From Rothia nasimurium (lineage in GTDB: Bacteria; Actinomycetota; Actinomycetes; Actinomycetales; Micrococcaceae), in contig NZ_CAKMSR010000001.1 of assembly GCF_928381705.1 (NCBI RefSeq), positions 124,001 through 188,000 on the forward strand: a stretch of 64,000 nucleotides of DNA. The letters are read 5' to 3'. Below are positions 1 to 64,000 of the stretch, one piece after another (the stretch's first letter is position 1; each line of letters opens with the position of its first letter). The notes under the pieces are model-generated. The model was given only the letters and a program-made list of their open reading frames with translations. It had not been told where the DNA came from and made no database searches. A program made the position numbers and the translations under genes.

Positions 1-144
1 CAGCTCGCCCTTAACGAAAGGCAGCTGGCCCGAGGTGTAGACGTAGTTACCGCTGGTGACGGCAGGAACGTAGGCGGCTACCGGGGCTGCCAGCTCGGGC
101 AGGTCGTAGCCAAGTTCTTTGAGGCGGTCTTCGATCTTTGACAC
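1..144 (-). CDS. RidA/YjgF family protein (3' part cut by window edge)
   Basis: Only the first 48 codons are present; the gene runs off the left edge. The GTG start (reverse complement of 142-144) follows an AAGAAGG-like ribosome site. The visible N terminus has the pattern of actinobacterial RidA homologues: LKELGYDLPELAAPVAAYVP followed by a YVYTSGQLP strand. RidA family proteins deaminate reactive enamine/imine intermediates such as 2-aminoacrylate. The actinobacterial branch seen here is usually uncharacterised, so the substrate is unknown. It is followed on the other side by a DUF4177 gene, a pairing common in actinobacteria, and the two probably form one transcription unit. Confidence 0.8.
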   Translation of the reverse strand, partial: MSKIEDRLKELGYDLPELAAPVAAYVPAVTSGNYVYTSGQLPFVKGEL

Positions 145-233
145 GGTATACCTTCTTGAAAAGCAATGTTTCTAGGGGCCAAAAACCGGGCTCGTGGCTA
201 TGGTCAGCCTGAACCCGGTTCTGGTGTGAGTAT

Positions 234-440
234 TTAGTTACTAGCCTTCTTGCGCTTGAAGTAGGCGATCGGATTACCCTGAGTGGGAGCAACCATGTTT
301 CCGGCGGGAGTGGCGCCGCTAGGAGCGGGGGCACCGGGGAGCACGGTAACGAGCTCCCAGCCGTCTTCACCCCAGTTATCGAGGATCTGCTTGGTTGCGT
401 GAATCATCAGGGGCACTGTTGCGTATTCCCATTTTTCCAT
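234..440 (-). CDS. DUF4177 small protein
   Basis: A 68-residue protein beginning MEKWEYATVPL and containing DNWGEDGWELV, the signature of the DUF4177 family (short beta-rich proteins of unknown function starting with a WEY motif). It lies directly upstream of the RidA-type gene on the same strand, as in many actinobacteria. There is no signal peptide or membrane segment, so it is probably cytoplasmic. The function is unknown and only the family assignment is supported. Confidence 0.8.
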   Translation of the reverse strand: MEKWEYATVPLMIHATKQILDNWGEDGWELVTVLPGAPAPSGATPAGNMVAPTQGNPIAYFKRKKASN

Positions 441-561
441 AGCACCAAGCCTAGACCACCGGGGCTAAAAAGACGACTCTTACATCTCTCACAGGTTTTT
501 CTTGGGTGGCTGTGACATGCATGCCGGTGCGCTTTTCGCCCTGAGCCGATAAACTGATGCA

Positions 562-2691
562 ATGGCTTCTTCAAAGAATGTGCGAAAGAGGCGCCGTAGT
601 CCCGGCGACCTTGTTCAGTTTATTGCGCTGAGCATCATTGCCGGTTTTATTGCGGCGCTGATTATGGTGCCGCCCGCTACAGCTCTCAGTGCATCCATTA
701 ATGCATCAATGAACTGGTTTAAGAGTCTGCCCGCCTCCCTGAGTGACGGACCGCTCTCTCAGCCGTCCGTCATCTACGCAAATGACGGAAAAACTGAGCT
801 GGCGTCCTACTATGCCCAGAACCGTACCGAGGTGGCGCTGGACGACATTTCCCAACATATGAAGGACGCGATTCTTTCGTCCGAGGACCGTAACTTCTAC
901 GAGCACGGTGCGGTTTCCCCCATGGGTATCGCGCGTGCCCTGGTCAACAACATCATTAACCCTGAAGCCCGTCAGGGTGCTTCTACTCTGACCCAGCAGT
1001 ACGTCAATAACCTTCTGATTGATGCCGCTGAGCAGGCAGGCACCGAGGCAGGTACCTTGGGTGCTAATAAGGACTACCTTGATAAGATCAAGGAATTTAA
1101 GCTGGCCATCTCGATGGAGCAGAATCTCTCCAAGGACCAGATTCTTGAGGGCTACCTCAACATCATCAACCTGGGTGGTTCCAACTACGGTGTAGAGGCC
1201 GCAGCCTACTACTATTGGGGCATTTCAGCATCAGAGCTCAGCATCTCCCAATCGGCAATTCTGGCGGGCATGGTGGTTTCACCTAACGTCTACCGCCCCG
1301 ATGTTAACCCCGAACTGTCCAAGGAACGTCGCGATGTGGTGCTGGGCACTATGCTCCGCGACGGCAAGATTACCGAGGACGAATACTCGGATGCCCTGAA
1401 CGAAGAGATTACTCTCGATATTCACACCACCCCCATGGGCTGCTCAACCGCCGGCGACTTTGCGCATTTCTGTAGGTACGCAATATTTGATTTCCTGGGT
1501 GACGAGACCTACGGTGCCACCAAAGAGGACCGTGAAAATGCCCTCTACCGCGGCGGCTACAAGATCGTTACCACCGTTGACCCTGATGCCCAGAAGGACG
1601 CCAAGACCCAGGTTGAGGCCACCCAGCCTTCCACCAACAACCCCGATCGCGTCAGCGCCGCTCTCGTTTCCGTTGCTCCCGGTACCGGCAAGATTATTGC
1701 CATGGCCCAGAACTCCGGCTACGGCCCTTCTGATACGAGCAACTTTGCTGATAACTACTTCAACTTCAATGCAGATGTGGATCACGGTGGTACAGCAGGC
1801 TTCCAGCCGGGTTCTACCTTCAAGGCCGTGATTCTGGCCCAGTGGATTAAAGACGGTAAGGGCGTCAACGCTACTATTGACGGCACCTCACTGAGCTACC
1901 CCAAGGACTTCCGCTGGCCCGCTACCTGTGAAAAAAACGGCTACGTTACCTCTGAGGATGAGGAAGGGTACGTCTTTACCAATTCTGAAGGCGGTAACCA
2001 GAGCTGGGGCACTGTAGCCTACGGTCTGAAGAACTCCATTAACTCCTACGCCATTAAGATGGCTTCGGTTACTGATGCCTGTGCCATCAACGATTTGCGA
2101 GCCAAGCTCCGCATCACCGACGGCACCGGTTCAGACCCCTACACTATTACCCGCCCCGCCTATCTTCTGGGTGGTTGGGAACGCGGTACCACTCCGCTGA
2201 TTATGGCTTCGGCTTATGCAACCTTTGCCAGTGGTGGCACCTACTGCGAGCCCATGTCGCTGGAAAAGGTCAGCAAGGGCGATACCGAGGTCAAGACCTA
2301 TGAGTCCACCTGCGAACGCGTACTTGAAGAGGACGTTGCCAACGGTGTGAACTATGTGCTCAAGCAGGTTCTGGTGGACGGCTCGGGTTACCAGCGCGGC
2401 ATTGGCCTGACCGATGCGTCCGCTGCTAAAACCGGTACCACCGATAACTCTGCCCAGACCTGGACCGTGGGGTACACGCGCGGCCTTTCCACCGCGTCAT
2501 GGGTGGGCAGCATAGAAAACACCTCTCGCCCCCTCAACGGCCTTTCCATCAACGGTAGGGTTCTGAGCTACGTGGACGGTGCCACCTACGCAGGTGCCCA
2601 GTGGCAGAAGTTCATGCAGGCCCAGGCTAAGAACTACAACACCGATAAGTTCGATACCCCCTCGAACACGGTTCTTGGTACTAACCAGTAA
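562..2691 (+). CDS. Class A penicillin-binding protein (transglycosylase/transpeptidase)
   Basis: A 709-residue bifunctional peptidoglycan synthase. It has a short basic cytoplasmic tail, one membrane anchor (about 17-38), then a GT51 glycosyltransferase domain with EDRNFYEHG (108-116, catalytic Glu108), GASTLTQQ (139-146) and KIKEFKLA (175-182). The penicillin-binding transpeptidase domain follows, with the STFK active-site motif at Ser418, a KNSINSYA-type SxN motif, and KTGTT at 623-627. No PASTA domain follows, so it is shorter than mycobacterial PonA2. The first ATG is preceded by GATAAACT about 7 bases upstream and no clear Shine-Dalgarno, so the message may be leaderless. The metallophosphoesterase gene 8 bases downstream is its usual neighbour in actinobacteria. 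Confidence 0.93.
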   Translation: MASSKNVRKRRRSPGDLVQFIALSIIAGFIAALIMVPPATALSASINASMNWFKSLPASLSDGPLSQPSVIYANDGKTELASYYAQNRTEVALDDISQHMKDAILSSEDRNFYEHGAVSPMGIARALVNNIINPEARQGASTLTQQYVNNLLIDAAEQAGTEAGTLGANKDYLDKIKEFKLAISMEQNLSKDQILEGYLNIINLGGSNYGVEAAAYYYWGISASELSISQSAILAGMVVSPNVYRPDVNPELSKERRDVVLGTMLRDGKITEDEYSDALNEEITLDIHTTPMGCSTAGDFAHFCRYAIFDFLGDETYGATKEDRENALYRGGYKIVTTVDPDAQKDAKTQVEATQPSTNNPDRVSAALVSVAPGTGKIIAMAQNSGYGPSDTSNFADNYFNFNADVDHGGTAGFQPGSTFKAVILAQWIKDGKGVNATIDGTSLSYPKDFRWPATCEKNGYVTSEDEEGYVFTNSEGGNQSWGTVAYGLKNSINSYAIKMASVTDACAINDLRAKLRITDGTGSDPYTITRPAYLLGGWERGTTPLIMASAYATFASGGTYCEPMSLEKVSKGDTEVKTYESTCERVLEEDVANGVNYVLKQVLVDGSGYQRGIGLTDASAAKTGTTDNSAQTWTVGYTRGLSTASWVGSIENTSRPLNGLSINGRVLSYVDGATYAGAQWQKFMQAQAKNYNTDKFDTPSNTVLGTNQ

Positions 2692-2699
2692 GGACTCCC

Positions 2700-3653
2700 T
2701 TGAATTCTCAGAATTCTCGTGGCGTGGCGGCTTCAGCTGGCACCCTGGCTCAGACCCTTTCAGGGGTTCTGGCAGCGGGTGCTGTAGCTGGGGCCGCCAC
2801 GGCCGCTTATGCCCACTTTATTGAGCTCAATAACTTCCAGGTACGTAGGGAAACCCTGCCGATTCTGCCGGCAAGTAGCCCCGATTTTAAGATTCTGCAT
2901 ATCTCGGATATGCATATGATTCCGGGGCAGGCCCAGAAAACCGCCTTTATGCATTCTCTGGCCGAGCTAGAGCCTGACCTGGTCATCAATACCGGCGATA
3001 ACCTCTCCCATCTCGACGGTCTTCCCGCCCTACTAGAGGCCCTGGACCCTCTGCTGGATTTCCCGGGTGTCTATGTGCCCGGCTCTAACTGCTACTTTGC
3101 CCCGGTGCCCAAAAACCCGGCCCGCTACCTCTGGAAGAAGAACACCGGGGACGAGGCCAACGACCAAACCCGCGCGGTACTCCCCACCCAGGTGATGCAC
3201 GATGCCTTCGATGCCCGCGGCTGGATAGGGCTGATCAACCGCTACGAGACGCTCACCCTTGGAGGGCTGCGCCTAGAGTTTTCTGGGGTGGACGACCCTC
3301 ACCTGGAGTACGACCGCCACCCCGGCTTCTCCCCCACCGCTTTCGATGCGGAGCCGGGCCCGAGCGTCCGCTTGGGTGTCTGCCATGCCCCCTACCTGCG
3401 CACCCTCGACCGCTTTGCGGACGACGGCGCCCAGGCTATCTTTGCCGGCCACACCCACGGCGGGCAGGTCTGCCTGCCCGGCGGGCGGGCCCTGGTGTCC
3501 AACTGCGATCTGCCACCGGCCCGGGCCAAGGGTCTCTCCTACCAGGGGGACGTGCCCGTGCAGGTGACGGCTGGCCTGGGCACCTCACGCTATGCCCAGG
3601 TGCGCCTCTTCTGCCCGCCCGAAGCCGTACTGGTGACCCTAACCGCCAGGTAA
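2700..3653 (+). CDS. Calcineurin-type metallophosphoesterase, membrane-anchored
   Basis: A 317-residue protein with a hydrophobic N-terminal segment (about 14-40) and then a metallophosphoesterase domain. Metal-ligand motifs are DMHM after LHIS (Asp70, His72), NTGDN, GSN in place of the usual GNHD, a CHAPYLR strand, and GHTHGGQ near the C terminus. The enzyme class hydrolyses phosphomono- or diesters with two metal ions; the substrate is unknown. The chosen TTG start lies 5 bases after AAGGA, just past the PBP stop codon, so the two genes are co-transcribed. The pairing suggests an envelope role. GSNC replacing GNHD is common in this actinobacterial group and does not by itself indicate inactivity. 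Confidence 0.85.
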   Translation: MNSQNSRGVAASAGTLAQTLSGVLAAGAVAGAATAAYAHFIELNNFQVRRETLPILPASSPDFKILHISDMHMIPGQAQKTAFMHSLAELEPDLVINTGDNLSHLDGLPALLEALDPLLDFPGVYVPGSNCYFAPVPKNPARYLWKKNTGDEANDQTRAVLPTQVMHDAFDARGWIGLINRYETLTLGGLRLEFSGVDDPHLEYDRHPGFSPTAFDAEPGPSVRLGVCHAPYLRTLDRFADDGAQAIFAGHTHGGQVCLPGGRALVSNCDLPPARAKGLSYQGDVPVQVTAGLGTSRYAQVRLFCPPEAVLVTLTAR

Positions 3654-3693
3654 TCTATCTGGTTTTTGCAGGAATGCAAATGTAAGATAGATT
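3653..3693 (+). promoter_or_regulatory. Promoter with overlapping dyad (candidate operator) for the ABC exporter
   Basis: A nested inverted repeat (ATCTATCT at 3653-3660 with AGATAGAT at 3685-3692; TTTGCA at 3665-3670 with TGCAAA at 3675-3680; 4x4 internal mismatch) covers a promoter: -35 TTGCAG (3666-3671), 16-base spacer, -10 TAGATT (3688-3693). The predicted start site is at or near the ATG at 3697, so the mRNA would be leaderless. A repressor bound here would block both promoter elements. The regulator is not identifiable from the sequence. Confidence 0.5.
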
Positions 3694-3696
3694 ACT

Positions 3697-5562
3697 ATGG
3701 CTTCTCGACTACTGCGCGTCTCCCCCATACCAACCCCTCCCCCTGTGCCACCCGGTGCCCGCACCGAGCAGGACATCACCCTCTGGCAGTACTCCCGCCC
3801 CATTCGCGTCCGCTGGGTCTGCGGTCTTTTCGTGGCACTCACCGCCGCTATCATCGCTATCTCTATTCCCCAGGTGCTGGGCTGGATTGTCGATGCCATG
3901 CTCACCGACCAGCCCACGGTGGGAGCAGTCTGGGCGGGCGGTGCCCTGGTATTTGCCCTGGGTCTGGCTCAGTCAGCCCTTTTCTTCCTGCGCAGGCAGC
4001 TGGTTATTGAGCCTGCCAGCACGGTTGAGAACACCATGCGCATTGACCTTTTTGACCGCCTGCTGCGTTTCCCCGTGGCCTTCCATGACCGCTGGCCCTC
4101 AGGTCAGCTGCTCACCCGAGCCATGAGCGACCTGGGCACCATTCGCCGCTGGACAGCCTTCGGCCTGATCCAAATTATTACCGTGGCCGTCCAGGTAACC
4201 GTCGGCAGTTTCTACATGTTTACCGGCTCCTGGCAGCTGGGTCTGATCTTCCTGGCCAGCATGCCGCTGACCCTCTTCTGCGTCTGGCGATTTGTGCTGA
4301 CCTTCCGCACCCTGACCCGCAAGGCCCAAGAACGTACCGGCGACCTGGCAACAACCGTCGAAGAATCGGTGCAGGGCTTACGCGTGCTCAAGGCCCTGGG
4401 GCGCGGCCCGCACGCCCTGGCGGGGTTCAGGGCAGAGTCCCTAGAGTTGCTTGACCTTGAAGTTGCGCGCGGTAGGGCTATGGGCCGGGTCCGTATGCAG
4501 AGCACCTTCATCAGCGGGGCCTCCCTCTGCATAGCCCTGCTCTGGGGCCTGCACCTGGTGAGCACCGGCGTCATGACTGTCGGCGCCCTCACCAGCTATT
4601 TCGCCACCGCCACCATCCTCTTCACCCAGGTGGAGCGCTCGGGCATGCTGATTTCTATGTACCTGGCGTCGAGCGTTTCAATGGACCGCCACCGCCAGGT
4701 CATGGTGGGCGCGGCCGGTGAAGATATCGACATTCTGCCCGCCCACCGCGAGCGCCCCGAGGCGGCAGCTGCCCGCCTCGATTTTAAGGACGTCACCTTC
4801 AGCTACGGGGAGCAGGAGCAGCAGGTGCTCACCGGCTTTTCTGTGCAGGTGCAGCCGGGGGAGATTATTGCCCTGGTGGGCTCAACCGGGTCGGGCAAGT
4901 CTACCGTCCTGCAGCTGGTGCAAAGACTGTATGAGCCCACCTCAGGCAGTATCAGCTTGAACGGCCGAGATATTGCCTCTTTGCCTCTGCCGGAGCTCCG
5001 CTCCCAGGTGTCAATCGCTTTCGAAGACCCCCTGCTATTCTCAACCAGCGTGCGGGAGAACGTCCTGCTGGGGGTTGACCGTAGCGGGCTCAGCCCCGAC
5101 CAGGAAGATGCCCTACTCCACCGGGCCCTGACCATAGCGGCTGCCGACTATGTCTACCAGCTTCCGCAGGGGCTGGACACCGTGATTGGTGAAGAGGGCA
5201 TGAGTCTTTCAGGGGGGCAGCGTCAGCGCCTCTCGCTGGCCCGCGCTATTGCTGCGGCCCCGGCCGTCCTGCTGCTGGATGACCCCCTCTCGGCTCTCGA
5301 TGTGACCACCGAAGAAAAGGTGGTGGGCCTGCTCAAACAGGAGCTGACCGAAACCACCACCCTGCTCACAGCCCACCGGCCCTCTACGGTGGCCCTGGCC
5401 GACAGGGTTGTGCTCTTGCAGCAGGGGCAGGTGGCAGCGGTGGGCACCCATACAGAGCTTCTGGATAACCCCGTCTACCGCGACCTCATGAGCACCGACA
5501 CCACCATGCCTACCGCAGGGCAGGATGCCGGGGCTCCAGCCCACGAGAGCAAGGAGGGCTAG
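3697..5562 (+). CDS. ABC exporter half-transporter with degenerate nucleotide site
   Basis: A 621-residue fused transmembrane/ATPase protein of the multidrug/lipid exporter type (six predicted helices, then one NBD). The NBD has Walker A GSTGSGKS (395-402), signature LSGGQRQ, and a Walker B ending in Asp528-Asp529 (LLLDDPLSALD). The catalytic Glu is therefore Asp, as in the degenerate half of heterodimeric exporters such as BmrCD or TM287/288. It ends five bases before the next half-transporter, which has a consensus Walker B, so the two very likely form one asymmetric heterodimer. The substrate is unknown. The ATG at 3697 was chosen because the predicted -10 lies just upstream. Confidence 0.9.
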   Translation: MASRLLRVSPIPTPPPVPPGARTEQDITLWQYSRPIRVRWVCGLFVALTAAIIAISIPQVLGWIVDAMLTDQPTVGAVWAGGALVFALGLAQSALFFLRRQLVIEPASTVENTMRIDLFDRLLRFPVAFHDRWPSGQLLTRAMSDLGTIRRWTAFGLIQIITVAVQVTVGSFYMFTGSWQLGLIFLASMPLTLFCVWRFVLTFRTLTRKAQERTGDLATTVEESVQGLRVLKALGRGPHALAGFRAESLELLDLEVARGRAMGRVRMQSTFISGASLCIALLWGLHLVSTGVMTVGALTSYFATATILFTQVERSGMLISMYLASSVSMDRHRQVMVGAAGEDIDILPAHRERPEAAAARLDFKDVTFSYGEQEQQVLTGFSVQVQPGEIIALVGSTGSGKSTVLQLVQRLYEPTSGSISLNGRDIASLPLPELRSQVSIAFEDPLLFSTSVRENVLLGVDRSGLSPDQEDALLHRALTIAAADYVYQLPQGLDTVIGEEGMSLSGGQRQRLSLARAIAAAPAVLLLDDPLSALDVTTEEKVVGLLKQELTETTTLLTAHRPSTVALADRVVLLQQGQVAAVGTHTELLDNPVYRDLMSTDTTMPTAGQDAGAPAHESKEG

Positions 5563-5566
5563 CACC

Positions 5567-7387
5567 GTGGCAGCACACAAGATTTCCGATGCCGAAGACA
5601 AGATCACCCTCAGCCGCGAAGAGGCCAAGATGGTGCGGCAGCGCTCGGTTGCCCTTCTGCTTGATGTCCTACGGCCGGTGCGGGGTCATTTGCTCTTCAC
5701 GCTCTTCCTGGTCATCCTGGCAACCGCCCTGACCACCGCCATGCCCTGGCTGATTTCCACTGCCATTAACGATGCCCTGGAGCCTCTTCTCGCCGGGGAC
5801 AGCAGCTATGCCATCACCCTAGCTGCCCTCTATGTAGCTGCAGCGGTCGTGGCCGGCTTAGCGACCTACACCAACATTCTGCTCACCTACAAGATTTCCC
5901 AAAAGGTGCTCTTTGACCTGCGCCAGCGTATGTTTGAGCACGCCCAAAAACTCTCGGTAGGCTTCCACGACACCTACACCTCGGGCCGTGTAATCTCCCG
6001 CCTCACCAGCGACCTCGATACGATTCGGCAGTTCCTCGACTCGGGGCTTTCTGAGCTTGCAGCCATGCTGCTCTCCATCTCCTTTACCATCGTGGCCCTC
6101 TGCCTCATGGACTGGCGAGCTGGCCTCGCCCTACTGGTGATGATGCTCCCCGTCGCCTGGCTCACTGCCTGGTTCCGCCGCGAATCTGAGCTGGCCTACC
6201 GGGCCCAGCGGGTGGCGTCCGCCCGCATCATCTCCCGCTTTGCCGAGACCTTCACAGGCCTACGCGCCGTCAAGGCCTTCCGCGCCGAGGCAAGCTCGCG
6301 CGCAGCCTACGCGGACGCTGCCGAGGACTACCGGGTGCGGGTTATGCAGTCCATCAAGGTGCACGGCACCTACATGCCAGCCCTTCAAGCCCTGGGCAAC
6401 ACCTTTGTTGCCATTGTGCTCGTCATCGGTGGCTACTCCATTCTGGGCGGGGCCATGCAGGCCGGAACCCTGCTAGCCCTGGTCATCTACGCCAACCGGG
6501 TCTTTGAACCTATCTTCATGCTCTCGGACTACTACAACATGTTCCAGTCAGCGGTCTCTGCCCTCGAAAAAGTCTCAGGCTTTCTCGCTGAAGAGCCTGA
6601 GGTAGCCGAGCCCGAGCGTCCGGCCCATCGAACCGCTCCCGCAAGCGGCCACCTGATCTTTGACGAGGTTGAGTTTGAGTACGTCGAAGGACGCCCCACC
6701 CTGCACCGTCTGAATCTCGACATCCCTGCCGGGCAGCGCCTAGCCCTGGTGGGCGAAACCGGCGCCGGTAAATCAACCATCGCCAAACTCATTGCCCGGT
6801 TCTACGATGTCACCCACGGGCAGCTCACCCTCGACGGGGTAGACCTGCGTGACCTATCCGATGAGCAGCTGCGCCGTGAGGTCGTCATGGTCACCCAGGA
6901 GGCCTACCTCTTCAAGGGCACCGTGGCCGACAATATCCGCCTGGGCAACCCGGCCGCCAGCGATGAAGAGGTGTTCGAGGCTGCCCGCAAGGTCGGGGCC
7001 TACGATTTCATCACCGGCCTACCCCAGGGTTTCAATACCAACCTTTCTAAGCGCGGTGGGCGGGTCTCTGCGGGCCAGCGTCAGCTCATTTCCTTTGCCC
7101 GGGCCTTCCTGGCCGACCCGGCCGTCCTAATTCTCGATGAAGCCACCGCCTCCCTCGATATTCCCACCGAAAAGCTGGTACAGCAGGGGCTTGAGTCCCT
7201 GCTGGCGGGGCGCACCTCTGTGGCGATTGCGCACCGCCTCTCCACGGTCCTTACCGCCGACCGGGTGCTGGTAGTGTCGGACGGACGCGTGGTGGAGGAC
7301 GGCTCCCCCGCCGCCCTGGTCGAGGCCGGCGGACGCTTTGCCGCCATGGCCCGGGCCTGGGAAGAGAACAACAGTACCGAGGGCTAA
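5567..7387 (+). CDS. ABC exporter half-transporter, catalytic partner
   Basis: A 606-residue transmembrane/ATPase fusion from the GTG at 5567, which follows AAGGAGGG (5551-5558); upstream in-frame codons lack a ribosome site. It has six predicted helices and an NBD with Walker A GETGAGKS (from residue 396), signature VSAGQRQ, and Walker B ILDEATASLD with intact Glu525. It is the catalytically competent partner of the preceding protein: they are separated by 4 bases and surely co-translated. The exporter is at the cytoplasmic membrane and drives efflux by ATP hydrolysis; drug or lipid cargo cannot be decided. Confidence 0.92.
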   Translation: MAAHKISDAEDKITLSREEAKMVRQRSVALLLDVLRPVRGHLLFTLFLVILATALTTAMPWLISTAINDALEPLLAGDSSYAITLAALYVAAAVVAGLATYTNILLTYKISQKVLFDLRQRMFEHAQKLSVGFHDTYTSGRVISRLTSDLDTIRQFLDSGLSELAAMLLSISFTIVALCLMDWRAGLALLVMMLPVAWLTAWFRRESELAYRAQRVASARIISRFAETFTGLRAVKAFRAEASSRAAYADAAEDYRVRVMQSIKVHGTYMPALQALGNTFVAIVLVIGGYSILGGAMQAGTLLALVIYANRVFEPIFMLSDYYNMFQSAVSALEKVSGFLAEEPEVAEPERPAHRTAPASGHLIFDEVEFEYVEGRPTLHRLNLDIPAGQRLALVGETGAGKSTIAKLIARFYDVTHGQLTLDGVDLRDLSDEQLRREVVMVTQEAYLFKGTVADNIRLGNPAASDEEVFEAARKVGAYDFITGLPQGFNTNLSKRGGRVSAGQRQLISFARAFLADPAVLILDEATASLDIPTEKLVQQGLESLLAGRTSVAIAHRLSTVLTADRVLVVSDGRVVEDGSPAALVEAGGRFAAMARAWEENNSTEG

Positions 7388-7452
7388 ATCGGGGTGATTT
7401 GGCAGGCTTAAGACCACCGCGCTATACTTGAGAGGTTGTTATACGCAACAAT

Positions 7453-7529
7453 CGGGATGTGGCGCAGCTTGGTAGCGCGCGTCGTTCGGGACGACGAGGC
7501 CGCAGGTTCAAATCCTGTCATCCCGACCA
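7453..7529 (+). tRNA. tRNA-Pro (anticodon CGG)
   Basis: A 77-base cloverleaf. The acceptor CGGGATG (7453-7459) pairs with CATCCCG (7519-7525), the discriminator is A7526, and CCA is encoded (7527-7529). The anticodon stem is CGTCG/CGACG with loop TTCGGGA, giving anticodon CGG, which reads CCG proline codons. The T arm carries GGTTCAAATCC. A strong terminator follows directly. Confidence 0.97.
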
Positions 7530-7534
7530 AGCAT

Positions 7535-7568
7535 AACCGCCCCTGGTTCTAGCCGGGGGCGGTTTTTT
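7535..7568 (+). terminator. Terminator of tRNA-Pro
   Basis: AACCGCCCCTGG and CCGGGGGCGGTT form a 12-bp stem (one wobble) followed by a run of six T. Confidence 0.9.
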
Positions 7569-7613
7569 GTTGCCCGCTTTTGCCCCCATAGGGTCACACA
7601 GCGTCATAAATAC

Positions 7614-7643
7614 TTGCATTGTAAAGTTTATAGGGTGTAGTCT
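7614..7643 (+). promoter_or_regulatory. Promoter of the FMN reductase gene
   Basis: -35 TTGCAT (7614-7619), 18-base spacer, -10 TAGTCT (7638-7643). The region carries TGCAAATGTGA just downstream (near 7653), resembling TGCAAATGTAA in the ABC exporter promoter, which may indicate a shared regulator. Confidence 0.45.
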
Positions 7644-7674
7644 AAAGAAAAATGCAAATGTGAAAGGAAAACCA

Positions 7675-8235
7675 GTGTCACAGAAAGTTCTCGTTATCTC
7701 AGGCTCTGACCGCGACGGCTCCTTCAACACCCAGCTGGCAGAGCAGCTCGTTGAAGCCCTTGAAAACGAAGGGCAGAGCGCCGAGGTCTACGACTTCTCA
7801 GCTGTCCCCCTGCTCAGCCAGAACTCCGAGTTCCCCGCCCCCGCTTCCGTCGAGAAGCTGCGCGCCGACATCGCTAACGCGGCCGGCCTGATTCTGGTCT
7901 CCCCCGAGTACAACGGCTCCTACCCTGCCCGTCTCAAGAACCTGATTGACTGGGCCTCACGCGCCGTCATCGCGGGTGACAACACCACCCCCACCGTTCT
8001 CAACGGCAAGAAGGTCGGTGTAGCTTCGGTTGCTAACTCAACCTACGGCAAGTTTGTGCGCGAGAACCTGCGCAATCTGGTTCCCTACGTCCGCGCTGAC
8101 CTGATGGAGGGCGAGGGCCTGGGCATCCGTATTCCCGGTGAAGCCTGGGGCACCGGCAAGCTGGAGCTAGAAGAAGAGCAGCAGAAGAACGTTGATCAGT
8201 TCGTGGCTGACTACCTCAAGTTCCTGGCAGCCTAA
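7675..8235 (+). CDS. NADPH-dependent FMN reductase
   Basis: A 186-residue flavodoxin-like protein. VLVISGSDRDGSFNTQLA is the FMN-phosphate loop, and VSPEYNGSYPARLKNLIDWASR is the hallmark of the NADPH-dependent FMN reductase/azoreductase group (split here for description: SPEYNGS then LKNLIDW). Such cytoplasmic enzymes reduce FMN, quinones, azo dyes or chromate. The GTG at 7675 was chosen because AAAGGA lies 8 bases upstream; the longer reading frame would start inside the tRNA terminator. It is a single-gene unit with its own promoter and terminator. Confidence 0.88.
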   Translation: MSQKVLVISGSDRDGSFNTQLAEQLVEALENEGQSAEVYDFSAVPLLSQNSEFPAPASVEKLRADIANAAGLILVSPEYNGSYPARLKNLIDWASRAVIAGDNTTPTVLNGKKVGVASVANSTYGKFVRENLRNLVPYVRADLMEGEGLGIRIPGEAWGTGKLELEEEQQKNVDQFVADYLKFLAA

Positions 8236-8256
8236 GCCAGCTCAACTCAAGACATT

Positions 8257-8290
8257 GGGGCCTCCCTGTACAGCAGGGAGGCCCCTTCTT
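8257..8290 (+). terminator. Terminator after the FMN reductase gene
   Basis: A 12-bp perfect stem, GGGGCCTCCCTG/CAGGGAGGCCCC, followed by TTCTTT. It lies between convergent genes and may serve both. Confidence 0.85.
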
Positions 8291-8342
8291 TATGGGCCTG
8301 GCAGGTGGCTTCACCCGGCCAGATAGGCTCTGTGCTAAGGCC

Positions 8343-10496
8343 TTAGCGGGAGAGCTTTGAAGGCCACCAGATTTTCTTGCCGATATCTTCAACGAGTGCC
8401 GGTATGAGCAGGGCTCGCACTACAGTGGCATCGAGTAGCACGCCGAAGGCAACGATGAAGGCGAGCTGGGCTAGGAAAATCAGCGGGATAACGCCCAGGG
8501 CTGCGAAGGTGGCCGCCAGAACGATACCGGCTGAGGTGATCACACCGCCTGTTGCTACCAGGGCTGTGCGCAGGCCGCTCTTAGTACCCCGATGCAGGGC
8601 TTCTTCTCTCACGCGGGTCATCAGGAAGATGGTGTAGTCAATACCCAGAGCGACGAGGAAGACGAACCCGTAGAGGGGCACGGTGGGGTCAGCACCGGGG
8701 AAATTGAAAACGTGGTTGAAGACCAAGGCTGAGACGCCGAGAGCGGTGAGATAAGACAGCACCGTGGCAGCCACCAGCATCAGCGGTGCCAGAATTGAGC
8801 GCAGCAGAACCATCAGAATCAGGGTGATAACGACCAGCACTACCGGGATAATCAGGGCCCGGTCGCGCTGGGCGCTGTCGATGGTATCGAGGTCAGACGC
8901 GGTGGTTCCACCCACCAGGGATCCGGGAGCTGCGTTGGCCAGGCTCTCGCGCATCTGGCGCACGGTCTCTTCTGCCTGCGGCGAGTCGGCGGGGTCAGCC
9001 AGGGTCACCTGGAGCATGACGCGCCCCTCAACTTCAGTGGGGGCAATACCGGCAAAAATCGGCGGCACTGACTCAGCGGACGCCCCCACCGGCACGGTGC
9101 CAGCAGGCGAGTCTTGGGCAACCGCGGCAATGGAGCTCACCCCATCGAGCCCGTCAAGGGCAGCCACTGCGGTATCTTGCTCAGCAGCAGGCACAATTAC
9201 ATTTGCCGGGGAGCCTGAGCCACCGGGGAAGTGTTCAGCCAGCACGTTCTGGCCATCCCGTGCCTGAGACTGCCCCAGCACCAGGTCAGATTGGCGCACC
9301 CCATTGGCCTGGAAAGTCGCAGAAAAGCCGGCGAAGATAGCCAGCACCAGAGCCGTAACCAGCCAGACTGTGCGGGGCTTGCCCGACACGAAAGCCGCAA
9401 TTTTTGCCCAGAAGCCGGCTGAGGCGTCCTTAACCTCAGCGGAATAGCGAGGACGGGCAGGCCAGAAGGCTACCCTGCCCAGCAGGGCCAGGACGGCGGG
9501 CAGGAAGGTCAGCGAGGCCAGCATAGACAGCACGATGCCGGTAGCTGCCACGGGTCCCAGGGCCTTGTTCGACGACAGCTCAGAGAGTAGCAGACACAGC
9601 AGGCCCGCAATCACCGTACCGCCGGAGGCCAGAATCGGCTCAAGGGACCCGCGCCAGGCAGCCCGGGTAGCGTCCCAGCGCGAAACGTACTGGGTGAGGG
9701 CTTCGCGATAGCGGGCTACATAGAGCAGGGAGTAGTCGGTTGCAGCACCAACCACTAGAATCAGCAGGATTCCCTGCACCTGACCGTTAATCATCACCCA
9801 GCCGGCATTCGCCATATGCCAGATAACGAAGATAGCACCCGAGAGGGCAACCATCGAGCTGGTCAGCACGATGATGGGCAGCAGGGGTGAGCGGTAGACC
9901 ACCAGCAGAATCACAAAGACCACAATGAGGGCAACTGCCAGCAGGATGCCGTCGATACCGCCAAATGCCTCAACCAGGTCGGCCGAGAAGCCAGCCGGGC
10001 CGGTCACGTAGCCGGTGAGGCCGTCGGGGGCCTGGGCTATCTCTGCCCGGATAGCGTCAACGACCTCTCGGGTTTCGAGGTCGGTGGAGATAGGGAGAAT
10101 GAGCTCGGCCGCCCGGCCGTCCTCTGAGTAAATCACGGGTGAGCTTTCACCGGTGAAGGCTCCGGACGCCGCCAGCTGGTCGGTCAGGCCCTCCAGGTAG
10201 GTCTGGTGGGAGTCAGTGAGGGAGCCGTCGGCTTCAAAGACGAGAATAGCGGGCACCGCGTCGGTACCCAGGAAATCGCCCTGCTGCTCTACCACCTGGG
10301 TAGATTCAGCGGACGCCGGCAGGAAGTCGGTCTGGGAATTGGTCGAGACCTCGGAGATTTTTCCGAAGTAGGGCCCGCCGATACCCGCCACAGCAAGCCA
10401 GGTAAGGGTCAATAGGACGGCAAGAGCAACCCGCACCCAGGTGCGTGAAGAGGAACCGGCCCTGATAGAGCCGGTTTCCGAAGAAGAAGTATGCAT
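8343..10496 (-). CDS. MMPL-family RND transporter
   Basis: A 717-residue membrane protein with the duplicated RND/MMPL plan: TM1 at about 21-43, an extracytoplasmic domain, five helices, then a repeat of the same arrangement. The proton-relay Asp-Tyr pairs typical of MMPL proteins are visible in both halves (TDYSLLY, Asp254-Tyr255; GIDYTIF, Asp620-Tyr621). Such proteins export lipids or hydrophobic compounds using the proton motive force. The gene follows the DUF418 gene on the same strand with a 9-base gap, so the two are probably co-transcribed. No strong Shine-Dalgarno precedes the ATG. The substrate is unknown. Confidence 0.88.
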   Translation of the reverse strand: MHTSSSETGSIRAGSSSRTWVRVALAVLLTLTWLAVAGIGGPYFGKISEVSTNSQTDFLPASAESTQVVEQQGDFLGTDAVPAILVFEADGSLTDSHQTYLEGLTDQLAASGAFTGESSPVIYSEDGRAAELILPISTDLETREVVDAIRAEIAQAPDGLTGYVTGPAGFSADLVEAFGGIDGILLAVALIVVFVILLVVYRSPLLPIIVLTSSMVALSGAIFVIWHMANAGWVMINGQVQGILLILVVGAATDYSLLYVARYREALTQYVSRWDATRAAWRGSLEPILASGGTVIAGLLCLLLSELSSNKALGPVAATGIVLSMLASLTFLPAVLALLGRVAFWPARPRYSAEVKDASAGFWAKIAAFVSGKPRTVWLVTALVLAIFAGFSATFQANGVRQSDLVLGQSQARDGQNVLAEHFPGGSGSPANVIVPAAEQDTAVAALDGLDGVSSIAAVAQDSPAGTVPVGASAESVPPIFAGIAPTEVEGRVMLQVTLADPADSPQAEETVRQMRESLANAAPGSLVGGTTASDLDTIDSAQRDRALIIPVVLVVITLILMVLLRSILAPLMLVAATVLSYLTALGVSALVFNHVFNFPGADPTVPLYGFVFLVALGIDYTIFLMTRVREEALHRGTKSGLRTALVATGGVITSAGIVLAATFAALGVIPLIFLAQLAFIVAFGVLLDATVVRALLIPALVEDIGKKIWWPSKLSR

Positions 10497-10505
10497 ACTG
10501 AGAGT

Positions 10506-11519
10506 TTACCCCCTGCCAGAGACCCAGGCTAAGGGAGTCTCAAGCGGGCCGCGCCGCAAGAAGGTCTGCCCAAGCAGGCGCTGCCAGGCCCAGGCAAAGA
10601 GCAGGGCACCCAGAATCAGGCCGAACATCATGGCCCAGGAGTTATCGGAGGCAGGCAGGCCGTAGGCCGGGGCGTAGTTAGCGTACAGGGCCAGCACGGC
10701 AATCTGGAGCACGTAGAGGGAAAGGGTCATACGCCCGGCTCCCACCAGGGCACCGGCCAGGTGCTCCCGCCCAGCTAGAGCGCGCGCCAGCAGGCAGCAC
10801 CAGCCCACGGTCGCCAGGCAGGCTGCCAGGCTAAAGGCAATCTCAAGCCGGCTGGAGGTGTAGGGAAGGAACTCAGCCACAGCAAAGCGGGAGTACCAGA
10901 AGAGGCCACCGGTAGCCAGGCTACCTAACAGGGCCAGAGCCACATCGCCCCACACGCCCCAGCGCTCAATCAGGGAAGCAATCACAGCCCCCACGCAGGC
11001 ATAGGTGAGCAGAGTGAAGACCTGATAGTTATGGCCGGTGAACATCCACTCGTAGAGGTAGGCAGTGTAGCTGCCGTCGAGAGATGCCTGCATAGCCTGG
11101 GGCTGGAAGTAGGTCCGGGCGGACGCCGCAAACCACCAGCTGCCCGCAGCCAGGAGGGCCAGGGCCCAGGAGGGTAGGAAGACAAGAGGGGCCATGAGCA
11201 GGCTCAATACCCCCAGGTACTCCAGCACGATATCGACCTGGGCGCCCCAGGTACCGATGTAGAGCCCCACAGCAACCAGGGCGATAGCTCGCACCACCGA
11301 GGAGGCGAAGAGGGCGGGGAAGCTCATACGCTGAGACGAAAAGAGGGCACCTGCCCCCAAGAGGAAGGCAAAGAGCGGGGTGGCCAAGAACTCGCTGAGA
11401 TTTAGGACATCCCTGGGGCCACTGACTGGAGCACAGTATGCAATAAACATGCTGATCAGGGCAGCACAGCGAGCCAGGTCAATACCGATAACACGGCCTG
11501 CGGTTTTTAGGTCGGTCAC
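10506..11519 (-). CDS. DUF418-type multi-pass membrane protein
   Basis: A 337-residue protein from the GTG at 11517-11519 (reverse strand), preceded by GAGGAG; the longer frame lacks a ribosome site. About ten hydrophobic helices are visible. The N terminus (GIDLARCAALISMF) resembles the acyltransferase/DUF1624 opening, and the C terminus (LLGQTFLRRGPLETPL) is the DUF418 signature. The family is thought to include membrane acyl- or acetyl-transferases, but the reaction is not established. It lies upstream of the MMPL transporter in the same unit, which may hint at lipid or cell-wall modification. Confidence 0.75.
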   Translation of the reverse strand: MTDLKTAGRVIGIDLARCAALISMFIAYCAPVSGPRDVLNLSEFLATPLFAFLLGAGALFSSQRMSFPALFASSVVRAIALVAVGLYIGTWGAQVDIVLEYLGVLSLLMAPLVFLPSWALALLAAGSWWFAASARTYFQPQAMQASLDGSYTAYLYEWMFTGHNYQVFTLLTYACVGAVIASLIERWGVWGDVALALLGSLATGGLFWYSRFAVAEFLPYTSSRLEIAFSLAACLATVGWCCLLARALAGREHLAGALVGAGRMTLSLYVLQIAVLALYANYAPAYGLPASDNSWAMMFGLILGALLFAWAWQRLLGQTFLRRGPLETPLAWVSGRG

Positions 11520-11633
11520 GCAATACTCCTCAATAAATACCTGCTTTAGCCTAACACTGCCCCGCCACCCTGCGTGGGCAGGGGCACCCATGGCACACTG
11601 GTTAGGTTGCCCCTCACCTCTTTGAAAGTCACT

Positions 11634-12995
11634 ATGAGCACCCACTCCACCGACGTCGTCCTTCTGGCCGCCGGTTCTTCGGCGACCAGCGAGTATGTTT
11701 CTATCTTCTGGATAGCTGCCGCTGCCCTACTGGCGCCCCTGGCGTCCGCCCTGGTGAAGAAGAAAATCCCTGATGTTGTCTTCCTGATTATCTTCGGCGT
11801 ACTCATTGGCCCGCAGGTGCTAGGGTTTGCCAGCACCGACGGCGGGGTTGCCCTGGTCAAAGATCTGGGGCTAGGGTTGCTCTTTTTGCTGGCTGGTTAC
11901 GAAATTAACGCCGGAGCCCTGCGCGGACGCCAGGGGGCTTTCGCTGTGGGCTCCTGGCTGGTGAGCTTCACCCTCGGCCTGGTTCTAGCGATGAGCCTCT
12001 CCCAGTTTTCGGGTACTTTCTCTACCTACGCGGTCATCGGTATTGCCCTGAGTTCTACCGCCCTGGGCACCCTGCTGCCCCTGCTCAAAAGCCACGGTAA
12101 GGCGGGCACGAAAGTCGGTGACGGGGTGATGGTGCACGGGGCTATCGGTGAGCTGCTCCCTATCTTTGCGATGTCCCTGCTGCTCTCATCGCATGCCCCC
12201 TGGGTTGCGGTGCTGATTCTGCTGGCCTTTATGGTCATTGCTGTCATTTCAGCGGTTGTACCCCACCGCCTCTTTGAGCATATTCCTGGCCTGCGCCGCA
12301 CCATGGCAGCTGAGGCTAACACCACCAGCCAGACCATGCTCCGCCTGGCTATGTTCCTTCTGGCTACCCTCATGATGGTCGCCGCGGTCTTTGAGCTCGA
12401 TGTGGTGCTCGGCGCTTTTGCTGCCGGCATCATCCTGCGCTCCCTTACCCCCGATGGTGCCTTTGAGCCCTTCTCCAAGCGTCTTGAGGCCCTGGGCTTT
12501 TCCTTCCTCATTCCCCTCTTCTTCGTGAGCTCGGGTATGGGCATCAAGGTGTCGGTCATCTGGGAGCAGCCGCTGCTTCTTGCCGGTATTGTGCTCGGTA
12601 TTCTGGTGGTGCGCGGCCTGCCGGTCTTTACCGCTGAAAAGTTCTTCGATACCGGTTCGGGGCTCACCACCGTGCAGGAAAAGCTCCAGCTGGGGCTCTA
12701 CTCTGCGGCGGGCCTGCCCATCATTGTGGCTGTCACCGAGGTGGCGCTGGCCAACGACCTGCTTAGCGAACAGAACGCTTCCCTGCTGGTGGCAGGTGGG
12801 GCGCTGACCGTCCTTCTCTTCCCCCTGTGGGCCTCGGCCATCGGGGCTGTGGGGCGTAAGGACGCCGATTCCCACCCGGATGCCTCTGGCGGCTCAAGCT
12901 CACGGCAGCGCCGCAGCGCTAAGAAACTAGAGCGGGCCGCCGCGGTGCGGGCGGCAACGGGCGCTCTTCCCGTCATCAAGCGTCCGAATTCCTAG
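11634..12995 (+). CDS. CPA2-type cation/proton antiporter
   Basis: A 453-residue protein with about 12 helices of the Na+/H+ exchanger (PF00999) fold, KefB/GerN-like. Motifs include FLLAGYEIN and GAFAAGIILRSL. Its C-terminal tail of about 45 residues is hydrophilic and basic (SSSRQRRSAKK). There is no TrkA-N domain, so it is not a full KefB/KefC. The ATG at 11634 begins STHSTDVV; the longer frame has no ribosome site. It probably exchanges K+ or Na+ for protons. It is divergent from the DUF418 gene and ends at a strong bidirectional terminator. Confidence 0.87.
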   Translation: MSTHSTDVVLLAAGSSATSEYVSIFWIAAAALLAPLASALVKKKIPDVVFLIIFGVLIGPQVLGFASTDGGVALVKDLGLGLLFLLAGYEINAGALRGRQGAFAVGSWLVSFTLGLVLAMSLSQFSGTFSTYAVIGIALSSTALGTLLPLLKSHGKAGTKVGDGVMVHGAIGELLPIFAMSLLLSSHAPWVAVLILLAFMVIAVISAVVPHRLFEHIPGLRRTMAAEANTTSQTMLRLAMFLLATLMMVAAVFELDVVLGAFAAGIILRSLTPDGAFEPFSKRLEALGFSFLIPLFFVSSGMGIKVSVIWEQPLLLAGIVLGILVVRGLPVFTAEKFFDTGSGLTTVQEKLQLGLYSAAGLPIIVAVTEVALANDLLSEQNASLLVAGGALTVLLFPLWASAIGAVGRKDADSHPDASGGSSSRQRRSAKKLERAAAVRAATGALPVIKRPNS

Positions 12996-13017
12996 CTCCC
13001 CCTTGGAGTACCCAGCA

Positions 13018-13051
13018 AAAGGGCCCCCTTGCCTGAGCAAGGGGGCCCTTT
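13018..13051. terminator. Bidirectional terminator between antiporter and lutC
   Basis: A 15-bp perfect stem, AAAGGGCCCCCTTGC, with a CTGA loop, lies between convergent genes with T runs on both sides. Confidence 0.9.
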
Positions 13052-13073
13052 CTATCGCAGAGCGGGTATCAGC

Positions 13074-13715
13074 CTACTTAAGGATGATGACGTCCAGGGT
13101 ACGGGGGCCGTGCACACCTTCAACGCGGATCAGCTCGATGTCTGAGGTCGCTGAGGGGCCTGAGATCCAGGTGATGGGCTTGTCGAAGTTCAGACGAGCC
13201 ACGGTCTCGGGGATCAGCTCCACGATGGTGTCCACGGGAACCACGCAGATGTGGTGGTCGGGCACCAGGGTGATGGCGCGGCGGCCTTCGGTCTCGGCGC
13301 TGTTGAGGGCGATGGTGCCGGTTTCAGCGCAGGAGACGGTTGAAGAGGTAACAACCGCGTCGATAGCGTCGAGTTCACGCACGGAGAGGGCTCCGGGCTT
13401 GTTGGCGTTGCCGGAGTCAACCACGCGGGAGCGGGCTGCGGTGTCTTCGGGCAGCCACTCGGTCTTGAGGCCGGTGGGCACCACGTAGCGGGAGGACTTG
13501 CCGAGCAGCTCACCCACGCGGGCGGCGATGGTCTCTTCGGTCTCGTGGTAGACGTTAGCCTTGTAGTCGATCAGGCGGTCGACCAGCATCTCGATGATTT
13601 CCTCGGCGCCCTTGTCGCTTTCGCGGCGGTAGGCGCGGACGGGCTCAGCCGGCTGGGGGTTGTCCCAGAGGGAGGCGCGGATGCGGCCCAGGATTTCTGC
13701 TTTTGCATCAGACAT
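13074..13715 (-). CDS. lutC: Lactate utilization protein LutC (LUD domain)
   Basis: A 213-residue LUD-domain (DUF162/YkgG) protein, the third subunit of the LutABC L-lactate oxidation complex. Recognisable features are the N-terminal AEILGRIRASL helix, the CAETGTIALNS segment, and the C-terminal GPSATSDIELIRVEGVHGP block (quoted in part). Its ATG overlaps the lutB stop (TAATG), so it is translationally coupled. Together with LutA and LutB it oxidises L-lactate to pyruvate in the cytoplasm or at the membrane, passing electrons through iron-sulfur clusters. It is the last gene of the operon, with the terminator just downstream. Confidence 0.95.
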   Translation of the reverse strand: MSDAKAEILGRIRASLWDNPQPAEPVRAYRRESDKGAEEIIEMLVDRLIDYKANVYHETEETIAARVGELLGKSSRYVVPTGLKTEWLPEDTAARSRVVDSGNANKPGALSVRELDAIDAVVTSSTVSCAETGTIALNSAETEGRRAITLVPDHHICVVPVDTIVELIPETVARLNFDKPITWISGPSATSDIELIRVEGVHGPRTLDVIILK

Positions 13716-15340
13716 TAGTTGGCCTCCTTGGGGGCGATGGGGTTAGCGGTCTCAGCGTTGGCGTGGGCCTCGGCAATCTTGGCCTGGTTGGCGGCAATAA
13801 TGGCCTGCAGGTCAACGCGTTCGCCGCCTACACGCTTGGGGGCGGAGCCGCGCTCCTTCTTCCACTCGTTACGGAAGGAGGTCTTGGGGGGTGCCGGGAT
13901 ATCGCGGTATTCGGTCCAGCCGCCGACGATACCGGGCAGCTTGGTGATCTTACCCTTCTTGCCGGTAATCAGCTTGGAGGCGGGCAGGCCCTTGGTGGCC
14001 AGGGCCATGAGGGCACCTGAGCTGAAGAGCTTCTTGGCACCGAACATCATGGCGTCCATCTGCACGTGGCGTTCCTTCTTGCCACCTGCGAACTCACCCT
14101 GAGCCTTTTCGTGATCAACGGCCTTGCCGCGCAGGTGAACCAGCACGTCGGGGATGTTGATCTTGACGGGGCAGGCTTCGTAGCAGGCGCCGCAGAGGGA
14201 GGACGCGTAGGGCAGGGTGGAGTTGTACTGGTTCTCGATACCGCCCAGCTGGGGGGAGAGAATTGCGCCGATGGGGCCGGGGTAGGTAGAGCCGTAGGCA
14301 TGGCCGCCTGCGCGTTCGTAGACGGGGCAGACGTTCATGCAGGCTGAACAGCGGATGCAGTGCAGGGCCTGGCGGCCAACCTGGTCGGCCAGGGCTGCGG
14401 TGCGGCCGTTGTCCATCAGGATGACGTGCAGGTTCTGGGGGCCGTCACCGGGGGTTACACCGGTCCACATGGAGGTGTAGGGGTTCATGCGCTCACCGGT
14501 GGACGAGCGGGGCAGCAGCTGGGTGAAGACCTCGAGGTCCTGCAGGGTCGGCAGCAGCTTTTCGATGCCCATGAAGGTGATGAGGGTATCGGGCAGGGTC
14601 AGGCACATACGGCCGTTACCCTCAGACTCAACGATGGTCATGGTGCCGGTTTCGGCGATACCGAAGTTGACGCCTGAGATGGCGACCTTGTTGGTCAGGA
14701 ACTTCTCGCGCAGGCGGAAGCGAGAGGCTTCTGCCAGCTCTGCCGGGTCGTTGGTGAGGTTGGGGTTGACGCCCTCAATCTTCTTGAGGAAGATGTCGCG
14801 GATCTCGGTGCGGTTGCGGTGAATTGCGGGCACCAGGATGTGGGAGGGGCGGTCGTTGTCGCCCAGCTGGACGATTTCTTCTGCCAGGTCGGTTTCAATA
14901 GCGTGGATGCCGTGCTCTTCGAGGAACTCGTTGAGGCCGGTTTCGGCGGTGGCCATTGACTTAATCTTGTTGACCTCGGTGACGCCTTCAGCCTGGATCA
15001 GCTTGAGGGCGATTTCGTTGGCCTCGTGGGCATCGCGGGCCCAGTGTACGTGGCCGCCGCGGGCGGTGAAGTTCTTTTCGAACTCTTCGAGGTAGGTGTC
15101 GAGGTTGGCCATGACCTTCTGCTTGATCATGGAACCTGCGGTACGCAGATCCTGCCAGTCGGGCAGTTCTGAGATGACGGCGGCGCGCTTGTTACGGATC
15201 TTGTGGGTAGCAAAGCCCAGGTTGGCGCGCAGCTGCTCGTTCTGGAGTTCCTTCTCTGCGTATTCGGGGAAGGGCTCGAATTCGAAGATGTTGCCGACGC
15301 CGTGGCGGACCTTGGGCATGCCGAGTGCGGTGGTTGACAT
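13715..15340 (-). CDS. lutB: Lactate utilization iron-sulfur protein LutB
   Basis: A 541-residue subunit with an N-terminal LUD domain (GIAETGTMTIVESEGN core) and two [4Fe-4S] motifs, CIRCSACMNVCP and CGACYEACP, followed by a C-terminal DUF3390-like region and a basic tail. It is longer than Bacillus LutB (about 476 aa) by its C-terminal extension, which is common in actinobacteria. It is separated from lutA by four bases and overlaps lutC by one, so the three are one operon. It relays electrons during L-lactate oxidation. Confidence 0.95.
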   Translation of the reverse strand: MSTTALGMPKVRHGVGNIFEFEPFPEYAEKELQNEQLRANLGFATHKIRNKRAAVISELPDWQDLRTAGSMIKQKVMANLDTYLEEFEKNFTARGGHVHWARDAHEANEIALKLIQAEGVTEVNKIKSMATAETGLNEFLEEHGIHAIETDLAEEIVQLGDNDRPSHILVPAIHRNRTEIRDIFLKKIEGVNPNLTNDPAELAEASRFRLREKFLTNKVAISGVNFGIAETGTMTIVESEGNGRMCLTLPDTLITFMGIEKLLPTLQDLEVFTQLLPRSSTGERMNPYTSMWTGVTPGDGPQNLHVILMDNGRTAALADQVGRQALHCIRCSACMNVCPVYERAGGHAYGSTYPGPIGAILSPQLGGIENQYNSTLPYASSLCGACYEACPVKINIPDVLVHLRGKAVDHEKAQGEFAGGKKERHVQMDAMMFGAKKLFSSGALMALATKGLPASKLITGKKGKITKLPGIVGGWTEYRDIPAPPKTSFRNEWKKERGSAPKRVGGERVDLQAIIAANQAKIAEAHANAETANPIAPKEAN

Positions 15341-15344
15341 GGCT

Positions 15345-16142
15345 TTACTTACCTCCTGCGGTAACAGCTACGGGGCCGGTGACCTTGAGCGGGTTTTCCT
15401 TGGTGGATGCAAGAATCTCGGCGAAGTGTACGGTCTGTATGGGTGAGTTCTTGCGGGAGAGAGCGCCACCGATGTTCATCAGGCAGGATGAGTCGCCGCC
15501 GGTGCAGACCGATGCGCCGGTTGCTTCGATGTTCTCTACCTTGTCGGCAACCATGGCGCCGGAGGTGTCTGCGTTCTTGAAGGAGAAGGTTCCGCCGAAG
15601 CCGCAGCACTGGTCAAGGCCGTCAATCTGGGTGTATTCCAGACCGCCCACAGTGCGAATCAGGTCTTCCTGGCGGGTGCCCAGACCTAGCAGGCGCATAC
15701 CGTGGCAGGAGGAGTGGTAGGTGACCTTCTCGGGGAAGTAGGAGCCCAGCTGTTCTGCTGCGTTGGTGATACCGCAGACGTCGATGAGGAACTGGGAGAG
15801 CTCGAAGGAGCGGGCAGCCAGTGAGGCGGCAGCGCGGGCGATGGCGTCGTCGCCTGCTCGTTCTGCGATCATGGGCTGCTGGTGGCCGAGGGAGGCGACA
15901 CAGGAGCCTGAGGGCGCAACGATCGCGTCGAAGTCCCATTCTTCAAAGGCCTGTACGTGGGTTTTGACGATGGGGTAAGCGTCGTCGAAGTAGCCCGAGT
16001 TGACGTGCATCTGGGAGCAGCAGGTCTGGCCCTGCGGGAAGACGACCTCGTGGCCGAGACGCTCCAGGATGTCAACGGTAGCCTTAGCTACCTTGGGGTA
16101 CATTGCGTCGACGATGCACGTTGAAAACAGTGCGACACGCAT
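15345..16142 (-). CDS. lutA: Lactate utilization protein LutA (CCG domains)
   Basis: A 265-residue protein with two cysteine-rich CCG domains (CCSQMH near residue 40 and CCGFGGTFS near 180), the pattern of heterodisulfide-reductase-type [Fe-S] subunits and of LutA/GlcF. It begins MRVALFSTCIVDAMYP. It is the first gene of lutABC, divergent from lldP across a 517-base control region that holds two LldR-type operator sites. It probably contributes the catalytic cluster in flavin-independent L-lactate oxidation. Confidence 0.95.
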   Translation of the reverse strand: MRVALFSTCIVDAMYPKVAKATVDILERLGHEVVFPQGQTCCSQMHVNSGYFDDAYPIVKTHVQAFEEWDFDAIVAPSGSCVASLGHQQPMIAERAGDDAIARAAASLAARSFELSQFLIDVCGITNAAEQLGSYFPEKVTYHSSCHGMRLLGLGTRQEDLIRTVGGLEYTQIDGLDQCCGFGGTFSFKNADTSGAMVADKVENIEATGASVCTGGDSSCLMNIGGALSRKNSPIQTVHFAEILASTKENPLKVTGPVAVTAGGK

Positions 16143-16343
16143 GTTGGTTCTCTCTTCTTCTGTGCGGCATGGGTAGCCCGCGTCTTCCTCACCGGTTCAG
16201 GGGCGCGGACGCCGGTGGCCGGGTGGGAGAGGAAGGGCGGGCGGGGTGCCTGTTAGATTCTTTTCCTACTCCCTCATTTAACACGATGGGGTCGGCATTT
16301 CGATACTTTAAATAGGGCATATTTTCTTATGCAAATAACCTAA

Positions 16344-16354
16344 CGGTCTGACCA
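16344..16354. promoter_or_regulatory. LldR/FadR-type operator, lutA side
   Basis: CGGTCTGACCA contains the perfect dyad GGTC-T-GACC and fits the TNGT-N3-ACNA pattern reported for LldR-type GntR regulators except at the first base. It lies just upstream of the likely lutA -35. Confidence 0.7.
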
Positions 16355-16564
16355 CATAAAGAAAGCTGAAAGAACCCCGCTCCCCCGCCGCGGGCGTCCG
16401 CACACCCCAAGAACCACACAAGCAGGCGCATGCCAACACAAGAGCGCACCCAAAAACCCCGAAAACCCCACAAAACCACAGGGACGAAAAAAATACCGCA
16501 AATAGATGCGGCTACAGCTTGGCGAAGGTGAACCACCTCATGTAACGTAGACCTCGAAAAACAA

Positions 16565-16575
16565 TGGTCTGACCA
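16565..16575. promoter_or_regulatory. LldR/FadR-type operator, lldP side
   Basis: TGGTCTGACCA is a perfect palindrome matching TNGT-N3-ACNA fully. It sits about 90 bases before lldP and downstream of the probable start site, a position where a repressor would block elongation. The candidate regulator is encoded at 18479-19237. Confidence 0.75.
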
Positions 16576-16659
16576 CAGGAGGTTAGGCCTCATATTTTTT
16601 GGCTCAGCGCCCCACAGATGTGACGCCCAGCCATACCACACATCACTAAGGAGAATACG

Positions 16660-18354
16660 GTGGAAAATACCTATACCGCTGTAACCGACGCCGTAGGAGG
16701 AAGCCTCGCGCTCAGCGCCCTGGTCTCCACCCTGCCGCTGTTGGCATTCTTTATCATGCTGCTCGGCCTCAAGGCCCGCGCCCACGTCGCCGGCCTGGTC
16801 TCCCTGCTGGTCGCCCTGCTCGTTGCCATCTTCGGTTTCGGCATGCCCTGGGATCTCGCCGGCATGTCCGCCTTCCGCGGCGGCATCTACGGCCTCTTCC
16901 CCATCGTCTGGGTTATCCTCATGGCCATCTGGTTCTACCAGGTCACCGTACTCTCCGGCCGCTTTGAAGACCTGCGCCGCACCTTCGACCTCATCGGCGG
17001 CGGCGACCTGCGCATTCAGGCCATCCTCATCGCCTTCTGCTTCGGCGGTCTGCTCGAAGCCCTGGCAGGTTTCGGTGCCCCCGTTGCTATTACCGCAACC
17101 ATGATTCTGGCCCTGGGCGTCAAGCCCCTCAAGGCTGCCACCACCGTCCTGATCGCCAACACCGCTCCCGTAGCCTTCGGCGCCGTCGCTATCCCCATCA
17201 CCACCGCCGGTGAAGTGGGCGGCAAGGACGCCACCGTCATCGCAGCCCTCGTTGGTCACCAGGCCCCCTTCATCGCCTTCTTCGTGCCCTTCATCCTGCT
17301 CTGGATCCTCGACGGCGTCAAGGGCCTCAAGGACGCCTGGATGCACGCAGCCGTCATCGGTGCCTCCTTCTCTATCGCCCAGTGGTGGGCCTCTGCGCAC
17401 TTCGTCTACCAGCTCACCGACGTCGTAGCCTGCATCGTCTCCATCGCAGCAGCCGTTGTCTTCATGCGTTTCGTCAAGCCCCGCGGCGTTGAAGGCGTCC
17501 GCGAACGCTACGGCATCACCGCCCCCCTCGAAGTTGAGCACCTGCCCGGCCGCCGCATCTGGATGGCCCTTATGCCCTACCTGGTCGTTGTCATCATCTT
17601 CGGTGTCGCCAACCTCTACACCCCCCTGGTCAACTGGATGAAGACCACCGTTGCCGAGTTCGATATGCCTCTACTCTCTGAACGTCTGCTCAAGGCGGAC
17701 GGCACCGCAGTAGACACCGTCTACAAGTGGGCATGGCTCAACAACCCCGGTACCTACCTGCTGATCTCCGGCATCCTGGTCGCCATCCTCTACGCCATCT
17801 TCAACGAAAACGGCAAGTACAAGCTCTCCATGGGCGACGCCTTCAAGGAAATCGGCGCCGTAGCCTACAAGATGCGCTGGTCAGCTGTCACCATCGCCCT
17901 GGTCCTGGCCCTGGCCTTCGTCATGAACTACTCCGGCCAGACCGTTGCCATCGGTGAATACGTCGCCTCCCTCGGCGTAGCCTACGCCTTCCTGGCACCC
18001 GTCCTCGGCTGGGTCGGCACCGCCGTCACCGGCTCCGACACCTCAGCCAACGCCCTCTTCTCCAAGCTCCAGGTGACCGCCGCTGAGCACCTGCAAGAAG
18101 GCGGCATGACCGGTGCCCACCCCGAACTCATGCTGGCAGCCAACACCACCGGTGGTGTGGTCGGCAAGATGATTTCACCCCAGTCCCTCGCCATCGCCGC
18201 CACCTCGGTCAACATGGAAGGCAAGGAGTCCGAAATCTTCAAGGCAGTTCTCGGCTGGTCCTTCATCCTGCTGCTGGCCGTCTGTGCCCTGGTCTTCCTC
18301 CAGGCCACCGTCCTCTCCGGCCTTCTGGTTGAGCCCTACCTCACCGGCCACTAA
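16660..18354 (+). CDS. lldP: L-lactate permease
   Basis: A 564-residue protein with about 13 hydrophobic helices of the LctP/GlcA family. Typical blocks are FCFGGLLEALAGFGAPVAI (near 127-145), the GSDTSANALF loop and ANTTGGVVGKMISPQS near the C terminus. The GTG start at 16660 follows AAGGAGA by 6 bases. It imports lactate (and possibly glycolate) with protons, feeding LutABC encoded on the other side of the shared control region. Regulation by the downstream FadR-type protein is likely from the operators. Confidence 0.95.
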   Translation: MENTYTAVTDAVGGSLALSALVSTLPLLAFFIMLLGLKARAHVAGLVSLLVALLVAIFGFGMPWDLAGMSAFRGGIYGLFPIVWVILMAIWFYQVTVLSGRFEDLRRTFDLIGGGDLRIQAILIAFCFGGLLEALAGFGAPVAITATMILALGVKPLKAATTVLIANTAPVAFGAVAIPITTAGEVGGKDATVIAALVGHQAPFIAFFVPFILLWILDGVKGLKDAWMHAAVIGASFSIAQWWASAHFVYQLTDVVACIVSIAAAVVFMRFVKPRGVEGVRERYGITAPLEVEHLPGRRIWMALMPYLVVVIIFGVANLYTPLVNWMKTTVAEFDMPLLSERLLKADGTAVDTVYKWAWLNNPGTYLLISGILVAILYAIFNENGKYKLSMGDAFKEIGAVAYKMRWSAVTIALVLALAFVMNYSGQTVAIGEYVASLGVAYAFLAPVLGWVGTAVTGSDTSANALFSKLQVTAAEHLQEGGMTGAHPELMLAANTTGGVVGKMISPQSLAIAATSVNMEGKESEIFKAVLGWSFILLLAVCALVFLQATVLSGLLVEPYLTGH

Positions 18355-18386
18355 TCACAGGTTCACACCTATGAGCTAGGCACACA

Positions 18387-18434
18387 AAGGGCGGTGCAGT
18401 CCCACGTAACATACGTTGGAACTGCACCGCCCTT
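18387..18434 (+). terminator. Long hairpin between lldP and the GntR gene
   Basis: A perfect 14-bp stem, AAGGGCGGTGCAGT/ACTGCACCGCCCTT (18387-18400 with 18421-18434). Its loop contains a second dyad, ACGTA-ACA-TACGT (18404-18416). It is probably the lldP terminator, but the T run is weak, and the inner dyad could serve as an operator for the following regulator. Confidence 0.6.
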
Positions 18435-18478
18435 ACCTATACCTTGTCTATGTACCTACCCCATCTGAAAGACAGCGC

Positions 18479-19237
18479 GTGAAAGAAAAAGAGCCCACCT
18501 ATACCGCCCTGCTCGAGTCCATCGAACACCGGTTGCGCCACGGCCAGCTGCGCATCGGCGACCGTCTGCCCGGTGAACGCTCCCTGGCAGAGGAATACGG
18601 CATCTCACGGGCCTCGGTGCGCGAAGCCCTGCGCATTCTCTCCGCGGTGGGCCTCATTCGGTCGGGGGTGGGCTCAGGCCCCAAGGCCGGCGCTGTCGTG
18701 GTCTCAGAGCCCTCAGACGCCCTGGGCTGGGCCCTGCGCATGCACATCGCCACCCGCACCCTGCCGGTCGCAGATATCGTGAGCACCCGCGTCCTGCTCG
18801 AAGGTGAAGCCGCCGCCCGGGCAGCCGATGTAGCCCAGAAACCCGAACATGCCGCGTCCCTAGCAACCGCCCGGCAGTACCTCGACGAAATGGATCACGC
18901 AGATATTAGCGACGACCGCTTCCACTTCTGCGATACCCGCTTCCACTACGAAATTTCCTCCCTCGGCGGCAACATCGTCATGGACACCGTCATTGACTCC
19001 CTGCACCTAGCAACCGTAGGCTACGTGCAGGAAGCCGTGCCCTACCTCGACGATTGGGAAGCAACCAAACGGGAACTCCAGGAGCAGCACCGGGCCATCT
19101 ACGCGGCGGTTATTGCCGGAGATGCAGAACGTGCCCAGCGAACAGTCGCTGAGCACATTCGTTGGTTCTACGCCCTTTCAGAAATCGGGGCCGCCCACTA
19201 CGAGTACCACCAGAAGGTACGCGATACGCAGGTCTAA
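18479..19237 (+). CDS. FadR-subfamily GntR regulator, probably of lactate genes
   Basis: 252 residues from the GTG at 18479. The N-terminal winged helix (LPGERSLAEEYGISRASVRE) has the GntR helix-turn-helix, and the all-helical FCD ligand domain contains metal-ligand-type DTRFHYE and a later HIRW. The upstream in-frame TTG lies inside the hairpin, so the later start is preferred although its Shine-Dalgarno is weak. Its position after lldP, and LldR-type operators on both sides of the lutA-lldP region, suggest it represses lactate genes until lactate binds. Its stop overlaps the convergent purC stop by three bases. Confidence 0.82.
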   Translation: MKEKEPTYTALLESIEHRLRHGQLRIGDRLPGERSLAEEYGISRASVREALRILSAVGLIRSGVGSGPKAGAVVVSEPSDALGWALRMHIATRTLPVADIVSTRVLLEGEAAARAADVAQKPEHAASLATARQYLDEMDHADISDDRFHFCDTRFHYEISSLGGNIVMDTVIDSLHLATVGYVQEAVPYLDDWEATKRELQEQHRAIYAAVIAGDAERAQRTVAEHIRWFYALSEIGAAHYEYHQKVRDTQV

Positions 19238-20160
19238 GCCTCGAACTTCTGCCCGGTCAAACGCTCGTAGGCCTCAACGTAGCGGGCACGGGTCTTCTCC
19301 ACAACCTCAGCGGGAAGCTCAGGCACGGGGCCGGTGCCGTCCCAGCCCGACTCCTCGCTCTTGAGCCAGTCGCGCACGTACTGCTTATCAAAGGACGCCT
19401 GGGCACGGCCGGGCTCGTAGTCATCGGCATCCCAGAAACGCGACGAATCGGGGGTCAGCACCTCATCGCCCAGGGTGATTTCACCGCGGTAGGAGTCGGT
19501 ACCGAACTCAATCTTGGTGTCGGCCAGAATGATGCCGCGCTCACGCGCAATCTTCTCAGCGGTCTCGTAGACATAGAGAGTCAGTTCCTGCAGACGGTCA
19601 GCGATAGCCTCTCCCACCTCAGCGTCGAGCTCTTCACGGGTAATGGGCTCGTCGTGCTCACCCACCTCTGCCTTGCCGGTGGGTGTGAAGAGGGCAGGTT
19701 CCAGGCGGGATCCATCTACCAGACCGGCGGGCAGCTCAAACTCGTTGACCTTACCGGTCTTACGGTAAGAAGCCAGGCCGGAGCCGGTCAGGTAACCGCG
19801 TACAATGCACTCAACAGGGAACATGTTCAGAGACTTACAGATCATGGCGCGGCCAGCCACCACCTCGGGCACGTCGGTAGACAGCACATGGTTGGGCACA
19901 CCCTTGAGCTGCTCAAACCACCAGAGGGACATCTGGGTCAGAATCTTGCCCTTATCGGGAATCTCGGTGGGAAGCACCTGGTCAAAGGCACTGATACGGT
20001 CGGTGGCAACCACCATCACGGAGCCGGCACGCAGTTCGGCGTCGTCCTTCACGTTCAGGCCGGTGACGTCCTGAGTGTCCTCGTCGGGGATGTAGAGGTC
20101 ACGGACCTTGCCGGAATACACGTGCTTCCAGCCGGGAATATCTACGGGGGTATGGCTCAT
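19234..20160 (-). CDS. purC: Phosphoribosylaminoimidazole-succinocarboxamide synthase
   Basis: A 308-residue SAICAR synthetase, catalysing ATP-dependent joining of CAIR with aspartate in purine synthesis. Signature segments are YSGKVRDLY near the N terminus, VVATDRISAFD, PVECIVRGYLTGSG and LADTKIEFG. The length fits the long (about 300 aa) PurC type. The ATG follows AGGAGAAAATC. It lies downstream of purD on the same strand, but a terminator separates them, so purC may have its own promoter. Confidence 0.97.
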   Translation of the reverse strand: MSHTPVDIPGWKHVYSGKVRDLYIPDEDTQDVTGLNVKDDAELRAGSVMVVATDRISAFDQVLPTEIPDKGKILTQMSLWWFEQLKGVPNHVLSTDVPEVVAGRAMICKSLNMFPVECIVRGYLTGSGLASYRKTGKVNEFELPAGLVDGSRLEPALFTPTGKAEVGEHDEPITREELDAEVGEAIADRLQELTLYVYETAEKIARERGIILADTKIEFGTDSYRGEITLGDEVLTPDSSRFWDADDYEPGRAQASFDKQYVRDWLKSEESGWDGTGPVPELPAEVVEKTRARYVEAYERLTGQKFEA

Positions 20161-20206
20161 GATTTTCTCCTGGGGGTGTGCAGGTGGGCTGTGAGGTGAT
20201 AGAAAA

Positions 20207-20239
20207 GTGACTGCCCACGCGGGTGCGGTGGGCAGTCAC
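20207..20239 (-). terminator. Terminator between purD and purC
   Basis: A perfect 12-bp stem, GTGACTGCCCAC/GTGGGCAGTCAC, followed by TTTTCT when read leftward. Confidence 0.85.
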
Positions 20240-20245
20240 AGGAGG

Positions 20246-21526
20246 TTAGTTCTGGGTGGGGATCTGAATGCGATTCTCGGCGGCAGCGAGCGCAATGTCT
20301 GAACGGTACTGGGCACCCTTCCAGGCAATGTCGCGCACGCCGGCGTAGGCAGCCTCGCGGGCTTCGGTGAGGTTCTCGCCCAGGGCGACAACAGTCAGCA
20401 CACGGCCGCCGGCGGTGACGATCTCTTCACCGTCGAGGGCGGTTCCTGCGTGGTCAACATGAACGCTCTCGCGCTGGTTAGCGGCGTCCAGGCCGGTGAT
20501 GGCGTCACCCTTGCGGGGAGTATCGGGGTAGTTCTCTGCTGCCATGACCACGTCAACGGCGGTGCGGGGGTCCCAGTCAAGAGCAAGGTCGGTGGGCAGT
20601 TCACCCTTGGCCGCTGCCAGAAGGACGCCGCCGAGCGGGGTGCGCAGGCGGGCCAGCACAGCCTGGGTTTCGGGGTCACCAAAGCGGGCGTTGAATTCGA
20701 TCACGCGGATGCCGCGGGAGGTAGCTGCCAGACCACAGTAGAGCACGCCCACAAAGGGGGTACCGCGGCGCGCCATTTCGTCAACGGTGGGCTGAGCTAC
20801 GCGCTCAATGACCTCTTCGACGAAGCCTTCGGGCAGCCAGGGCAGGGGGGTGTAGGCGCCCATGCCACCGGTGTTGGGGCCTTCATCATTATCGAAGATA
20901 CGCTTGAAGTCCTGGGCGGGCGAGAGGGGCAGGCAGGTGCTACCGTCTGAGATAACGAAGAGGGAGACCTCGGGGCCATCGAGGTATTCTTCGATGACCA
21001 CGGTGCCACCGGCGGCGAAGCAGGCTTCGGCGTGGGCCAGGGCAGCGTCGAAGTCTTCGGTGACCACAACACCCTTACCGGCGGCCAGGCCGTCGTCCTT
21101 AACCACGTAGGGGGCGCCAAAGGTAGAAAGGGCAGCTTCTGCTTCTTCACGGTTGGTGGCAACCTTGGCCATGGCGGTGGGTACATTGGCGCTGGCCATG
21201 ACCTCCTTGGCAAAAGCCTTGGAGCCCTCAAGCAGGGCCGCAGGCTTAGAGGGGCCAAAAACGGGGAAGCCCGCATCGCGCAGGGTATCTGAAACACCGG
21301 CTACAAGGGGCGCTTCGGGGCCGATGACAACCAGGTCTGCAGCCAGTTCGGTAGCTAGTGCCAGGGCCTCTTCGGGGTTATTCGCGTCAATAGCGTGGAC
21401 GGGCACGTCTTGGGCGATACCCGCGTTGCCGGGGGCTGAATGCACCTCGGTAACGGCTGGATCTTTCAGGAGTGCTCGGATAATTGCGTGTTCACGACCG
21501 CCGGGGCCCAGTACCAAAACCTTCAT
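20246..21526 (-). CDS. purD: Phosphoribosylamine-glycine ligase (GARS)
   Basis: A 426-residue ATP-grasp enzyme joining phosphoribosylamine and glycine in purine synthesis. Seen motifs are the N-terminal VLGPGGREHAII, PFVVKDDGLAAGKGV-like nucleotide loop (here APYVVKDDGLAAGKGVVV), GGMGAYTP, and VIEFNARFGDPETQ, which carries metal ligands. Start and length are typical. It has a terminator of its own at the 3' end. Confidence 0.97.
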   Translation of the reverse strand: MKVLVLGPGGREHAIIRALLKDPAVTEVHSAPGNAGIAQDVPVHAIDANNPEEALALATELAADLVVIGPEAPLVAGVSDTLRDAGFPVFGPSKPAALLEGSKAFAKEVMASANVPTAMAKVATNREEAEAALSTFGAPYVVKDDGLAAGKGVVVTEDFDAALAHAEACFAAGGTVVIEEYLDGPEVSLFVISDGSTCLPLSPAQDFKRIFDNDEGPNTGGMGAYTPLPWLPEGFVEEVIERVAQPTVDEMARRGTPFVGVLYCGLAATSRGIRVIEFNARFGDPETQAVLARLRTPLGGVLLAAAKGELPTDLALDWDPRTAVDVVMAAENYPDTPRKGDAITGLDAANQRESVHVDHAGTALDGEEIVTAGGRVLTVVALGENLTEAREAAYAGVRDIAWKGAQYRSDIALAAAENRIQIPTQN

Positions 21527-21632
21527 TCTTTTAGGCTACCGGCAAGGTCACGATTTGATGAAGTTTTTACCGCAGTTTGAGCGGTTTTTGCGGGAGATTT
21601 CTGCGGACGCCCGCCCCGGCTCACATACCTTT

Positions 21633-21688
21633 CCGCATTTATTCTGATTTACCCGCAACTAGTTGCGGGGTTTTCAGAATAAATGCGG
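21633..21688. repeat. Palindromic repeat family A, copy 1 (3' side of nuclease gene A)
   Basis: A 56-base nested palindrome. The outer 15-bp arms are CCGCATTTATTCTGA (21633-21647) and its exact complement (21674-21688), there is a 4x4 internal loop (TTTA/GTTT), and the inner perfect palindrome is CCCGCAACTAGTTGCGGG (21652-21669). It starts 14 bases beyond the stop codon of the gene at 21703. There is no T run, so it is not an ordinary terminator. Copies recur at 22915-22970 and 26958-27019. Confidence 0.95.
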
Positions 21689-21702
21689 AGAGGTCTCGAT
21701 AA

Positions 21703-22626
21703 TCACTGTTCCAACTTCCTCACTCCACCACGTATGAGGCGCTGAATTACGACCCGCGGCCTGTTCATAAGGTCGTCCCAGGTGGCCCGAACGACCGTCC
21801 ACCCCGCAAGTTCAAGCGAACGCTGCCGCAGAGCGTCCCTACGCAACTGCTCCTCAGGTGAGCGGTAGGCGCCGTAGTACTTGTGTAGGCCATCGACTTC
21901 TAAAAGAAGTTTCAAAGACTCCCAGGCAAAATCTGCGCGGTGCACTCGACCGTCGTGCGTCCAAATTTCTAGCTGCTGACGAGGGCGTTCAAGCTTGGAC
22001 TGTACGATTCTGAGCATTGCCAGGGATTCAAGAGGTGACTCGGTCAAAGCGCTCATCGACTCAGCGATGAGGGAAAAGCTTCCCGTTCGATAGCCGCTAG
22101 AGCTTGCGAGGTGGGCATACACATCGCGGTAAGGCACATGCGCATGATGCAGAAAATAATCTGTAATCGCCAAGGCCTGAACCGCCGGTAAAGATCGGGC
22201 GCAATCAAGGATAGTCGTGAGCGGGTCCGTGACCGGAAAACCAGCTACAATCTGGGCCGCCTCACACACTTCTGACCGGGCGCTATGGTACCTGACCTGG
22301 CTATGGTGCCGATGGTTAGAACGCGGAAGAGACAACTCAACCTTTGCAGGCAACCTAAAGAGCGGAGCGCCCCACATGAGAGCAGCAGAAGCATGACTGA
22401 GCACCGCCTGCCGATGAGACATCGCGAGCGCTATTGTCACAGCGATACACCGCTCTTCGGGCGTGAACTGCCGACCTTCTGCCGCTGAGATATAGACACC
22501 CCGCGTCAGCCGAATCAGCTCACCCCGCCGGTGCATAGCACCAATGAGGTTTTTACTCACTCCTTCCAGATTGAGCTGTTGAGATGTTTTGACTTTTGAG
22601 GCAACCCGTTCGATTCTGTCGTGCAT
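21703..22626 (-). CDS. AbiEi-like winged helix + DUF559 (Vsr-like) nuclease-domain protein A
   Basis: A 307-residue protein from the ATG at 22624-22626. The N terminus resembles the AbiEi antitoxin winged helix (GELIRLTRGVYI), the middle has LSHASAALMWGAPL, and the C terminus has the DUF559/PD-(D/E)XK pattern: RADFAW (Asp232), LLLEVDG (Glu243, Asp245), KYYGAY and LRQRSLELAGW. It is a paralogue of the genes at 34464-35360 and 58060-58977, which share all these motifs. Acidic catalytic positions are intact, so nuclease activity is plausible but unproven. The gene is framed by repeat A copies on both sides. Such proteins are often annotated as type IV antitoxin-like, but no toxin gene adjoins here. 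Confidence 0.8.
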   Translation of the reverse strand: MHDRIERVASKVKTSQQLNLEGVSKNLIGAMHRRGELIRLTRGVYISAAEGRQFTPEERCIAVTIALAMSHRQAVLSHASAALMWGAPLFRLPAKVELSLPRSNHRHHSQVRYHSARSEVCEAAQIVAGFPVTDPLTTILDCARSLPAVQALAITDYFLHHAHVPYRDVYAHLASSSGYRTGSFSLIAESMSALTESPLESLAMLRIVQSKLERPRQQLEIWTHDGRVHRADFAWESLKLLLEVDGLHKYYGAYRSPEEQLRRDALRQRSLELAGWTVVRATWDDLMNRPRVVIQRLIRGGVRKLEQ

Positions 22627-22914
22627 GAGACTACTGTGGCAAAGCAGCCAGGGGCACTCAAGTAGCATTTTTAAATCTGTGGATAACCCGCGTTATCCCT
22701 TATCAAGACATGCTTCTATCATGTGGATAAAACCGCAACAGAAGGTCACAGTTGGAACCGCCCCCTTATGCGCCCCACGGAGCCACTACCCAACCGCTCA
22801 AGCAGAAGCCGCCACGGGCGTCCGCGCCGCGCCCAGCTATCGCACCACCCCGCCCGACTCGCGCGGCCCACCCGACTCGCGCGGCCCACCCGACTCGCGC
22901 GGCCCGCTATCTCC
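22627..22914. other. Upstream region of nuclease gene A with two DnaA boxes
   Basis: 288 bases without a gene. TGTGGATAA (perfect DnaA box, reverse strand) occurs at 22678-22686 and 22722-22730, and GGATAAC-CCGC-GTTATCC forms a dyad between them (22681-22698). The distal part is C-rich and carries three tandem 18-base units at 22853-22906. Confidence 0.6.
22853..22906. repeat. Three tandem 18-base units
   Basis: The unit CCCGACTCGCGCGGCCCA is repeated three times; the last unit ends in G. It lies inside module A, just before repeat A copy 2. An open reading frame crosses it, but nothing supports a protein. Confidence 0.9.
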
Positions 22915-22970
22915 CCGCACTTATTCTGATTTACCCGCAACTAGTTGCGGGATTTTCAGAATAAATGCGG
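22915..22970. repeat. Palindromic repeat family A, copy 2 (5' side of nuclease gene A)
   Basis: 56 bases, two mismatches to copy 1 and in the same orientation. The outer arms have one C-A mismatch, and the inner CCCGCAACTAGTTGCGGG (22934-22951) is unchanged. Flanking DNA is not shared, so the repeat unit is the 56-mer itself. About 170 bases of C-rich, G-poor sequence without features follow up to the TetR operators. Confidence 0.95.
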
Positions 22971-23101
22971 AAAGTTTGCCCGGTCGCACCTAACTCTCCA
23001 CCCGCACTACCCCCACACCCGTCCACCCGCACTAATCCACCACTCCACGTCCTCACTAGCCCACACTCATCCGCTCGTGCCTAACCCCACACCCCAACTA
23101 T

Positions 23102-23133
23102 TTGCAGTTTCTGCAATATTGCAGTTACTGTAA
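23102..23133 (+). promoter_or_regulatory. Twin palindromic operators and promoter of the TetR gene
   Basis: Two 15-base dyads, TTGCAGTTTCTGCAA (23102-23116, perfect) and TTGCAGTTACTGTAA (23119-23133, one mismatch), have centres 17 bases apart. A promoter overlaps them (-35 TTGCAG 23102-23107, -10 TACTGT 23126-23131), predicting transcription from about the ATG at 23138. The arrangement suggests autoregulation by the TetR protein and control of the exporter behind it. Confidence 0.7.
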
Positions 23134-23137
23134 ATAT

Positions 23138-23845
23138 ATGCTGAAAAACATCCCCCCTCCGGACCGGCGCAGGGCACGCTCAACGGCCTCCAAACAAAAA
23201 ATCGCCGCAGCAGCCGAACACATCGTGCTCACCAGCGGACGGGCAGGTCTCACCGCCTCAGCTCTGGCCGAGCAGGCAGGGGTTTCAGAACGCACCGTCT
23301 TCAACCACTTCAAAAAGCTCGAAGACGCCCTCACCTACCAGCTGTCTACCCACCTGGAACCCTGCATCGACGAGCCTCCCCTGCCCCAGAACCTACCGGC
23401 AGAAGAGCTCCCCCGCGCTCTCGTTCAGCATTTCCACGACGCGATAGACAATCGTCGCTCGCAGCAAAGCATTATCCGGTTTATGACCTTGGCAGCAGCT
23501 CTTGGTCATGACGAATTTGAACTAGTAGCTAGAGAAGTCAGGCTGACCCTGGACGACATCGGCAACGCCTTTTTCAACGAGGTGAACCGGCTCTACCCAA
23601 CGCTCTCCGTCAACCAGGTTTTAGCTTTAGGTTTGCTCGTTCACAACCTGATGACGGCCTACATGATTGGTTGGGTGCGCTTTGCCCAGGACGTTGACGA
23701 CAGCATTTTTAAGGGCTTTTCTGTGCCATTCACTATCAAGCCCCATATGTTTGTTCCTTATATCCATGCCTACCTAGACCAGGTAGCCGCAGGCACCCCG
23801 GTATTTACCGCTGATGGCAGCGTTGCCGCAGGTCAGACCACCTAA
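23138..23845 (+). CDS. TetR-family transcriptional regulator
   Basis: A 235-residue protein. The N-terminal TetR helix-turn-helix is ASKQKIAAAAEHIV..GLTASALAEQAGVSERTVFNHFKK (described in parts), followed by an all-helical ligand-binding domain. The ATG at 23138 is preferred over the in-frame TTG at 23102, which lies inside the operator. The gene is followed after 38 bases by a large MMPL exporter, the usual local-regulator arrangement. It probably represses both until an export substrate binds. Confidence 0.88.
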   Translation: MLKNIPPPDRRRARSTASKQKIAAAAEHIVLTSGRAGLTASALAEQAGVSERTVFNHFKKLEDALTYQLSTHLEPCIDEPPLPQNLPAEELPRALVQHFHDAIDNRRSQQSIIRFMTLAAALGHDEFELVAREVRLTLDDIGNAFFNEVNRLYPTLSVNQVLALGLLVHNLMTAYMIGWVRFAQDVDDSIFKGFSVPFTIKPHMFVPYIHAYLDQVAAGTPVFTADGSVAAGQTT

Positions 23846-23883
23846 GAGAAAACACAACTACGCGAAAGGGAAACCGGCAGACC

Positions 23884-26800
23884 ATGTCTGAATTCCTCTA
23901 CAAAGTCGGTAGCTTTGCAGCTCGCCGCGCCTGGGCCGTTATCGGTATCTGGGCGCTGGTCATTGCGCTAGCTGGCGGTGCTTATGCTTCCTTTAAAGGG
24001 GAGCTAACCGATTCCATCACTATTCCTGGCACCGAGGCGCAGCTGGTTCAGGAAGAGCTGACCGATACCTTCAACCTGAATCTCAATGCCGGTACCGGTT
24101 CTGCCATTGTGCAGACCGAGGACGGCTCACCCTTCACCGATGAGCAGAAGGCTGCTGTGGCGAGCGCCGTTGCTGAGACCGAGACCGTTGAGGGCGTTGA
24201 CAGCGTCACCGACCCCTTTGCTGTAGCTCAGCAACTTGCGGACGGCCAGGCCCAGCTTGAGGCGGGTCAGGCTGAGTTGAGCGGGGGCAAGCAGCAGCTT
24301 GCGGACGGCCAGGCGCAGCTTGATGCTGCTAAGGCCCAGTTGGATTCGGGGCAGGCTGAGCTTGATTCCCGCAAGGCTGAGCTTGAGTCTGGTCAGCAGC
24401 AGCTCGATGAGGGCTATGCCCAGCTTGAGGACGCCCAGAATCAGCTGAACGAGGCCCGTAGCCGTCTTGAGGGTGAGGGTGCTCCACCGGAGGCTTTTGG
24501 TGAGCTTAACGGCCAGCAGGCCCAGCTGGACGCTCAGCGGGCTCAGCTGGATGCGACCGCTGAACAGCTCAACCAGGGTCGTGCCCAGCTCGATGAAGCC
24601 CAGGCTCAGCTTGACCAGGGGCGCAGCGACTACGAGGCCGGCCTGGCTCAGCTCGAAGAATCCCGTTCCCAGGTAGAGAGCGGTAAGAGCACCCTTGAGC
24701 AGAACGCTACCCTGTTGGAGATGTCCCAGAGCGGTGTTGCGATTTCTGAGGATAACTCCACCGCTATCGTGTCCGTTACCTTTGATGCGGAGACCGGTTC
24801 TATCCCGGCGGAAACTCTCGAAGAAACCCAGCAGAAGCTTGATGTACTGGCAGATAGCGGTCTGACCGTCACCTACGACCAGTTCATGCAGGGCGTTGAG
24901 CCCCATATGAATGTAACCGCGGAGATTATCGGTATCGGCATTGCCTTTATCGTTCTGCTTCTCATGCTGGGCACTCTGGTAGCTGCTGGCCTGCCGATTA
25001 TTATGGCGCTTATCGGCGTGGGTACTTCTGCCTTGGCCGTCCTTTCGCTGTCTAGCCTTGTGGAGATGACCTCGACCACCCCCACCCTGGGCACCATGCT
25101 GGGTCTGGCTGTGGGTATCGACTACACCCTCTTCATTCTGAACCGCCATCGCACGAACCTGGCTAGGGGTATGGGCGTGAAGGAATCTATCGCCCTGGCA
25201 ACCGGTACCTCTGGCGGCGCGGTCTTCTTCGCAGGCGCTACCGTCGTTATCGCCCTGCTGGGTCTGAACGTTGTGGGCATTCCCTTCCTGGGCGTTATGG
25301 GTAACGCCGGTGCCTTTGCGGTCGCCGTTGCTGTGGCAGTTGCTACCACCCTCTCTCCCGCGGTCATGTCTCTGCTGGGCGAGCGCATCCTGAGCAAGAA
25401 GCAGCGGGCGAAGATCGCGGCAGGTACACAGGCGGCCAGCGGGGACGACGCCCAGGCAGCTTCTACCCGAGCTGAGGCTAAGCGGGCGGCAGCTGACCAC
25501 GAAGAAGCCCACCGCGGCTGGATTGGCCTGGTTCTCAAGAAGCCGATCGCTACCGTCGCAGCTGTAGTGCTTGCCCTGGGAGCTGTGGCTCTACCGGTGG
25601 CAGATATGCGTCTGGGTCTGCCCGCGGGCGACTCTCAGGCTACTGATTCAGCGGCCTATATTTCCTACACTACCGTCGCTGACAAGTTTGGTGAGGGCCA
25701 GAACGGCCCCATCGTGGTAGCAGCCCGCCTGCCCGAGGGAACCACCGAGGAACAGGCTAAGGCTCTGCAGGTTGAGGTGGGCCAGGATCTTCTGGATCAG
25801 AGCGACGTTTCAGCCGTCATTCCCGCCATGATCTCTGACGATAACTCCGCCCTGCTCTACCAGGTGATTCCCGACGAGGGCCCCAACGCCCAGTCAACCA
25901 CCGACCTGGTGCACGCCCTGCGTGATATGACCGTCTCAACCGAGAACGGTGAGGTGACCTTCGGCGTCACCGGTCAGACCGCAATGGCCGTTGATATTGC
26001 CCAGAACCTGGCTGAGGTTCTGCCGGTGTACGTTGCGCTGGTCATGGGCCTGTCGTTGCTGGTTCTAATTCTGGTTTTCCGCTCCATTCTGGTACCGGTC
26101 ACCGCAACCCTGGGCTTCCTCTTCTCCCTGCTGGCAGCCCTCGGTGCGACCACGGCTGTGTTCCAGTGGGGTTGGGCATCCGAGCTCTTCAATGTCTCAA
26201 CCCCCGGCCCGCTGCTTGCCTTCCTGCCGATTCTGGCTGTGGGTATTCTCTTCGGCCTGGCCATGGACTACCAGCTCTTCCTGGTCTCGGGCATGCGAGA
26301 GGCCTACTCGCACGGTCGCGGGGCTAAGACCTCGGTTGTTGTGGGCTACCATCACGGTGCCCGCGTGGTCACCGCTGCGGCGCTGATTATGGCCGGTGTC
26401 TTTATCGGCTTCGTCTTCTCCGGTGACCCCATGATTGCCTCCATCGGCTTCGTGCTGGCGGTCGGTGTTCTGCTGGACGCCTTCGTCGTGCGTATGACCC
26501 TGATTTCGGCGCTCATGTACCTGCTGGGTGAAAAGGCCTGGTGGCTCCCCGCCTGGCTCGACCGCCTGCTCCCCGACCTGGACGTTGAGGGCACCAAGCT
26601 CGAAGCTCAGGCCCACGAGGAAGAGGCGGCCCCGGCACCTACTGAATCGCGGACGTCCGCCCCGGTGGAAGACGCTCGACACGAAGTGGCGGCCCCGGCA
26701 CCCGCTCAGCAACCGGCGTCCGCGCCGGAGCATCCGGTCAGCCCCACCCAGGTTGTGGCGGTTGAGTCCACGCGTGCTCTGGCCCAGGCCGCTGTGGTTG

Positions 26801-26913
26801 CTGCCGACCAGGCCCTGGCAGCGGCAGACGAGGCCCAGGTTGAGGCGCAGCGAGCTGCCCGCGCGGCCCGCGAGGCGCTCAAGGCTCTTTCTGAGCAGCA
26901 GAAAGAGCAGTAG
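23884..26913 (+). CDS. MMPL-family RND exporter with coiled-coil periplasmic segment
   Basis: A 1009-residue protein. After TM1 (about 17-36), residues 117-275 form a long, repetitive coiled coil rich in QAQLDxGQAEL-type heptads, as in MMPL proteins with extended extracytoplasmic stalks. Two RND helical bundles follow, with the Asp-Tyr proton-relay motif in each (GIDYTLF, Asp413; AMDYQLF, Asp795). The C-terminal tail of about 110 residues is Ala/Pro/Glu-rich and ends in another helix. It is probably a proton-driven exporter of lipids or drugs, co-transcribed with the TetR gene. The repeats in DNA reflect protein heptads, not a DNA element. Confidence 0.9.
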   Translation: MSEFLYKVGSFAARRAWAVIGIWALVIALAGGAYASFKGELTDSITIPGTEAQLVQEELTDTFNLNLNAGTGSAIVQTEDGSPFTDEQKAAVASAVAETETVEGVDSVTDPFAVAQQLADGQAQLEAGQAELSGGKQQLADGQAQLDAAKAQLDSGQAELDSRKAELESGQQQLDEGYAQLEDAQNQLNEARSRLEGEGAPPEAFGELNGQQAQLDAQRAQLDATAEQLNQGRAQLDEAQAQLDQGRSDYEAGLAQLEESRSQVESGKSTLEQNATLLEMSQSGVAISEDNSTAIVSVTFDAETGSIPAETLEETQQKLDVLADSGLTVTYDQFMQGVEPHMNVTAEIIGIGIAFIVLLLMLGTLVAAGLPIIMALIGVGTSALAVLSLSSLVEMTSTTPTLGTMLGLAVGIDYTLFILNRHRTNLARGMGVKESIALATGTSGGAVFFAGATVVIALLGLNVVGIPFLGVMGNAGAFAVAVAVAVATTLSPAVMSLLGERILSKKQRAKIAAGTQAASGDDAQAASTRAEAKRAAADHEEAHRGWIGLVLKKPIATVAAVVLALGAVALPVADMRLGLPAGDSQATDSAAYISYTTVADKFGEGQNGPIVVAARLPEGTTEEQAKALQVEVGQDLLDQSDVSAVIPAMISDDNSALLYQVIPDEGPNAQSTTDLVHALRDMTVSTENGEVTFGVTGQTAMAVDIAQNLAEVLPVYVALVMGLSLLVLILVFRSILVPVTATLGFLFSLLAALGATTAVFQWGWASELFNVSTPGPLLAFLPILAVGILFGLAMDYQLFLVSGMREAYSHGRGAKTSVVVGYHHGARVVTAAALIMAGVFIGFVFSGDPMIASIGFVLAVGVLLDAFVVRMTLISALMYLLGEKAWWLPAWLDRLLPDLDVEGTKLEAQAHEEEAAPAPTESRTSAPVEDARHEVAAPAPAQQPASAPEHPVSPTQVVAVESTRALAQAAVVAADQALAAADEAQVEAQRAARAAREALKALSEQQKEQ

Positions 26914-26957
26914 CGAGGACGCCGCACCCAGCTCATCTCGCACGGCCAGTCGGTAGA

Positions 26958-27019
26958 TGCCCGCATTTATTCTGAAAAACCCGCAACTAGTTGCGGATGA
27001 ATCAGAATAAGTGCGGGCA
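26958..27019. repeat. Palindromic repeat family A, solo copy 3
   Basis: 62 bases; the outer arms TGCCCGCATTTATTCTGA and complement extend 18 bp with one mismatch, and the inner CCGCAACTAGTTGCGG (26981-26996) is perfect. Judged by its loops it lies in reverse orientation to copies 1 and 2. No nuclease gene is next to it; it separates the MMPL gene from the asparaginase gene. It has four or five differences from copy 1. Confidence 0.93.
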
Positions 27020-27062
27020 TCGCTCGTTTCAGCGCTAGTGGCTACCCAGTAGACTGGTGGGC

Positions 27063-28061
27063 ATGCAGACTTTTACCGCGCAGCAGGCAGCAGAGCTGGC
27101 AGTCGTCACCCGTGGTGACTTTATCGAGTCCCGCCATGTGGGGTCGCTGGTCGTACTGGCGCCCGACGGTTCTACCGCCCTGAGCCTGGGAGCCCCCGAG
27201 GCTCTGGTCTATGCCCGTTCGGCGCTCAAACCCTTGCAGGCTATTGCGTCGATGAACGCGGGGGCTGAGCTACAGGGGGCCCAGATTGCGCTAGCTGCCG
27301 GTTCCCATACCGGTTCTTTTGAGCATATGAAGGTTGCCCAGTCGGTGCTGGCTGAGGCAGGGCTGACCGCTGATGCCCTGCTCTGCCCACCGGCCTGGCC
27401 TGCTGATGAGCCCAGTTACCACGCCCTGGTAAGGGCCGGCCACGACAAGCAGCGTCTGGCTTTTAACTGTTCCGGTAAGCACGCGGCCTTTCTGTGGGGC
27501 TGTGTGAAGTCGGGCTGGTCGACAGATAACTACACCGACCCGCACCACCCCCTGCAGGAGCTGGTACTTCGGACTATTGAGGAGTTCACGGGTGAAACTC
27601 CCCAGCATGTGACTGTCGATGGCTGCGGTGCCCCTGTTGCTGCTACCTCGCTGGTGGGCCTTGCCCGGGCCTATTCCACCCTGGGCTCGGCGGTTGAGAA
27701 CATCAGAGCTGATGCCCGCGCAGCCACCGTCGCAACGGCCATGGTGGACTACCCCGAGTACGTCCACGCCACCGGCGGCTCCGATACGGTGCTGGCTGAG
27801 ACCCTCGACGCTGTGGTCAAGCGCGGGGCTGAGGGCGTGCTGGCTATTGGGTTGCGCTCTGGCGCATCGGTGGCGCTGAAGATGCTTGACGGCTCTAACA
27901 GGGCTGCTTCCCTGGTGGCGGTGCGGGCGCTCCAGGCCGCCGGTTTTCTTGAGGGCGGGGTCGCTGACCGCGCGGTTACAGCCACGACTTTCCCCATCAC
28001 CGGTGGCGGGCAGCCAGTGGGTTCTATCGAGCCCGGTGCGGCTTTTGAGGGGCTGCTCTAA
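27063..28061 (+). CDS. Asparaginase II family protein
   Basis: A 332-residue protein of the rhizobial-type asparaginase II family (PF06089), unrelated to classical AnsA/AnsB. Motifs are [20 protein letters not shown], the [10 protein letters not shown] block near residue 140 and a VDGCGAP segment. It is presumed to hydrolyse L-asparagine to aspartate and ammonia. The ATG at 27063 was chosen because TAGACT (27050-27055) would start a leaderless message there; a GTG six bases upstream is possible. Its stop overlaps the next start (TAATG). Confidence 0.85.
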
Positions 28062-28456
28062 TGGCGATTCGCCGCAAGATTACCGAGGCGGACGGCCTCG
28101 CCGCCCTTGCCCAGGTACGGCAGGTTTTTGAGGGTACAGAGGGTGAGGACGCCCGCGCGGCGGCTTTTGCTGCCCTGCCCCGGGGCGTGCGGGCGGCGTC
28201 CGTCCGTTTTCTACTCGAGGAGCTGGCGACCCTTGCCCCGGGGAATTCTGTGGAGGTGCGGGTACCGCCCATGGGGGTGACCCAGTGTATTGCCGGGCCG
28301 CGGCATACCCGCGGCACCCCGCCCAACGTTGTTGAAACCGATCCGCTGACCTGGTGCGCCATTGCGCTGGGTTATGCCAGCTGGCAGAGTGCTGCCCCCG
28401 CGATTTCGGCGTCCGGGCTAAGGGCAGATCTGAGCGATTATCTGCCGCTACTCTAG
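28061..28456 (+). CDS. Sterol-carrier-like (SCP_3) family protein
   Basis: A 131-residue protein with the actinobacterial SCP-orthologue pattern: [10 protein letters not shown]-type helix, EVRVPP strand, [20 protein letters not shown] (in parts) and a C-terminal LSDYLPLL. The family is found next to purine genes in many actinobacteria, and its ligand is unknown. It is translationally coupled to the asparaginase gene by a TAATG overlap. No membrane segment is visible. Confidence 0.75.
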
Positions 28457-28511
28457 CCCCGGTGCTCGTTTACGCCTCACTACCTGCGGCTTCTTGATAA
28501 GGTTGATAGCT

Positions 28512-28883
28512 ATGAGCATCCTGTCGAGATTCCGTCACCCTACCGAACCTGCTGCTCCCCTCACCGAGGCTGAGAAGCAGGCAGCCCCCGGCCAGCATTT
28601 TGCGCCGGTATCCGCGCCTGACCGTGCCAACCTGACGGTACGCCGAGCCCCCTCCCTACCGGCCTTTGCTATCACCGGCCTGCTCATCGGCCTCATTGTG
28701 GCTTTTGTTGTGACCGCCCTCGGCCCGGAAAACCCCAACTATACTTTCGGTGCAATCTACGGCGTGATGGCCGTTATCTTCGGGGCCCTCTGCACCGCCG
28801 CCGCCATCGTAGTAGCCCTGCTCCTCGATAAGCGCTCAGCCAAGCGCACCACCACCTACCGCGCTGTCAGCCAGCAAGACTAA
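28512..28883 (+). CDS. Small two-helix membrane protein
   Basis: 123 residues from the ATG at 28512, which follows AAGG by nine bases; the earlier in-frame ATG has no ribosome site. It has two hydrophobic helices (about 52-74 and 84-107) between hydrophilic ends. It resembles conserved membrane proteins found just before purF in Micrococcaceae, but I do not recognise a named family. No function can be given. Confidence 0.65.
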   Translation: MSILSRFRHPTEPAAPLTEAEKQAAPGQHFAPVSAPDRANLTVRRAPSLPAFAITGLLIGLIVAFVVTALGPENPNYTFGAIYGVMAVIFGALCTAAAIVVALLLDKRSAKRTTTYRAVSQQD

Positions 28884-28886
28884 ATC

Positions 28887-28927
28887 AAGCCCACCCGTGA
28901 GCAGAAACGTTCACACGGTGGGCTTTA
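28887..28927 (+). terminator. Terminator before purF
   Basis: AAGCCCACC pairs with GGTGGGCTT across an imperfect hairpin and ends in a short T-rich tail. About 110 bases holding the purF promoter follow. Confidence 0.7.
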
Positions 28928-29038
28928 CTTATCAGTAGCGTATCGGGCAGGTACACTTGATATGTTCGCTCGCTCACGTGTGCTACCCCACGCTGCACGG
29001 CGAGATAACCACCCCACAACAAGAGACGGAAAACCACC

Positions 29039-30763
29039 TTGGCTCGTCCTGACGGAAAACTATCCTTCGACCTTGACCCCGTTGATCACGGCCCTAAAGA
29101 CGAATGCGGCGTCTTTGGTGTATGGGCCCCCGGCGAAGATATCGCTAAGCTCACCTACTACGGCCTCTACGCTCTACAGCACCGCGGCCAGGAGTCAGCC
29201 GGTATCGCCACCAGCGACGGCAAACACCTGAACGTCTACAAAGATATCGGCCTGGTGTCCCAGGTTTTTGACGAGGTCACCCTCAACTCCATGACCGGCC
29301 ATATGGCCATCGGCCACTGCCGCTACTCCACTACCGGCGGCAACATCTGGCAGAATGCCCAGCCGACCCTGGGCGATACCCCCCACGGCACCCTAGCCCT
29401 GGCCCACAATGGCAACCTGGTTAACTCAGCAGACCTCTACGACCGCCTGCTGGCTAAGAACGGCGGCAAGCGCCCCGAACGCGGCGAGCTGGCCCAGGGC
29501 AATACCACCGATACCGCCCTGGTCACCGCCCTGCTGAAAGACCACGACTTCGACAGCCTTGAAGAGGCTGCCCTCGATTTGCTCCCCACCCTTTCAGGTG
29601 CTTTCTGCCTGGTTTTCATGGACGAGCACACCCTGTACGCTGCGCGTGACCCCCAGGGCGTGCGTCCGCTGGTGCTGGGTCGTCTGGATCGTGGCTGGGT
29701 CATCGCCTCAGAAACCGCTGCCCTCGATATCGTCGGTGCGTCCTTCGTGCGCGAGGTAGAGCCCGGTGAGTTCATCACTATTGACGAGGACGGCTTGCGC
29801 TCCCAGCGCTTTGCCGAGGCCAAGCCTGCCGGCTGCGTCTTTGAGTACGTCTATCTGGCCCGCCCTGACACCACTATCTCGGGTCGCAGCGTCTACGAGT
29901 CCCGTGTTGAGATGGGCCGCCAGCTGGCTCGTGAGCACCAGGTGGAAGCTGACCTAGTCATGCCTACGCCCGAATCGGGCACTCCGGCGGCTATTGGCTA
30001 CGCTGAGGAGTCCGGCATTCCCTTCGGTAACGGCCTGGTCAAGAACGCCTATGTGGGCCGCACCTTCATTCAGCCCTCGCAGACCATCCGCCAGCTGGGT
30101 ATTCGGCTCAAGCTCAACCCTCTGCGCTCCGTGGTCGAGGGTAAGCGTCTGGTCGTGATTGACGATTCTATCGTTCGCGGCAACACCCAGCGCGCCCTGG
30201 TGCGCATGCTGAGAGAGGCCGGCGCAAAAGAGGTCCACGTGCGGATTTCGTCCCCGCCGGTCAAGTGGCCCTGCTTCTACGGCATCGACTTTGCCTCGCG
30301 CTCCGAGCTGATCGCTAACGGCCTGACCATTGAAGAGATCGGTAAGTCGCTGGGTGCAGATTCCCTGGGCTTCATCTCAGAAGAGGGCATGATTGCCGCT
30401 ACCGAGCAGCCCCGCGAGCGTCTGTGCACCGCCTGCTTTACCGGTAAGTACCCCATCGAGCTGCCCAGCGAAGACCGCCGCGGCAAGTCCATCTTTGATG
30501 ATTCCAAGGGGGGCCCGCTGGCCGGTACCGCGGCTGAGGTGACGGTGGAGCGTCCTGTTGCCCATAAGCCTTCTAAGGCCAAGGCGGTGTCTATCGAAAC
30601 CCGCCCCGGCACCGAGTCGCTGGAACACAAGTTTGACGGTGCCCAGGCGTCATCGAGCACCGGCTCCTGTGAGCCTGGCCCCGATTCTGACCTTGAAGAT
30701 TTAGTCCTTCCCCAAGATACGATTCCTGCCGATTCTACCGGCACTGACCGAGAGGCCCGCTAA
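29039..30763 (+). CDS. purF: Amidophosphoribosyltransferase
   Basis: A 574-residue enzyme making phosphoribosylamine from PRPP and glutamine, the first step of purine synthesis. The TTG start gives MARPDGKL..., matching actinobacterial homologues, and leaves a 22-residue propeptide before the nucleophile Cys23 (DECGVFGVW). The PRPP loop is LVVIDDSIVRGNT. Cysteines in CVFEYVY, WPCFYG and LCTACFTG fit the [4Fe-4S] Bacillus-type enzyme. The last 90 or so residues are an acidic, probably disordered extension beyond the usual end. purM follows with no gap. Confidence 0.96.
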   Translation: MARPDGKLSFDLDPVDHGPKDECGVFGVWAPGEDIAKLTYYGLYALQHRGQESAGIATSDGKHLNVYKDIGLVSQVFDEVTLNSMTGHMAIGHCRYSTTGGNIWQNAQPTLGDTPHGTLALAHNGNLVNSADLYDRLLAKNGGKRPERGELAQGNTTDTALVTALLKDHDFDSLEEAALDLLPTLSGAFCLVFMDEHTLYAARDPQGVRPLVLGRLDRGWVIASETAALDIVGASFVREVEPGEFITIDEDGLRSQRFAEAKPAGCVFEYVYLARPDTTISGRSVYESRVEMGRQLAREHQVEADLVMPTPESGTPAAIGYAEESGIPFGNGLVKNAYVGRTFIQPSQTIRQLGIRLKLNPLRSVVEGKRLVVIDDSIVRGNTQRALVRMLREAGAKEVHVRISSPPVKWPCFYGIDFASRSELIANGLTIEEIGKSLGADSLGFISEEGMIAATEQPRERLCTACFTGKYPIELPSEDRRGKSIFDDSKGGPLAGTAAEVTVERPVAHKPSKAKAVSIETRPGTESLEHKFDGAQASSSTGSCEPGPDSDLEDLVLPQDTIPADSTGTDREAR

Positions 30764-31906
30764 ATGAGCGAGAACCAGAACGCAGTTACCTACGCTTCGG
30801 CTGGTGTAGATGTTGAGGCGGGCGACCGCGCTGTTGAGCTGATGAAGGACGCCGTCAAGGCAACCCACGGGGCCGGTGTAGTGGGCGGTGTGGGCGGCTT
30901 TGCTGGCCTCTTTGACCTATCTGTGCTCAAGGATTACCGCAAGCCCTACCTGGCGACCTCCACCGACGGTGTGGGCACCAAGGTAGCGATTGCTCAGAAG
31001 CTCGATATCCACCACACTATCGGCCATGACCTGGTGGGTATGGTGGTGGATGACATCGTGGTGACCGGCGCCCGCCCGCTTTTTATGACCGACTACATTG
31101 CTACCGGCAAGGTGGTGCCTGAGCGTATCGCCGATATTGTGCGAGGCGTGGCTGAGGGTTGCTCCCTGGCCGGTACTGCCCTGGTGGGCGGCGAGACCGC
31201 TGAGCACCCCGGCCTGCTGGCTGAGGATGAATACGATGTAGCAGGTGCTGCTACCGGCATCGTTGAAGCGGACGAGCTGCTGGGCCCTGACCGCGTGCGC
31301 GAGGGCGATGTGCTGATTGCTATGGCTTCAAGCGGTATTCACTCTAATGGCTACTCCCTGGTGCGCAAGGTGCTCTCGGTTGCTGGCTGGGAGTATGAGC
31401 GTGAGGTCGCCGAGCTGGGCCGTACCCTGGGTGAGGAGCTGCTGGAGCCGACCCGCATTTACACCGCTGACTGCCTGGATTTGATTGAGGCTTTCCCGGT
31501 CAACGGTGAGGACGGGCAGACCGGTTCGGGTGTGCGCGGCTTCTCGCATGTGACCGGTGGCGGTCTGGCCGCTAACCTGGCCCGCGTGCTGCCGGTAGGC
31601 ACCGTGGGTGTGGTCGAGCGTTCCACCTGGGAGATTCCCGCTATCTTCAAGCTGATTGGTGAGCTGGGTTCTGTACCCCAGGCTGACCTGGAACGCACCC
31701 TCAACCTGGGTGTGGGCATGATTGCTGTGGTTGACCCGTCGGTTGCTGATGCGGCCGTTGAGCGTCTGAACAAGCGTGGTCTGCCCTCCTGGGTCCTGGG
31801 TACCGTGCAGAAGGATACCGGCGAGCACAAGGCAAACCCCGATTATGTGCAGGGCGCTAAGGGCGTGGACGGCGGCGCTGCGGTGCTGTTGGGGGCCTAC
31901 AAGTAG
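30764..31906 (+). CDS. purM: Phosphoribosylformylglycinamidine cyclo-ligase (AIR synthetase)
   Basis: A 380-residue enzyme converting FGAM to AIR with ATP. It has the typical YASAGVDVEAGDRAVELMK opening, LATSTDGVGTK, the GHDLVGMVVDD loop and GETAEHPG. Its ATG begins at the base after the purF stop, so the genes are coupled. It is slightly longer than the Escherichia enzyme at the N and C ends, as usual in actinobacteria. Confidence 0.97.
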   Translation: MSENQNAVTYASAGVDVEAGDRAVELMKDAVKATHGAGVVGGVGGFAGLFDLSVLKDYRKPYLATSTDGVGTKVAIAQKLDIHHTIGHDLVGMVVDDIVVTGARPLFMTDYIATGKVVPERIADIVRGVAEGCSLAGTALVGGETAEHPGLLAEDEYDVAGAATGIVEADELLGPDRVREGDVLIAMASSGIHSNGYSLVRKVLSVAGWEYEREVAELGRTLGEELLEPTRIYTADCLDLIEAFPVNGEDGQTGSGVRGFSHVTGGGLAANLARVLPVGTVGVVERSTWEIPAIFKLIGELGSVPQADLERTLNLGVGMIAVVDPSVADAAVERLNKRGLPSWVLGTVQKDTGEHKANPDYVQGAKGVDGGAAVLLGAYK

Positions 31907-31923
31907 GTTTTAAAGAAACACAT

Positions 31924-31970
31924 AAATGGTGGTGGGCCCCGGCGATTTGACCGGGCCCACCACCATTTTT
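31924..31970. terminator. Strong bidirectional terminator after purM
   Basis: AAATGGTGGTGGGCCC pairs with GGGCCCACCACCATTT, a 16-bp perfect stem with AAA/TTTTT ends, between convergent purM and the glycosyltransferase gene. Confidence 0.92.
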
Positions 31971-31985
31971 CGTACCTGTTGAGGC

Positions 31986-33224
31986 TTAGGCAACCTTAAG
32001 CGGGGCTTGCGTCCCATGTATCTGCTCTCCTGATGCAGCCGAGGTGAGGGCCGCGTCCGTCCTCTTATGCTGTTCTGTCGGGCTGTTTTTCTGTTCAGAC
32101 TGCTGTTGATCTGCAAAAACCCAGCGGCGCTGCACCGCAAAGCTCACCGGGATAAGTACCAGCTCAACGAGTACCTTAGCCACGAAAAGGGGTAGCCCGA
32201 CCCAGGTGAGAGTTTCAAGTAGGGCCGTATTAGTAGCCAGAATCGCTACAGCTAGCAGAGCGTAGCGCCCCAGGGAGCGGTGGGCCTGCGGGCGGGGCCC
32301 GCCGTCATGCAGAACAATACGGTTGAGGGCAAAGTTGCACAGGGCGGAGATGACGCGGGCTCCCACCACCGCCAGAATTAGGGGCGATCCCAGGGCAACC
32401 AAGACCATGAGGGCCACCGTGTCGATGATGAAGCCCGAGAAACTCGCCGCCAGAAAAGCCAGGAGCGGGGCGTAAATCCGTAGGGAGTCCAGTACCGGGT
32501 TGAAGTGGCTGGTGGGATTACCCGGCTCATAGACCTTGGTAATGGGTATCTGGGCCAACTCAACCCCACAACGTGAGGCCCGCAGCAGCATATTGAACTC
32601 GTACTCATAGCGGTCACCGGGCAGCTCAAAAGCCCAGGGCAGAATCTGCGGGGTCAGGCCGCGCAGACCGGTTTGGGTGTCAGCCAGTTTCTGACCGGTC
32701 GACAGACCAAAAAGCGCAGCGGTCAGAGCGTTACCTACCCGCGAGCGCAGCGGCACCCGGGTGTCGGGGGCAGCGGGGTCAGCGATGGTGCGGACGCCCA
32801 TCACTAGGGTTTTTTGCCCGGCGGACGCCCGTGCCTCAGCTTCCCTACCCACGGCCAGGATGTCGGCGGGCAGGTGCTGCCCGTCGGTGTCCGCTGTGAC
32901 AACTACCTCGCCCGGCGCTTCCTGCTGGGCCCAAGCGATTCCCGCCCGCAGCGCCGCACCCTTACCGCCGTTGGCGGGCAGGTGCAGCACAGTCACCGAT
33001 ACCAGACCGGGCTGGGTAAAGCGGCGCTCGACCGAAGGAGCGGGAGCTAACCGGGCTCCCAGCCGCTCAACCTGCCCAAAGACAGGAGCAAAATCGGGGC
33101 CGGAGCCGTCATTGACCACCAGCACGCGGGCGGTGATGCCCTCAGCACTGGCACGGGTGTCTATGTCTTCGATGAGACGCATCAGGGAGGTATCAGGTTT
33201 GTAGGCGGGAATCAGGATCAGCAT
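31986..33224 (-). CDS. Glycosyltransferase family 2 fused to GtrA-like membrane domain
   Basis: A 412-residue protein. Residues 1-220 form a dolichyl-phosphate-mannose-synthase-like GT2 domain (LILIPAYKP opening, VVTADTDGQHL with the DxD metal site, GDRYEYEFNML). The rest has four helices of the GtrA family (LLAFLAASFSGFIIDTVAL and on). GT2-GtrA fusions make or flip polyprenyl-phosphate-linked sugars for cell-surface glycans. It lies five bases after the phosphodiester glycosidase gene in the same direction and is probably co-transcribed with it. Confidence 0.87.
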   Translation of the reverse strand: MLILIPAYKPDTSLMRLIEDIDTRASAEGITARVLVVNDGSGPDFAPVFGQVERLGARLAPAPSVERRFTQPGLVSVTVLHLPANGGKGAALRAGIAWAQQEAPGEVVVTADTDGQHLPADILAVGREAEARASAGQKTLVMGVRTIADPAAPDTRVPLRSRVGNALTAALFGLSTGQKLADTQTGLRGLTPQILPWAFELPGDRYEYEFNMLLRASRCGVELAQIPITKVYEPGNPTSHFNPVLDSLRIYAPLLAFLAASFSGFIIDTVALMVLVALGSPLILAVVGARVISALCNFALNRIVLHDGGPRPQAHRSLGRYALLAVAILATNTALLETLTWVGLPLFVAKVLVELVLIPVSFAVQRRWVFADQQQSEQKNSPTEQHKRTDAALTSAASGEQIHGTQAPLKVA

Positions 33225-33229
33225 GACCT

Positions 33230-34261
33230 TTAGGCTCCTGCGATGTAAAGGATGTCGCTGGTTTCGCGCTCTTGGCCCTTGCCCAGCGGGTTATTGACCA
33301 GGGAGTCGTTGAAGAGCATGACGGAGGAGCCGCCACCGTCGATGTTGTAGGCGGTGGTACAACCGGCGTCAATCATTATCTGGGCCAGTTCGGTCATGGT
33401 GGCACCACGTGAGTAGCCCTCTGAGCGGCCGTCGACCACCATGAAAAGCAGGTGGTTGGTGCCGATGACGCCCACCGCGGTGCGGGGCTGCTCGCCCTGG
33501 ATAGAGTGGTTACCGAAGTTGGTGTCGACTTCGACGTCCTCGATGCCGTCAAGAATCGCGCTGTTCTCCACCAGTGCTGGGCCGAAGGAGAGAGTGTTGA
33601 GCACGCCCTCATCAACGAGAGCCTGGGCGGTGGTGGCGGTTTCGTCGTAGATTTTGACGCTGCCATCGGCGTAGAAGGCTAGACCGGTGCGGGCAGGAGA
33701 GTCGCGGTAGACCACGCCGTTACGCACCACAATGCCGGTCTCGCGGAAGCCGTAGTAGTCGCCGTTGATAGCCCAGATAGCGTTGTGTTCTGCGCCGATG
33801 TTGCTGGGCAGGTCAACGATGTTCAGGCCGAACTGGTTGTTAGCGAAGGCCGAGCGCAGGATGCTCGCTGACCCCAGCTTGACCTCCGCGGTGTAGGCGG
33901 TGATCTGGTCGCTGGTGCCCTCGTTGAGCACGATGGTATTCAGGGCGATAGAGCCGTTATCTGCGGTGACGCCGGTGTCGGTCACCTGCATGTTGATCAG
34001 TTCAGTGTCGGATGCCGCGGCGCTCGTGGTGCTGTTCGAGGCAGCCTGAGCCTCGTAGGCGGCTACGTCTGCGATTTCGGTGTGGTCACGCAGGTAGCGG
34101 TTATAGGCCCAGCCGCCGCCCAGGCCTGCGGTACCCAAGAGACCCAGGCCGCCGAGGAGGGCGGTACGTCGAGTGGTTTTGGATTTGGCATAGCTGGTCT
34201 TCTGCTCTGCCTGGGTCTGCTGCGGGTTCTGTTCGATGTTCTGGTCTGCGCTGTTGTTCAT
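33230..34261 (-). CDS. Phosphodiester glycosidase (NAGPA domain), membrane-anchored
   Basis: A 343-residue protein with a twin-Arg-containing hydrophobic N-terminal segment (TTRRTALLGGLGLLG, about 30-50), either a Tat signal or an anchor. The NAGPA/DUF2233 domain follows, with IWAINGDYYG, GIVVRNGVVYRD, a VVDGRS strand and DGGGSSVML. Family members remove sugar 1-phosphodiesters or act on exopolysaccharide. Pairing with the GT2-GtrA gene supports an envelope glycan role. The substrate is unknown. Confidence 0.85.
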   Translation of the reverse strand: MNNSADQNIEQNPQQTQAEQKTSYAKSKTTRRTALLGGLGLLGTAGLGGGWAYNRYLRDHTEIADVAAYEAQAASNSTTSAAASDTELINMQVTDTGVTADNGSIALNTIVLNEGTSDQITAYTAEVKLGSASILRSAFANNQFGLNIVDLPSNIGAEHNAIWAINGDYYGFRETGIVVRNGVVYRDSPARTGLAFYADGSVKIYDETATTAQALVDEGVLNTLSFGPALVENSAILDGIEDVEVDTNFGNHSIQGEQPRTAVGVIGTNHLLFMVVDGRSEGYSRGATMTELAQIMIDAGCTTAYNIDGGGSSVMLFNDSLVNNPLGKGQERETSDILYIAGA

Positions 34262-34338
34262 ACCTTCAACTATGGGCGGCTAACCCATGACGAAGGCTTG
34301 TCTAACCTATGCCCCAGCTGTGACTGCAACCGAGCGCA

Positions 34339-34464
34339 CCTAGCCGAGCGCGGACGTCCGCGCCTACACCGCTAACCCTTTTCTAACTGTGGCGCTGACC
34401 GCCAAATGTGGCAACGCCACCGCCACATTTGGCGGTAGCCACAACATGTTGCGCTCACGCCCAT
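34339..34464. repeat. Palindrome-bearing direct repeat family B, copy 1 (3' side of nuclease gene B)
   Basis: 126 bases repeated at 35563-35688 with about seven differences and no gaps. Each copy contains CGGACGTCCGCG, then a 15-bp hairpin ACCGCCAAATGTGGC/GCCACATTTGGCGGT (stem from 34398) with a 9-base loop, then outer TGTGGC/GCCACA arms and an ACATGT palindrome. The copy ends exactly at the stop codon of the gene at 34464. No T run follows the hairpin. Confidence 0.93.
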
Positions 34465-35360
34465 CAGCGGACGCCCTTGTCCACCAGGTTCTTTCGCACA
34501 AGCTCAGGGTTATTCATCAGGTCGCTCCACCTAACACGCACAAAACGATAGCCTCGTAGCTCAAGGTCACGCTGACGAATAACCTCCTTCTGAAGCACAT
34601 GATCCGGCTGCCCATAAGCTCCCGAGTACTTCACGTCTCCATCGACCTCCAGGATGACCTTGGCATCCTCCCACAAAAAATCAGGACGATAGTACCGCTG
34701 CCCCACCCAAATAACTTTCTGTTCCTCAGGCCGAGACAGGCCCCACGACATCACCAGATACCGTGCAACCGTCTCTGCAGGCGACTCAGATTTTTCGCTC
34801 ATATACTCAGCTATCTTTTGACGCTGTTTCGAATACCTACCGCTGCTTTTGAGCAGGGCACTCCGCAGCTCGGCAGCTGGCACCAAACGGTGGTGCAGAA
34901 AATAGTCCGCAACGCACAAAGCACTCAAAAAAGGAAGACTCTGACAGCAGTCAAGTATCGTCTGAAGAGGCGTAGTCACAGCTAGCCCCTGATTCAGTAC
35001 TGCCTGGTCACAGATTTCTTTGCGCGACCTACTCACATGTACACCCGGTTTTGACCGCACAGCAGAAGAAGCGCTGCTCACCCATATCTTTGCGGGTGCT
35101 TCCAATAAAGGCGCTCCCCACCAAAGAGCTGCAGATGAATGACTCAGCACATACTGAGGGTGCGTCTTCATAAACGCCACATGCTGGGCTATAAACCGGT
35201 GACGGCCGTCCCAACTTTGCCACGTCTGCACCGGCGTATAGGCATTGGTCGCGATTTTATACAGTAGACCCCGTCGACACCGCCGAGAAATTTCGGACGA
35301 GCTGATACCTTCGTCTTTCAGCTCCGATGAGGTTTTGATCTGATCGTATATCCTGCTCAT
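34464..35360 (-). CDS. AbiEi-like winged helix + DUF559 nuclease-domain protein B
   Basis: A 298-residue paralogue of the proteins at 21703 and 58060. The ATG at 35358-35360 (MSRIYDQIKTS) aligns with the paralogue starts; a GTG 18 bases upstream is possible. It has a winged-helix part (GLLYKIATNAYTP), LSHSSAALWWGAPL, then RPDFLW (Asp227), VILEVDG (Glu238, Asp240), KYSGAY and IRQRDLELRGY. Catalytic acidic positions are intact. The gene looks lower in GC than its neighbours. It is bracketed by the two family B direct repeats and interrupts the region between purM and DUF3073. A cellular role as a nuclease, defence or mobility protein is inferred only. Confidence 0.8.
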   Translation of the reverse strand: MSRIYDQIKTSSELKDEGISSSEISRRCRRGLLYKIATNAYTPVQTWQSWDGRHRFIAQHVAFMKTHPQYVLSHSSAALWWGAPLLEAPAKIWVSSASSAVRSKPGVHVSRSRKEICDQAVLNQGLAVTTPLQTILDCCQSLPFLSALCVADYFLHHRLVPAAELRSALLKSSGRYSKQRQKIAEYMSEKSESPAETVARYLVMSWGLSRPEEQKVIWVGQRYYRPDFLWEDAKVILEVDGDVKYSGAYGQPDHVLQKEVIRQRDLELRGYRFVRVRWSDLMNNPELVRKNLVDKGVR

Positions 35361-35562
35361 ACCCACTACCTTGACCACCAGACCTCGCGTTTTCTAGAGG
35401 GGGCGGTGAATCTGTGGATAACTTCAGCTATTTTTTGCTCTTATCAGCCTGTATGTCGTAGCGGCCTCGCTATGTGTTAAGAATCATCCACAGGGCTTGA
35501 CAGCTTTGCAAGTATCGGCGCTGCTCCAGGAACCGCGAAGACGGACGACTCTGCGCGACGTG
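35361..35562. other. Upstream region of nuclease gene B with a DnaA box
   Basis: 202 bases. TGTGGATAA (perfect DnaA box on the reverse strand) lies at 35413-35421, about 55 bases before the gene start, much as in gene A. A near match, TCATCCACA, is found around 35486. Reading leftward, TGATAAG precedes GTTATCCACAGATT, as it does before gene A. Confidence 0.55.
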
Positions 35563-35688
35563 CCTAGCCGAGCACGGACGTCCGCGCCTACACCGCTAAC
35601 CCTTTTCTAACTGTGGCGCTAACCGCCAAATGTGGCGACGCCACTGCCACATTTGGCGGTAGCCACAACATGTTGCGGCCCCGCCCAT
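35563..35688. repeat. Palindrome-bearing direct repeat family B, copy 2 (5' side of nuclease gene B)
   Basis: Same orientation as copy 1, offset 1224 bases. The hairpin stems are 35622-35636 and 35646-35660. Differences from copy 1 fall in the loop, one arm-adjacent base and the last ten bases. Confidence 0.93.
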
Positions 35689-35690
35689 AC

Positions 35691-35728
35691 AAAAGCCCGC
35701 CACCGGCGGGCGGTGGCGGGCTAGAAAA
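35691..35728 (-). terminator. Terminator of the DUF3073 gene
   Basis: GCCCGCCACC/GGTGGCGGGC (35695-35704 with 35712-35721), followed leftward by TTTT. Confidence 0.85.
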
Positions 35729-35762
35729 AGAGACGGGAAGAACCCGCGTGGTGCTACGCGGG

Positions 35763-35969
35763 TTACTTCTCTTGATAATCGTCGGCGTACTTATCTGCGT
35801 ATTCCGAGTAGTCGTCCTCGTCATCGTACTGATAACCAGACGACTTAGACTGAGAGCCAGCATTCTTGCTGAGCTCCCGCTCAAGTGCAGTGTAGTCAGT
35901 GTCGGGGCTGAAGTACTTCATCTCCCGAGCCTGCCGAGTTGCTTTAGCCTTCTGACGGCCGCGCCCCAT
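35763..35969 (-). CDS. DUF3073 small protein
   Basis: A 68-residue protein starting MGRGRQKAKATRQARE, with YFSPDTDYTALERELS and a Tyr/Asp/Glu-rich tail, the DUF3073 signature found throughout actinobacteria, usually close to purM. The function is unknown. The basic start and acidic end suggest a nucleic-acid-associated or disordered protein. Upstream, about 215 bases (35970-36185) show no recognisable feature. Confidence 0.88.
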   Translation of the reverse strand: MGRGRQKAKATRQAREMKYFSPDTDYTALERELSKNAGSQSKSSGYQYDDEDDYSEYADKYADDYQEK

Positions 35970-36185
35970 GGCGAGACCCCCTCTTTATCGCTCGTATCTG
36001 GCCACCCGCGTGCGCGCAGGGGTGTGCCAGAAAAACTTTCAGTCTTTTCTGTATCTAAGGGTACATGTTTTTGCGCGTCTTTGCTTGCCTGTTCGCCACA
36101 TGAGATGTAAGAAACTGCTAAAAACCACAAAAAATATAGAGAACGGTCGTTTTATTTCACTTAGCTCCCCTCCTGGCAAAGAGAA

Positions 36186-36223
36186 GCTCCGCGTCACCCG
36201 ACCAGAAAGAGGTGACGCGGAGC
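36186..36223 (-). terminator. Terminator of the Cthe_2159-type gene
   Basis: A 13-bp perfect stem, GCTCCGCGTCACC/GGTGACGCGGAGC, with a 12-base loop; the tail read leftward is TTCTCTTT. Confidence 0.75.
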
Positions 36224-36287
36224 GGTAGGGCAGCCAGCGAAGGTCTAGGCTGCGAGTGTCGTTATCGCCGGCTGAGTCTATGGGGCT

Positions 36288-37811
36288 TTAGGGGCGGCCG
36301 CCGGGTGCCATACCACCCATGCCACCTGCGGCAGCACCGGAGGTTGCGGTAGCAGTACCGGCCTCTGAGCCGTTGACGCTGATGGTGTAGGTTTCACCCT
36401 CGGTGATGGAGCTACCGGCGACAACCACCTGGGAGATGGTCTTGGTTGAGGTGTATTCAGCTACAACCTCGCCGCTGGAGTTGGTGACGGTTACGGTGTC
36501 ACCCGATGAGACGCTGGCAGAGAACTGGGCGTAGGCGCCCTCCATACCCTCGAACATATCGCCGGAGTCGCCCTGAATCAGGGTGCCGCCGGTGATGGTC
36601 AGGCCGCCCGCGGCGTCGGTTGCGCCGTTGCCGCCGGTGGAGGGACCGTTAACGATGACGGTGCCGCCTGAGATTTCAGCGGTGCCGTTGGAGTCAATAC
36701 CGTCGCCCTCAACGTTCAGGGTGAGCTCGCCGCCGGTGATAGAGATGGACGCGTCAACCACCTGATCCATGCCGCCACCGAAGCCGCCGGAAGTGGTGGT
36801 TGAGGTTGAGTCGGTAGAGGGGATGGTTGCGTTGATACCGTCATCGGAGCTGGTGGCGTTGGTGGTGCCGCCGCTGACCGTCAGGTACTGACCTTCGATA
36901 GCTTCGACAGACTCTTCGATGGTCAGGCTGCCGCCAGCGATTTCAAGTTCACGTTCTGACTTGAAACCGTCGTCCCCGGCCTTGATATTGATAGTTCCCT
37001 CAAGCAGGCGCACCCAGCCGCGTTCGGCGTCCGTATCGTTGGTGGCCTTGATGCCGTCGCTGGTGGCGGTTACATCGATAGTGCCACCGAGAATGTCGAC
37101 GTAGTCCTTGCCCTTAATGCCGTCGTCGGTTGCGGTGACTTCGATGGTTCCGCCTGCAATGGTCAGACCGTCGCCGCTGGCGATACCGTCGCCGTAGTTA
37201 CCGGTGACTTTCAGGGTGCCTTCACCGGCCAGGGTCAGGTCGGTGCGGGCGTAGAGGGCGGCATCGGGGTCTTCGGTGCCGGTTGCGGCATAGGTTGAGC
37301 CGTCAGCGATGGTGTTGGTGGTGCCGGACTCGGTGTAGATGATGGTTTCGTTGGCGCTTTCGGCGTCGATGGCGGCCCCGTCCTTGTTGGTGATGGAGGC
37401 GTTATCGAGGATCAGGCGTACGACGTCCTCGTCACCGGCGGCAACCACAACCTGCCCGTCGGCCAGGGTGCCGGTGAGGCGGTAGTTACCGGCAGCGGTG
37501 ATGGTGATGATGCCGTTGTCAACGGTTACACCGTCGGTGGCGGTGGGGTTGGAGAGGTCAATGCTAACTTCGGTTGAGGAGTCCCAGGTGAGGTCGTCTG
37601 CGTCGTAGTGGGTGTCGTAGCTGATGACTGAGGCTACGGTGCTTCCGGACGCGGTGGCGACAGCGGTTGCCGCTGCTGAGCTTGAAGAGGTGGTGGAGCT
37701 TGATGAGGTGGTGGAGCTTGCCGTGGTTCCTGCGGAGCAGCCTGCCAGGGCCAGGGTGCCGACCAGGGCTACGGAGGTCAGGGCTTTGGTGAGGGTTGCG
37801 GGCATCTTCAT
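36288..37811 (-). CDS. Carbohydrate-binding (Cthe_2159-type) lipoprotein
   Basis: A 507-residue protein with a lipoprotein signal peptide (LALAGC, lipidated Cys about 25), a Ser/Thr-rich linker, then a repetitive parallel-beta pattern: GTIEVTATDDGIKGKD, GTIDVTATSDGIKA, GTINIKAGDDGFKS and so on. This is the Cthe_2159/DUF4353 polysaccharide-binding fold, whose repeated DDGI turns bind calcium in the characterised member. The C terminus is Gly/Met-rich. It is outside the membrane, anchored by lipid. It lies with VTC and DUF4956 genes, a known association whose joint function is unresolved. Confidence 0.85.
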   Translation of the reverse strand: MKMPATLTKALTSVALVGTLALAGCSAGTTASSTTSSSSTTSSSSAAATAVATASGSTVASVISYDTHYDADDLTWDSSTEVSIDLSNPTATDGVTVDNGIITITAAGNYRLTGTLADGQVVVAAGDEDVVRLILDNASITNKDGAAIDAESANETIIYTESGTTNTIADGSTYAATGTEDPDAALYARTDLTLAGEGTLKVTGNYGDGIASGDGLTIAGGTIEVTATDDGIKGKDYVDILGGTIDVTATSDGIKATNDTDAERGWVRLLEGTINIKAGDDGFKSERELEIAGGSLTIEESVEAIEGQYLTVSGGTTNATSSDDGINATIPSTDSTSTTTSGGFGGGMDQVVDASISITGGELTLNVEGDGIDSNGTAEISGGTVIVNGPSTGGNGATDAAGGLTITGGTLIQGDSGDMFEGMEGAYAQFSASVSSGDTVTVTNSSGEVVAEYTSTKTISQVVVAGSSITEGETYTISVNGSEAGTATATSGAAAGGMGGMAPGGRP

Positions 37812-37869
37812 GGGTTTTTCCTTTGTTTTCTGGTCTTGGTTTGTGGAAAGTTTGTGGGGCTGGCTGGTT

Positions 37870-38742
37870 TTAGCTGGCCAGGGCCGCGAAGCGGGCTTCG
37901 GCTTCGACCGGCTGCAGGTACATGTTGCGGGCGATGGTTCGGTTCCACTTGTTGGAGGGCAAATCGGGGTTGAGGGCTGCCATACCGGTGGCGAACTTTG
38001 AAATCTTCGAGGGGCGGATGCCTGCCCGCCACAGGTGCTTGTCTGCTACCGAGGGGGCGGAGCCTGACTTGGTTTCGATGATGACCATGCCGGCTGCGGT
38101 GTAGTCGGTGCCGACCTCGTACTGGGAGTGGGGCCCTAAGGCTCGTTCGCTCATGGGTGTCCAGGTCAGGTGGGTGTCGATGGTCATGCGGGAGTCGACC
38201 GGGTTGTGTTCGGACGCCGGTAGCAGCACGGTGGTGCGGCGGTAGGCGGTGGTCAGGATGGGCTCGAAGGCTGTGGCCGGGGCGTCGATGAGGCCGCGCA
38301 GGGATTCTTCGACGTAGTCGCGGCCAGCGGCGTTGAGGTAGGCCCGGTCTGCGGCGGGGTAGGGGATGCGTTCCTTGACGGTGACTGCCCGGGCGCCCTC
38401 GGTCTTGACTTCGAGGAAAGTGTCGCCGGTGTCTACGTAGGAGCGGGTGCGGATCTTGTAGCGGTTGCGGCGGCCGGTGGCGGCCAGCTTGTAGGAGTCG
38501 AGGTTTTCAGTATCGAAGTAGACCGAGTCGTAGGCGAAGTCGCGTTCGCCGTTGATTTCGAGTACGGACGCATCGGCGGGCAGGTTGGAAAGTACCGCTG
38601 CGGCGTAGAGGCCGTCGACGATGTACTTGCGGTCGACGCGGGTCTGCATGGCTGCTTTGGCGTTCAGTTCGTCCAGGCTGATGCCGGGCCAGTGGGCCGG
38701 GACCAGGGTGGCGGTGTTCTGGGTGAAGGCTGTAGCAGTCAT
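37870..38742 (-). CDS. VTC-domain polyphosphate polymerase-like protein
   Basis: A 290-residue protein of the VTC/CYTH-like tunnel fold (PF09359). Motifs are RVDRKYIVDG, DSVYFDT, RYKIRTRSY, FLEVKTEG and VIIETKSG, giving the basic and acidic residues that line the triphosphate tunnel. In yeast Vtc4 this domain makes polyphosphate from ATP; bacterial stand-alone versions are less well studied. There is no membrane segment, but the DUF4956 gene upstream encodes one. A PhoP-box-like repeat lies 75-90 bases before the start. Confidence 0.85.
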   Translation of the reverse strand: MTATAFTQNTATLVPAHWPGISLDELNAKAAMQTRVDRKYIVDGLYAAAVLSNLPADASVLEINGERDFAYDSVYFDTENLDSYKLAATGRRNRYKIRTRSYVDTGDTFLEVKTEGARAVTVKERIPYPAADRAYLNAAGRDYVEESLRGLIDAPATAFEPILTTAYRRTTVLLPASEHNPVDSRMTIDTHLTWTPMSERALGPHSQYEVGTDYTAAGMVIIETKSGSAPSVADKHLWRAGIRPSKISKFATGMAALNPDLPSNKWNRTIARNMYLQPVEAEARFAALAS

Positions 38743-38803
38743 GGCGGTCTTTCTGTCGTGCTCTGTTCGGGCTGTTGTTAACAGTCTGGTGGGCGAAGCT
38801 ATG

Positions 38804-38836
38804 TTTAAGCTGTGGTGAACTTAGCTTGAACTTATG
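38804..38836 (-). promoter_or_regulatory. PhoP-box-like direct repeat before the VTC gene
   Basis: Read leftward, GTTCAAGCTAA is followed by GTTCACCACAG: two 11-base units starting GTTCA (complements at 38827-38831 and 38816-38820), the unit length of actinobacterial PhoP sites. A sequence alike in 24 or so of 33 positions lies at the same distance before the DUF4956 gene. Confidence 0.55.
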
Positions 38837-38879
38837 CATGCCAAACTTTTTTATTTCCCCTTGTCAAAAGGTAAAAATA

Positions 38880-38935
38880 AGGACGCCCGACCCGGCTTTC
38901 TTGCCCCTGGCAAGTAAAGCGGGTGCGGGCGTCCT
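38880..38935 (-). terminator. Terminator after the DUF4956 gene
   Basis: AGGACGCCCG pairs with CGGGCGTCCT, with an inner TTGCC/GGCAA, and the tail read leftward is TTATTTTT. It is one of several AGGACGCC-ended hairpins in the window. Confidence 0.8.
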
Positions 38936-38951
38936 GCTCGCTCACTGACCC

Positions 38952-39545
38952 CTAGCGCACGCTGGTGAGGGAGCCGGTGGCGGGCAGAGTCTTCTTGGAA
39001 TCTCCCACGGTGTAGCGGATGTTGGCGATGGTCTTGTCGTTGATGAGGTCAAGCTCGGCGATGGTGGCGTTCTCGATGCTGTAGCCCAGCTGGGTTGAGA
39101 GGTAGGCCTTGAGTTCTTCTTCGTCGCTGATGGCGCGGTCGACAATGATGGTCTGGCTGCGCAGGGTGGTCATGAGCTTGGAGTGGTCAACCACGAACAT
39201 GATGGCCAGTAGCAGGGCTGAGAGGCCGAGAGCCAGGCCGATAGGTTCGAGGCCGATACCCATGAGCAGGCCGAGGGCGAGCGCTGCGAAGTAGTAGGCA
39301 ACTTCGCGCTGGTCAAGCTCGGTGGAGCGTAGGCGGATAATGGACAGTACGCCGAAAAGACCCATGCCCATACCGGCGCTGGTGGCGTCGGCGTTAGCCA
39401 GGGCGACGGTGACGGCGAAGACGCCCACGTTGATGATGATGTAGGAGACCACGAGGTCGCGGCGGCGGTGGCGGGTCACGTACATGCCGCACAGAATCAG
39501 GATGGCGACGAGGTCGAGGGCGGCTGCTGTGATGATGGTGTTCAC
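38952..39545 (-). CDS. DUF4956 membrane protein
   Basis: A 197-residue protein with four helices in its first 120 residues, GMGLFGVLSIIRLRSTELDQREVAYYF (the DUF4956 core, abbreviated: LFGVLSIIRLR, REVAYYF) and a soluble C-terminal domain of about 75 residues. It regularly neighbours VTC-domain genes and is thought to act with them at the membrane; its activity is unknown. It is the first gene of the three-gene group, though hairpin and repeat signals suggest separate transcripts. Confidence 0.85.
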   Translation of the reverse strand: MNTIITAAALDLVAILILCGMYVTRHRRRDLVVSYIIINVGVFAVTVALANADATSAGMGMGLFGVLSIIRLRSTELDQREVAYYFAALALGLLMGIGLEPIGLALGLSALLLAIMFVVDHSKLMTTLRSQTIIVDRAISDEEELKAYLSTQLGYSIENATIAELDLINDKTIANIRYTVGDSKKTLPATGSLTSVR

Positions 39546-39611
39546 GGGGTTCTCCGAGGGGTGTATCTGGTCTTGCTTTGCTTGATAACCAGTGTTCTCT
39601 CAGAGTCTGTG

Positions 39612-39644
39612 TTTAGCCTGTGTTGTACTTAGCCTTCACTTATG
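39612..39644 (-). promoter_or_regulatory. PhoP-box-like direct repeat before the DUF4956 gene
   Basis: Read leftward, GTGAAGGCTAA then GTACAACACAG, two 11-base units matching the site at 38804-38836 closely (TTTA..CTGTG.TG.ACTTAGC on the plus strand). It ends about 80 bases before the start, the same spacing as the other site. Confidence 0.5.
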
Positions 39645-39704
39645 AGCACCTACAGACAGCCCTTTTAGTGCCTTTGACCTGGTGAAACTCACAGAAGAAA
39701 AAGT

Positions 39705-40706
39705 TTAGATGCCTTCGTGCGGGGCTGTAACGGTGTAGAGGGCGTCGGTGACGTCGGCGCGCCAGAGGTAGGTGGCACGCGCGTCCGCCCGGCCCGGGCC
39801 CTGGTTGATGACGGCGATGGGCTTGCCCGCGCGGGCGAAGTCGAGGGCGATTTTGTAGGAGCTCATCACGGCCAGAGATGAGCCGAGAACCAGCAGGGAG
39901 CGCGCCCGCTCCCCCAGTTCTTTGACGGCCTGCTTGCGGGCAGGTGGAACGGGTTCGCCGAAGTAGACCACTGCGGGTTTGAGCTTGGTCGAGCCGCAGG
40001 CCAGGCAGCCGACCATCTGAAAATCCTGGATGAAGCGGGCGTCGATCTCAGCGTCCCCGTCGGGGTTGACCTGCAAGGTGGTGCTGGCGAGGCGTTCGAG
40101 GTAGCCGGGGTTGGCGGCCTCAATGCGGGCGTCCAGGGAGGTGCGGCCCTCGTCCGCCCCGCAGTCTAGGCACTCGATGCGGGAGAGGTCCCCGTGCAGG
40201 GTAACGACCTTACGGGAGCCGGCTGCGGTGTGCAGGCCATCCACGTTTTGGGTAATCAGCCCGGCAAGGCGCCCCTGGGCTTCGAGGTCTGCGAGCAGGT
40301 AGTGGGCGGTATTGGGGCGGGCCCGGTTCATCTGCCGCCAGCCCACAAAAGATCGGGCCCAGTAGCGCTGCCGCGCCACCTCGTCGAAACGGAATTCCTG
40401 GTAGGTCATGGGCCGGTGGTTACGCAGGGACCCGGCGGGGCCGCGGTAGTCGGGGATCCCTGAGCCTGTGGAAATTCCTGCCCCTGTGAGCACCAGAACC
40501 TGCCCGTCACGCAGGAGTTGCCGGATGCCGTCCGCTGCTACCTGCGGGTCGGTGGGCTGGGCTGTTTCGGCCACCACCCGGTCGATGGAGCGCAGGGCCG
40601 CAGCGTGGGTGGCGGCGATCTCGGCGTGCGCGGTGATGGACGAGGACGCCCCGGCAAAGCGGGTATCGAGCGTGTTGGGTGCGGGGCGGGGTTGAGTCTG
40701 GTTCAC
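39705..40706 (-). CDS. SIR2-family NAD-dependent protein deacylase
   Basis: A 333-residue sirtuin. NAD-binding motifs are LTGAGISTGSGIPDYRG and TQNVDGLH, the catalytic His is in VTLHGDLS, and the zinc ligands are CLDC and CLACG. The start MNQTQPRPAP is the only good one. It carries about 60 extra N-terminal residues before the core. It removes acyl groups from lysines using NAD; targets are unknown. A 64-base palindrome separates it from clpB. Confidence 0.92.
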   Translation of the reverse strand: MNQTQPRPAPNTLDTRFAGASSSITAHAEIAATHAAALRSIDRVVAETAQPTDPQVAADGIRQLLRDGQVLVLTGAGISTGSGIPDYRGPAGSLRNHRPMTYQEFRFDEVARQRYWARSFVGWRQMNRARPNTAHYLLADLEAQGRLAGLITQNVDGLHTAAGSRKVVTLHGDLSRIECLDCGADEGRTSLDARIEAANPGYLERLASTTLQVNPDGDAEIDARFIQDFQMVGCLACGSTKLKPAVVYFGEPVPPARKQAVKELGERARSLLVLGSSLAVMSSYKIALDFARAGKPIAVINQGPGRADARATYLWRADVTDALYTVTAPHEGI

Positions 40707-40727
40707 TCTTCCAGTTTAAAAGACAAA

Positions 40728-40791
40728 GACCCTATCGCTTCTCTCTTGACCCCGAGATAATCCGTAGGGTCAAGAGAGAAACAATAGGGTC
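40728..40791. repeat. 64-base nested palindrome between the sirtuin gene and clpB
   Basis: Outer arms GACCCTAT/ATAGGGTC (40728-40735, 40784-40791), 3x3 internal loop CGC/ACA, inner arms TTCTCTCTTGACCC and complement (14 bp, 40739-40752 with 40767-40780), and a 14-base loop. It lies 11 bases past the clpB stop. The tail read leftward is T-rich (TTTGTCTTTT), so it may simply be the clpB terminator; its plan resembles repeat family A. Confidence 0.85.
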
Positions 40792-40802
40792 ATGCTCCGT
40801 TT

Positions 40803-43391
40803 TTACTCGGCGGTGACGACCAGCCCGTCGACGGTGACATCGGGGTTGACGTCCACGCGTACGGTGTCGCCGTCCTTGATGGCACCGGCCAGGATTCCCT
40901 TGGCCAGGCGGTCGCCGATTTCGCGCTGCACGAGGCGGCGGAGCGGACGGGCCCCGTAGGCCGGGTCGTAGCCGGCAAGTCCCAGCCACTCGGTGGCGGC
41001 GTCGGTGACGTCCAGGGTCAGGCGGCGGTCTTCCAGGCGGCGGGCCATCGAAGCGATCTGTAGACCCACGATAGAGGCCAGGTCATCGGCTGAGAGGGGC
41101 TCAAACATGATGACCTCATCCAGGCGGTTGAGGAACTCCGGCTTGAAGCTGGCGTTCACGGTATTCATGACCGCGCTCTTTCGGGCTTCATCGTCGAGGT
41201 TCTGGTCAATCAGGAACTGGGAGCCCAGGTTAGAGGTCAGAATCAGGATGACATTGCGGAAGTCCACGGTGCGCCCCTGACCGTCGGTCAGACGTCCGTC
41301 GTCGAGCACCTGGAGCAGGATGTCGAAGACCTCGGGGTGGGCCTTTTCGACCTCGTCGAGCAGCACAACCGAGTAGGGGCGGCGGCGCACAGCTTCGGTG
41401 AGCTGGCCGCCCTCTTCGTAGCCAACGTACCCGGGAGGGGCACCGACCAGGCGGGCGACGGCGTGCTTTTCGGCGTATTCGCTCATGTCGATACGGACCA
41501 GGGCACGTTCGTCGTCGAACTGGAACTCGGCCAGGGCCTTGGCCAGCTCGGTTTTACCGACGCCGGTGGGGCCGAGGAAGAGGAAGGAGCCGATGGGACG
41601 GTCGGGGTCTGAGATTCCGGCGCGGGAGCGGCGCACGGCATCAGCCACGGCGGTGACTGCCTGGCGCTGACCGATCAGGCGCTTGCCCAGTTCGTCTTCC
41701 ATGTGCAGCAGCTTCTCAGATTCACCCTGGAGCATGCGCCCGGCGGGAATACCGGTCCAGGAAGAGATAACCTCGGCGATATCGTCGGCGGTCACTTCTT
41801 CAGAGACCATAGATTCTTCAGAGGCGGTGTTCTCGGCCTGCTGGGCTGCGGCCAGTTCAGCTTCAAGGGCGGGAATCTCACCGTAGAGCACGCGGGAGGC
41901 TTCAGCCAGGTTGCCTTCGCGCTGGGCGACTTCTGCCTTGGAGCGCAGCTCGTCGATTTGGGTTTTGAGGTCACCGACGCGGTTGAGACCTGCCTTTTCA
42001 GCTTCCCAGCGGGCGTTGAGGGCGTCCAGCTCTTCCTTCTTGTCGGCCATGTCTGCCCGCAGGGCTTCAAGGCGCTCGACGGAGGCGGGGTCGGTTTCGT
42101 TGGCCAGGGCCAGCTCTTCCATGGTCAGACGGTCAACGGCGCGACGCAGGGCGTCGATCTCTTCGGGAGCGGAGTCGATTTCCATGCGCAGACGGGAGGC
42201 TGCCTCGTCGATTAGGTCGATGGCCTTATCGGGCAGCTGGCGCGAGGGGATGTAGCGGTTGGACAGGTTCGCGGCAGCGACCAGGGCGGAGTCTGCAATG
42301 GCAACCTTGTGGTGGGCCTCGTATCGCTCTTTCAGACCGCGCAGAATACCGATGGTATCTTCCACGCTGGGCTCACCCACGTAGACCTGCTGGAAGCGGC
42401 GCTCTAGGGCGGCGTCCTTTTCGATGTTTTCGCGGTACTCATCGAGGGTAGTCGCACCGATCAGGCGCAGCTCACCGCGGGCCAGCATGGGCTTGAGCAT
42501 GTTGCCGGCGTCCATGGATCCCTCAGAGGCACCGGCTCCCACAACCGTGTGAATCTCGTCGATGAAGGTAACAATCTGCCCCTCAGACTTCTTGATATCT
42601 TCGAGCACGGCCTTGAGGCGCTCTTCGAATTCGCCGCGGTACTTGGCACCGGCGACCATAGCCCCCAGGTCCAGGGAGATCAGGGTCTTACCGCGCAGGG
42701 ATTCGGGCACGTCACCTGAGACCATACGCTGGGCCAGGCCCTCAACCACGGCGGTCTTACCGACACCGGGTTCACCGATGAGCACGGGGTTGTTCTTGGT
42801 GCGGCGGGAGAGCACCTGGATCACGCGGCGGATTTCGCTATCGCGCCCAATGACGGGGTCGAGTTTGCCTTCACGGGCAACGGCGGTCAGGTCGGTGCCG
42901 TACTGTTCTAGGGCACCGAAGGTGCCTTCGGGGTCGGGGGTGGTCACGGTGCGGTCTCCTCTCACGGTGGGAATAGTGTCTTCGATGGTTTTTTCGGTTG
43001 CCCCGGCTTTCTGCAGGGCACGGGCGGTGGCGTCATCACCGGTGGCGAGTGCCAGAAGCAGGATTTCAGTGGAGATATAGGTATCGCCGAACTGGGTGGC
43101 CTTGGCTTGGGCGGTTTGAATGGCGGTCAGGACGGCCCGGCTCGGCTGGGCTTGGGCAGCGGAGGCTCCCTGCACCTTGGGTAGTTTTGAAATCTCGGTG
43201 GACGCTGCCAGCGAGATGGCATCGACGTCGAGGCCGGCGGTTTTGAGGACGGCTACAGCCACTCCCTGCCGCTGGTCCATGAGGGCCTTGAGCAGGTGGG
43301 GAGTGTCGAGGGTGGGGTTGCCCGCAGTTTGGGCATTCATGTTGGCAGCCGAGAGGGCTTCTTGGCTCTTGGTTGTAAATTGGGCGTTCAT
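40803..43391 (-). CDS. clpB: Disaggregase chaperone ClpB
   Basis: An 862-residue Hsp100 protein: N-terminal Clp-N repeats, NBD1 with Walker A GEPGVGKT (206-213), the coiled-coil M domain (about 410-530), and NBD2 with Walker A GPTGVGKT (607-614). There is no IGL/F loop for ClpP binding, so it is ClpB and not ClpC. With DnaK it rescues aggregated proteins. A HAIR site at 43430-43450 indicates HspR control under heat stress. Confidence 0.97.
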
Positions 43392-43429
43392 TGTTCTCCT
43401 TTACCTTTTGCGTTGGTAGTTTGTTCATA

Positions 43430-43450
43430 CTTGAGTCTACTACACTCAAC
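43430..43450 (-). promoter_or_regulatory. HAIR element (HspR operator) of clpB
   Basis: CTTGAGT-N7-ACTCAAC, one base from the actinobacterial HAIR consensus CTTGAGT-N7-ACTCAAG, 39 bases before the clpB start. Confidence 0.88.
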
Positions 43451-43606
43451 TATCTTGCGCTAGATATCTGAGGGGCAATTTTCTTTCCGCCCCTATCTAC
43501 CCCAAACCTACAGGTGTCTCGCACGGCGGGCACGCACGTCCGCCATCTTTCTCAGCCCACCACATCACCTTTACACTGGATAGCAGTCACTCACCCAAGG
43601 AGAACC

Positions 43607-44323
43607 ATGCCCCGCACCGCCTACGCCATCCGCCATGTCGCCTTTGAAGATCTTGGCATCTTTGAAGATTTACTCACCAAGCGAGGTTTTAGCGTCGAAT
43701 ACCGCGATGCCGGTATTGACGCCCTCAACACCCCCGAGGTGCGCGAGGCAGATTTGCTAATCATTCTGGGCGCCCCCATTAGCGTGAACGACACCCAGGA
43801 CTACCCCTTCCTCTTTGAAGAAGTAGAACTTATCAAGGCGCGCATTGCCGCCCAGAAACCCGTGCTGGGTATCTGCCTGGGAGCCCAGCAGATTGCTCTG
43901 GCAGCGGGCGCGCAGGTTGACCCCACCGGCGAAATCGAGCTGGGCTACTCCCCGGTAGAACTTACCGAAGCCGGGAAAGAATCAGTACTTGCGCCGCTCG
44001 GCAACGACCCCGTCCTCCACTGGCACGGCGATGCCTTTACCCTGCCCGAAGATTCCCTTAGCCTAGCCCGCACCCAGATGTGCGAGAATCAGGCCTTTAC
44101 CCTAGAGGACGCCGCAGGACGCCCCTACGCGCTAGCCCTCCAGTTCCATCTTGAGGTGAACCCCCGCCATATTGAGCAGTGGCTCATCGCCTACGCCGAC
44201 TACATCAGGGCCTCAGAACAGGACGTCGCGGTAATCCGCCGCGAAGCCTCCCTCTACGCTGAAAAACTGACTGCAGCTGCCACCGAGGTACTCACCGGCT
44301 GGCTCACTAGGGTAGAACTGTAA
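43607..44323 (+). CDS. Class I glutamine amidotransferase-like protein
   Basis: 238 residues from the ATG at 43607, after AAGGAGA. The domain is the class I GATase fold: GAPISVND, the nucleophile elbow GICLGAQQ (Cys about 93) and the catalytic QFHLEVNP near residue 180. It has no synthetase partner domain, like YfeJ/GuaA-like stand-alone proteins; possible gamma-glutamyl hydrolase activity is inferred. A TACACT -10 (43572-43577) lies upstream. Confidence 0.82.
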   Translation: MPRTAYAIRHVAFEDLGIFEDLLTKRGFSVEYRDAGIDALNTPEVREADLLIILGAPISVNDTQDYPFLFEEVELIKARIAAQKPVLGICLGAQQIALAAGAQVDPTGEIELGYSPVELTEAGKESVLAPLGNDPVLHWHGDAFTLPEDSLSLARTQMCENQAFTLEDAAGRPYALALQFHLEVNPRHIEQWLIAYADYIRASEQDVAVIRREASLYAEKLTAAATEVLTGWLTRVEL

Positions 44324-44349
44324 TAAGCCACCACCGCACGATTACAGGG

Positions 44350-44943
44350 CTAGTCGAGAAAGTCATACATGGACTCTTCTCGCTCAAGTCGCTCGCGGGT
44401 AGCCTCATCTAGTCCGCGGGTGAGAGCTCGCGCCCGCCGGTAGTCACTGATGGCCAGCAGCAGGGTGGCAATAGCGAATGAGAAGGTTAGAATTCCGCTG
44501 GTATTACCAAAGGCAGCAGAAAGACCGATAACATCGGGGCCCAGCAGGGCTGCCGCTGCCGAAATATTCTGCCCCTCTAGCCGGTCGGGAGCAACCATAC
44601 CGAAGAACCCGGCTAATACCCATGTGGAAGCAGCAACAAGGGCGGTAACAGGCGGCAGCCCCGCCCGCTTTCCGGCGCCCTGCAGCCCCATCTCTTTATA
44701 GGAAAACAGGGCAGCTACCAGCAGAATAATGAGCAGGGCGGGGCCGAACGATATCGCGTAAATAGGCACAAGCTCTCCCCCAGCACCAAAGAGGGCGCGC
44801 CCGGCGGTAATCCAGGCAGCCGACGCACAAGCCATGGGTACCAGCAGATAGGCCAGTGCCTGACGCACAAGGCCCGACTGCCGCTGTAGACGCGGGTGGG
44901 CAGAAGCAGAGTCAGGGCTAGATGTAGAGTGCTCTTGGTTCAC
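44350..44943 (-). CDS. Four-helix membrane protein of unknown family
   Basis: A 197-residue protein with a polar N terminus and four hydrophobic helices (about 28-50, 60-82, 98-117, 148-168), ending in an acidic SMYDFLD tail. I do not recognise a family. It lies convergent with the amidotransferase gene and divergent from the HAD gene. The strong codon bias like its neighbours suggests a real gene. Confidence 0.6.
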   Translation of the reverse strand: MNQEHSTSSPDSASAHPRLQRQSGLVRQALAYLLVPMACASAAWITAGRALFGAGGELVPIYAISFGPALLIILLVAALFSYKEMGLQGAGKRAGLPPVTALVAASTWVLAGFFGMVAPDRLEGQNISAAAALLGPDVIGLSAAFGNTSGILTFSFAIATLLLAISDYRRARALTRGLDEATRERLEREESMYDFLD

Positions 44944-44993
44944 CCCACCTATCCTAACCGGGCAGAGCTCTGCGGACGGGTAGGGTGGTATAT

Positions 44994-45644
44994 ATGAGCA
45001 GACTTGAAGCTATTTTCTTTGACCACGACGGAACCCTTGTAGACACCGAGCCCCTCTGGGCAGAGGCCAAAACCGCACTGACTGCCGAGTTCGGAGCTAC
45101 CTGGACCGAACAAGATACCCTCATGACCCTGGGCAAGCCTGCCGCAGTCACCTTCGCCCGCATGCAGGAGCTGGGTGCAGATGTTTCTGCTGACGAGCTC
45201 TACGACCGCCTTAAGGCTAAGATGTCGGTTCTCTTGAAGGACGCCCGTGTGGAGCTCCTGCCCGGCATTGAGGCGCTCTTGGCGCAGGTGGCCGAGGCGG
45301 GCGTCCCCGCAGGAATTGTCACCAACGCGACCACCGAGGTTGCCGCCAACACCGCCAAGCTGGCACCGGAGGGGCTTTTCAAAACCCTGGTCACCGATGA
45401 GCAGGTCACTCACGCTAAGCCCGACCCCGAGCCCTATCTGCTTGCAGCCCGCAATTTAGGGGTAGACCCCGCTAACTGTATTGCTGTAGAGGATTCTGCT
45501 TCTGGCGCTCAGAGTGCTATGGCCGCAGGCATGAAAGTGGTCGTCGTGCCCGGTATGACCGAGGTGCCCGAACATCTGGGCCACGCCCGTTATGCCCACA
45601 CGGAGCTCACCCTTGATAAGATTCGGGCATTGATCGAAGGCTAA
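44994..45644 (+). CDS. HAD-superfamily phosphatase
   Basis: 216 residues from the ATG at 44994. HAD motifs are FFDHDGTLVD (motif I, Asp-His-Asp), VTNAT (II), KPDPEP (III Lys) and AVEDSASGAQSA (IV). It resembles beta-phosphoglucomutase/phosphoglycolate-phosphatase-type HADs; the substrate cannot be called. TAGGGT (44981-44986) is suitably placed for a leaderless start at this ATG. Confidence 0.87.
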   Translation: MSRLEAIFFDHDGTLVDTEPLWAEAKTALTAEFGATWTEQDTLMTLGKPAAVTFARMQELGADVSADELYDRLKAKMSVLLKDARVELLPGIEALLAQVAEAGVPAGIVTNATTEVAANTAKLAPEGLFKTLVTDEQVTHAKPDPEPYLLAARNLGVDPANCIAVEDSASGAQSAMAAGMKVVVVPGMTEVPEHLGHARYAHTELTLDKIRALIEG

Positions 45645-45664
45645 GAGCTACATTGCCACACAGA

Positions 45665-45698
45665 AAAGGCGGGTCTATCGCGCGATAGACCCGCCTTT
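45665..45698. terminator. Bidirectional terminator between the HAD gene and dps
   Basis: A 34-base perfect palindrome: AAAGGCGGGTCTATCG, CG, and the complement, ending in TTT, between convergent genes. Confidence 0.9.
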
Positions 45699-45729
45699 AG
45701 TGCGTGGTTCGAGTTTTAAGCTCTGCGGC

Positions 45730-46233
45730 TTACTTGAGGTTACCCTGGCCGTCTTCGAGGTGGCCGCGCAGGAACCACTGGAAGAGCTCCAGTTCAGCGG
45801 TCTGGCCAATCAGCAGGTCCTCGGTGATGGGGTCGATGTCGCCCACCTTTGCAATAGCTGCACGGTGGTCTTCAACCACAACGTTGTAGACCTCGTTCAG
45901 GGCACGGATGTGAGTCATAGCGTCTGCACGGTCAACATCGTATTCAGCCCAGGTGCGCTTTTCAACCAGGTCACCGGAGAGGCCGTTGGGGGCTACACCC
46001 ATGGTGGCCATGCGCTCTGCAATGGCGTCAACGAAGCCGCGTACCAGGTCGACCTGGGGGTCGAGCATTTCGTGAACGGCGATGAAGTTGGGGCCAACGA
46101 CGTTCCAATGGGCGTGCTTAAGCACCAGGTGCAGGTCGTTCAGGGCGTGCAGGCGAAGCTGCAGAACGTCGGCTACGTGGTGGCCTGATTCTTCGGTGAG
46201 ACCGGGGACGGTGAATGATGCGTACTTGCTCAT
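45730..46233 (-). CDS. dps: DNA-binding ferritin-like protein Dps
   Basis: 167 residues from the ATG at 46231-46233 after AAAGGAAG. Dps features are the HWNVVGPNFIAVHEMLD ferroxidase segment (His and Asp ligands), a four-helix pattern, and a C-terminal ELELFQWFLRGHLED helix. It stores iron and protects DNA against peroxide as a dodecamer. Its promoter and two upstream regulatory dyads are listed separately. Confidence 0.95.
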   Translation of the reverse strand: MSKYASFTVPGLTEESGHHVADVLQLRLHALNDLHLVLKHAHWNVVGPNFIAVHEMLDPQVDLVRGFVDAIAERMATMGVAPNGLSGDLVEKRTWAEYDVDRADAMTHIRALNEVYNVVVEDHRAAIAKVGDIDPITEDLLIGQTAELELFQWFLRGHLEDGQGNLK

Positions 46234-46301
46234 GAGTGAGACTTCCTTTCGAAAGTGATGACCGGTATTTTTCAAAGCTCCGGCTGGCTTGCTGTACTTC
46301 T

Positions 46302-46330
46302 AGCCTACGCACTCTCAACAGCGTTTTCAA
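46302..46330 (-). promoter_or_regulatory. dps promoter
   Basis: Read leftward: TTGAAA (-35, 46325-46330), a 17-base spacer, TAGGCT (-10, 46302-46307). Confidence 0.75.
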
Positions 46331-46333
46331 GCA

Positions 46334-46356
46334 TTATTATGATTAATTCATAATAA
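46334..46356 (-). promoter_or_regulatory. AT-rich dyad upstream of dps
   Basis: TTATTATGA-N5-TCATAATAA, 9-bp perfect arms ending three bases before the dps -35. It resembles a Fur/PerR-family operator in size and composition; the regulator is unknown. Confidence 0.6.
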
Positions 46357-46397
46357 GCAAAACCTTGTTTGACCTGCTGGAACACCTTATTTCTGTC

Positions 46398-46416
46398 TTA
46401 GTTAAGCCTTACCTGA
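46398..46416 (-). promoter_or_regulatory. DtxR/IdeR-type iron box
   Basis: TTAGTTAAGCCTTACCTGA matches the 19-base DtxR consensus TTAGGTTAGCCTAACCTAA at 15 positions. It lies about 70 bases upstream of the dps -35. IdeR is encoded at 61109-61801. Confidence 0.55.
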
Positions 46417-46471
46417 CCACACTCTGGCTAGATATTTCAGGCAGTCAAACCACATAAACCCATTTAACATA

Positions 46472-46508
46472 AAGGTTCACGCGCCACAGATGGTGGAGCG
46501 TGAACCTT
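46472..46508 (-). terminator. Terminator of the membrane-protein gene at 46548
   Basis: An 11-bp stem, AAGGTTCACGC/GCGTGAACCTT, with an inner CCAC/GTGG, just past the stop codon of the gene to its right. Confidence 0.8.
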
Positions 46509-46547
46509 GATGCAATCAATGAGACTGGTTATGCAACCCGCTGATGA

Positions 46548-47597
46548 CTAGATTTTTTCAGCAGAGCGGCCAGTGCGGGCACCAAGCAGACCACCCAGGG
46601 CGGTGATGATCATAGCCAAAATGAGACCACAGAAAGTGTACAGGGAGTACTTAGCGGTGTTGTTCATAGCATCGTTTGCTACAACAACAGCCTGATCAAA
46701 GGTTTCTTGAGCATTGTTTGCCAGGTTATTCAGGGTTTCCTCAGCCTTCTGTACGCCCTCTTCATATGAGGTCACGATATTGTTAGCAGCCGATCGCGAT
46801 TGAGCTGCGGTGAGGTTAGTGTTAGCTTCAATTTCACGAGCCAGAGCATCCTCGTCGATCTGCTCAGTGATTGATGCAATACGATCTTCAATGTTTGCAC
46901 GAACATCCTCTGCAACAACAGAAGAATCTTCACCGTCTACAATGATTCGCTGAGCAGCTACCTGCAGGTCAGCAACGGTTTCATCAACTTGGGCCTGGAG
47001 ATAGTCGGGGTGCAGCTGCTCAATGGAGCTATTAGCAAGCGCCTGACGCACATCAGCAGAGACACCCTCGGCATCAACATCAATTCGGTCGGTATTGATA
47101 TTCGAAACAGCCTGAGCCGCCGCCGATGACGCACTTGAAACAGCACCGCCAGCCGCACCAAGCATGTTACCCAGCGCCCCAAATGCAGAAGATACTGCGC
47201 TCACAGCTAGAACCACAATGGCAATAACACCCAGTGCCCACGTAAGGAACCCGTGAATCAAGCCCGCCTTGTTAGCGGTCAAACCAGCAATAAAGCCCGC
47301 CACACCAAGAGAAACAGCCAAAGAAAAAATAGTCCAGATTATCAGACCAGTTCCGACACCTTCCGTTGGGTTTTCAGCAGTCAGGTCGGTACCTCCAAGC
47401 CCCACCGCAGTTCCCACAAGAGAGAAGAGTGCAGAGAGAGCGATGAAGGTAACTAGACCAGCAAAGATGCTTCGCCATGAGATGTTACTACCTGCCTCAA
47501 GACGGGCATCTTGGGCAATAATCTGGCGGAGAGAGCCGCGTGCGATACCCCGAGGCGCGTTAGCGCCTGACTCAACAACCCCTACATTTTCGGTCAT
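46548..47597 (-). CDS. Membrane protein with coiled-coil domain, family not recognised
   Basis: A 349-residue protein with three N-terminal helices (about 43-66, 84-107, 115-140, including GFIAGLTANKAGLIHGFLTW in parts), an Ala/Ser-rich loop, an acidic helical region of about 140 residues, and one C-terminal helix (about 318-338). The N-terminal part resembles small YrzE/PhnA-like membrane domains, but this is uncertain. Base composition is more AT-rich than most neighbours, suggesting acquisition. It stands alone with its own terminator. Confidence 0.65.
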   Translation of the reverse strand: MTENVGVVESGANAPRGIARGSLRQIIAQDARLEAGSNISWRSIFAGLVTFIALSALFSLVGTAVGLGGTDLTAENPTEGVGTGLIIWTIFSLAVSLGVAGFIAGLTANKAGLIHGFLTWALGVIAIVVLAVSAVSSAFGALGNMLGAAGGAVSSASSAAAQAVSNINTDRIDVDAEGVSADVRQALANSSIEQLHPDYLQAQVDETVADLQVAAQRIIVDGEDSSVVAEDVRANIEDRIASITEQIDEDALAREIEANTNLTAAQSRSAANNIVTSYEEGVQKAEETLNNLANNAQETFDQAVVVANDAMNNTAKYSLYTFCGLILAMIITALGGLLGARTGRSAEKI

Positions 47598-47973
47598 AAT
47601 TTTTCCTTTAGATACATGATCAACTAATCAAGAATTTTAAGTATGAGACACAATATCACTCTAGAAGATAGTGCATACCCTCTATTTATAGCACGTACAC
47701 TTTCATTCATGAGCTACCGACAACCCCAATAATCAAGGTTTAGGTGACGCAGCATCACTACCGCCATGCTCAAAATCACGAAAATTTTTACTAGTCAAGT
47801 AGCGATTTCAACAGCATATCGATAAGTAAACTTTGCGTCACCACCATGAAAAATGGGATTCATTTCATAAGTAGGCTTGACTGCTAGGAGATATCTCTGA
47901 GGCACGAACAGTCAGAACCAGAATGCTAAAATATAGGGTTAGACCCGCATCGGCCAAGCGAAACTCTTTCACC
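47598..47973. other. AT-rich gene-free stretch before the ferritin-VIT gene
   Basis: 376 bases with composition well below the window average in GC. A likely -10 (TAAAAT or TATAGG near 47927-47937) precedes the VIT gene. ATGAAA and TTTCAT near 47846-47868 form a loose dyad. Nothing else is recognisable. Confidence 0.5.
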
Positions 47974-49098
47974 ATGCCTACGACCAGTTCTCAACCTTCA
48001 CCTTCACGCACCTTCCCCAGTTGCGCCCAGATTCGCCGCTGGCGCCGCTACCTGGCTGAAGAAATCTCAGAAGCTCGTATCTATGCCGCCCTGGCAGAGC
48101 GTGCCGAAGGAAAAGAAGCAGAGATTCTCCGGGAGGTTGCTCAGGCTGAGGAGCGCCACCAAAATCACTGGCGGGAACTGTTAGGCGAGCACGCTTACCC
48201 CGAACCCAAGCCGTCTATCTCCGCCAGATTCCTGCAACTTCTTGCTAAGAACTTTGGGTCAGTTTTTGTGCTCGCCCTAGCCCAGCGTGCCGAGGGCCGC
48301 TCACCTTATGCGGAGGACCCCGACGCCACTGAAGCCATGGCCGCCGATGAAGCAATTCACGAAGAGATTATTCGAGCACTGTCTACCTCTGGCCGTGAAA
48401 AACTCTCGGGCAACTTCCGCGCCGCCGTCTTTGGCGCAAATGATGGTCTAGTATCGAATGCTGCTCTCATCATGGGCGTGGGGGCTTCTGGCGTCAGCAG
48501 CTCTATGGTGCTTCTTTCAGGCGTCGCAGGCCTACTGGCTGGCGCCCTCTCCATGGCCGCCGGCGAGTTCGTTTCTGTGCGCTCCCAGCGTGAACTCCTG
48601 GACGCTTCTCGCCCAACCCAGGTCACCCTCAACGTTGCCCACCAGCTCGATATTAACCAGAATGAACTAGAACTGATTTACAAGGCTCGAGGCATGAGCG
48701 AGGAAGCTGCCCGCCACCGTGCCATGGAGCGCTTCGGCTATTTCACCTGCGACTGCGATCCCTCACTCTCCTTCCGCAATGATATTGAGGGCGAAGAGGT
48801 TGAGGACGCCCACGGCGCACTCGGCAGCGATGTGGGGGCTGCGGCCTCCAGTTTCTGCTTCTTTGCATCCGGCGCATTGATCCCGATTCTTCCCTATATT
48901 TTTGGCATGTCGGGCGGTGCAGCCATGCTGGTTGCCATGCTGCTAGTGGGCTTTGCGCTGATGGTCACCGGTGGCGTGGTGGGTCTTCTTTCGGGAGCCT
49001 CCCCCTTCAAGCGCGGCCTGCGCCAGCTAGCGATCGGTTACGGGGCGGCCCTAGCTACTTATCTACTAGGGTTGGCATTCAATACAGTGGTTCTCTAG
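47974..49098 (+). CDS. Ferritin-like domain fused to VIT1/CCC1 iron-manganese transporter
   Basis: 374 residues from the ATG at 47974. Residues 20-150 form a rubrerythrin-like four-helix part with Glu/His ligands (EISEARIYAAL, EAEILREVAQAEERHQNHW). The VIT1 membrane domain follows (FGANDGLVSNAALIMGV, then SMAAGEFVSVRSQ), with five helices. In mbfA-type proteins of this design the ferritin part senses or delivers Fe/Mn for export. An in-frame ATG at 47923 is a possible earlier start. It lies two genes from dps, so this may be an iron-handling neighbourhood. Confidence 0.88.
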   Translation: MPTTSSQPSPSRTFPSCAQIRRWRRYLAEEISEARIYAALAERAEGKEAEILREVAQAEERHQNHWRELLGEHAYPEPKPSISARFLQLLAKNFGSVFVLALAQRAEGRSPYAEDPDATEAMAADEAIHEEIIRALSTSGREKLSGNFRAAVFGANDGLVSNAALIMGVGASGVSSSMVLLSGVAGLLAGALSMAAGEFVSVRSQRELLDASRPTQVTLNVAHQLDINQNELELIYKARGMSEEAARHRAMERFGYFTCDCDPSLSFRNDIEGEEVEDAHGALGSDVGAAASSFCFFASGALIPILPYIFGMSGGAAMLVAMLLVGFALMVTGGVVGLLSGASPFKRGLRQLAIGYGAALATYLLGLAFNTVVL

Positions 49099-49219
49099 AT
49101 AGACACACAACCATCTGCCCAGAAACACCTGTCAGGACATGGCAAGTTATTAAACCCTGCATGTCAGAAATACCTAGACTTGCAGGGTTTTACCGCGCAT
49201 ATTTCACAGAAGGTTTACC

Positions 49220-50031
49220 ATGTCACATCATCAAAAAGTTCTCTAACCCAACCGCAGAACCTTGGTGAAGGGGGCAGCCTGGGCAGCGCCTGCCGTTATC
49301 TCCAGCGCCACTATCCCCGCTTATGCGGCCTCACACGGTGCATTACAACTACCCGATTTAGCGGTGGGGCCGAATACGACTGGGGGTACGCGGCAAGAAG
49401 GTGCCACAAGCACAACCCAGACCTTGACTCTGGGTGGCCAATTCTTCATCACGGATTTACCAGCCAATATCACCGTCACCAGTATTAAATACGAGGTCTG
49501 GACCTCTAACTGCATAGACCAGAAATCTTCTGGACCCGGTATTTTCTGGATTGGTAACACCTCCGCCCAGTACTCTTCTTGCGCAGTTAGAAACACATCA
49601 ACGAGCCAAATCCCCTGGACCACCGACGTCACGAAAACCCATTTGGCACCTAGGACTAAACGAATGACCGTTGATGCCACCCCAGGGTTACCAACCCTTA
49701 CGCACCCTTTGTACTTATAGTGCAAAGCACTCAAAACTTGGTGAACCATACTTACCCTTCGGGCGCAACTGAACAATCTTGGAACCTCATTATGACCTGG
49801 GACCCCAGCACGGGCGCTAATACTGATGGTCACTATTCAACTTCTTCTACATCCTCTGATTGCCGCAATTTCACCACAGGACCATCAGGGCGCTTCCCCA
49901 TTGTGTACAGCGGTGCAGTTCCCCCAGCCAGCTCCAATAACGTGAATAGCACTTACAAAGGTGAAACCCTGATTACGATTACCCTCTCAAACGGCCAGAC
50001 ACTCACCCACCGTTCTATATCGGGATCATAG
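49220..50031 (+). pseudogene. Broken Tat-exported surface/secreted protein
   Basis: The ATG at 49220 opens MSHHQKVL, then an in-frame TAA at 49244 interrupts it, and PNRRTLVKGAAWAAPAVIS continues, matching the Tat signal of the intact gene at 50480 (SRRNLAKGVAWAAPVVIS). A second lesion, a frameshift near 49690, separates the first part (to 49720) from a part in another frame that runs to 50031 (NPYAPFVLIVQST...). No long homopolymer lies at the shift. Restart at TTG 49262 would lose the twin Arg. The mature region is a Ser/Thr-rich beta-type sequence of unknown function. Confidence 0.75.
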
Positions 50032-50053
50032 GCCTCCCTTGAACCCATATACA

Positions 50054-50087
50054 AAGGGCGCCCACCGCTATTTGGTGGGGCGCCCTT
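50054..50087 (+). terminator. Terminator after the Tat pseudogene
   Basis: AAGGGCGCCCACC pairs with GGTGGGGCGCCCTT (one bulge) around a 7-base loop. Confidence 0.8.
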
Positions 50088-50479
50088 ATTACACAGAGTC
50101 CAGCGATAACCTCTAGACGACACCCCCCCAAGAGGGGACGAAGGCGTTGTAATAAGCACTTACTGATATCCGGCACCCCAACACATGCTCCAGAGATGGT
50201 CACCCCCGCACACAGCCACACCCCAAAAAGCATTTTCTAGCACCTGACGCCTTAATCACATGGATTCCCCCAGTTAAACTGTCTCGGGAATCAGCACATT
50301 TCTGCTAATATGTTTTCAACCTAGGTTTTTAGGATATTTTAGTAGCCTTAGTGAACTCTTTGGCTTTTCCATATCTTCAAACCCTCTAACGGCTTTATCT
50401 CCCAGTGTGCATGCTGGAGTCACTCGCCAAAATGGTCTCGCATTGATCACTTAACCTCACCCTTTAGCAAAGGAAACCA
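50088..50479. other. Gene-free stretch before the intact Tat protein gene
   Basis: 392 bases. A perfect 10-base palindrome, AACCTAGGTT, lies at about 50319-50328 within an AT-rich block that probably holds the promoter. No open reading frame with a plausible start is seen. Confidence 0.45.
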
Positions 50480-51253
50480 ATGAACAACGTTTCACGTCGC
50501 AACCTAGCCAAGGGTGTTGCCTGGGCAGCTCCCGTCGTTATCTCCACCGCTGCTATTCCTGCTTACGCAGCTAGCCCTTCCGATGTCTGTTCTAGCACCT
50601 CACCTGCTACCAGCATCACCTGGGCTAATTTCGTTCGACACACCCCCGTCTCAGCACAGGGCAGCACCAGGCACTCAGGTTCAGTTCCTACTAACGACAG
50701 CAAGGCGGTCCTCACCATTACCCATGTCTCATCGACTGGCCCGTCCCTTTCAAACTCTCAGAACCTCATCACCAAGAAAAACACAGCAAGCACCGTTACT
50801 TGGTCTAGCTATTCAGGCTTGTCAGATTATCTTTTCTTCCAGAGCCTCCAGAGTCGCACCAATGGGTACACTGGCGGTAACCAGCGCTCCACTATCACCA
50901 TGAGTTTCTCAGCTCCCGTGAAAGGTTTCTCTTTCACCATTGGAGACGTGGATCAGGGCACCAGCGGGTCCGGTGGCCCCTGGCAAGATGTCTTTACTGT
51001 AAGTTCTTCTCTTAATGGTGTCGCGACCTCTGCTCCTATCGCCTCAGGCGGAGCCACCATCTCAGCTAACGCCACCACCACAACTTTCACAGCTAATCGA
51101 AACTCACTGGATCCCAGATCATCTGCTGGCAACGTGACTCTGAGCTTCCCCAAGCCCGTCGATACCATTACCCTTACCTGGGCTAACGGCAGCAATCGTA
51201 CCGGCGCTCAGAACTTCGTTATCGGTGGCCCTACCACGCTGAACGTCTGCTAA
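50480..51253 (+). CDS. Tat-exported secreted protein of unknown family
   Basis: 257 residues, ATG after AAAGGAAACCA. The N terminus MNNVSRRNLAKGVAWAAP..AYAA is a Tat signal peptide with cleavage after AYA-A at about 32. The mature part is Ser/Thr-rich, with beta-strand patterns (TITMSFSAPVKGFSFTIGDVD in parts; VTLSFPKPVDTITLTW) and two Cys, one near each end. There is no LPxTG or membrane anchor, so it is probably released or loosely bound. The signal is nearly identical in plan to the pseudogene just upstream; the mature parts are not obviously alike. Confidence 0.75.
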   Translation: MNNVSRRNLAKGVAWAAPVVISTAAIPAYAASPSDVCSSTSPATSITWANFVRHTPVSAQGSTRHSGSVPTNDSKAVLTITHVSSTGPSLSNSQNLITKKNTASTVTWSSYSGLSDYLFFQSLQSRTNGYTGGNQRSTITMSFSAPVKGFSFTIGDVDQGTSGSGGPWQDVFTVSSSLNGVATSAPIASGGATISANATTTTFTANRNSLDPRSSAGNVTLSFPKPVDTITLTWANGSNRTGAQNFVIGGPTTLNVC

Positions 51254-51292
51254 CCGGCACTTCATCTAACTAGTCTGTCTGCCCGGCAGAAT

Positions 51293-51327
51293 AGGGGCCC
51301 TGACCAGCAAGCTGGTCAGGGCCCCTT
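51293..51327 (+). terminator. Terminator after the Tat protein gene
   Basis: A 16-bp stem, AGGGGCCCTGACCAGC/GCTGGTCAGGGCCCCT, with a two-base loop and a short T tail. Confidence 0.88.
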
Positions 51328-51401
51328 CCTGCATATCTCTTGGCCGGTTCACCATCAGAAATACGAAGTCCGGGTGTGTGGCATTACCTCGCAGATAAAC
51401 A

Positions 51402-51443
51402 AGGACGCCGGTGGTCACGCACCTGCGTGACCACCGGCGTCCT
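51402..51443 (-). terminator. Terminator after sucD
   Basis: A 19-bp perfect stem, AGGACGCCGGTGGTCACGC and its complement, around ACCT, followed leftward by TTGTTTAT. Confidence 0.88.
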
Positions 51444-51462
51444 ACCGGCTAGGGGAACTAGC

Positions 51463-52380
51463 TTACTTGTTAGCGAAAATCTCGCGCATCAGCTGGGCAG
51501 CCTCTGACGGAGTCTTACCAACCTTGACGCCAGCGGCTTCCAGGGCTTCCTTCTTGGCCTGGGCAGTGCCAGATGAACCGGATACAATCGCACCGGCATG
51601 GCCCATGGTCTTACCCTCGGGGGCGGTAAAGCCGGCAACGTAGCCAACAACGGGCTTGGTGACGTTAGCCTTGATAAACTCAGCAGCGCGCTCTTCAGCG
51701 TCACCACCAATCTCACCAATCATCACGATAGCCTCGGTCTCGGGATCAGCCTCGAAAGCTTCGAGAGCATCAATATGGGTGGTGCCGATGATGGGGTCAC
51801 CGCCGATACCGATAGCGGTGGTGAAGCCGATATCGCGCAGCTCAAACATCATCTGGTAGGTCAGGGTACCTGACTTGGAGACCAAACCAATCTTGCCCTT
51901 ACCGGTGATATTGGCGGGGGTAATACCGACCAGGGATTCGCCGGGGGTGATGATGCCGGGGCAGTTGGGGCCGATGATGCGGGTAATCTGCTTGCCGTCA
52001 GCGCCAACCTTGCTCTTAGCGTAGGCCCAGAACTCAGCGGTATCACCGACGGGCACGCCCTCGGTAATAACGACGACCAGGGGCACCTCAGCGTCGATTG
52101 CTTCGATAACAGCGTCCTTGGTGAAGGCCGGGGGGACGAAGACGATGGAGACATCTGCGCCGGTCTCCTTGACGGCTTCAGCAACGGAGCCGTAGACGTT
52201 CAGCTCAACGTCGTTACCAGCTGCGTCCTTGTGGGAAACGGTGGTGCCAGCCTTGCGGGCATTCACGCCGCCCACAATCTGGGTGCCAGCTGCGAGCATG
52301 CGGGCGGTATGCTTGGTACCTTCACCGCCGGTGATGCCCTGAACGATGACCTTGGAGTCCTTGTTCAAAAAGATAGACAT
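51463..52380 (-). CDS. sucD: Succinyl-CoA synthetase alpha subunit
   Basis: A 305-residue subunit with an N-terminal CoA-binding Rossmann fold ([15 protein letters not shown]), [10 protein letters not shown], and the phospho-His segment MGHAGAIV. With SucB-type partner SucC it interconverts succinyl-CoA and succinate with NTP formation in the TCA cycle. The 33-base gap to sucC and shared strand show an operon, and a strong terminator follows. Confidence 0.97.
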
Positions 52381-52413
52381 TGTAAAAACCTTCTAGTAAT
52401 AATCAGCGGTGAT

Positions 52414-53580
52414 TTATGCGGTGTGGGCCAGCTCGGCTGCCTTGTCTGCGCCAGAGTCCATGGTCTCTGCCTGGTGGACCAGGGGATGGTTGGCTTCGGT
52501 GAGAATGCGGCGGCCCTCATCAACGTTGTTACCGTCCAGGCGGACGACCAGGGGCTTGGTTGCCTTATCACCCAGGATCTCCAGAGCCTTGACGATGCCG
52601 TTAGCCACAGCGTCGCAGGAGGTGATACCACCGAAGACGTTGACGAAAACAGACTTGACCTGCTTGTCGTTGAGGATGATATCCAGGCCAGCTGCCATCA
52701 CCTCAGCGGACGCACCGCCACCAATATCGAGGAAGTTAGCGGGCTTGACATTACCGTGGTTTTCACCGGCGTAGGCAACGACGTCCAGGGTAGACATGAC
52801 CAGACCCGCGCCGTTACCGATGATGCCAACCTCACCATCCAGCTTGACGTAGTTGAGGTCGTTTTCCTTAGCCTTAGCTTCGAGGGGGTTCTCGGCTGAC
52901 TTATCAACCAGGGACTCGTACTCGGGCTGACGGAACTCAGCGTTATCGTCCAGGGAAACCTTGCCGTCCAGGGCCAAAATCTTACCGTCGCCGGTCTTGA
53001 CCAGCGGGTTGACCTCAACCAGGGTGGCGTCTTCCTTCTTGTAGACCTCGCCCAGCTTGACCAGCACCGCAGCGACGTCCTCACGCACGTCCTCAGCGAA
53101 GCCAGCAGCCTCAACAATTTCGGTAGCCTTCTCGGCGGTGATACCGTCCATGGGGTTGACCTCAACCTTGGCCAGGGCCTCGGGGCGCTCGGCAGCCAGG
53201 GTCTCGATGTCCATGCCACCCTCAACGGAGCACATAGCCAGGTAGGAGCGGTTAGCGCGGTCAAGCAGCATGGAGAAGTAGTACTCTTCAGCGATGTCTG
53301 CGCCCTGGGCAATCATCACGCGGTGGACGGTGTGGCCCTTGATGTCCATGCCCAGAATCTGCTGGGCGTACTCGTAAGCCTCATCAGCGGTCTTGGCGAC
53401 CTTCACGCCACCGGCCTTACCGCGTCCGCCCACCTTAACCTGGGCCTTGACTACGGTGACGCCACCGATCTTCTCAGCTGCTGCCTTTGCTTCTTCAGGG
53501 GTGGTAGCTACGATGCCCTGGAGCACGGGGACGCCGTGCTTCTCAAAGAGATCGCGTGCCTGGTATTCAAACAGGTCCAC
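52414..53580 (-). CDS. sucC: Succinyl-CoA synthetase beta subunit
   Basis: 388 residues from the GTG at 53578-53580, which follows AAGGAAT and gives the standard start (M)[15 protein letters not shown]; the longer frame adds unrelated residues. It has an ATP-grasp fold ([17 protein letters not shown] in parts), the [11 protein letters not shown] strand and GGASAEV. It is the first gene of sucCD. The upstream 200 bases hold the promoter region, but no box could be chosen with confidence. Confidence 0.97.
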
Positions 53581-53789
53581 AGGGATTCCTTCTTCGTCGA
53601 AGTCATGCCAGAAAGCGGTGCTCCCGGCGTTTACATGTACGAAGTTCGGTGCCCGCCCCATTGCGAGAGCTGGAGCACACAAAGCTTCTCCACAAAGAAA
53701 CTTTAGCGTACTTGCCTATAGGGGTGCGAACTTATTTCCCTCTGAATGAAACAAACCTGTCAGTTACGACCGGCGCTCCCCGACCGGGC

Positions 53790-54398
53790 CTATTTGGCCT
53801 TCTCGCAGGCATCCAAAATATTGACCAGGAAGGGGGCTGTATCGGAGGCACGAGGCACCATCAGGTACTCCAGCTCATCGATACGCCAGAGCATAATACG
53901 AGCCTCAGCCACGGTGCAGGACAGGGCCTTGCCCGGGGCGAAGAAGTCCGGCGGGAAGTCGAAGTGCACGACCTCGTCGATGACGTCCGCCGCGGCAACC
54001 CCGCTCAGGTTCAGCACGGTGCGATTGACCGATACATCGAGCACCAGCCCCTCATCGCGCCCCAGGGCCGCGGTGAGCGCGCGCCCCAGTTTTACGGCGT
54101 CCACCCTGGTCACCACCAGGTACACGCCCTCTTCAACGTAGAGGCAGGCCACGACCTGGCGGGTACCGTACAGCAGATGCAGGGCGGTCGCATCGCCCGT
54201 TACCTGACCGCGAGTAGTCGGTAAGGCAGCGCCCAGCACCTTCTCAATGCGGCGGGCAGCATCGGTCGAGGGGTCAATTTCAATACGAAAAAGGAAAAGA
54301 TCAGAAATCTCCTGAAGCTGCACGCGGGTGTCGGTCACCTCATCCATTGCCTCCACAAATTCTTCGGCGATAGAGGGAAGGTTAGAGTCGTGATCCAT
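53790..54398 (-). CDS. Sarcosine oxidase gamma-like (SoxG-type) protein
   Basis: A 202-residue cytoplasmic protein. The second half (VNRTVLNLSGVAAADVI, then CTVAEARIMLWRIDE and a VNILDAC helix) resembles SoxG, the gamma subunit of heterotetrameric sarcosine oxidase, related to the GcvT fold. No soxA, soxB or soxD gene is nearby, so it would be an orphan. The start at 54396-54398 was chosen because AAGGA lies seven bases upstream; an ATG two codons earlier is too close. The assignment is by pattern only. Confidence 0.5.
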   Translation of the reverse strand: MDHDSNLPSIAEEFVEAMDEVTDTRVQLQEISDLFLFRIEIDPSTDAARRIEKVLGAALPTTRGQVTGDATALHLLYGTRQVVACLYVEEGVYLVVTRVDAVKLGRALTAALGRDEGLVLDVSVNRTVLNLSGVAAADVIDEVVHFDFPPDFFAPGKALSCTVAEARIMLWRIDELEYLMVPRASDTAPFLVNILDACEKAK

Positions 54399-54425
54399 GG
54401 TCATCCTTGAGTGAATCGGGCAGAA

Positions 54426-54460
54426 AAGAGCCCGGCACCACGGGCGGTACCGGGCTTCTT
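54426..54460 (-). terminator. Terminator after pcrA
   Basis: AGCCCGG..ACC/GGT.CCGGGCT hairpin followed leftward by TTCTTTT. Confidence 0.82.
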
Positions 54461-54465
54461 ATATC

Positions 54466-57165
54466 TTAGTCGGTCTTTTTAGTCAGCGGCGCGTAGCGCA
54501 GCAGGAGTCGTTTCTCTTCTTTGGCAAAGCGCACCTTGGCGACGGTTTTATCGCCGGCCCCTTCAACCGCGGTCACGCGGCCCTCACCAAAGCTGGTGTG
54601 CTCAACGCGGTCGCCAACCGCGAGCGCCGGAATTTCCTTGTTCTGCTGCACGCGGGAGACCTGCCGGGCTGCTGCCTTGAGTCCGTAGGTGGAAGACCCG
54701 TTGACTTCGCTGGTGGACGGTTCGGTAGGACGCCGCCGCTCGGCCGGTTCGTCAAAGCGGCTGGAGTAGGTGGAGGACCCGTACGAAGAACCGTACCCGC
54801 TCACAGAGCTGCCGCCGCGGTTGCCTGCCCAGCCGCCGCGTCCGCCCGCGTAAACACCCCCGTAGCCGCTACCGGAATAGCCGCCAAAGGATGAACCGGT
54901 GCGCTTCCAGTCAATGAGTTCTTCGGGGATCTCTTCGAGGAAAGGCGACGGCGGGTTGAACTGGCTCTGGCCCCACATGGAGCGGTTCTCAGCGCGGGTG
55001 AGGTAGAGGCGTTCCATGGCGCGGGTCAGGCCCACGTAGGCCAGGCGGCGCTCTTCGCTCATCTCTGAATCGTCGGTGAGGGCCCGCTGGTGGGGGAAGA
55101 GGCCGTGCTCCATACCGGTCAAGAAGACCACGGGGAATTCTAGGCCCTTAGCGGTGTGCAGGGTCATGAGGGTAATGACGCCCTGGGATCGGGCTTCTGC
55201 CACCTCAGCGGCAATCTGGGCGGCGGACGGCCCGCCCTCCTGCTCGGCCTTGGGCTTGTTGGGGATCTGGTCGGCGTCAGCGACCAGGGCGACGTGTTCG
55301 AGGAAGTCCTCCAGGGTTGCGCCTGCGTTGTCGATTTCGAACTCGCGCACGGCGTCCACCAGCTCGGAGAGGTTCTCAACGCGGGATTCGTCCTGAATAT
55401 CCTTGGACTCGCGCAGGGCCGCCAGGTAGCCGGTCTGCTCCAGCACGGCTTCGAGGCAGGTGGCTGCCGACTCCGTGGCAGCTAGCTGGGCGAGATCGTC
55501 GATCATCTGGGCAAAAGCGGCCATTTTCTTCACGGCGGCAGCTCCCAGGCCGGGCACTTCACTGCCCTGACGCAGGGCGGCCATGAAGGAGATACCGGTA
55601 GCGCGCGCGTGGTCGGCGACCACACTTTCAGACTTAGCCCCGATTCCGCGTTTGGGTTCGTTGAGCACGCGGCGCACGTTGATGTCGTCGTCGGGGTTGA
55701 CCAGCACGCGCAGGTAGGCCAGGGCGTCCTTGATTTCCTTGCGCTCGTAGAAGCGGGTACCACCGACCACGCGGTAGGGCAGACCCACACGCATGAGCAT
55801 TTCTTCAAGGGTGCGGGACTGGGCATTGGTGCGGTAGAAGATAGCCACATCGCCGGGGGCGGTACCGTGCTCATCGCGCAGACGGTCAATCTCCTGGGCA
55901 ATGTAGCGGGCCTCAGCGTGCTCGGACTCTGCCACGTAGCCGGTGATTTTGGCGCCGTCGCCGCTGGCCGTCCAGAGCTTCTTGGGGCGGCGGCCCTTGT
56001 TGCGCTCAATCACAGCGTTGGCTGCCGAGAGAATGTTCTGGGTGGAGCGGTAGTTCTGTTCCAGCAGAATGGTGCGGGCAGCCGGGTAGTCTTCTTCAAA
56101 GTCGGTGATGTTGCGAATGTCAGCCCCGCGGAAGGCATAAATCGACTGGTCAGAGTCACCCACCACGGTCAGCTCAGCGGGCGGGTAGACGTCGGGGTAG
56201 GGGCCGTTATCTGCCGGGCCGGTCTCAGCGCGCAAGGACGCCGCACCCCCCACCAGCTGCCGCACCAGCTGGTACTGGGCGTGGTTGGTGTCCTGGTATT
56301 CGTCAACCAGGATATGGCGGAAGCGGCGGCGGTAGTACTCGGCTACCTGAGGGTGGTTCTTCAGAAGGTTGACGGTCTCGAAGATGAGGTCGTCGAAGTC
56401 CAGGGAGTTAGCGGCCCGTAGACGCTCGGTGTAGGCCGTATAGACCTTCGAAATCACGCCTTCCCAGGGGTCGGTGGGGCTGGTTTCAGCTGCGAACTGT
56501 TTGGCGCTGACCAGTTCGTTCTTGAGGTTAGAGATACGGTTGCCCACGACCTTGGCGGTGAACTTCTTGGTATCGAGATTCATCTGCTTGATAATCAGGG
56601 TCAGCAGGCGCTGGGAGTCAGCCGAATCGTAAATGGAGAAGGTTGACTTGAGGCCCAGTGCTTTCGCCTCGCGGCGCAACACCCGCACACAGAAGGAGTG
56701 GAAGGTTGAAATCCACATGCTCTGCGCCCGCGGCCCCACCAGGGCGGTGATGCGCTCCCGCATCTCGGCGGCAGCTTTATTGGTGAAGGTAATCGCCAGA
56801 ATCTGCCCCTGGTGGGCGCGCCCCGTTGCCAGCAGGTAAGCGATACGGTGAGTCAGCACGCGGGTCTTACCCGACCCGGCACCCGCCACAATCAGCAGGG
56901 GGCTACCGGCATGCTTTACCGCCTCAGCCTGGTGTTCGTTCAGGCCCGCCACCAGCGTCTCAGGATTGACGCTGGGAGCGGGTCGGACGTCCTCAAACTC
57001 AGGCATAAACCCACCCACCTGATAGGCAGGCGGCACAAAATCATCAGCCGGAGGAGCCGCGTCGTAGAAAGGATCAAAGGGAGGTTCGTCAAAGAAGGAA
57101 TCGCCCTCAGGTTCTGCTGACCGTTTAGGGGCAGGGGCGGGCATAAAATCGTCGTCATCAAACAT
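54466..57165 (-). CDS. pcrA: ATP-dependent DNA helicase PcrA/UvrD
   Basis: An 899-residue superfamily 1A helicase. It has an acidic, Pro-rich N-terminal extension (1-65), the Q motif LNEHQAEAV, Walker A GAGSGKT (95-101), DEYQDT (motif II), GDSDQSIYAFRGA (III), QNYRST (IV), MTLHTAKGLEF (V) and LAYVGLTRA (VI). A Gly/Ser/Tyr-rich linker precedes a C-terminal Tudor-like domain (VGDRVEHTSFGEGRV) that binds RNA polymerase in homologues. It acts in nucleotide excision repair and in clearing replication-transcription conflicts. Confidence 0.96.
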   Translation of the reverse strand: MFDDDDFMPAPAPKRSAEPEGDSFFDEPPFDPFYDAAPPADDFVPPAYQVGGFMPEFEDVRPAPSVNPETLVAGLNEHQAEAVKHAGSPLLIVAGAGSGKTRVLTHRIAYLLATGRAHQGQILAITFTNKAAAEMRERITALVGPRAQSMWISTFHSFCVRVLRREAKALGLKSTFSIYDSADSQRLLTLIIKQMNLDTKKFTAKVVGNRISNLKNELVSAKQFAAETSPTDPWEGVISKVYTAYTERLRAANSLDFDDLIFETVNLLKNHPQVAEYYRRRFRHILVDEYQDTNHAQYQLVRQLVGGAASLRAETGPADNGPYPDVYPPAELTVVGDSDQSIYAFRGADIRNITDFEEDYPAARTILLEQNYRSTQNILSAANAVIERNKGRRPKKLWTASGDGAKITGYVAESEHAEARYIAQEIDRLRDEHGTAPGDVAIFYRTNAQSRTLEEMLMRVGLPYRVVGGTRFYERKEIKDALAYLRVLVNPDDDINVRRVLNEPKRGIGAKSESVVADHARATGISFMAALRQGSEVPGLGAAAVKKMAAFAQMIDDLAQLAATESAATCLEAVLEQTGYLAALRESKDIQDESRVENLSELVDAVREFEIDNAGATLEDFLEHVALVADADQIPNKPKAEQEGGPSAAQIAAEVAEARSQGVITLMTLHTAKGLEFPVVFLTGMEHGLFPHQRALTDDSEMSEERRLAYVGLTRAMERLYLTRAENRSMWGQSQFNPPSPFLEEIPEELIDWKRTGSSFGGYSGSGYGGVYAGGRGGWAGNRGGSSVSGYGSSYGSSTYSSRFDEPAERRRPTEPSTSEVNGSSTYGLKAAARQVSRVQQNKEIPALAVGDRVEHTSFGEGRVTAVEGAGDKTVAKVRFAKEEKRLLLRYAPLTKKTD

Positions 57166-57259
57166 AAGAGAACCTTCCAGAAATCAACCGTCAACTCCCC
57201 ATTTTAGGCGAGCGGGCACCTGCCTACACCCGATTGAGCTGACAGATAAGATAGACAGC

Positions 57260-57964
57260 ATGGGTCTTTCAAAAGGTCAGAAGAAACGCCTCTACGGCGA
57301 GAACACGCAAGCGCACTCCCCCGCACCGTCAGCAGCCAAGGCGGGGCGGACGTCCGCGCCCCCTCGCAGCCAAGGGGCAGGGCCGCGCGTAGTCACCGAC
57401 TACAGCCGGGCAGAACTCGCCGCCGAGCCCGAAAAGGGCGGGGGTTCCTATATTTTCTTGGGTGTTGCCTTTGTCGTGACCGTCCTGTTCTTGCTCTACT
57501 ACTACCTCATGCTGCTACCGGGGGTGTCGGCAGCTGCCGGTGCTACCGCCCCGGAACTCATGCTGCGTTTTGATGCCCAGCACCTGCAGACTGTAGCGGC
57601 GGGCCTGGGTGTAGAGGGCTTGCAGGCCTACCAGGTGCTCCACCGTTCTACGGGGCTCATTCTGCCCCTGATTTTTGCTTTCACCTGGTGGAATATGGTG
57701 CGAGCATCTAAGTTTGAACTGCTGGTGGGCCGGCTGATGCTGACCCTGCCGGTGGCCTACGCTTTTGTTTTTATTGCCGGTGGTTTTGCCGTTGATTCAG
57801 CCCTAGCTGACCCGCTGGGCGGCGCTACGGCGCTTGCTTCTCTTCTCATGACGGCCCGCTGGGCCCTGTTCGTGCTCTGCCTGGTGCAGCTGGGTTACCT
57901 GGCGTTGCACCTGGTTAGAAGCAAGATGGACGCCTTCGCCCGCGGCGAGCTGCCCGGGCAGTGA
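57260..57964 (+). CDS. Four-helix membrane protein, family not recognised
   Basis: A 234-residue protein with a basic N-terminal tail (MGLSKGQKKRLYGE) of about 60 residues, then four or five hydrophobic helices (about 66-90, 125-142, 155-177, 190-215). TAAGAT (57247-57252) is placed for a leaderless start at this ATG. It resembles unnamed membrane proteins next to pcrA in Micrococcaceae; the function is unknown. It ends 50 bases before a strong palindrome. Confidence 0.65.
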   Translation: MGLSKGQKKRLYGENTQAHSPAPSAAKAGRTSAPPRSQGAGPRVVTDYSRAELAAEPEKGGGSYIFLGVAFVVTVLFLLYYYLMLLPGVSAAAGATAPELMLRFDAQHLQTVAAGLGVEGLQAYQVLHRSTGLILPLIFAFTWWNMVRASKFELLVGRLMLTLPVAYAFVFIAGGFAVDSALADPLGGATALASLLMTARWALFVLCLVQLGYLALHLVRSKMDAFARGELPGQ

Positions 57965-58015
57965 TGTTGGGCTAGCGTCCCGCCCGCCCGCGTCCGTCCA
58001 CCCGCGTCCGCCCCG

Positions 58016-58060
58016 AAAAGTGCAAGTGCCTGTGCAAAAGTGACAGGCACTTGCACTTTT
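58016..58060. repeat. Palindrome family C, copy 1 (3' side of nuclease gene C)
   Basis: 18-bp perfect arms, AAAAGTGCAAGTGCCTGT (58016-58033) and its complement (58043-58060), with a 9-base loop GCAAAAGTG. Its last base is the final base of the stop codon of the gene at 58060. The TTTT tails on both strands mean it may act as, or simply be, a bidirectional terminator. Confidence 0.9.
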
Positions 58061-58977
58061 TAAGCGGCATCTAGTCGCCGCACCCCGTGCCGTAGCAACA
58101 GACAAACCACGTGCTGCGGGCGGTGGGTGAGGTCTTCATAGGTGATTCGCAAAACCTTCCAGCCCTCGTTCTCTAACTCGCGCTGCCGGAAGAGATCTTG
58201 TTGCCGCTGTTCGTCAAAAGACCGATAAGCCCCGGTGTACTTGATACGGCCGTCGACCTCGAGGATAAGCCTGAGGCGCCGCCACATAAAATCAGGACGA
58301 TAGCGGCGGCCACTGCTCGTAACCACCCACCGCTGCACAGCGGGCAGCTCAAGATTTTCAAGCACCATCAGAAAATACGCCTGAGATTCTAGCGGTGATT
58401 CAAGCTCGGTCGTCAGGCTCCGTGCCAGGATACGAGCTTGCTTCGCGCCGCGGTCGGAGACGGCTAGTAGCGCATCGTGCAGCAGGTACTGGTTGCAAAG
58501 GTTCTGGTGGAGAAAATAGTGTGCAACCGTCACCGTGGTGAGCGCCCGCTGGTGACCGATACAGCTCAGGACGGTGTCTATAGGTGAGAGAACCGTAAGG
58601 CCCTGGTGTTCCTGTGCCCTATTTATTGCTTCAGCAGGAGTGACGCAGCGGCGAATGCCCTGCTGTTTGCCGCGATCGCGCCAGGAACTCGCGAGGTAGA
58701 TATGAGAGGGGAGTTCAAGGAGGGGCGCTCCCCAGGCAAGAGCAGCGGACGTGCGTGTAAGGACGGCGTGTGAGCGGGTTTTGCTCACCGCTATGTGGTG
58801 TATCAGGGCACGCTCGGTAGGGGTTGCCTGGGCGAGAGTCTGGGTTTTGATGTAGGCTCCCTGTCTGAGACGGACAAGCTCTTTGGACCGCACTGCGTCA
58901 CTAATTTTGCGACTGGTCAGTCCCTGTAGTCGTAGGTCACCGGTAAGAAGTACTGAGTTATATAGGTGCTGGCTCAT
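58060..58977 (-). CDS. AbiEi-like winged helix + DUF559 nuclease-domain protein C
   Basis: A 305-residue third paralogue: winged-helix part (ELVRLRQGAYIKT), LTRTSAALAWGAPL, then RPDFMW (Asp229), LILEVDG (Glu240, Asp242), KYTGAY and FRQRELENEGW. Its start MSQHLYNS lies 82 bases from palindrome C copy 2 and close to tRNA-Arg, a common integration site. The catalytic positions fit a PD-(D/E)XK nuclease. The biological role is not known; see the separate findings. Confidence 0.8.
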   Translation of the reverse strand: MSQHLYNSVLLTGDLRLQGLTSRKISDAVRSKELVRLRQGAYIKTQTLAQATPTERALIHHIAVSKTRSHAVLTRTSAALAWGAPLLELPSHIYLASSWRDRGKQQGIRRCVTPAEAINRAQEHQGLTVLSPIDTVLSCIGHQRALTTVTVAHYFLHQNLCNQYLLHDALLAVSDRGAKQARILARSLTTELESPLESQAYFLMVLENLELPAVQRWVVTSSGRRYRPDFMWRRLRLILEVDGRIKYTGAYRSFDEQRQQDLFRQRELENEGWKVLRITYEDLTHRPQHVVCLLLRHGVRRLDAA

Positions 58978-59059
58978 GGTGTACAGGGTGACTGAATCAG
59001 GGGCGTTGACGCTAGCCCTGTGGACGCAGGGGCCGGTTAGCGCGTCTTAACGCCGCAGG

Positions 59060-59104
59060 AAAAGTGCATATGCCGTCGACTTATCCACAGGCGTTTGCAT
59101 TTTT
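59060..59104. repeat. Palindrome family C, degenerate copy 2 (5' side of nuclease gene C)
   Basis: AAAAGTGCATATGCC (59060-59074) and GGCGTTTGCATTTTT (59090-59104) pair at 12 of 15 positions; the left arm differs from copy 1 at two positions over 15. The 15-base loop carries a perfect DnaA box TTATCCACA (59081-59089). Confidence 0.6.
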
Positions 59105-59144
59105 CGGGTGGCGTACAGGTTTTCGTGTAAACTGGTGGAGTTGC

Positions 59145-59217
59145 GCCCTCGTAGCTCAGGGGATAGAGCACCGCTCTCCTAAAGCGGGTGTCGGACGTTC
59201 GAATCGTCTCGGGGGCA
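59145..59217 (+). tRNA. tRNA-Arg (anticodon CCT)
   Basis: A 73-base cloverleaf. The acceptor GCCCTCG (59145-59151) pairs with CGGGGGC (59210-59216, one G-T) and the discriminator is A. The anticodon stem is CCGCT/AGCGG with loop CTCCTAA, anticodon CCT for AGG. CCA is not encoded. Confidence 0.96.
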
Positions 59218-59219
59218 CA

Positions 59220-59271
59220 AAAAGAGAGGGTATGCCATACTGCGCGAAGCGCTGGCATACCCTCTTTTTTG
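59220..59271 (+). terminator. Terminator of tRNA-Arg
   Basis: A 12-bp stem, GAGGGTATGCCA/TGGCATACCCTC, with inner GCG/CGC, then six or more T. Confidence 0.9.
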
Positions 59272-59382
59272 TGCCCGGCGTTAAAAATACGGCCCCCAGG
59301 CCGGATTTAGCCGGTTTTAGAGCTAGCTTTGCTGATGCCATACTGCGCGAAGCGCTGGCATGCCCTCTCTTTTTGTGCCCGG
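59233..59382. repeat. Partial duplication of the tRNA-Arg terminator
   Basis: 59233-59279 and 59335-59382 are nearly identical (27 identical bases, ATGCCATACTGCG... to GGCAT, then similar ends to GTGCCCGG). About 55 unrelated bases lie between them. Confidence 0.85.
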
Positions 59383-59389
59383 TTGGAGG

Positions 59390-59629
59390 CTAGTTGCGGG
59401 TTTTCTTTTTGTTGTAGGCTACTCGGGAGGTAATGAGGCCGAGGACGATGCCGATGCCGCCGGTGATGGAGACCCACATAGCGGCGTGCCCGACGAAGAG
59501 GGCGATGATGAGGCCGAGGACGATGCCGGGTACGGCGCCGGCTACCATTCCGATGGCCATGTAGGTGAATTCTTGGTCGGATGAACCGGCTGGGCTTTCG
59601 AATTGGGGGCTGTTTAACTTCTGCGACAT
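59390..59629 (-). CDS. Small two-helix membrane protein
   Basis: A 79-residue protein: polar N terminus, two Gly/Ile/Val-rich helices (about 22-46 and 50-70), then a basic YNKKKTRN tail. No family is recognised. Gly-rich helices suggest oligomer packing. It is the sole gene between tRNA-Arg and the NlpC/P60 gene; two small hairpins without T runs follow upstream (59680-59732). Confidence 0.6.
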   Translation of the reverse strand: MSQKLNSPQFESPAGSSDQEFTYMAIGMVAGAVPGIVLGLIIALFVGHAAMWVSITGGIGIVLGLITSRVAYNKKKTRN

Positions 59630-59858
59630 AGTTCCAATCCTAGCTGTGCCTTCTACCGGAGTCGAAAAGAGGGTATAAAAAATGCGCCCCAGCTGGTCGT
59701 CTGGTGCGCATATGCAAACGTAATGTTTGCGGGGGATCCATACCGTGTGATGTGTGGTAGGAATTCTTGTGTTCGTTTTTCAGTAGGAAAGTGACCAGCT
59801 ACTGAGTGAACGTCACCGGCTGGGGCAGTAGTGACTGCCCCATACTGTGTGAGAAGTC

Positions 59859-60473
59859 TTAGATGCCAGCGGTGTAGTAACCGTCGACGGGCATGAAGCC
59901 GCCACCGTCAACAGCGGTCAGCTGGGTGCCCTGTGAGGGGTTGAGAGCTGAAATCATCTGGCCGTTGCCGACGTAGATGCCTACGTGTGCGTAGCCGTTG
60001 GTGAAGACGATGTCACCGGGCTGGGGGTTTGAGGTGGGGGTCAGCTCGGTTGCCATGGTGTAGGTGTAGGCGGTCAGGTTGATGCCAGCCTGTGCGTAAA
60101 CGTAGGAGACGAAGCCTGAGCAGTCCCAAGCCTTGTAGGACTTGCCGCCCCAAACGTAGGAGCCGCCGATGCCGTCGTAGGCAGCTGCCAGAACGGTTTC
60201 ACGAGCGTTTGAGAGGTCAACGTTGCTGGAAGCTGCAGCGGTTGCGGTTGCCTGGGGAGCGACGGTTGAGGTGGTCTCAACGGTGGTGGTTGAGGTAGCT
60301 TCGTAGCCCCAGGTGTTGTAGTTGTAAGAGTGTGAAGCCAGTGAAGGTGCTGAGTGAGCGGGTGCTGATACTTCAGCTACTGCGAATGCGTTTGCGGGTG
60401 CAACAGTTGCGGCGAGCATGGCGCCTGATGCTGCAACGATACCTGCGGTACGTACGATGGTTGACTTAGCCAT
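59859..60473 (-). CDS. Secreted NlpC/P60 peptidoglycan endopeptidase
   Basis: 204 residues from the ATG at 60471-60473 after GGAGG; the longer frame reads back into the riboswitch. A Sec signal peptide (MAKSTIVRTAG..APANAFA) is followed by a short Ala/Thr linker and a C-terminal NlpC/P60 domain with the catalytic Cys in WDCSGFV, His in YAHVGIYV, and a downstream polar residue. It cleaves stem-peptide bonds in peptidoglycan. A c-di-AMP riboswitch upstream controls it, as for many actinobacterial cell-wall hydrolases. A GGGGCAGT hairpin (59824-59843) follows the stop. Confidence 0.92.
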   Translation of the reverse strand: MAKSTIVRTAGIVAASGAMLAATVAPANAFAVAEVSAPAHSAPSLASHSYNYNTWGYEATSTTTVETTSTVAPQATATAAASSNVDLSNARETVLAAAYDGIGGSYVWGGKSYKAWDCSGFVSYVYAQAGINLTAYTYTMATELTPTSNPQPGDIVFTNGYAHVGIYVGNGQMISALNPSQGTQLTAVDGGGFMPVDGYYTAGI

Positions 60474-60489
60474 TTTGTTTTCCTCCATT

Positions 60490-60612
60490 GCCGAACGAGG
60501 TGAGCTGTCGGGTTCGAGCATGAAGTTCGCTCGGCCGCAGAGTCTGCGGCTTAACCCCTAGGGTTCTCGGTGGAGAGCCCGAAAGGTGGGTCCCCCGCTT
60601 CTGCCGTGATGT
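60490..60612 (-). ncRNA. ydaO/yuaA-type c-di-AMP riboswitch
   Basis: The leader read leftward has the class hallmarks in order: GGGGGACCCA, a CGGGCTCTCC/GAGAACC-type hairpin, GGGGTTAAGCCGCAGA, and the near-invariant GAACCCGACAGCTCACCTCG just before the ribosome site of the NlpC/P60 gene. In actinobacteria this RNA commonly precedes peptidoglycan hydrolase genes and turns expression off at high c-di-AMP. Confidence 0.9.
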
Positions 60613-60701
60613 TATTTTGTTTGTTTTCCTGTGAACAGTGGCAGAACTAGGCGGTGCTGTTCGTAGGGTGCTGATCCGACCAGCGATGAGCACGAAATAG
60701 A

Positions 60702-60730
60702 ACATTACACAGCCTGGGCTGGTTTGTCAC
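60702..60730 (-). promoter_or_regulatory. Promoter of the riboswitch-NlpC/P60 unit
   Basis: Read leftward: GTGACA (-35, 60725-60730), a 17-base spacer, TAATGT (-10, 60702-60707), placing the start about 80 bases before the riboswitch core. Confidence 0.75.
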
Positions 60731-61108
60731 GCTTTGGTCACGATTTTGTTGCAAGGCCCCCAGAATGCAAAGCAGGGTGATTGATTTTTTGGCTTTCAGG
60801 ACGCGTCCAGCTGGGGCTTATGTGGCACATAGAGTTGGTTTTGACAAGGGGATATAAAGGGGTTCTGTCGCGTCTCAAAAACCCCAGCACAACTTCCCAC
60901 TATCAGGGTTTTGCCAGCATTAATTTAACTGAGAACCCCACCACTTAAGGGTTGTTGGGGCAAAGTCGACCTCTGCAGAGCCTTAAATTCACCCATCAAG
61001 CCCTCTACGGCAGATCTAGCAGGCACCCTTCACCCACAAAAACATCACGATTTGATAACAAAAAAGAGCCCCACTGGCTAGTAGAGCTCTAATTTTGTTA
61101 CCAAATTG
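60731..61108. other. Gene-free stretch between NlpC/P60 and ideR
   Basis: 378 bases, AT-rich for the window. Near ideR, GATAACA (about 61055) and TGTTATC (about 61107) frame an AGAGC/GCTCT hairpin with T-rich tails (61060-61092), probably the ideR terminator. Near 60931-60960, CCCCA and TGGGG form a weak dyad. Nothing else is recognised. Confidence 0.5.
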
Positions 61109-61801
61109 TTATCTTTTAACGATAATCGCTTCTGCTACTTCGGCGCTGAGAGTGAGTGATTCGTCCTCGCCGTCCGCGTGAACCAGCACGGAGCCGTCCT
61201 TATTACCCAGAATCGACACCGTTGCACCATAGACGATGCCCGCATCACCCAGGCGCTTCAGCAGCTGCACGTCGGTCTGAATAAACTCGGGTAGGCGAGA
61301 CACGGTAAAGCGGTCATCTTCAGATGAGTCGCGGCCCGCAATCGACATGGTGACGGTGCGTCCGTCGTTCTCCTCGCTCTCGGCACCCAGCTCTTCCAGA
61401 CCGGGAATCGCGTTGCCGTAGGGGGAGAACTTAGGCTCGTTGAGCAGCTCTAGAAGACGGCGCTCCACGCGTTCACTCATGACGTGTTCCCAGCGGCAGG
61501 CCTCTTCGTGGATGTATTCCAGGTCAAGACCAATGACGTCGGCGAGCAGGCGCTCAGCCAGGCGATGCTTGCGCATCACCTCCACTGCCTTCTGGCGCCC
61601 CTCTTCGGTGAGCTGAAGGGAACGGTCGCTGGCAACGGTGAGCAGACCGTGGCGCTCCATGCGGGCGACGGTCTGAGAAACGGTGGGGCCGGAGTGCTCA
61701 AGGCGCTCTGCAATACGGGCGCGCATGGGAGTGATGCCCTCTTCCTCAAGCTCCAGCACGGTGCGCAGATACATTTCGGTGGTATCAATGAGGTCAGTCA
61801 T
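61109..61801 (-). CDS. ideR: Iron-dependent repressor IdeR/DtxR
   Basis: A 230-residue DtxR-family protein of the long, three-domain type: winged helix (TPMRARIAERLEHSGPTVSQ), dimer domain with metal ligands His79 (RKHRL), EEACRWEHVM (Cys102, Glu105, His106 by DtxR numbering), and a C-terminal SH3-like domain (GATVSILGN). The Cys in EEAC favours iron over manganese sensing. A TACAAT -10 (complement of 61870-61875) lies upstream. A likely target in this window is the iron box before dps. Confidence 0.93.
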   Translation of the reverse strand: MTDLIDTTEMYLRTVLELEEEGITPMRARIAERLEHSGPTVSQTVARMERHGLLTVASDRSLQLTEEGRQKAVEVMRKHRLAERLLADVIGLDLEYIHEEACRWEHVMSERVERRLLELLNEPKFSPYGNAIPGLEELGAESEENDGRTVTMSIAGRDSSEDDRFTVSRLPEFIQTDVQLLKRLGDAGIVYGATVSILGNKDGSVLVHADGEDESLTLSAEVAEAIIVKR

Positions 61802-63300
<1,499 letters not shown>

Positions 63301-63319
63301 TTTTTAGCTAGGCAAAGAT

Positions 63320-63384
63320 AAGGACGCCGCTCCCCGCTCACCTGCCGTGTGGCAGGAAGCGGGAGGCGGCGTCCTTCTTTTCTT
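63320..63384. terminator. Terminator between serC and the MFS gene
   Basis: AAGGACGCCGC pairs with GCGGCGTCCTT, with inner CCTGCC/GGCAGG, and T-rich tail TCTTTTCTT; convergent genes share it. Confidence 0.88.
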
Positions 63385-63389
63385 AATCT

Positions 63390-64000
63390 TTAGCGGGGTT
63401 CTTGCAGGTCGATTGCTGCTGTGACCGGGGGCGGCTCCCGGTCAGGGCTCTCAGCGGTTTCAGGGCGCGGACGCAGCACCAGGCGGGTGCGGGCCTGCCT
63501 GTCGTAGTGCAAGTGCAGGTGCTTATATTTCATGATCCAGATCAGCCCAATCAGGGCCGCCAGAAAACCGGAGGCAGAGGCAACACCCAGGCCCCAGCGA
63601 GCGCCGAAGACGTCGTTGACCAGCCCGACCAGGGGTGAGCCGATAGGGGTACCGCCGATGAATACAGCCATGTACACGCTCATAACCCGCCCTCGCATGG
63701 CAGGCTCGGTTGTTACCTGCACGTAGGCGTTTGCTGAGGTGATGATGGTCAGTGCCATGAGCCCGAGCGGAATCAGGGCCAGGGCAAACAGCCAGAGGTT
63801 GGGGGCGAGTGCCGCCAGTAGGGTTGCCACGCCGAATCCCAGGCAGGAGGCAAACATGAACCGCATGCGTGGGGTATCCCGCCGGGCAGCTAGCAGGGTG
63901 CCTGTCACCGAGCCGATGGCAACAACGGAGTTCAGCAGCCCGAATTCACCCGCGCCCTGCCCGAATTCGGTGGTGGCCATAGCAGCAATATTGAGGGCTG
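63390..64000 (-). CDS. MFS transporter (5' part beyond window)
   Basis: The last 203 or so residues of a major facilitator protein; the reading frame is open through the right edge. Five or six helices are visible, with GLMALTIITSANAYVQV and PAMRGRVMSVYMAVFIGGTPIGSPLVG (abbreviated), the pattern of the EntS/TIGR00900-like exporter group, then a basic Pro-rich tail of about 40 residues. Substrate and start are not determinable. Confidence 0.85.
   Translation of the reverse strand, partial: ALNIAAMATTEFGQGAGEFGLLNSVVAIGSVTGTLLAARRDTPRMRFMFASCLGFGVATLLAALAPNLWLFALALIPLGLMALTIITSANAYVQVTTEPAMRGRVMSVYMAVFIGGTPIGSPLVGLVNDVFGARWGLGVASASGFLAALIGLIWIMKYKHLHLHYDRQARTRLVLRPRPETAESPDREPPPVTAAIDLQEPR

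Follow-up and report, generated by a model that had tools for sequence, protein, structure and literature searches.

The window analysed here is a stretch of 64,000 nucleotides from Rothia nasimurium, whose genome (G000) comprises 2.6 Mb in 63 contigs. In this window, gene B, which encodes a putative nuclease, is enclosed by two copies of a 126-bp direct repeat (Table 1). A reading made from the sequence alone had described this arrangement, which proved correct: the pair of repeats lies around the 304-aa gene, the copies match at 119 of 126 positions with no gaps, both contain a perfect inverted repeat whose 15-bp arms are separated by 9 nt (arms at 34398-34412/34422-34436 in copy 1 and at 35622-35636/35646-35660 in copy 2), and the first copy overlaps the last base of the TGA stop codon of gene B. 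When one copy was compared with the genome by BLAST, the other was returned at an E value of 3e-51, which excludes a chance match. Apart from gene B and an antisense ORF of 128 aa within it, there is no ORF of at least 80 aa between the repeats. A classical transposon or integrase element was thus rejected, as no transposase or site-specific recombinase is encoded there, and gene B itself has no Pfam match to either. The earlier reading had also placed the module between purM and a DUF3073 gene, which it called normal neighbours in actinobacteria. The module does lie between these two (both names, putative, are the ones given in that reading), but so do two further genes, which we take from their translations to encode a glycosyltransferase and a phosphodiester glycosidase. 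Around the B palindrome there may be a 4-bp duplication, GCGC, a sign of which is seen at a single site.

Table 1. Coordinates of the features discussed, as positions in the window
Feature	Position	Strand	Remarks
Gene B	34464..35378	-	304 aa; AbiEi-like first two thirds, Vsr/DUF559-like nuclease C-terminus; conserved D233, E244, D246, K250
Repeat copy 1, downstream of gene B	34339..34464	+	palindrome, ~23-nt spacer and locus flank
Repeat copy 2, upstream of gene B	35563..35688	+	
Inner palindrome of copy 1	34398..34436	.	
Inner palindrome of copy 2	35622..35660	.	
GCGCGGACGTCCGCGC	34348..34363	.	near-identical sequence, common core CGGACGTCCG, in G016, G028 and G004, without gene or palindrome
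TTATCCACA (DnaA-box sequence) upstream of gene B	35413..35421	-	
Gene A, paralogue	21703..22626	-	42% identical to B
A-type palindrome, downstream copy	21617..21692	.	
A-type palindrome, upstream copy	22900..22974	.	
Two TTATCCACA sites upstream of gene A	22678-22686, 22722-22730	-	
Gene C, paralogue	58060..58977	-	35-36% identical to B
C-type palindrome, downstream copy	58012..58059	.	
C-type palindrome, degenerate upstream copy	59061..59108	.	contains TTATCCACA (59081)
Solo A-type palindrome	26961..27017	.	in G016, 4.8-kb block between two copies here
Solo G-type palindrome	40730..40789	.	in G018, gene pair between two copies here

A DUF3073 protein is encoded in all 35 genomes of the genus, and 30 of these loci were compared by BLASTN (E 1e-4). 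In the ten genomes closest in DUF3073 sequence, G000 being one of them, the B site is full in three (G000, G018 and G019, gene B being 99-100% identical in the latter two), carries one palindrome and no gene in one (G005), and is cleanly empty, with no palindrome, in another (G016). Gene and palindrome are likewise missing from G028 and G004, where the flanks bear deletions, and in G017, G020 and G030 the site is rearranged or diverged next door. The other 20 compared loci gave no nucleotide match to the gene or the repeat at E 1e-4 (one of them, L069, ends at a contig end). These states support the earlier proposal of a discrete insertion of about 1.35 kb, and the single repeat expected where the gene is absent was indeed found, in G005; relatives that all carry the gene, with repeats diverged in step with the genome, are not what is seen at this site. 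The sequence CGGACGTCCG is already present beside the palindrome position in the palindrome-free G016, G028 and G004, and the 126-bp repeat of the full state takes in locus flank on both sides. The G005 state is not simply that of G000 minus the gene, because the spacer beside the palindrome differs between the two. As the nearest relative of gene B under 75% identity is located at another site, the gene B module, in view of these different site states, seems to have reached a new site in a comparatively recent move.

The B module is one of a large family and not a local oddity. Twelve full-length members, gene B included, were found in the source genome, the other 11 being 29-52% identical to gene B, together with one fragment. 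All 12 have a palindrome on both sides, and its sequence is different for each member. K, M and C have a degenerate copy upstream; for E, the top-scoring flank matches are tRNA genes, and a separate E palindrome pair is also present. The fragment belongs to a 13th member (L053, G000 C2:262251-262601), has TTATCCACA about 125 nt upstream, and is probably a module remnant. The motif GCGGACG/CGTCCGC occurs 54 times in the whole window, against 9-24 times in ten first-order Markov sequences, with 45 of the 54 occurrences in ORF regions. GCGGACG was rejected as a target motif: it lies near 6 (upstream) and 8 (downstream) of the 12 own modules, but it is common window-wide.

Homologues were detected in 29 of the 35 genus genomes (E 1e-10), and 119 genus genes were compared, at least two partial matches (G017 C13 and G004 C53) being left out. 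In 110 of the 117 genes with enough flanking sequence, the match between the two flanks was above the 99th percentile of 1045 partner-swapped controls; for at least L045, L107, L109, L113 and L196, the scored alignment reaches beyond the palindrome or misses it. The same threshold was passed by none of 218 ordinary ORFs of at least 200 aa in 400 kb of the source genome. In the 112 passing genes of all 119, the shared flank stretch has a median length of 67 nt, begins a median of 6 nt past the stop codon and ends a median of 158 nt before the start codon, and the two copies match at least as well in direct orientation in 68 cases and better inverted in 44. The unit is palindrome-gene-palindrome. 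In G028 (L196, C4:1045680), a shortened K-type gene is present between flanks with a common direct repeat of some 208 bp, which seemingly includes sequence of a neighbouring gene.

The family extends far beyond the genus. A profile built from 30 members, used at E 1e-15, found a match in 129 of 149 genomes of the order, often several in one genome, and in 86 of 296 genomes of the phylum, the own genome included in both counts. A distant set of 54 loci (L298-L351; L295-L297, from the own genus, and L352 were left out) provided 51 usable homologues, and the flank pairs of 36 of these exceeded the 99th percentile (22) of their own 601-pair control. By rank, such pairs were found in 4 of 5 homologues from the family, 21 of 25 from the order, 4 of 4 from the class and 7 of 17 from the phylum. 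With gene B as the query at E 1e-5, there were partial matches in 1 of 50,697 phage records and 2 of 72,556 plasmid records.

PADLOC AbiEi profiles match all 30 of the members used for protein comparison. At E 0.01, Pfam gives MTES_1575 (PF18741) for 24 of them, DUF559 (PF04480) for 20 and AbiEi_4 for 19, gene B itself being below the curated cut-offs of all three, and the five Pfam families matched by any of the 30 include no transposase. A sequence search of the PDB yielded 3hrl (E 6e-5) and two weak RAP-domain hits. In a structure model made from four sequences (mean pLDDT 68.5, residues 74-134 poor), the C-terminus matches 3hrl (Z 10.9), the catalytic domain of I-Bth0305I (3r3p; Z 10.4, rmsd 2.7, 94 aligned) and Vsr (1cw0; Z 9.1, rmsd 3.8, 105 aligned). 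The match of the model to the AbiEi fold is weak (Z 3.5, rmsd 12.4), and Foldseek by itself gave no match at E 0.001. All of 100 proteins have E244, D246 and K250, and 98 have D233; the median dN/dS in 11 orthologue groups is 0.07-0.16, i.e. the genes are under purifying selection. AbiEi is reported to bind a pair of 23-bp inverted repeats with 3 bp between them, and Rv2827c binds pairs with 13 bp between them, neither protein binding the repeats of the other (PMC7319586). Such an operator geometry fits palindromes of about 50-70 bp.

Palindromes were compared for 103 genes, leaving out L045, L107, L109, L113, L196 and L126. They were alike (score of at least 20) in all 135 pairs with a protein identity of 80% or more, in 4 of 4 pairs at 70-79%, in 29% of 17 pairs at 60-69%, and in 0-1% per bin of the 5097 pairs below 60%. 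Palindrome similarity thus follows protein identity, and each protein lineage has a palindrome of its own. Much in the top identity bins can be put down to descent alone, since most pairs above 80% are same-site orthologues; we consider the informative part to be that below about 60% protein identity the palindrome differs, even at the same site. Palindromes of J and J51, which share a site, had a score of 23 in one pair and of 8 in the others. Homogenisation of the left and right copies by gene conversion was weak, as a gene's own pair matched better in only 141 of 246 comparisons. Palindrome similarity is tracked best, if modestly, by residues 53-133 (rho 0.24-0.36), the winged helix giving no signal (-0.03 to 0.06), so that any one domain is only a tentative candidate for the palindrome reader.

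Grouping of the modules by site, done by comparison of flanks, demonstrated that they are inserted at, or missing from, intergenic sites, that this differs between genomes, and that both orientations occur. Same-site swaps are seen at the C, D and J sites, where the flanks are 87-98% identical and the proteins 44-62%. Alleles in opposite orientation, with 44-71% protein identity, are found at the C and J sites (flank identity 87-98%), at a K-like site (L105/L108; 89-94%) and at an H/J-like site (L171/L176; 76-79%). Diverged alleles at the D and G sites have the same orientation, apart from one inverted D allele (L120). Flank homology stops within about 110 nt of the palindromes in 8 of 12 comparisons (for L140/L142, only the left side is resolved) and ends farther out in L116/L120 and L102/L141; in L150/L159 a repeated stretch led to a wrong join on one side, and for L102/L103 no boundary was obtained. 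With nine site groups set by hand, and with L165, L166 and L187 (single-side matches) and the L107/L109/L113 group left out, the closest relative below 75% identity was located at the same site for 44 of 50 genes, the chance expectation being 1.6. Moves to new sites therefore look rare.

Palindromes are found also on their own. The hairpin-holding parts of the B repeat occur at four further places in the genome with no family gene adjoining; the type B palindrome is present at six places in all, four of them solo. With part of the candidates scored, type A occupies at least nine places (seven solo) and type G at least seven (five solo), and a 400-kb sample contained four solo copies, which were of types A, C, I and M. 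At one place a B and an I solo adjoin, the B solo there being absent in G028. The solo sites that we followed across relatives are mostly shared, and thus mostly old. The two solo sites listed in Table 1 hold cargo in one relative each. At the A solo, six relatives are contiguous over a single palindrome, and G016 has its block between two A palindromes (L277 1480-6387); judging from translations, we take this block to be a bgl-type operon with a BglG-like antiterminator, a 6-phospho-beta-glucosidase-like gene and a PTS-like gene. At the G solo, eight relatives are contiguous, and the pair of genes that G018 bears between two G palindromes (L281 1563-2327) is, presumably, MazE/MazF-like, again from translations. 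At yet another place (L278, G000 C2:11500-18000), three A palindromes and one G palindrome surround two small genes; the same is found in G019 and G004, and two A and one G are present in G005. The order there is, as we read the genes, phosphotransferase-like, A, small lipoprotein-like, G, A, small membrane gene, A, lgt-like. This place is array-like, each A copy being preceded by a near copy of the 3' end of the first gene. In G016 (C38, L369/L375), an I palindrome is separated by about 8 kb of extra DNA from what comes after it in G000.

The DnaA-box sequence TTATCCACA is present at most 200 nt upstream of 84 of 115 genus genes, while 0.005 would be expected per gene, and of its 48 occurrences in the genome, 11 are located at modules (10 of the 12). 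A relaxed form of TTATCCACA was found downstream of none of the 115 genus genes. Upstream of genes in a wider set, the relaxed form occurs in 8 of 53 cases, which makes this feature strong in the genus only. Sites of this kind are also located upstream of genes that we read as dnaA and recA, and in L353 (1900-2283; G000 C7) four of them are placed within less than 400 bp between two genes, presumably SodA-like and MarR-like. Expression of the modules is probably tied to DnaA through the upstream TTATCCACA, where we infer that DnaA acts.

Taking all this together, we favor the explanation that the module is a self-recognising mobile gene, whose protein probably binds its own palindrome and cuts or nicks it, host recombination then moving the module. 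In this scenario, the AbiEi-like part would bind the palindrome with one monomer per arm, and the dimer would join two Vsr-like nuclease domains, leading to a cut or nick at the palindrome. Host recombination might then repair the break with a further copy of the site as template. Being palindromic, the bounding repeats could recombine in any of three ways: as direct repeats, with loss of the gene and one palindrome left behind, as inverted repeats, by which the module would flip, or with a palindrome on incoming DNA, by which a module or other cargo could be gained. The own palindromes of the genome might be spared if the enzyme nicks, if it acts on extruded or single-stranded palindromes only, or if its expression is tight.

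The main alternative is that the palindromes serve autoregulation only, as AbiEi-type operators (the downstream one perhaps as an insulator), and that modules move passively by homologous recombination in their flanks. On one hand, AbiEi reportedly autoregulates through inverted repeats at its promoter (PMC7319586), and the dominance of same-site lineages (44 of 50) is what allelic exchange would give. On the other hand, operators require neither a copy a median of 6 nt after the stop codon, nor solo copies, nor cargo between copies, and the invariant nuclease motif also speaks against them as the whole explanation, which we therefore regard as unlikely. We find it rather improbable, too, that we deal with a conflict or recognition system, in which the nuclease destroys competitor or donor DNA bearing the palindrome and frequency-dependent selection maintains the alleles, as with idiomorphs or the specificity loci of restriction systems. 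This idea would agree with the diverged alleles seen at fixed sites whose flanks are conserved, with the purifying selection (dN/dS 0.07-0.16), with the presence of 12 members with different palindromes in one genome, and with the near absence of gene B relatives from phage and plasmid records. However, the genome retains its own palindromes, and since the nuclease gene is the only content that its modules have in common between the palindromes, no modification or immunity gene is evident.

It seems barely conceivable that the hairpins are ordinary terminators or RNA hairpins duplicated by chance. Their downstream position, beginning a median of 6 nt past the stop codon, might be expected of terminators, yet no terminator was called at either 126-bp repeat, the calls being at 35694-35764 and inside the gene. 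In 156 palindromes tested (orthologues among them are not independent), mismatches of the G-T kind mildly exceed A-C ones in the upstream arms (73 vs 44), as in an RNA hairpin, but there is no such excess in the downstream arms (63 vs 64). Duplication by chance is contradicted by the fact that the two sides match each other gene by gene.

Several known systems resemble a part of what we describe. With I-Bth0305I and the EDxHD/Vsr-like homing endonucleases, the family shares a Vsr-like catalytic fold and a nuclease gene that behaves as an insertion, and I-Bth0305I is reported to dimerise on a target of nearly 60 bp (PMC3943268). It differs from them in having an AbiEi-like DNA-binding part, in lying outside introns and inteins, and, if the palindrome is its site, in retaining that site to either side of the gene as well as at other places in the host. 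An enzyme gene flanked by palindromes, with more copies dispersed between genes, is also a feature of REP/RAYT systems, where a REP class goes with its RAYT (PMC3686654). REP palindromes are, however, described as 20-40 bp long (PMC3733652), whereas those of the family are mostly about 56-70 bp, with a shared stretch of 67 nt (median); REP copies number from tens to over a thousand, whereas the family has at least 6-9 per class (three classes searched), and its modules are at fixed sites. Identity with RAYT was rejected, as there is no tyrosine transposase: the C-terminus is Vsr-like, and no transposase Pfam was matched among the 30 members. The AbiE type IV toxin-antitoxin system has in common with the family the AbiEi-like first two thirds and the operator geometry of two inverted arms, but the family carries a C-terminal nuclease. 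No match to the AbiEii partner (PF08843) was found in the whole genome at E 0.001 (in a control, it was detected in 4 of 14 known genomes), and membership of an AbiE system thus fails, although the AbiEi-type protein is there. Finally, for the MTES_1575 REase the literature gives a Vsr-type REase fold that is joined to HEPN and further domains (PMC3710099). Although 24 and 20 of the 30 members match MTES_1575 and DUF559, respectively, gene B is under both cut-offs, and no palindromes appear in the part of the MTES_1575 description available to us (PMC3710099). In titles and abstract openings, with most subscription papers and preprints outside the coverage, no description of palindrome-flanked DUF559/AbiEi genes was found.

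Our results suggest that self-recognising mobile genes of this kind, apparently undescribed, are widespread across actinobacteria. A broader proposal can be put forward only tentatively, and we would not rely on it in full: a phylum-wide, unrecognised class of elements may exist, in which a chromosomal AbiEi-Vsr nuclease and a palindrome of its own, about 60 bp long, diversify together as a specificity pair, and in which dispersed palindromes would be docking sites where the nuclease, under the control of DnaA, helps genes to be captured, lost, inverted and exchanged, catabolic operons and toxin-antitoxin pairs among them. As 129 of 149 genomes of the order carry homologues, this would be a common actinobacterial system behind the 'DUF559' and 'AbiEi' labels. 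The co-diversifying pairs of protein and palindrome offer a collection of enzyme-site specificities that is ready for testing, and the solo palindromes together with the cargo suggest a transposase-free route of gene gain at fixed intergenic sites.
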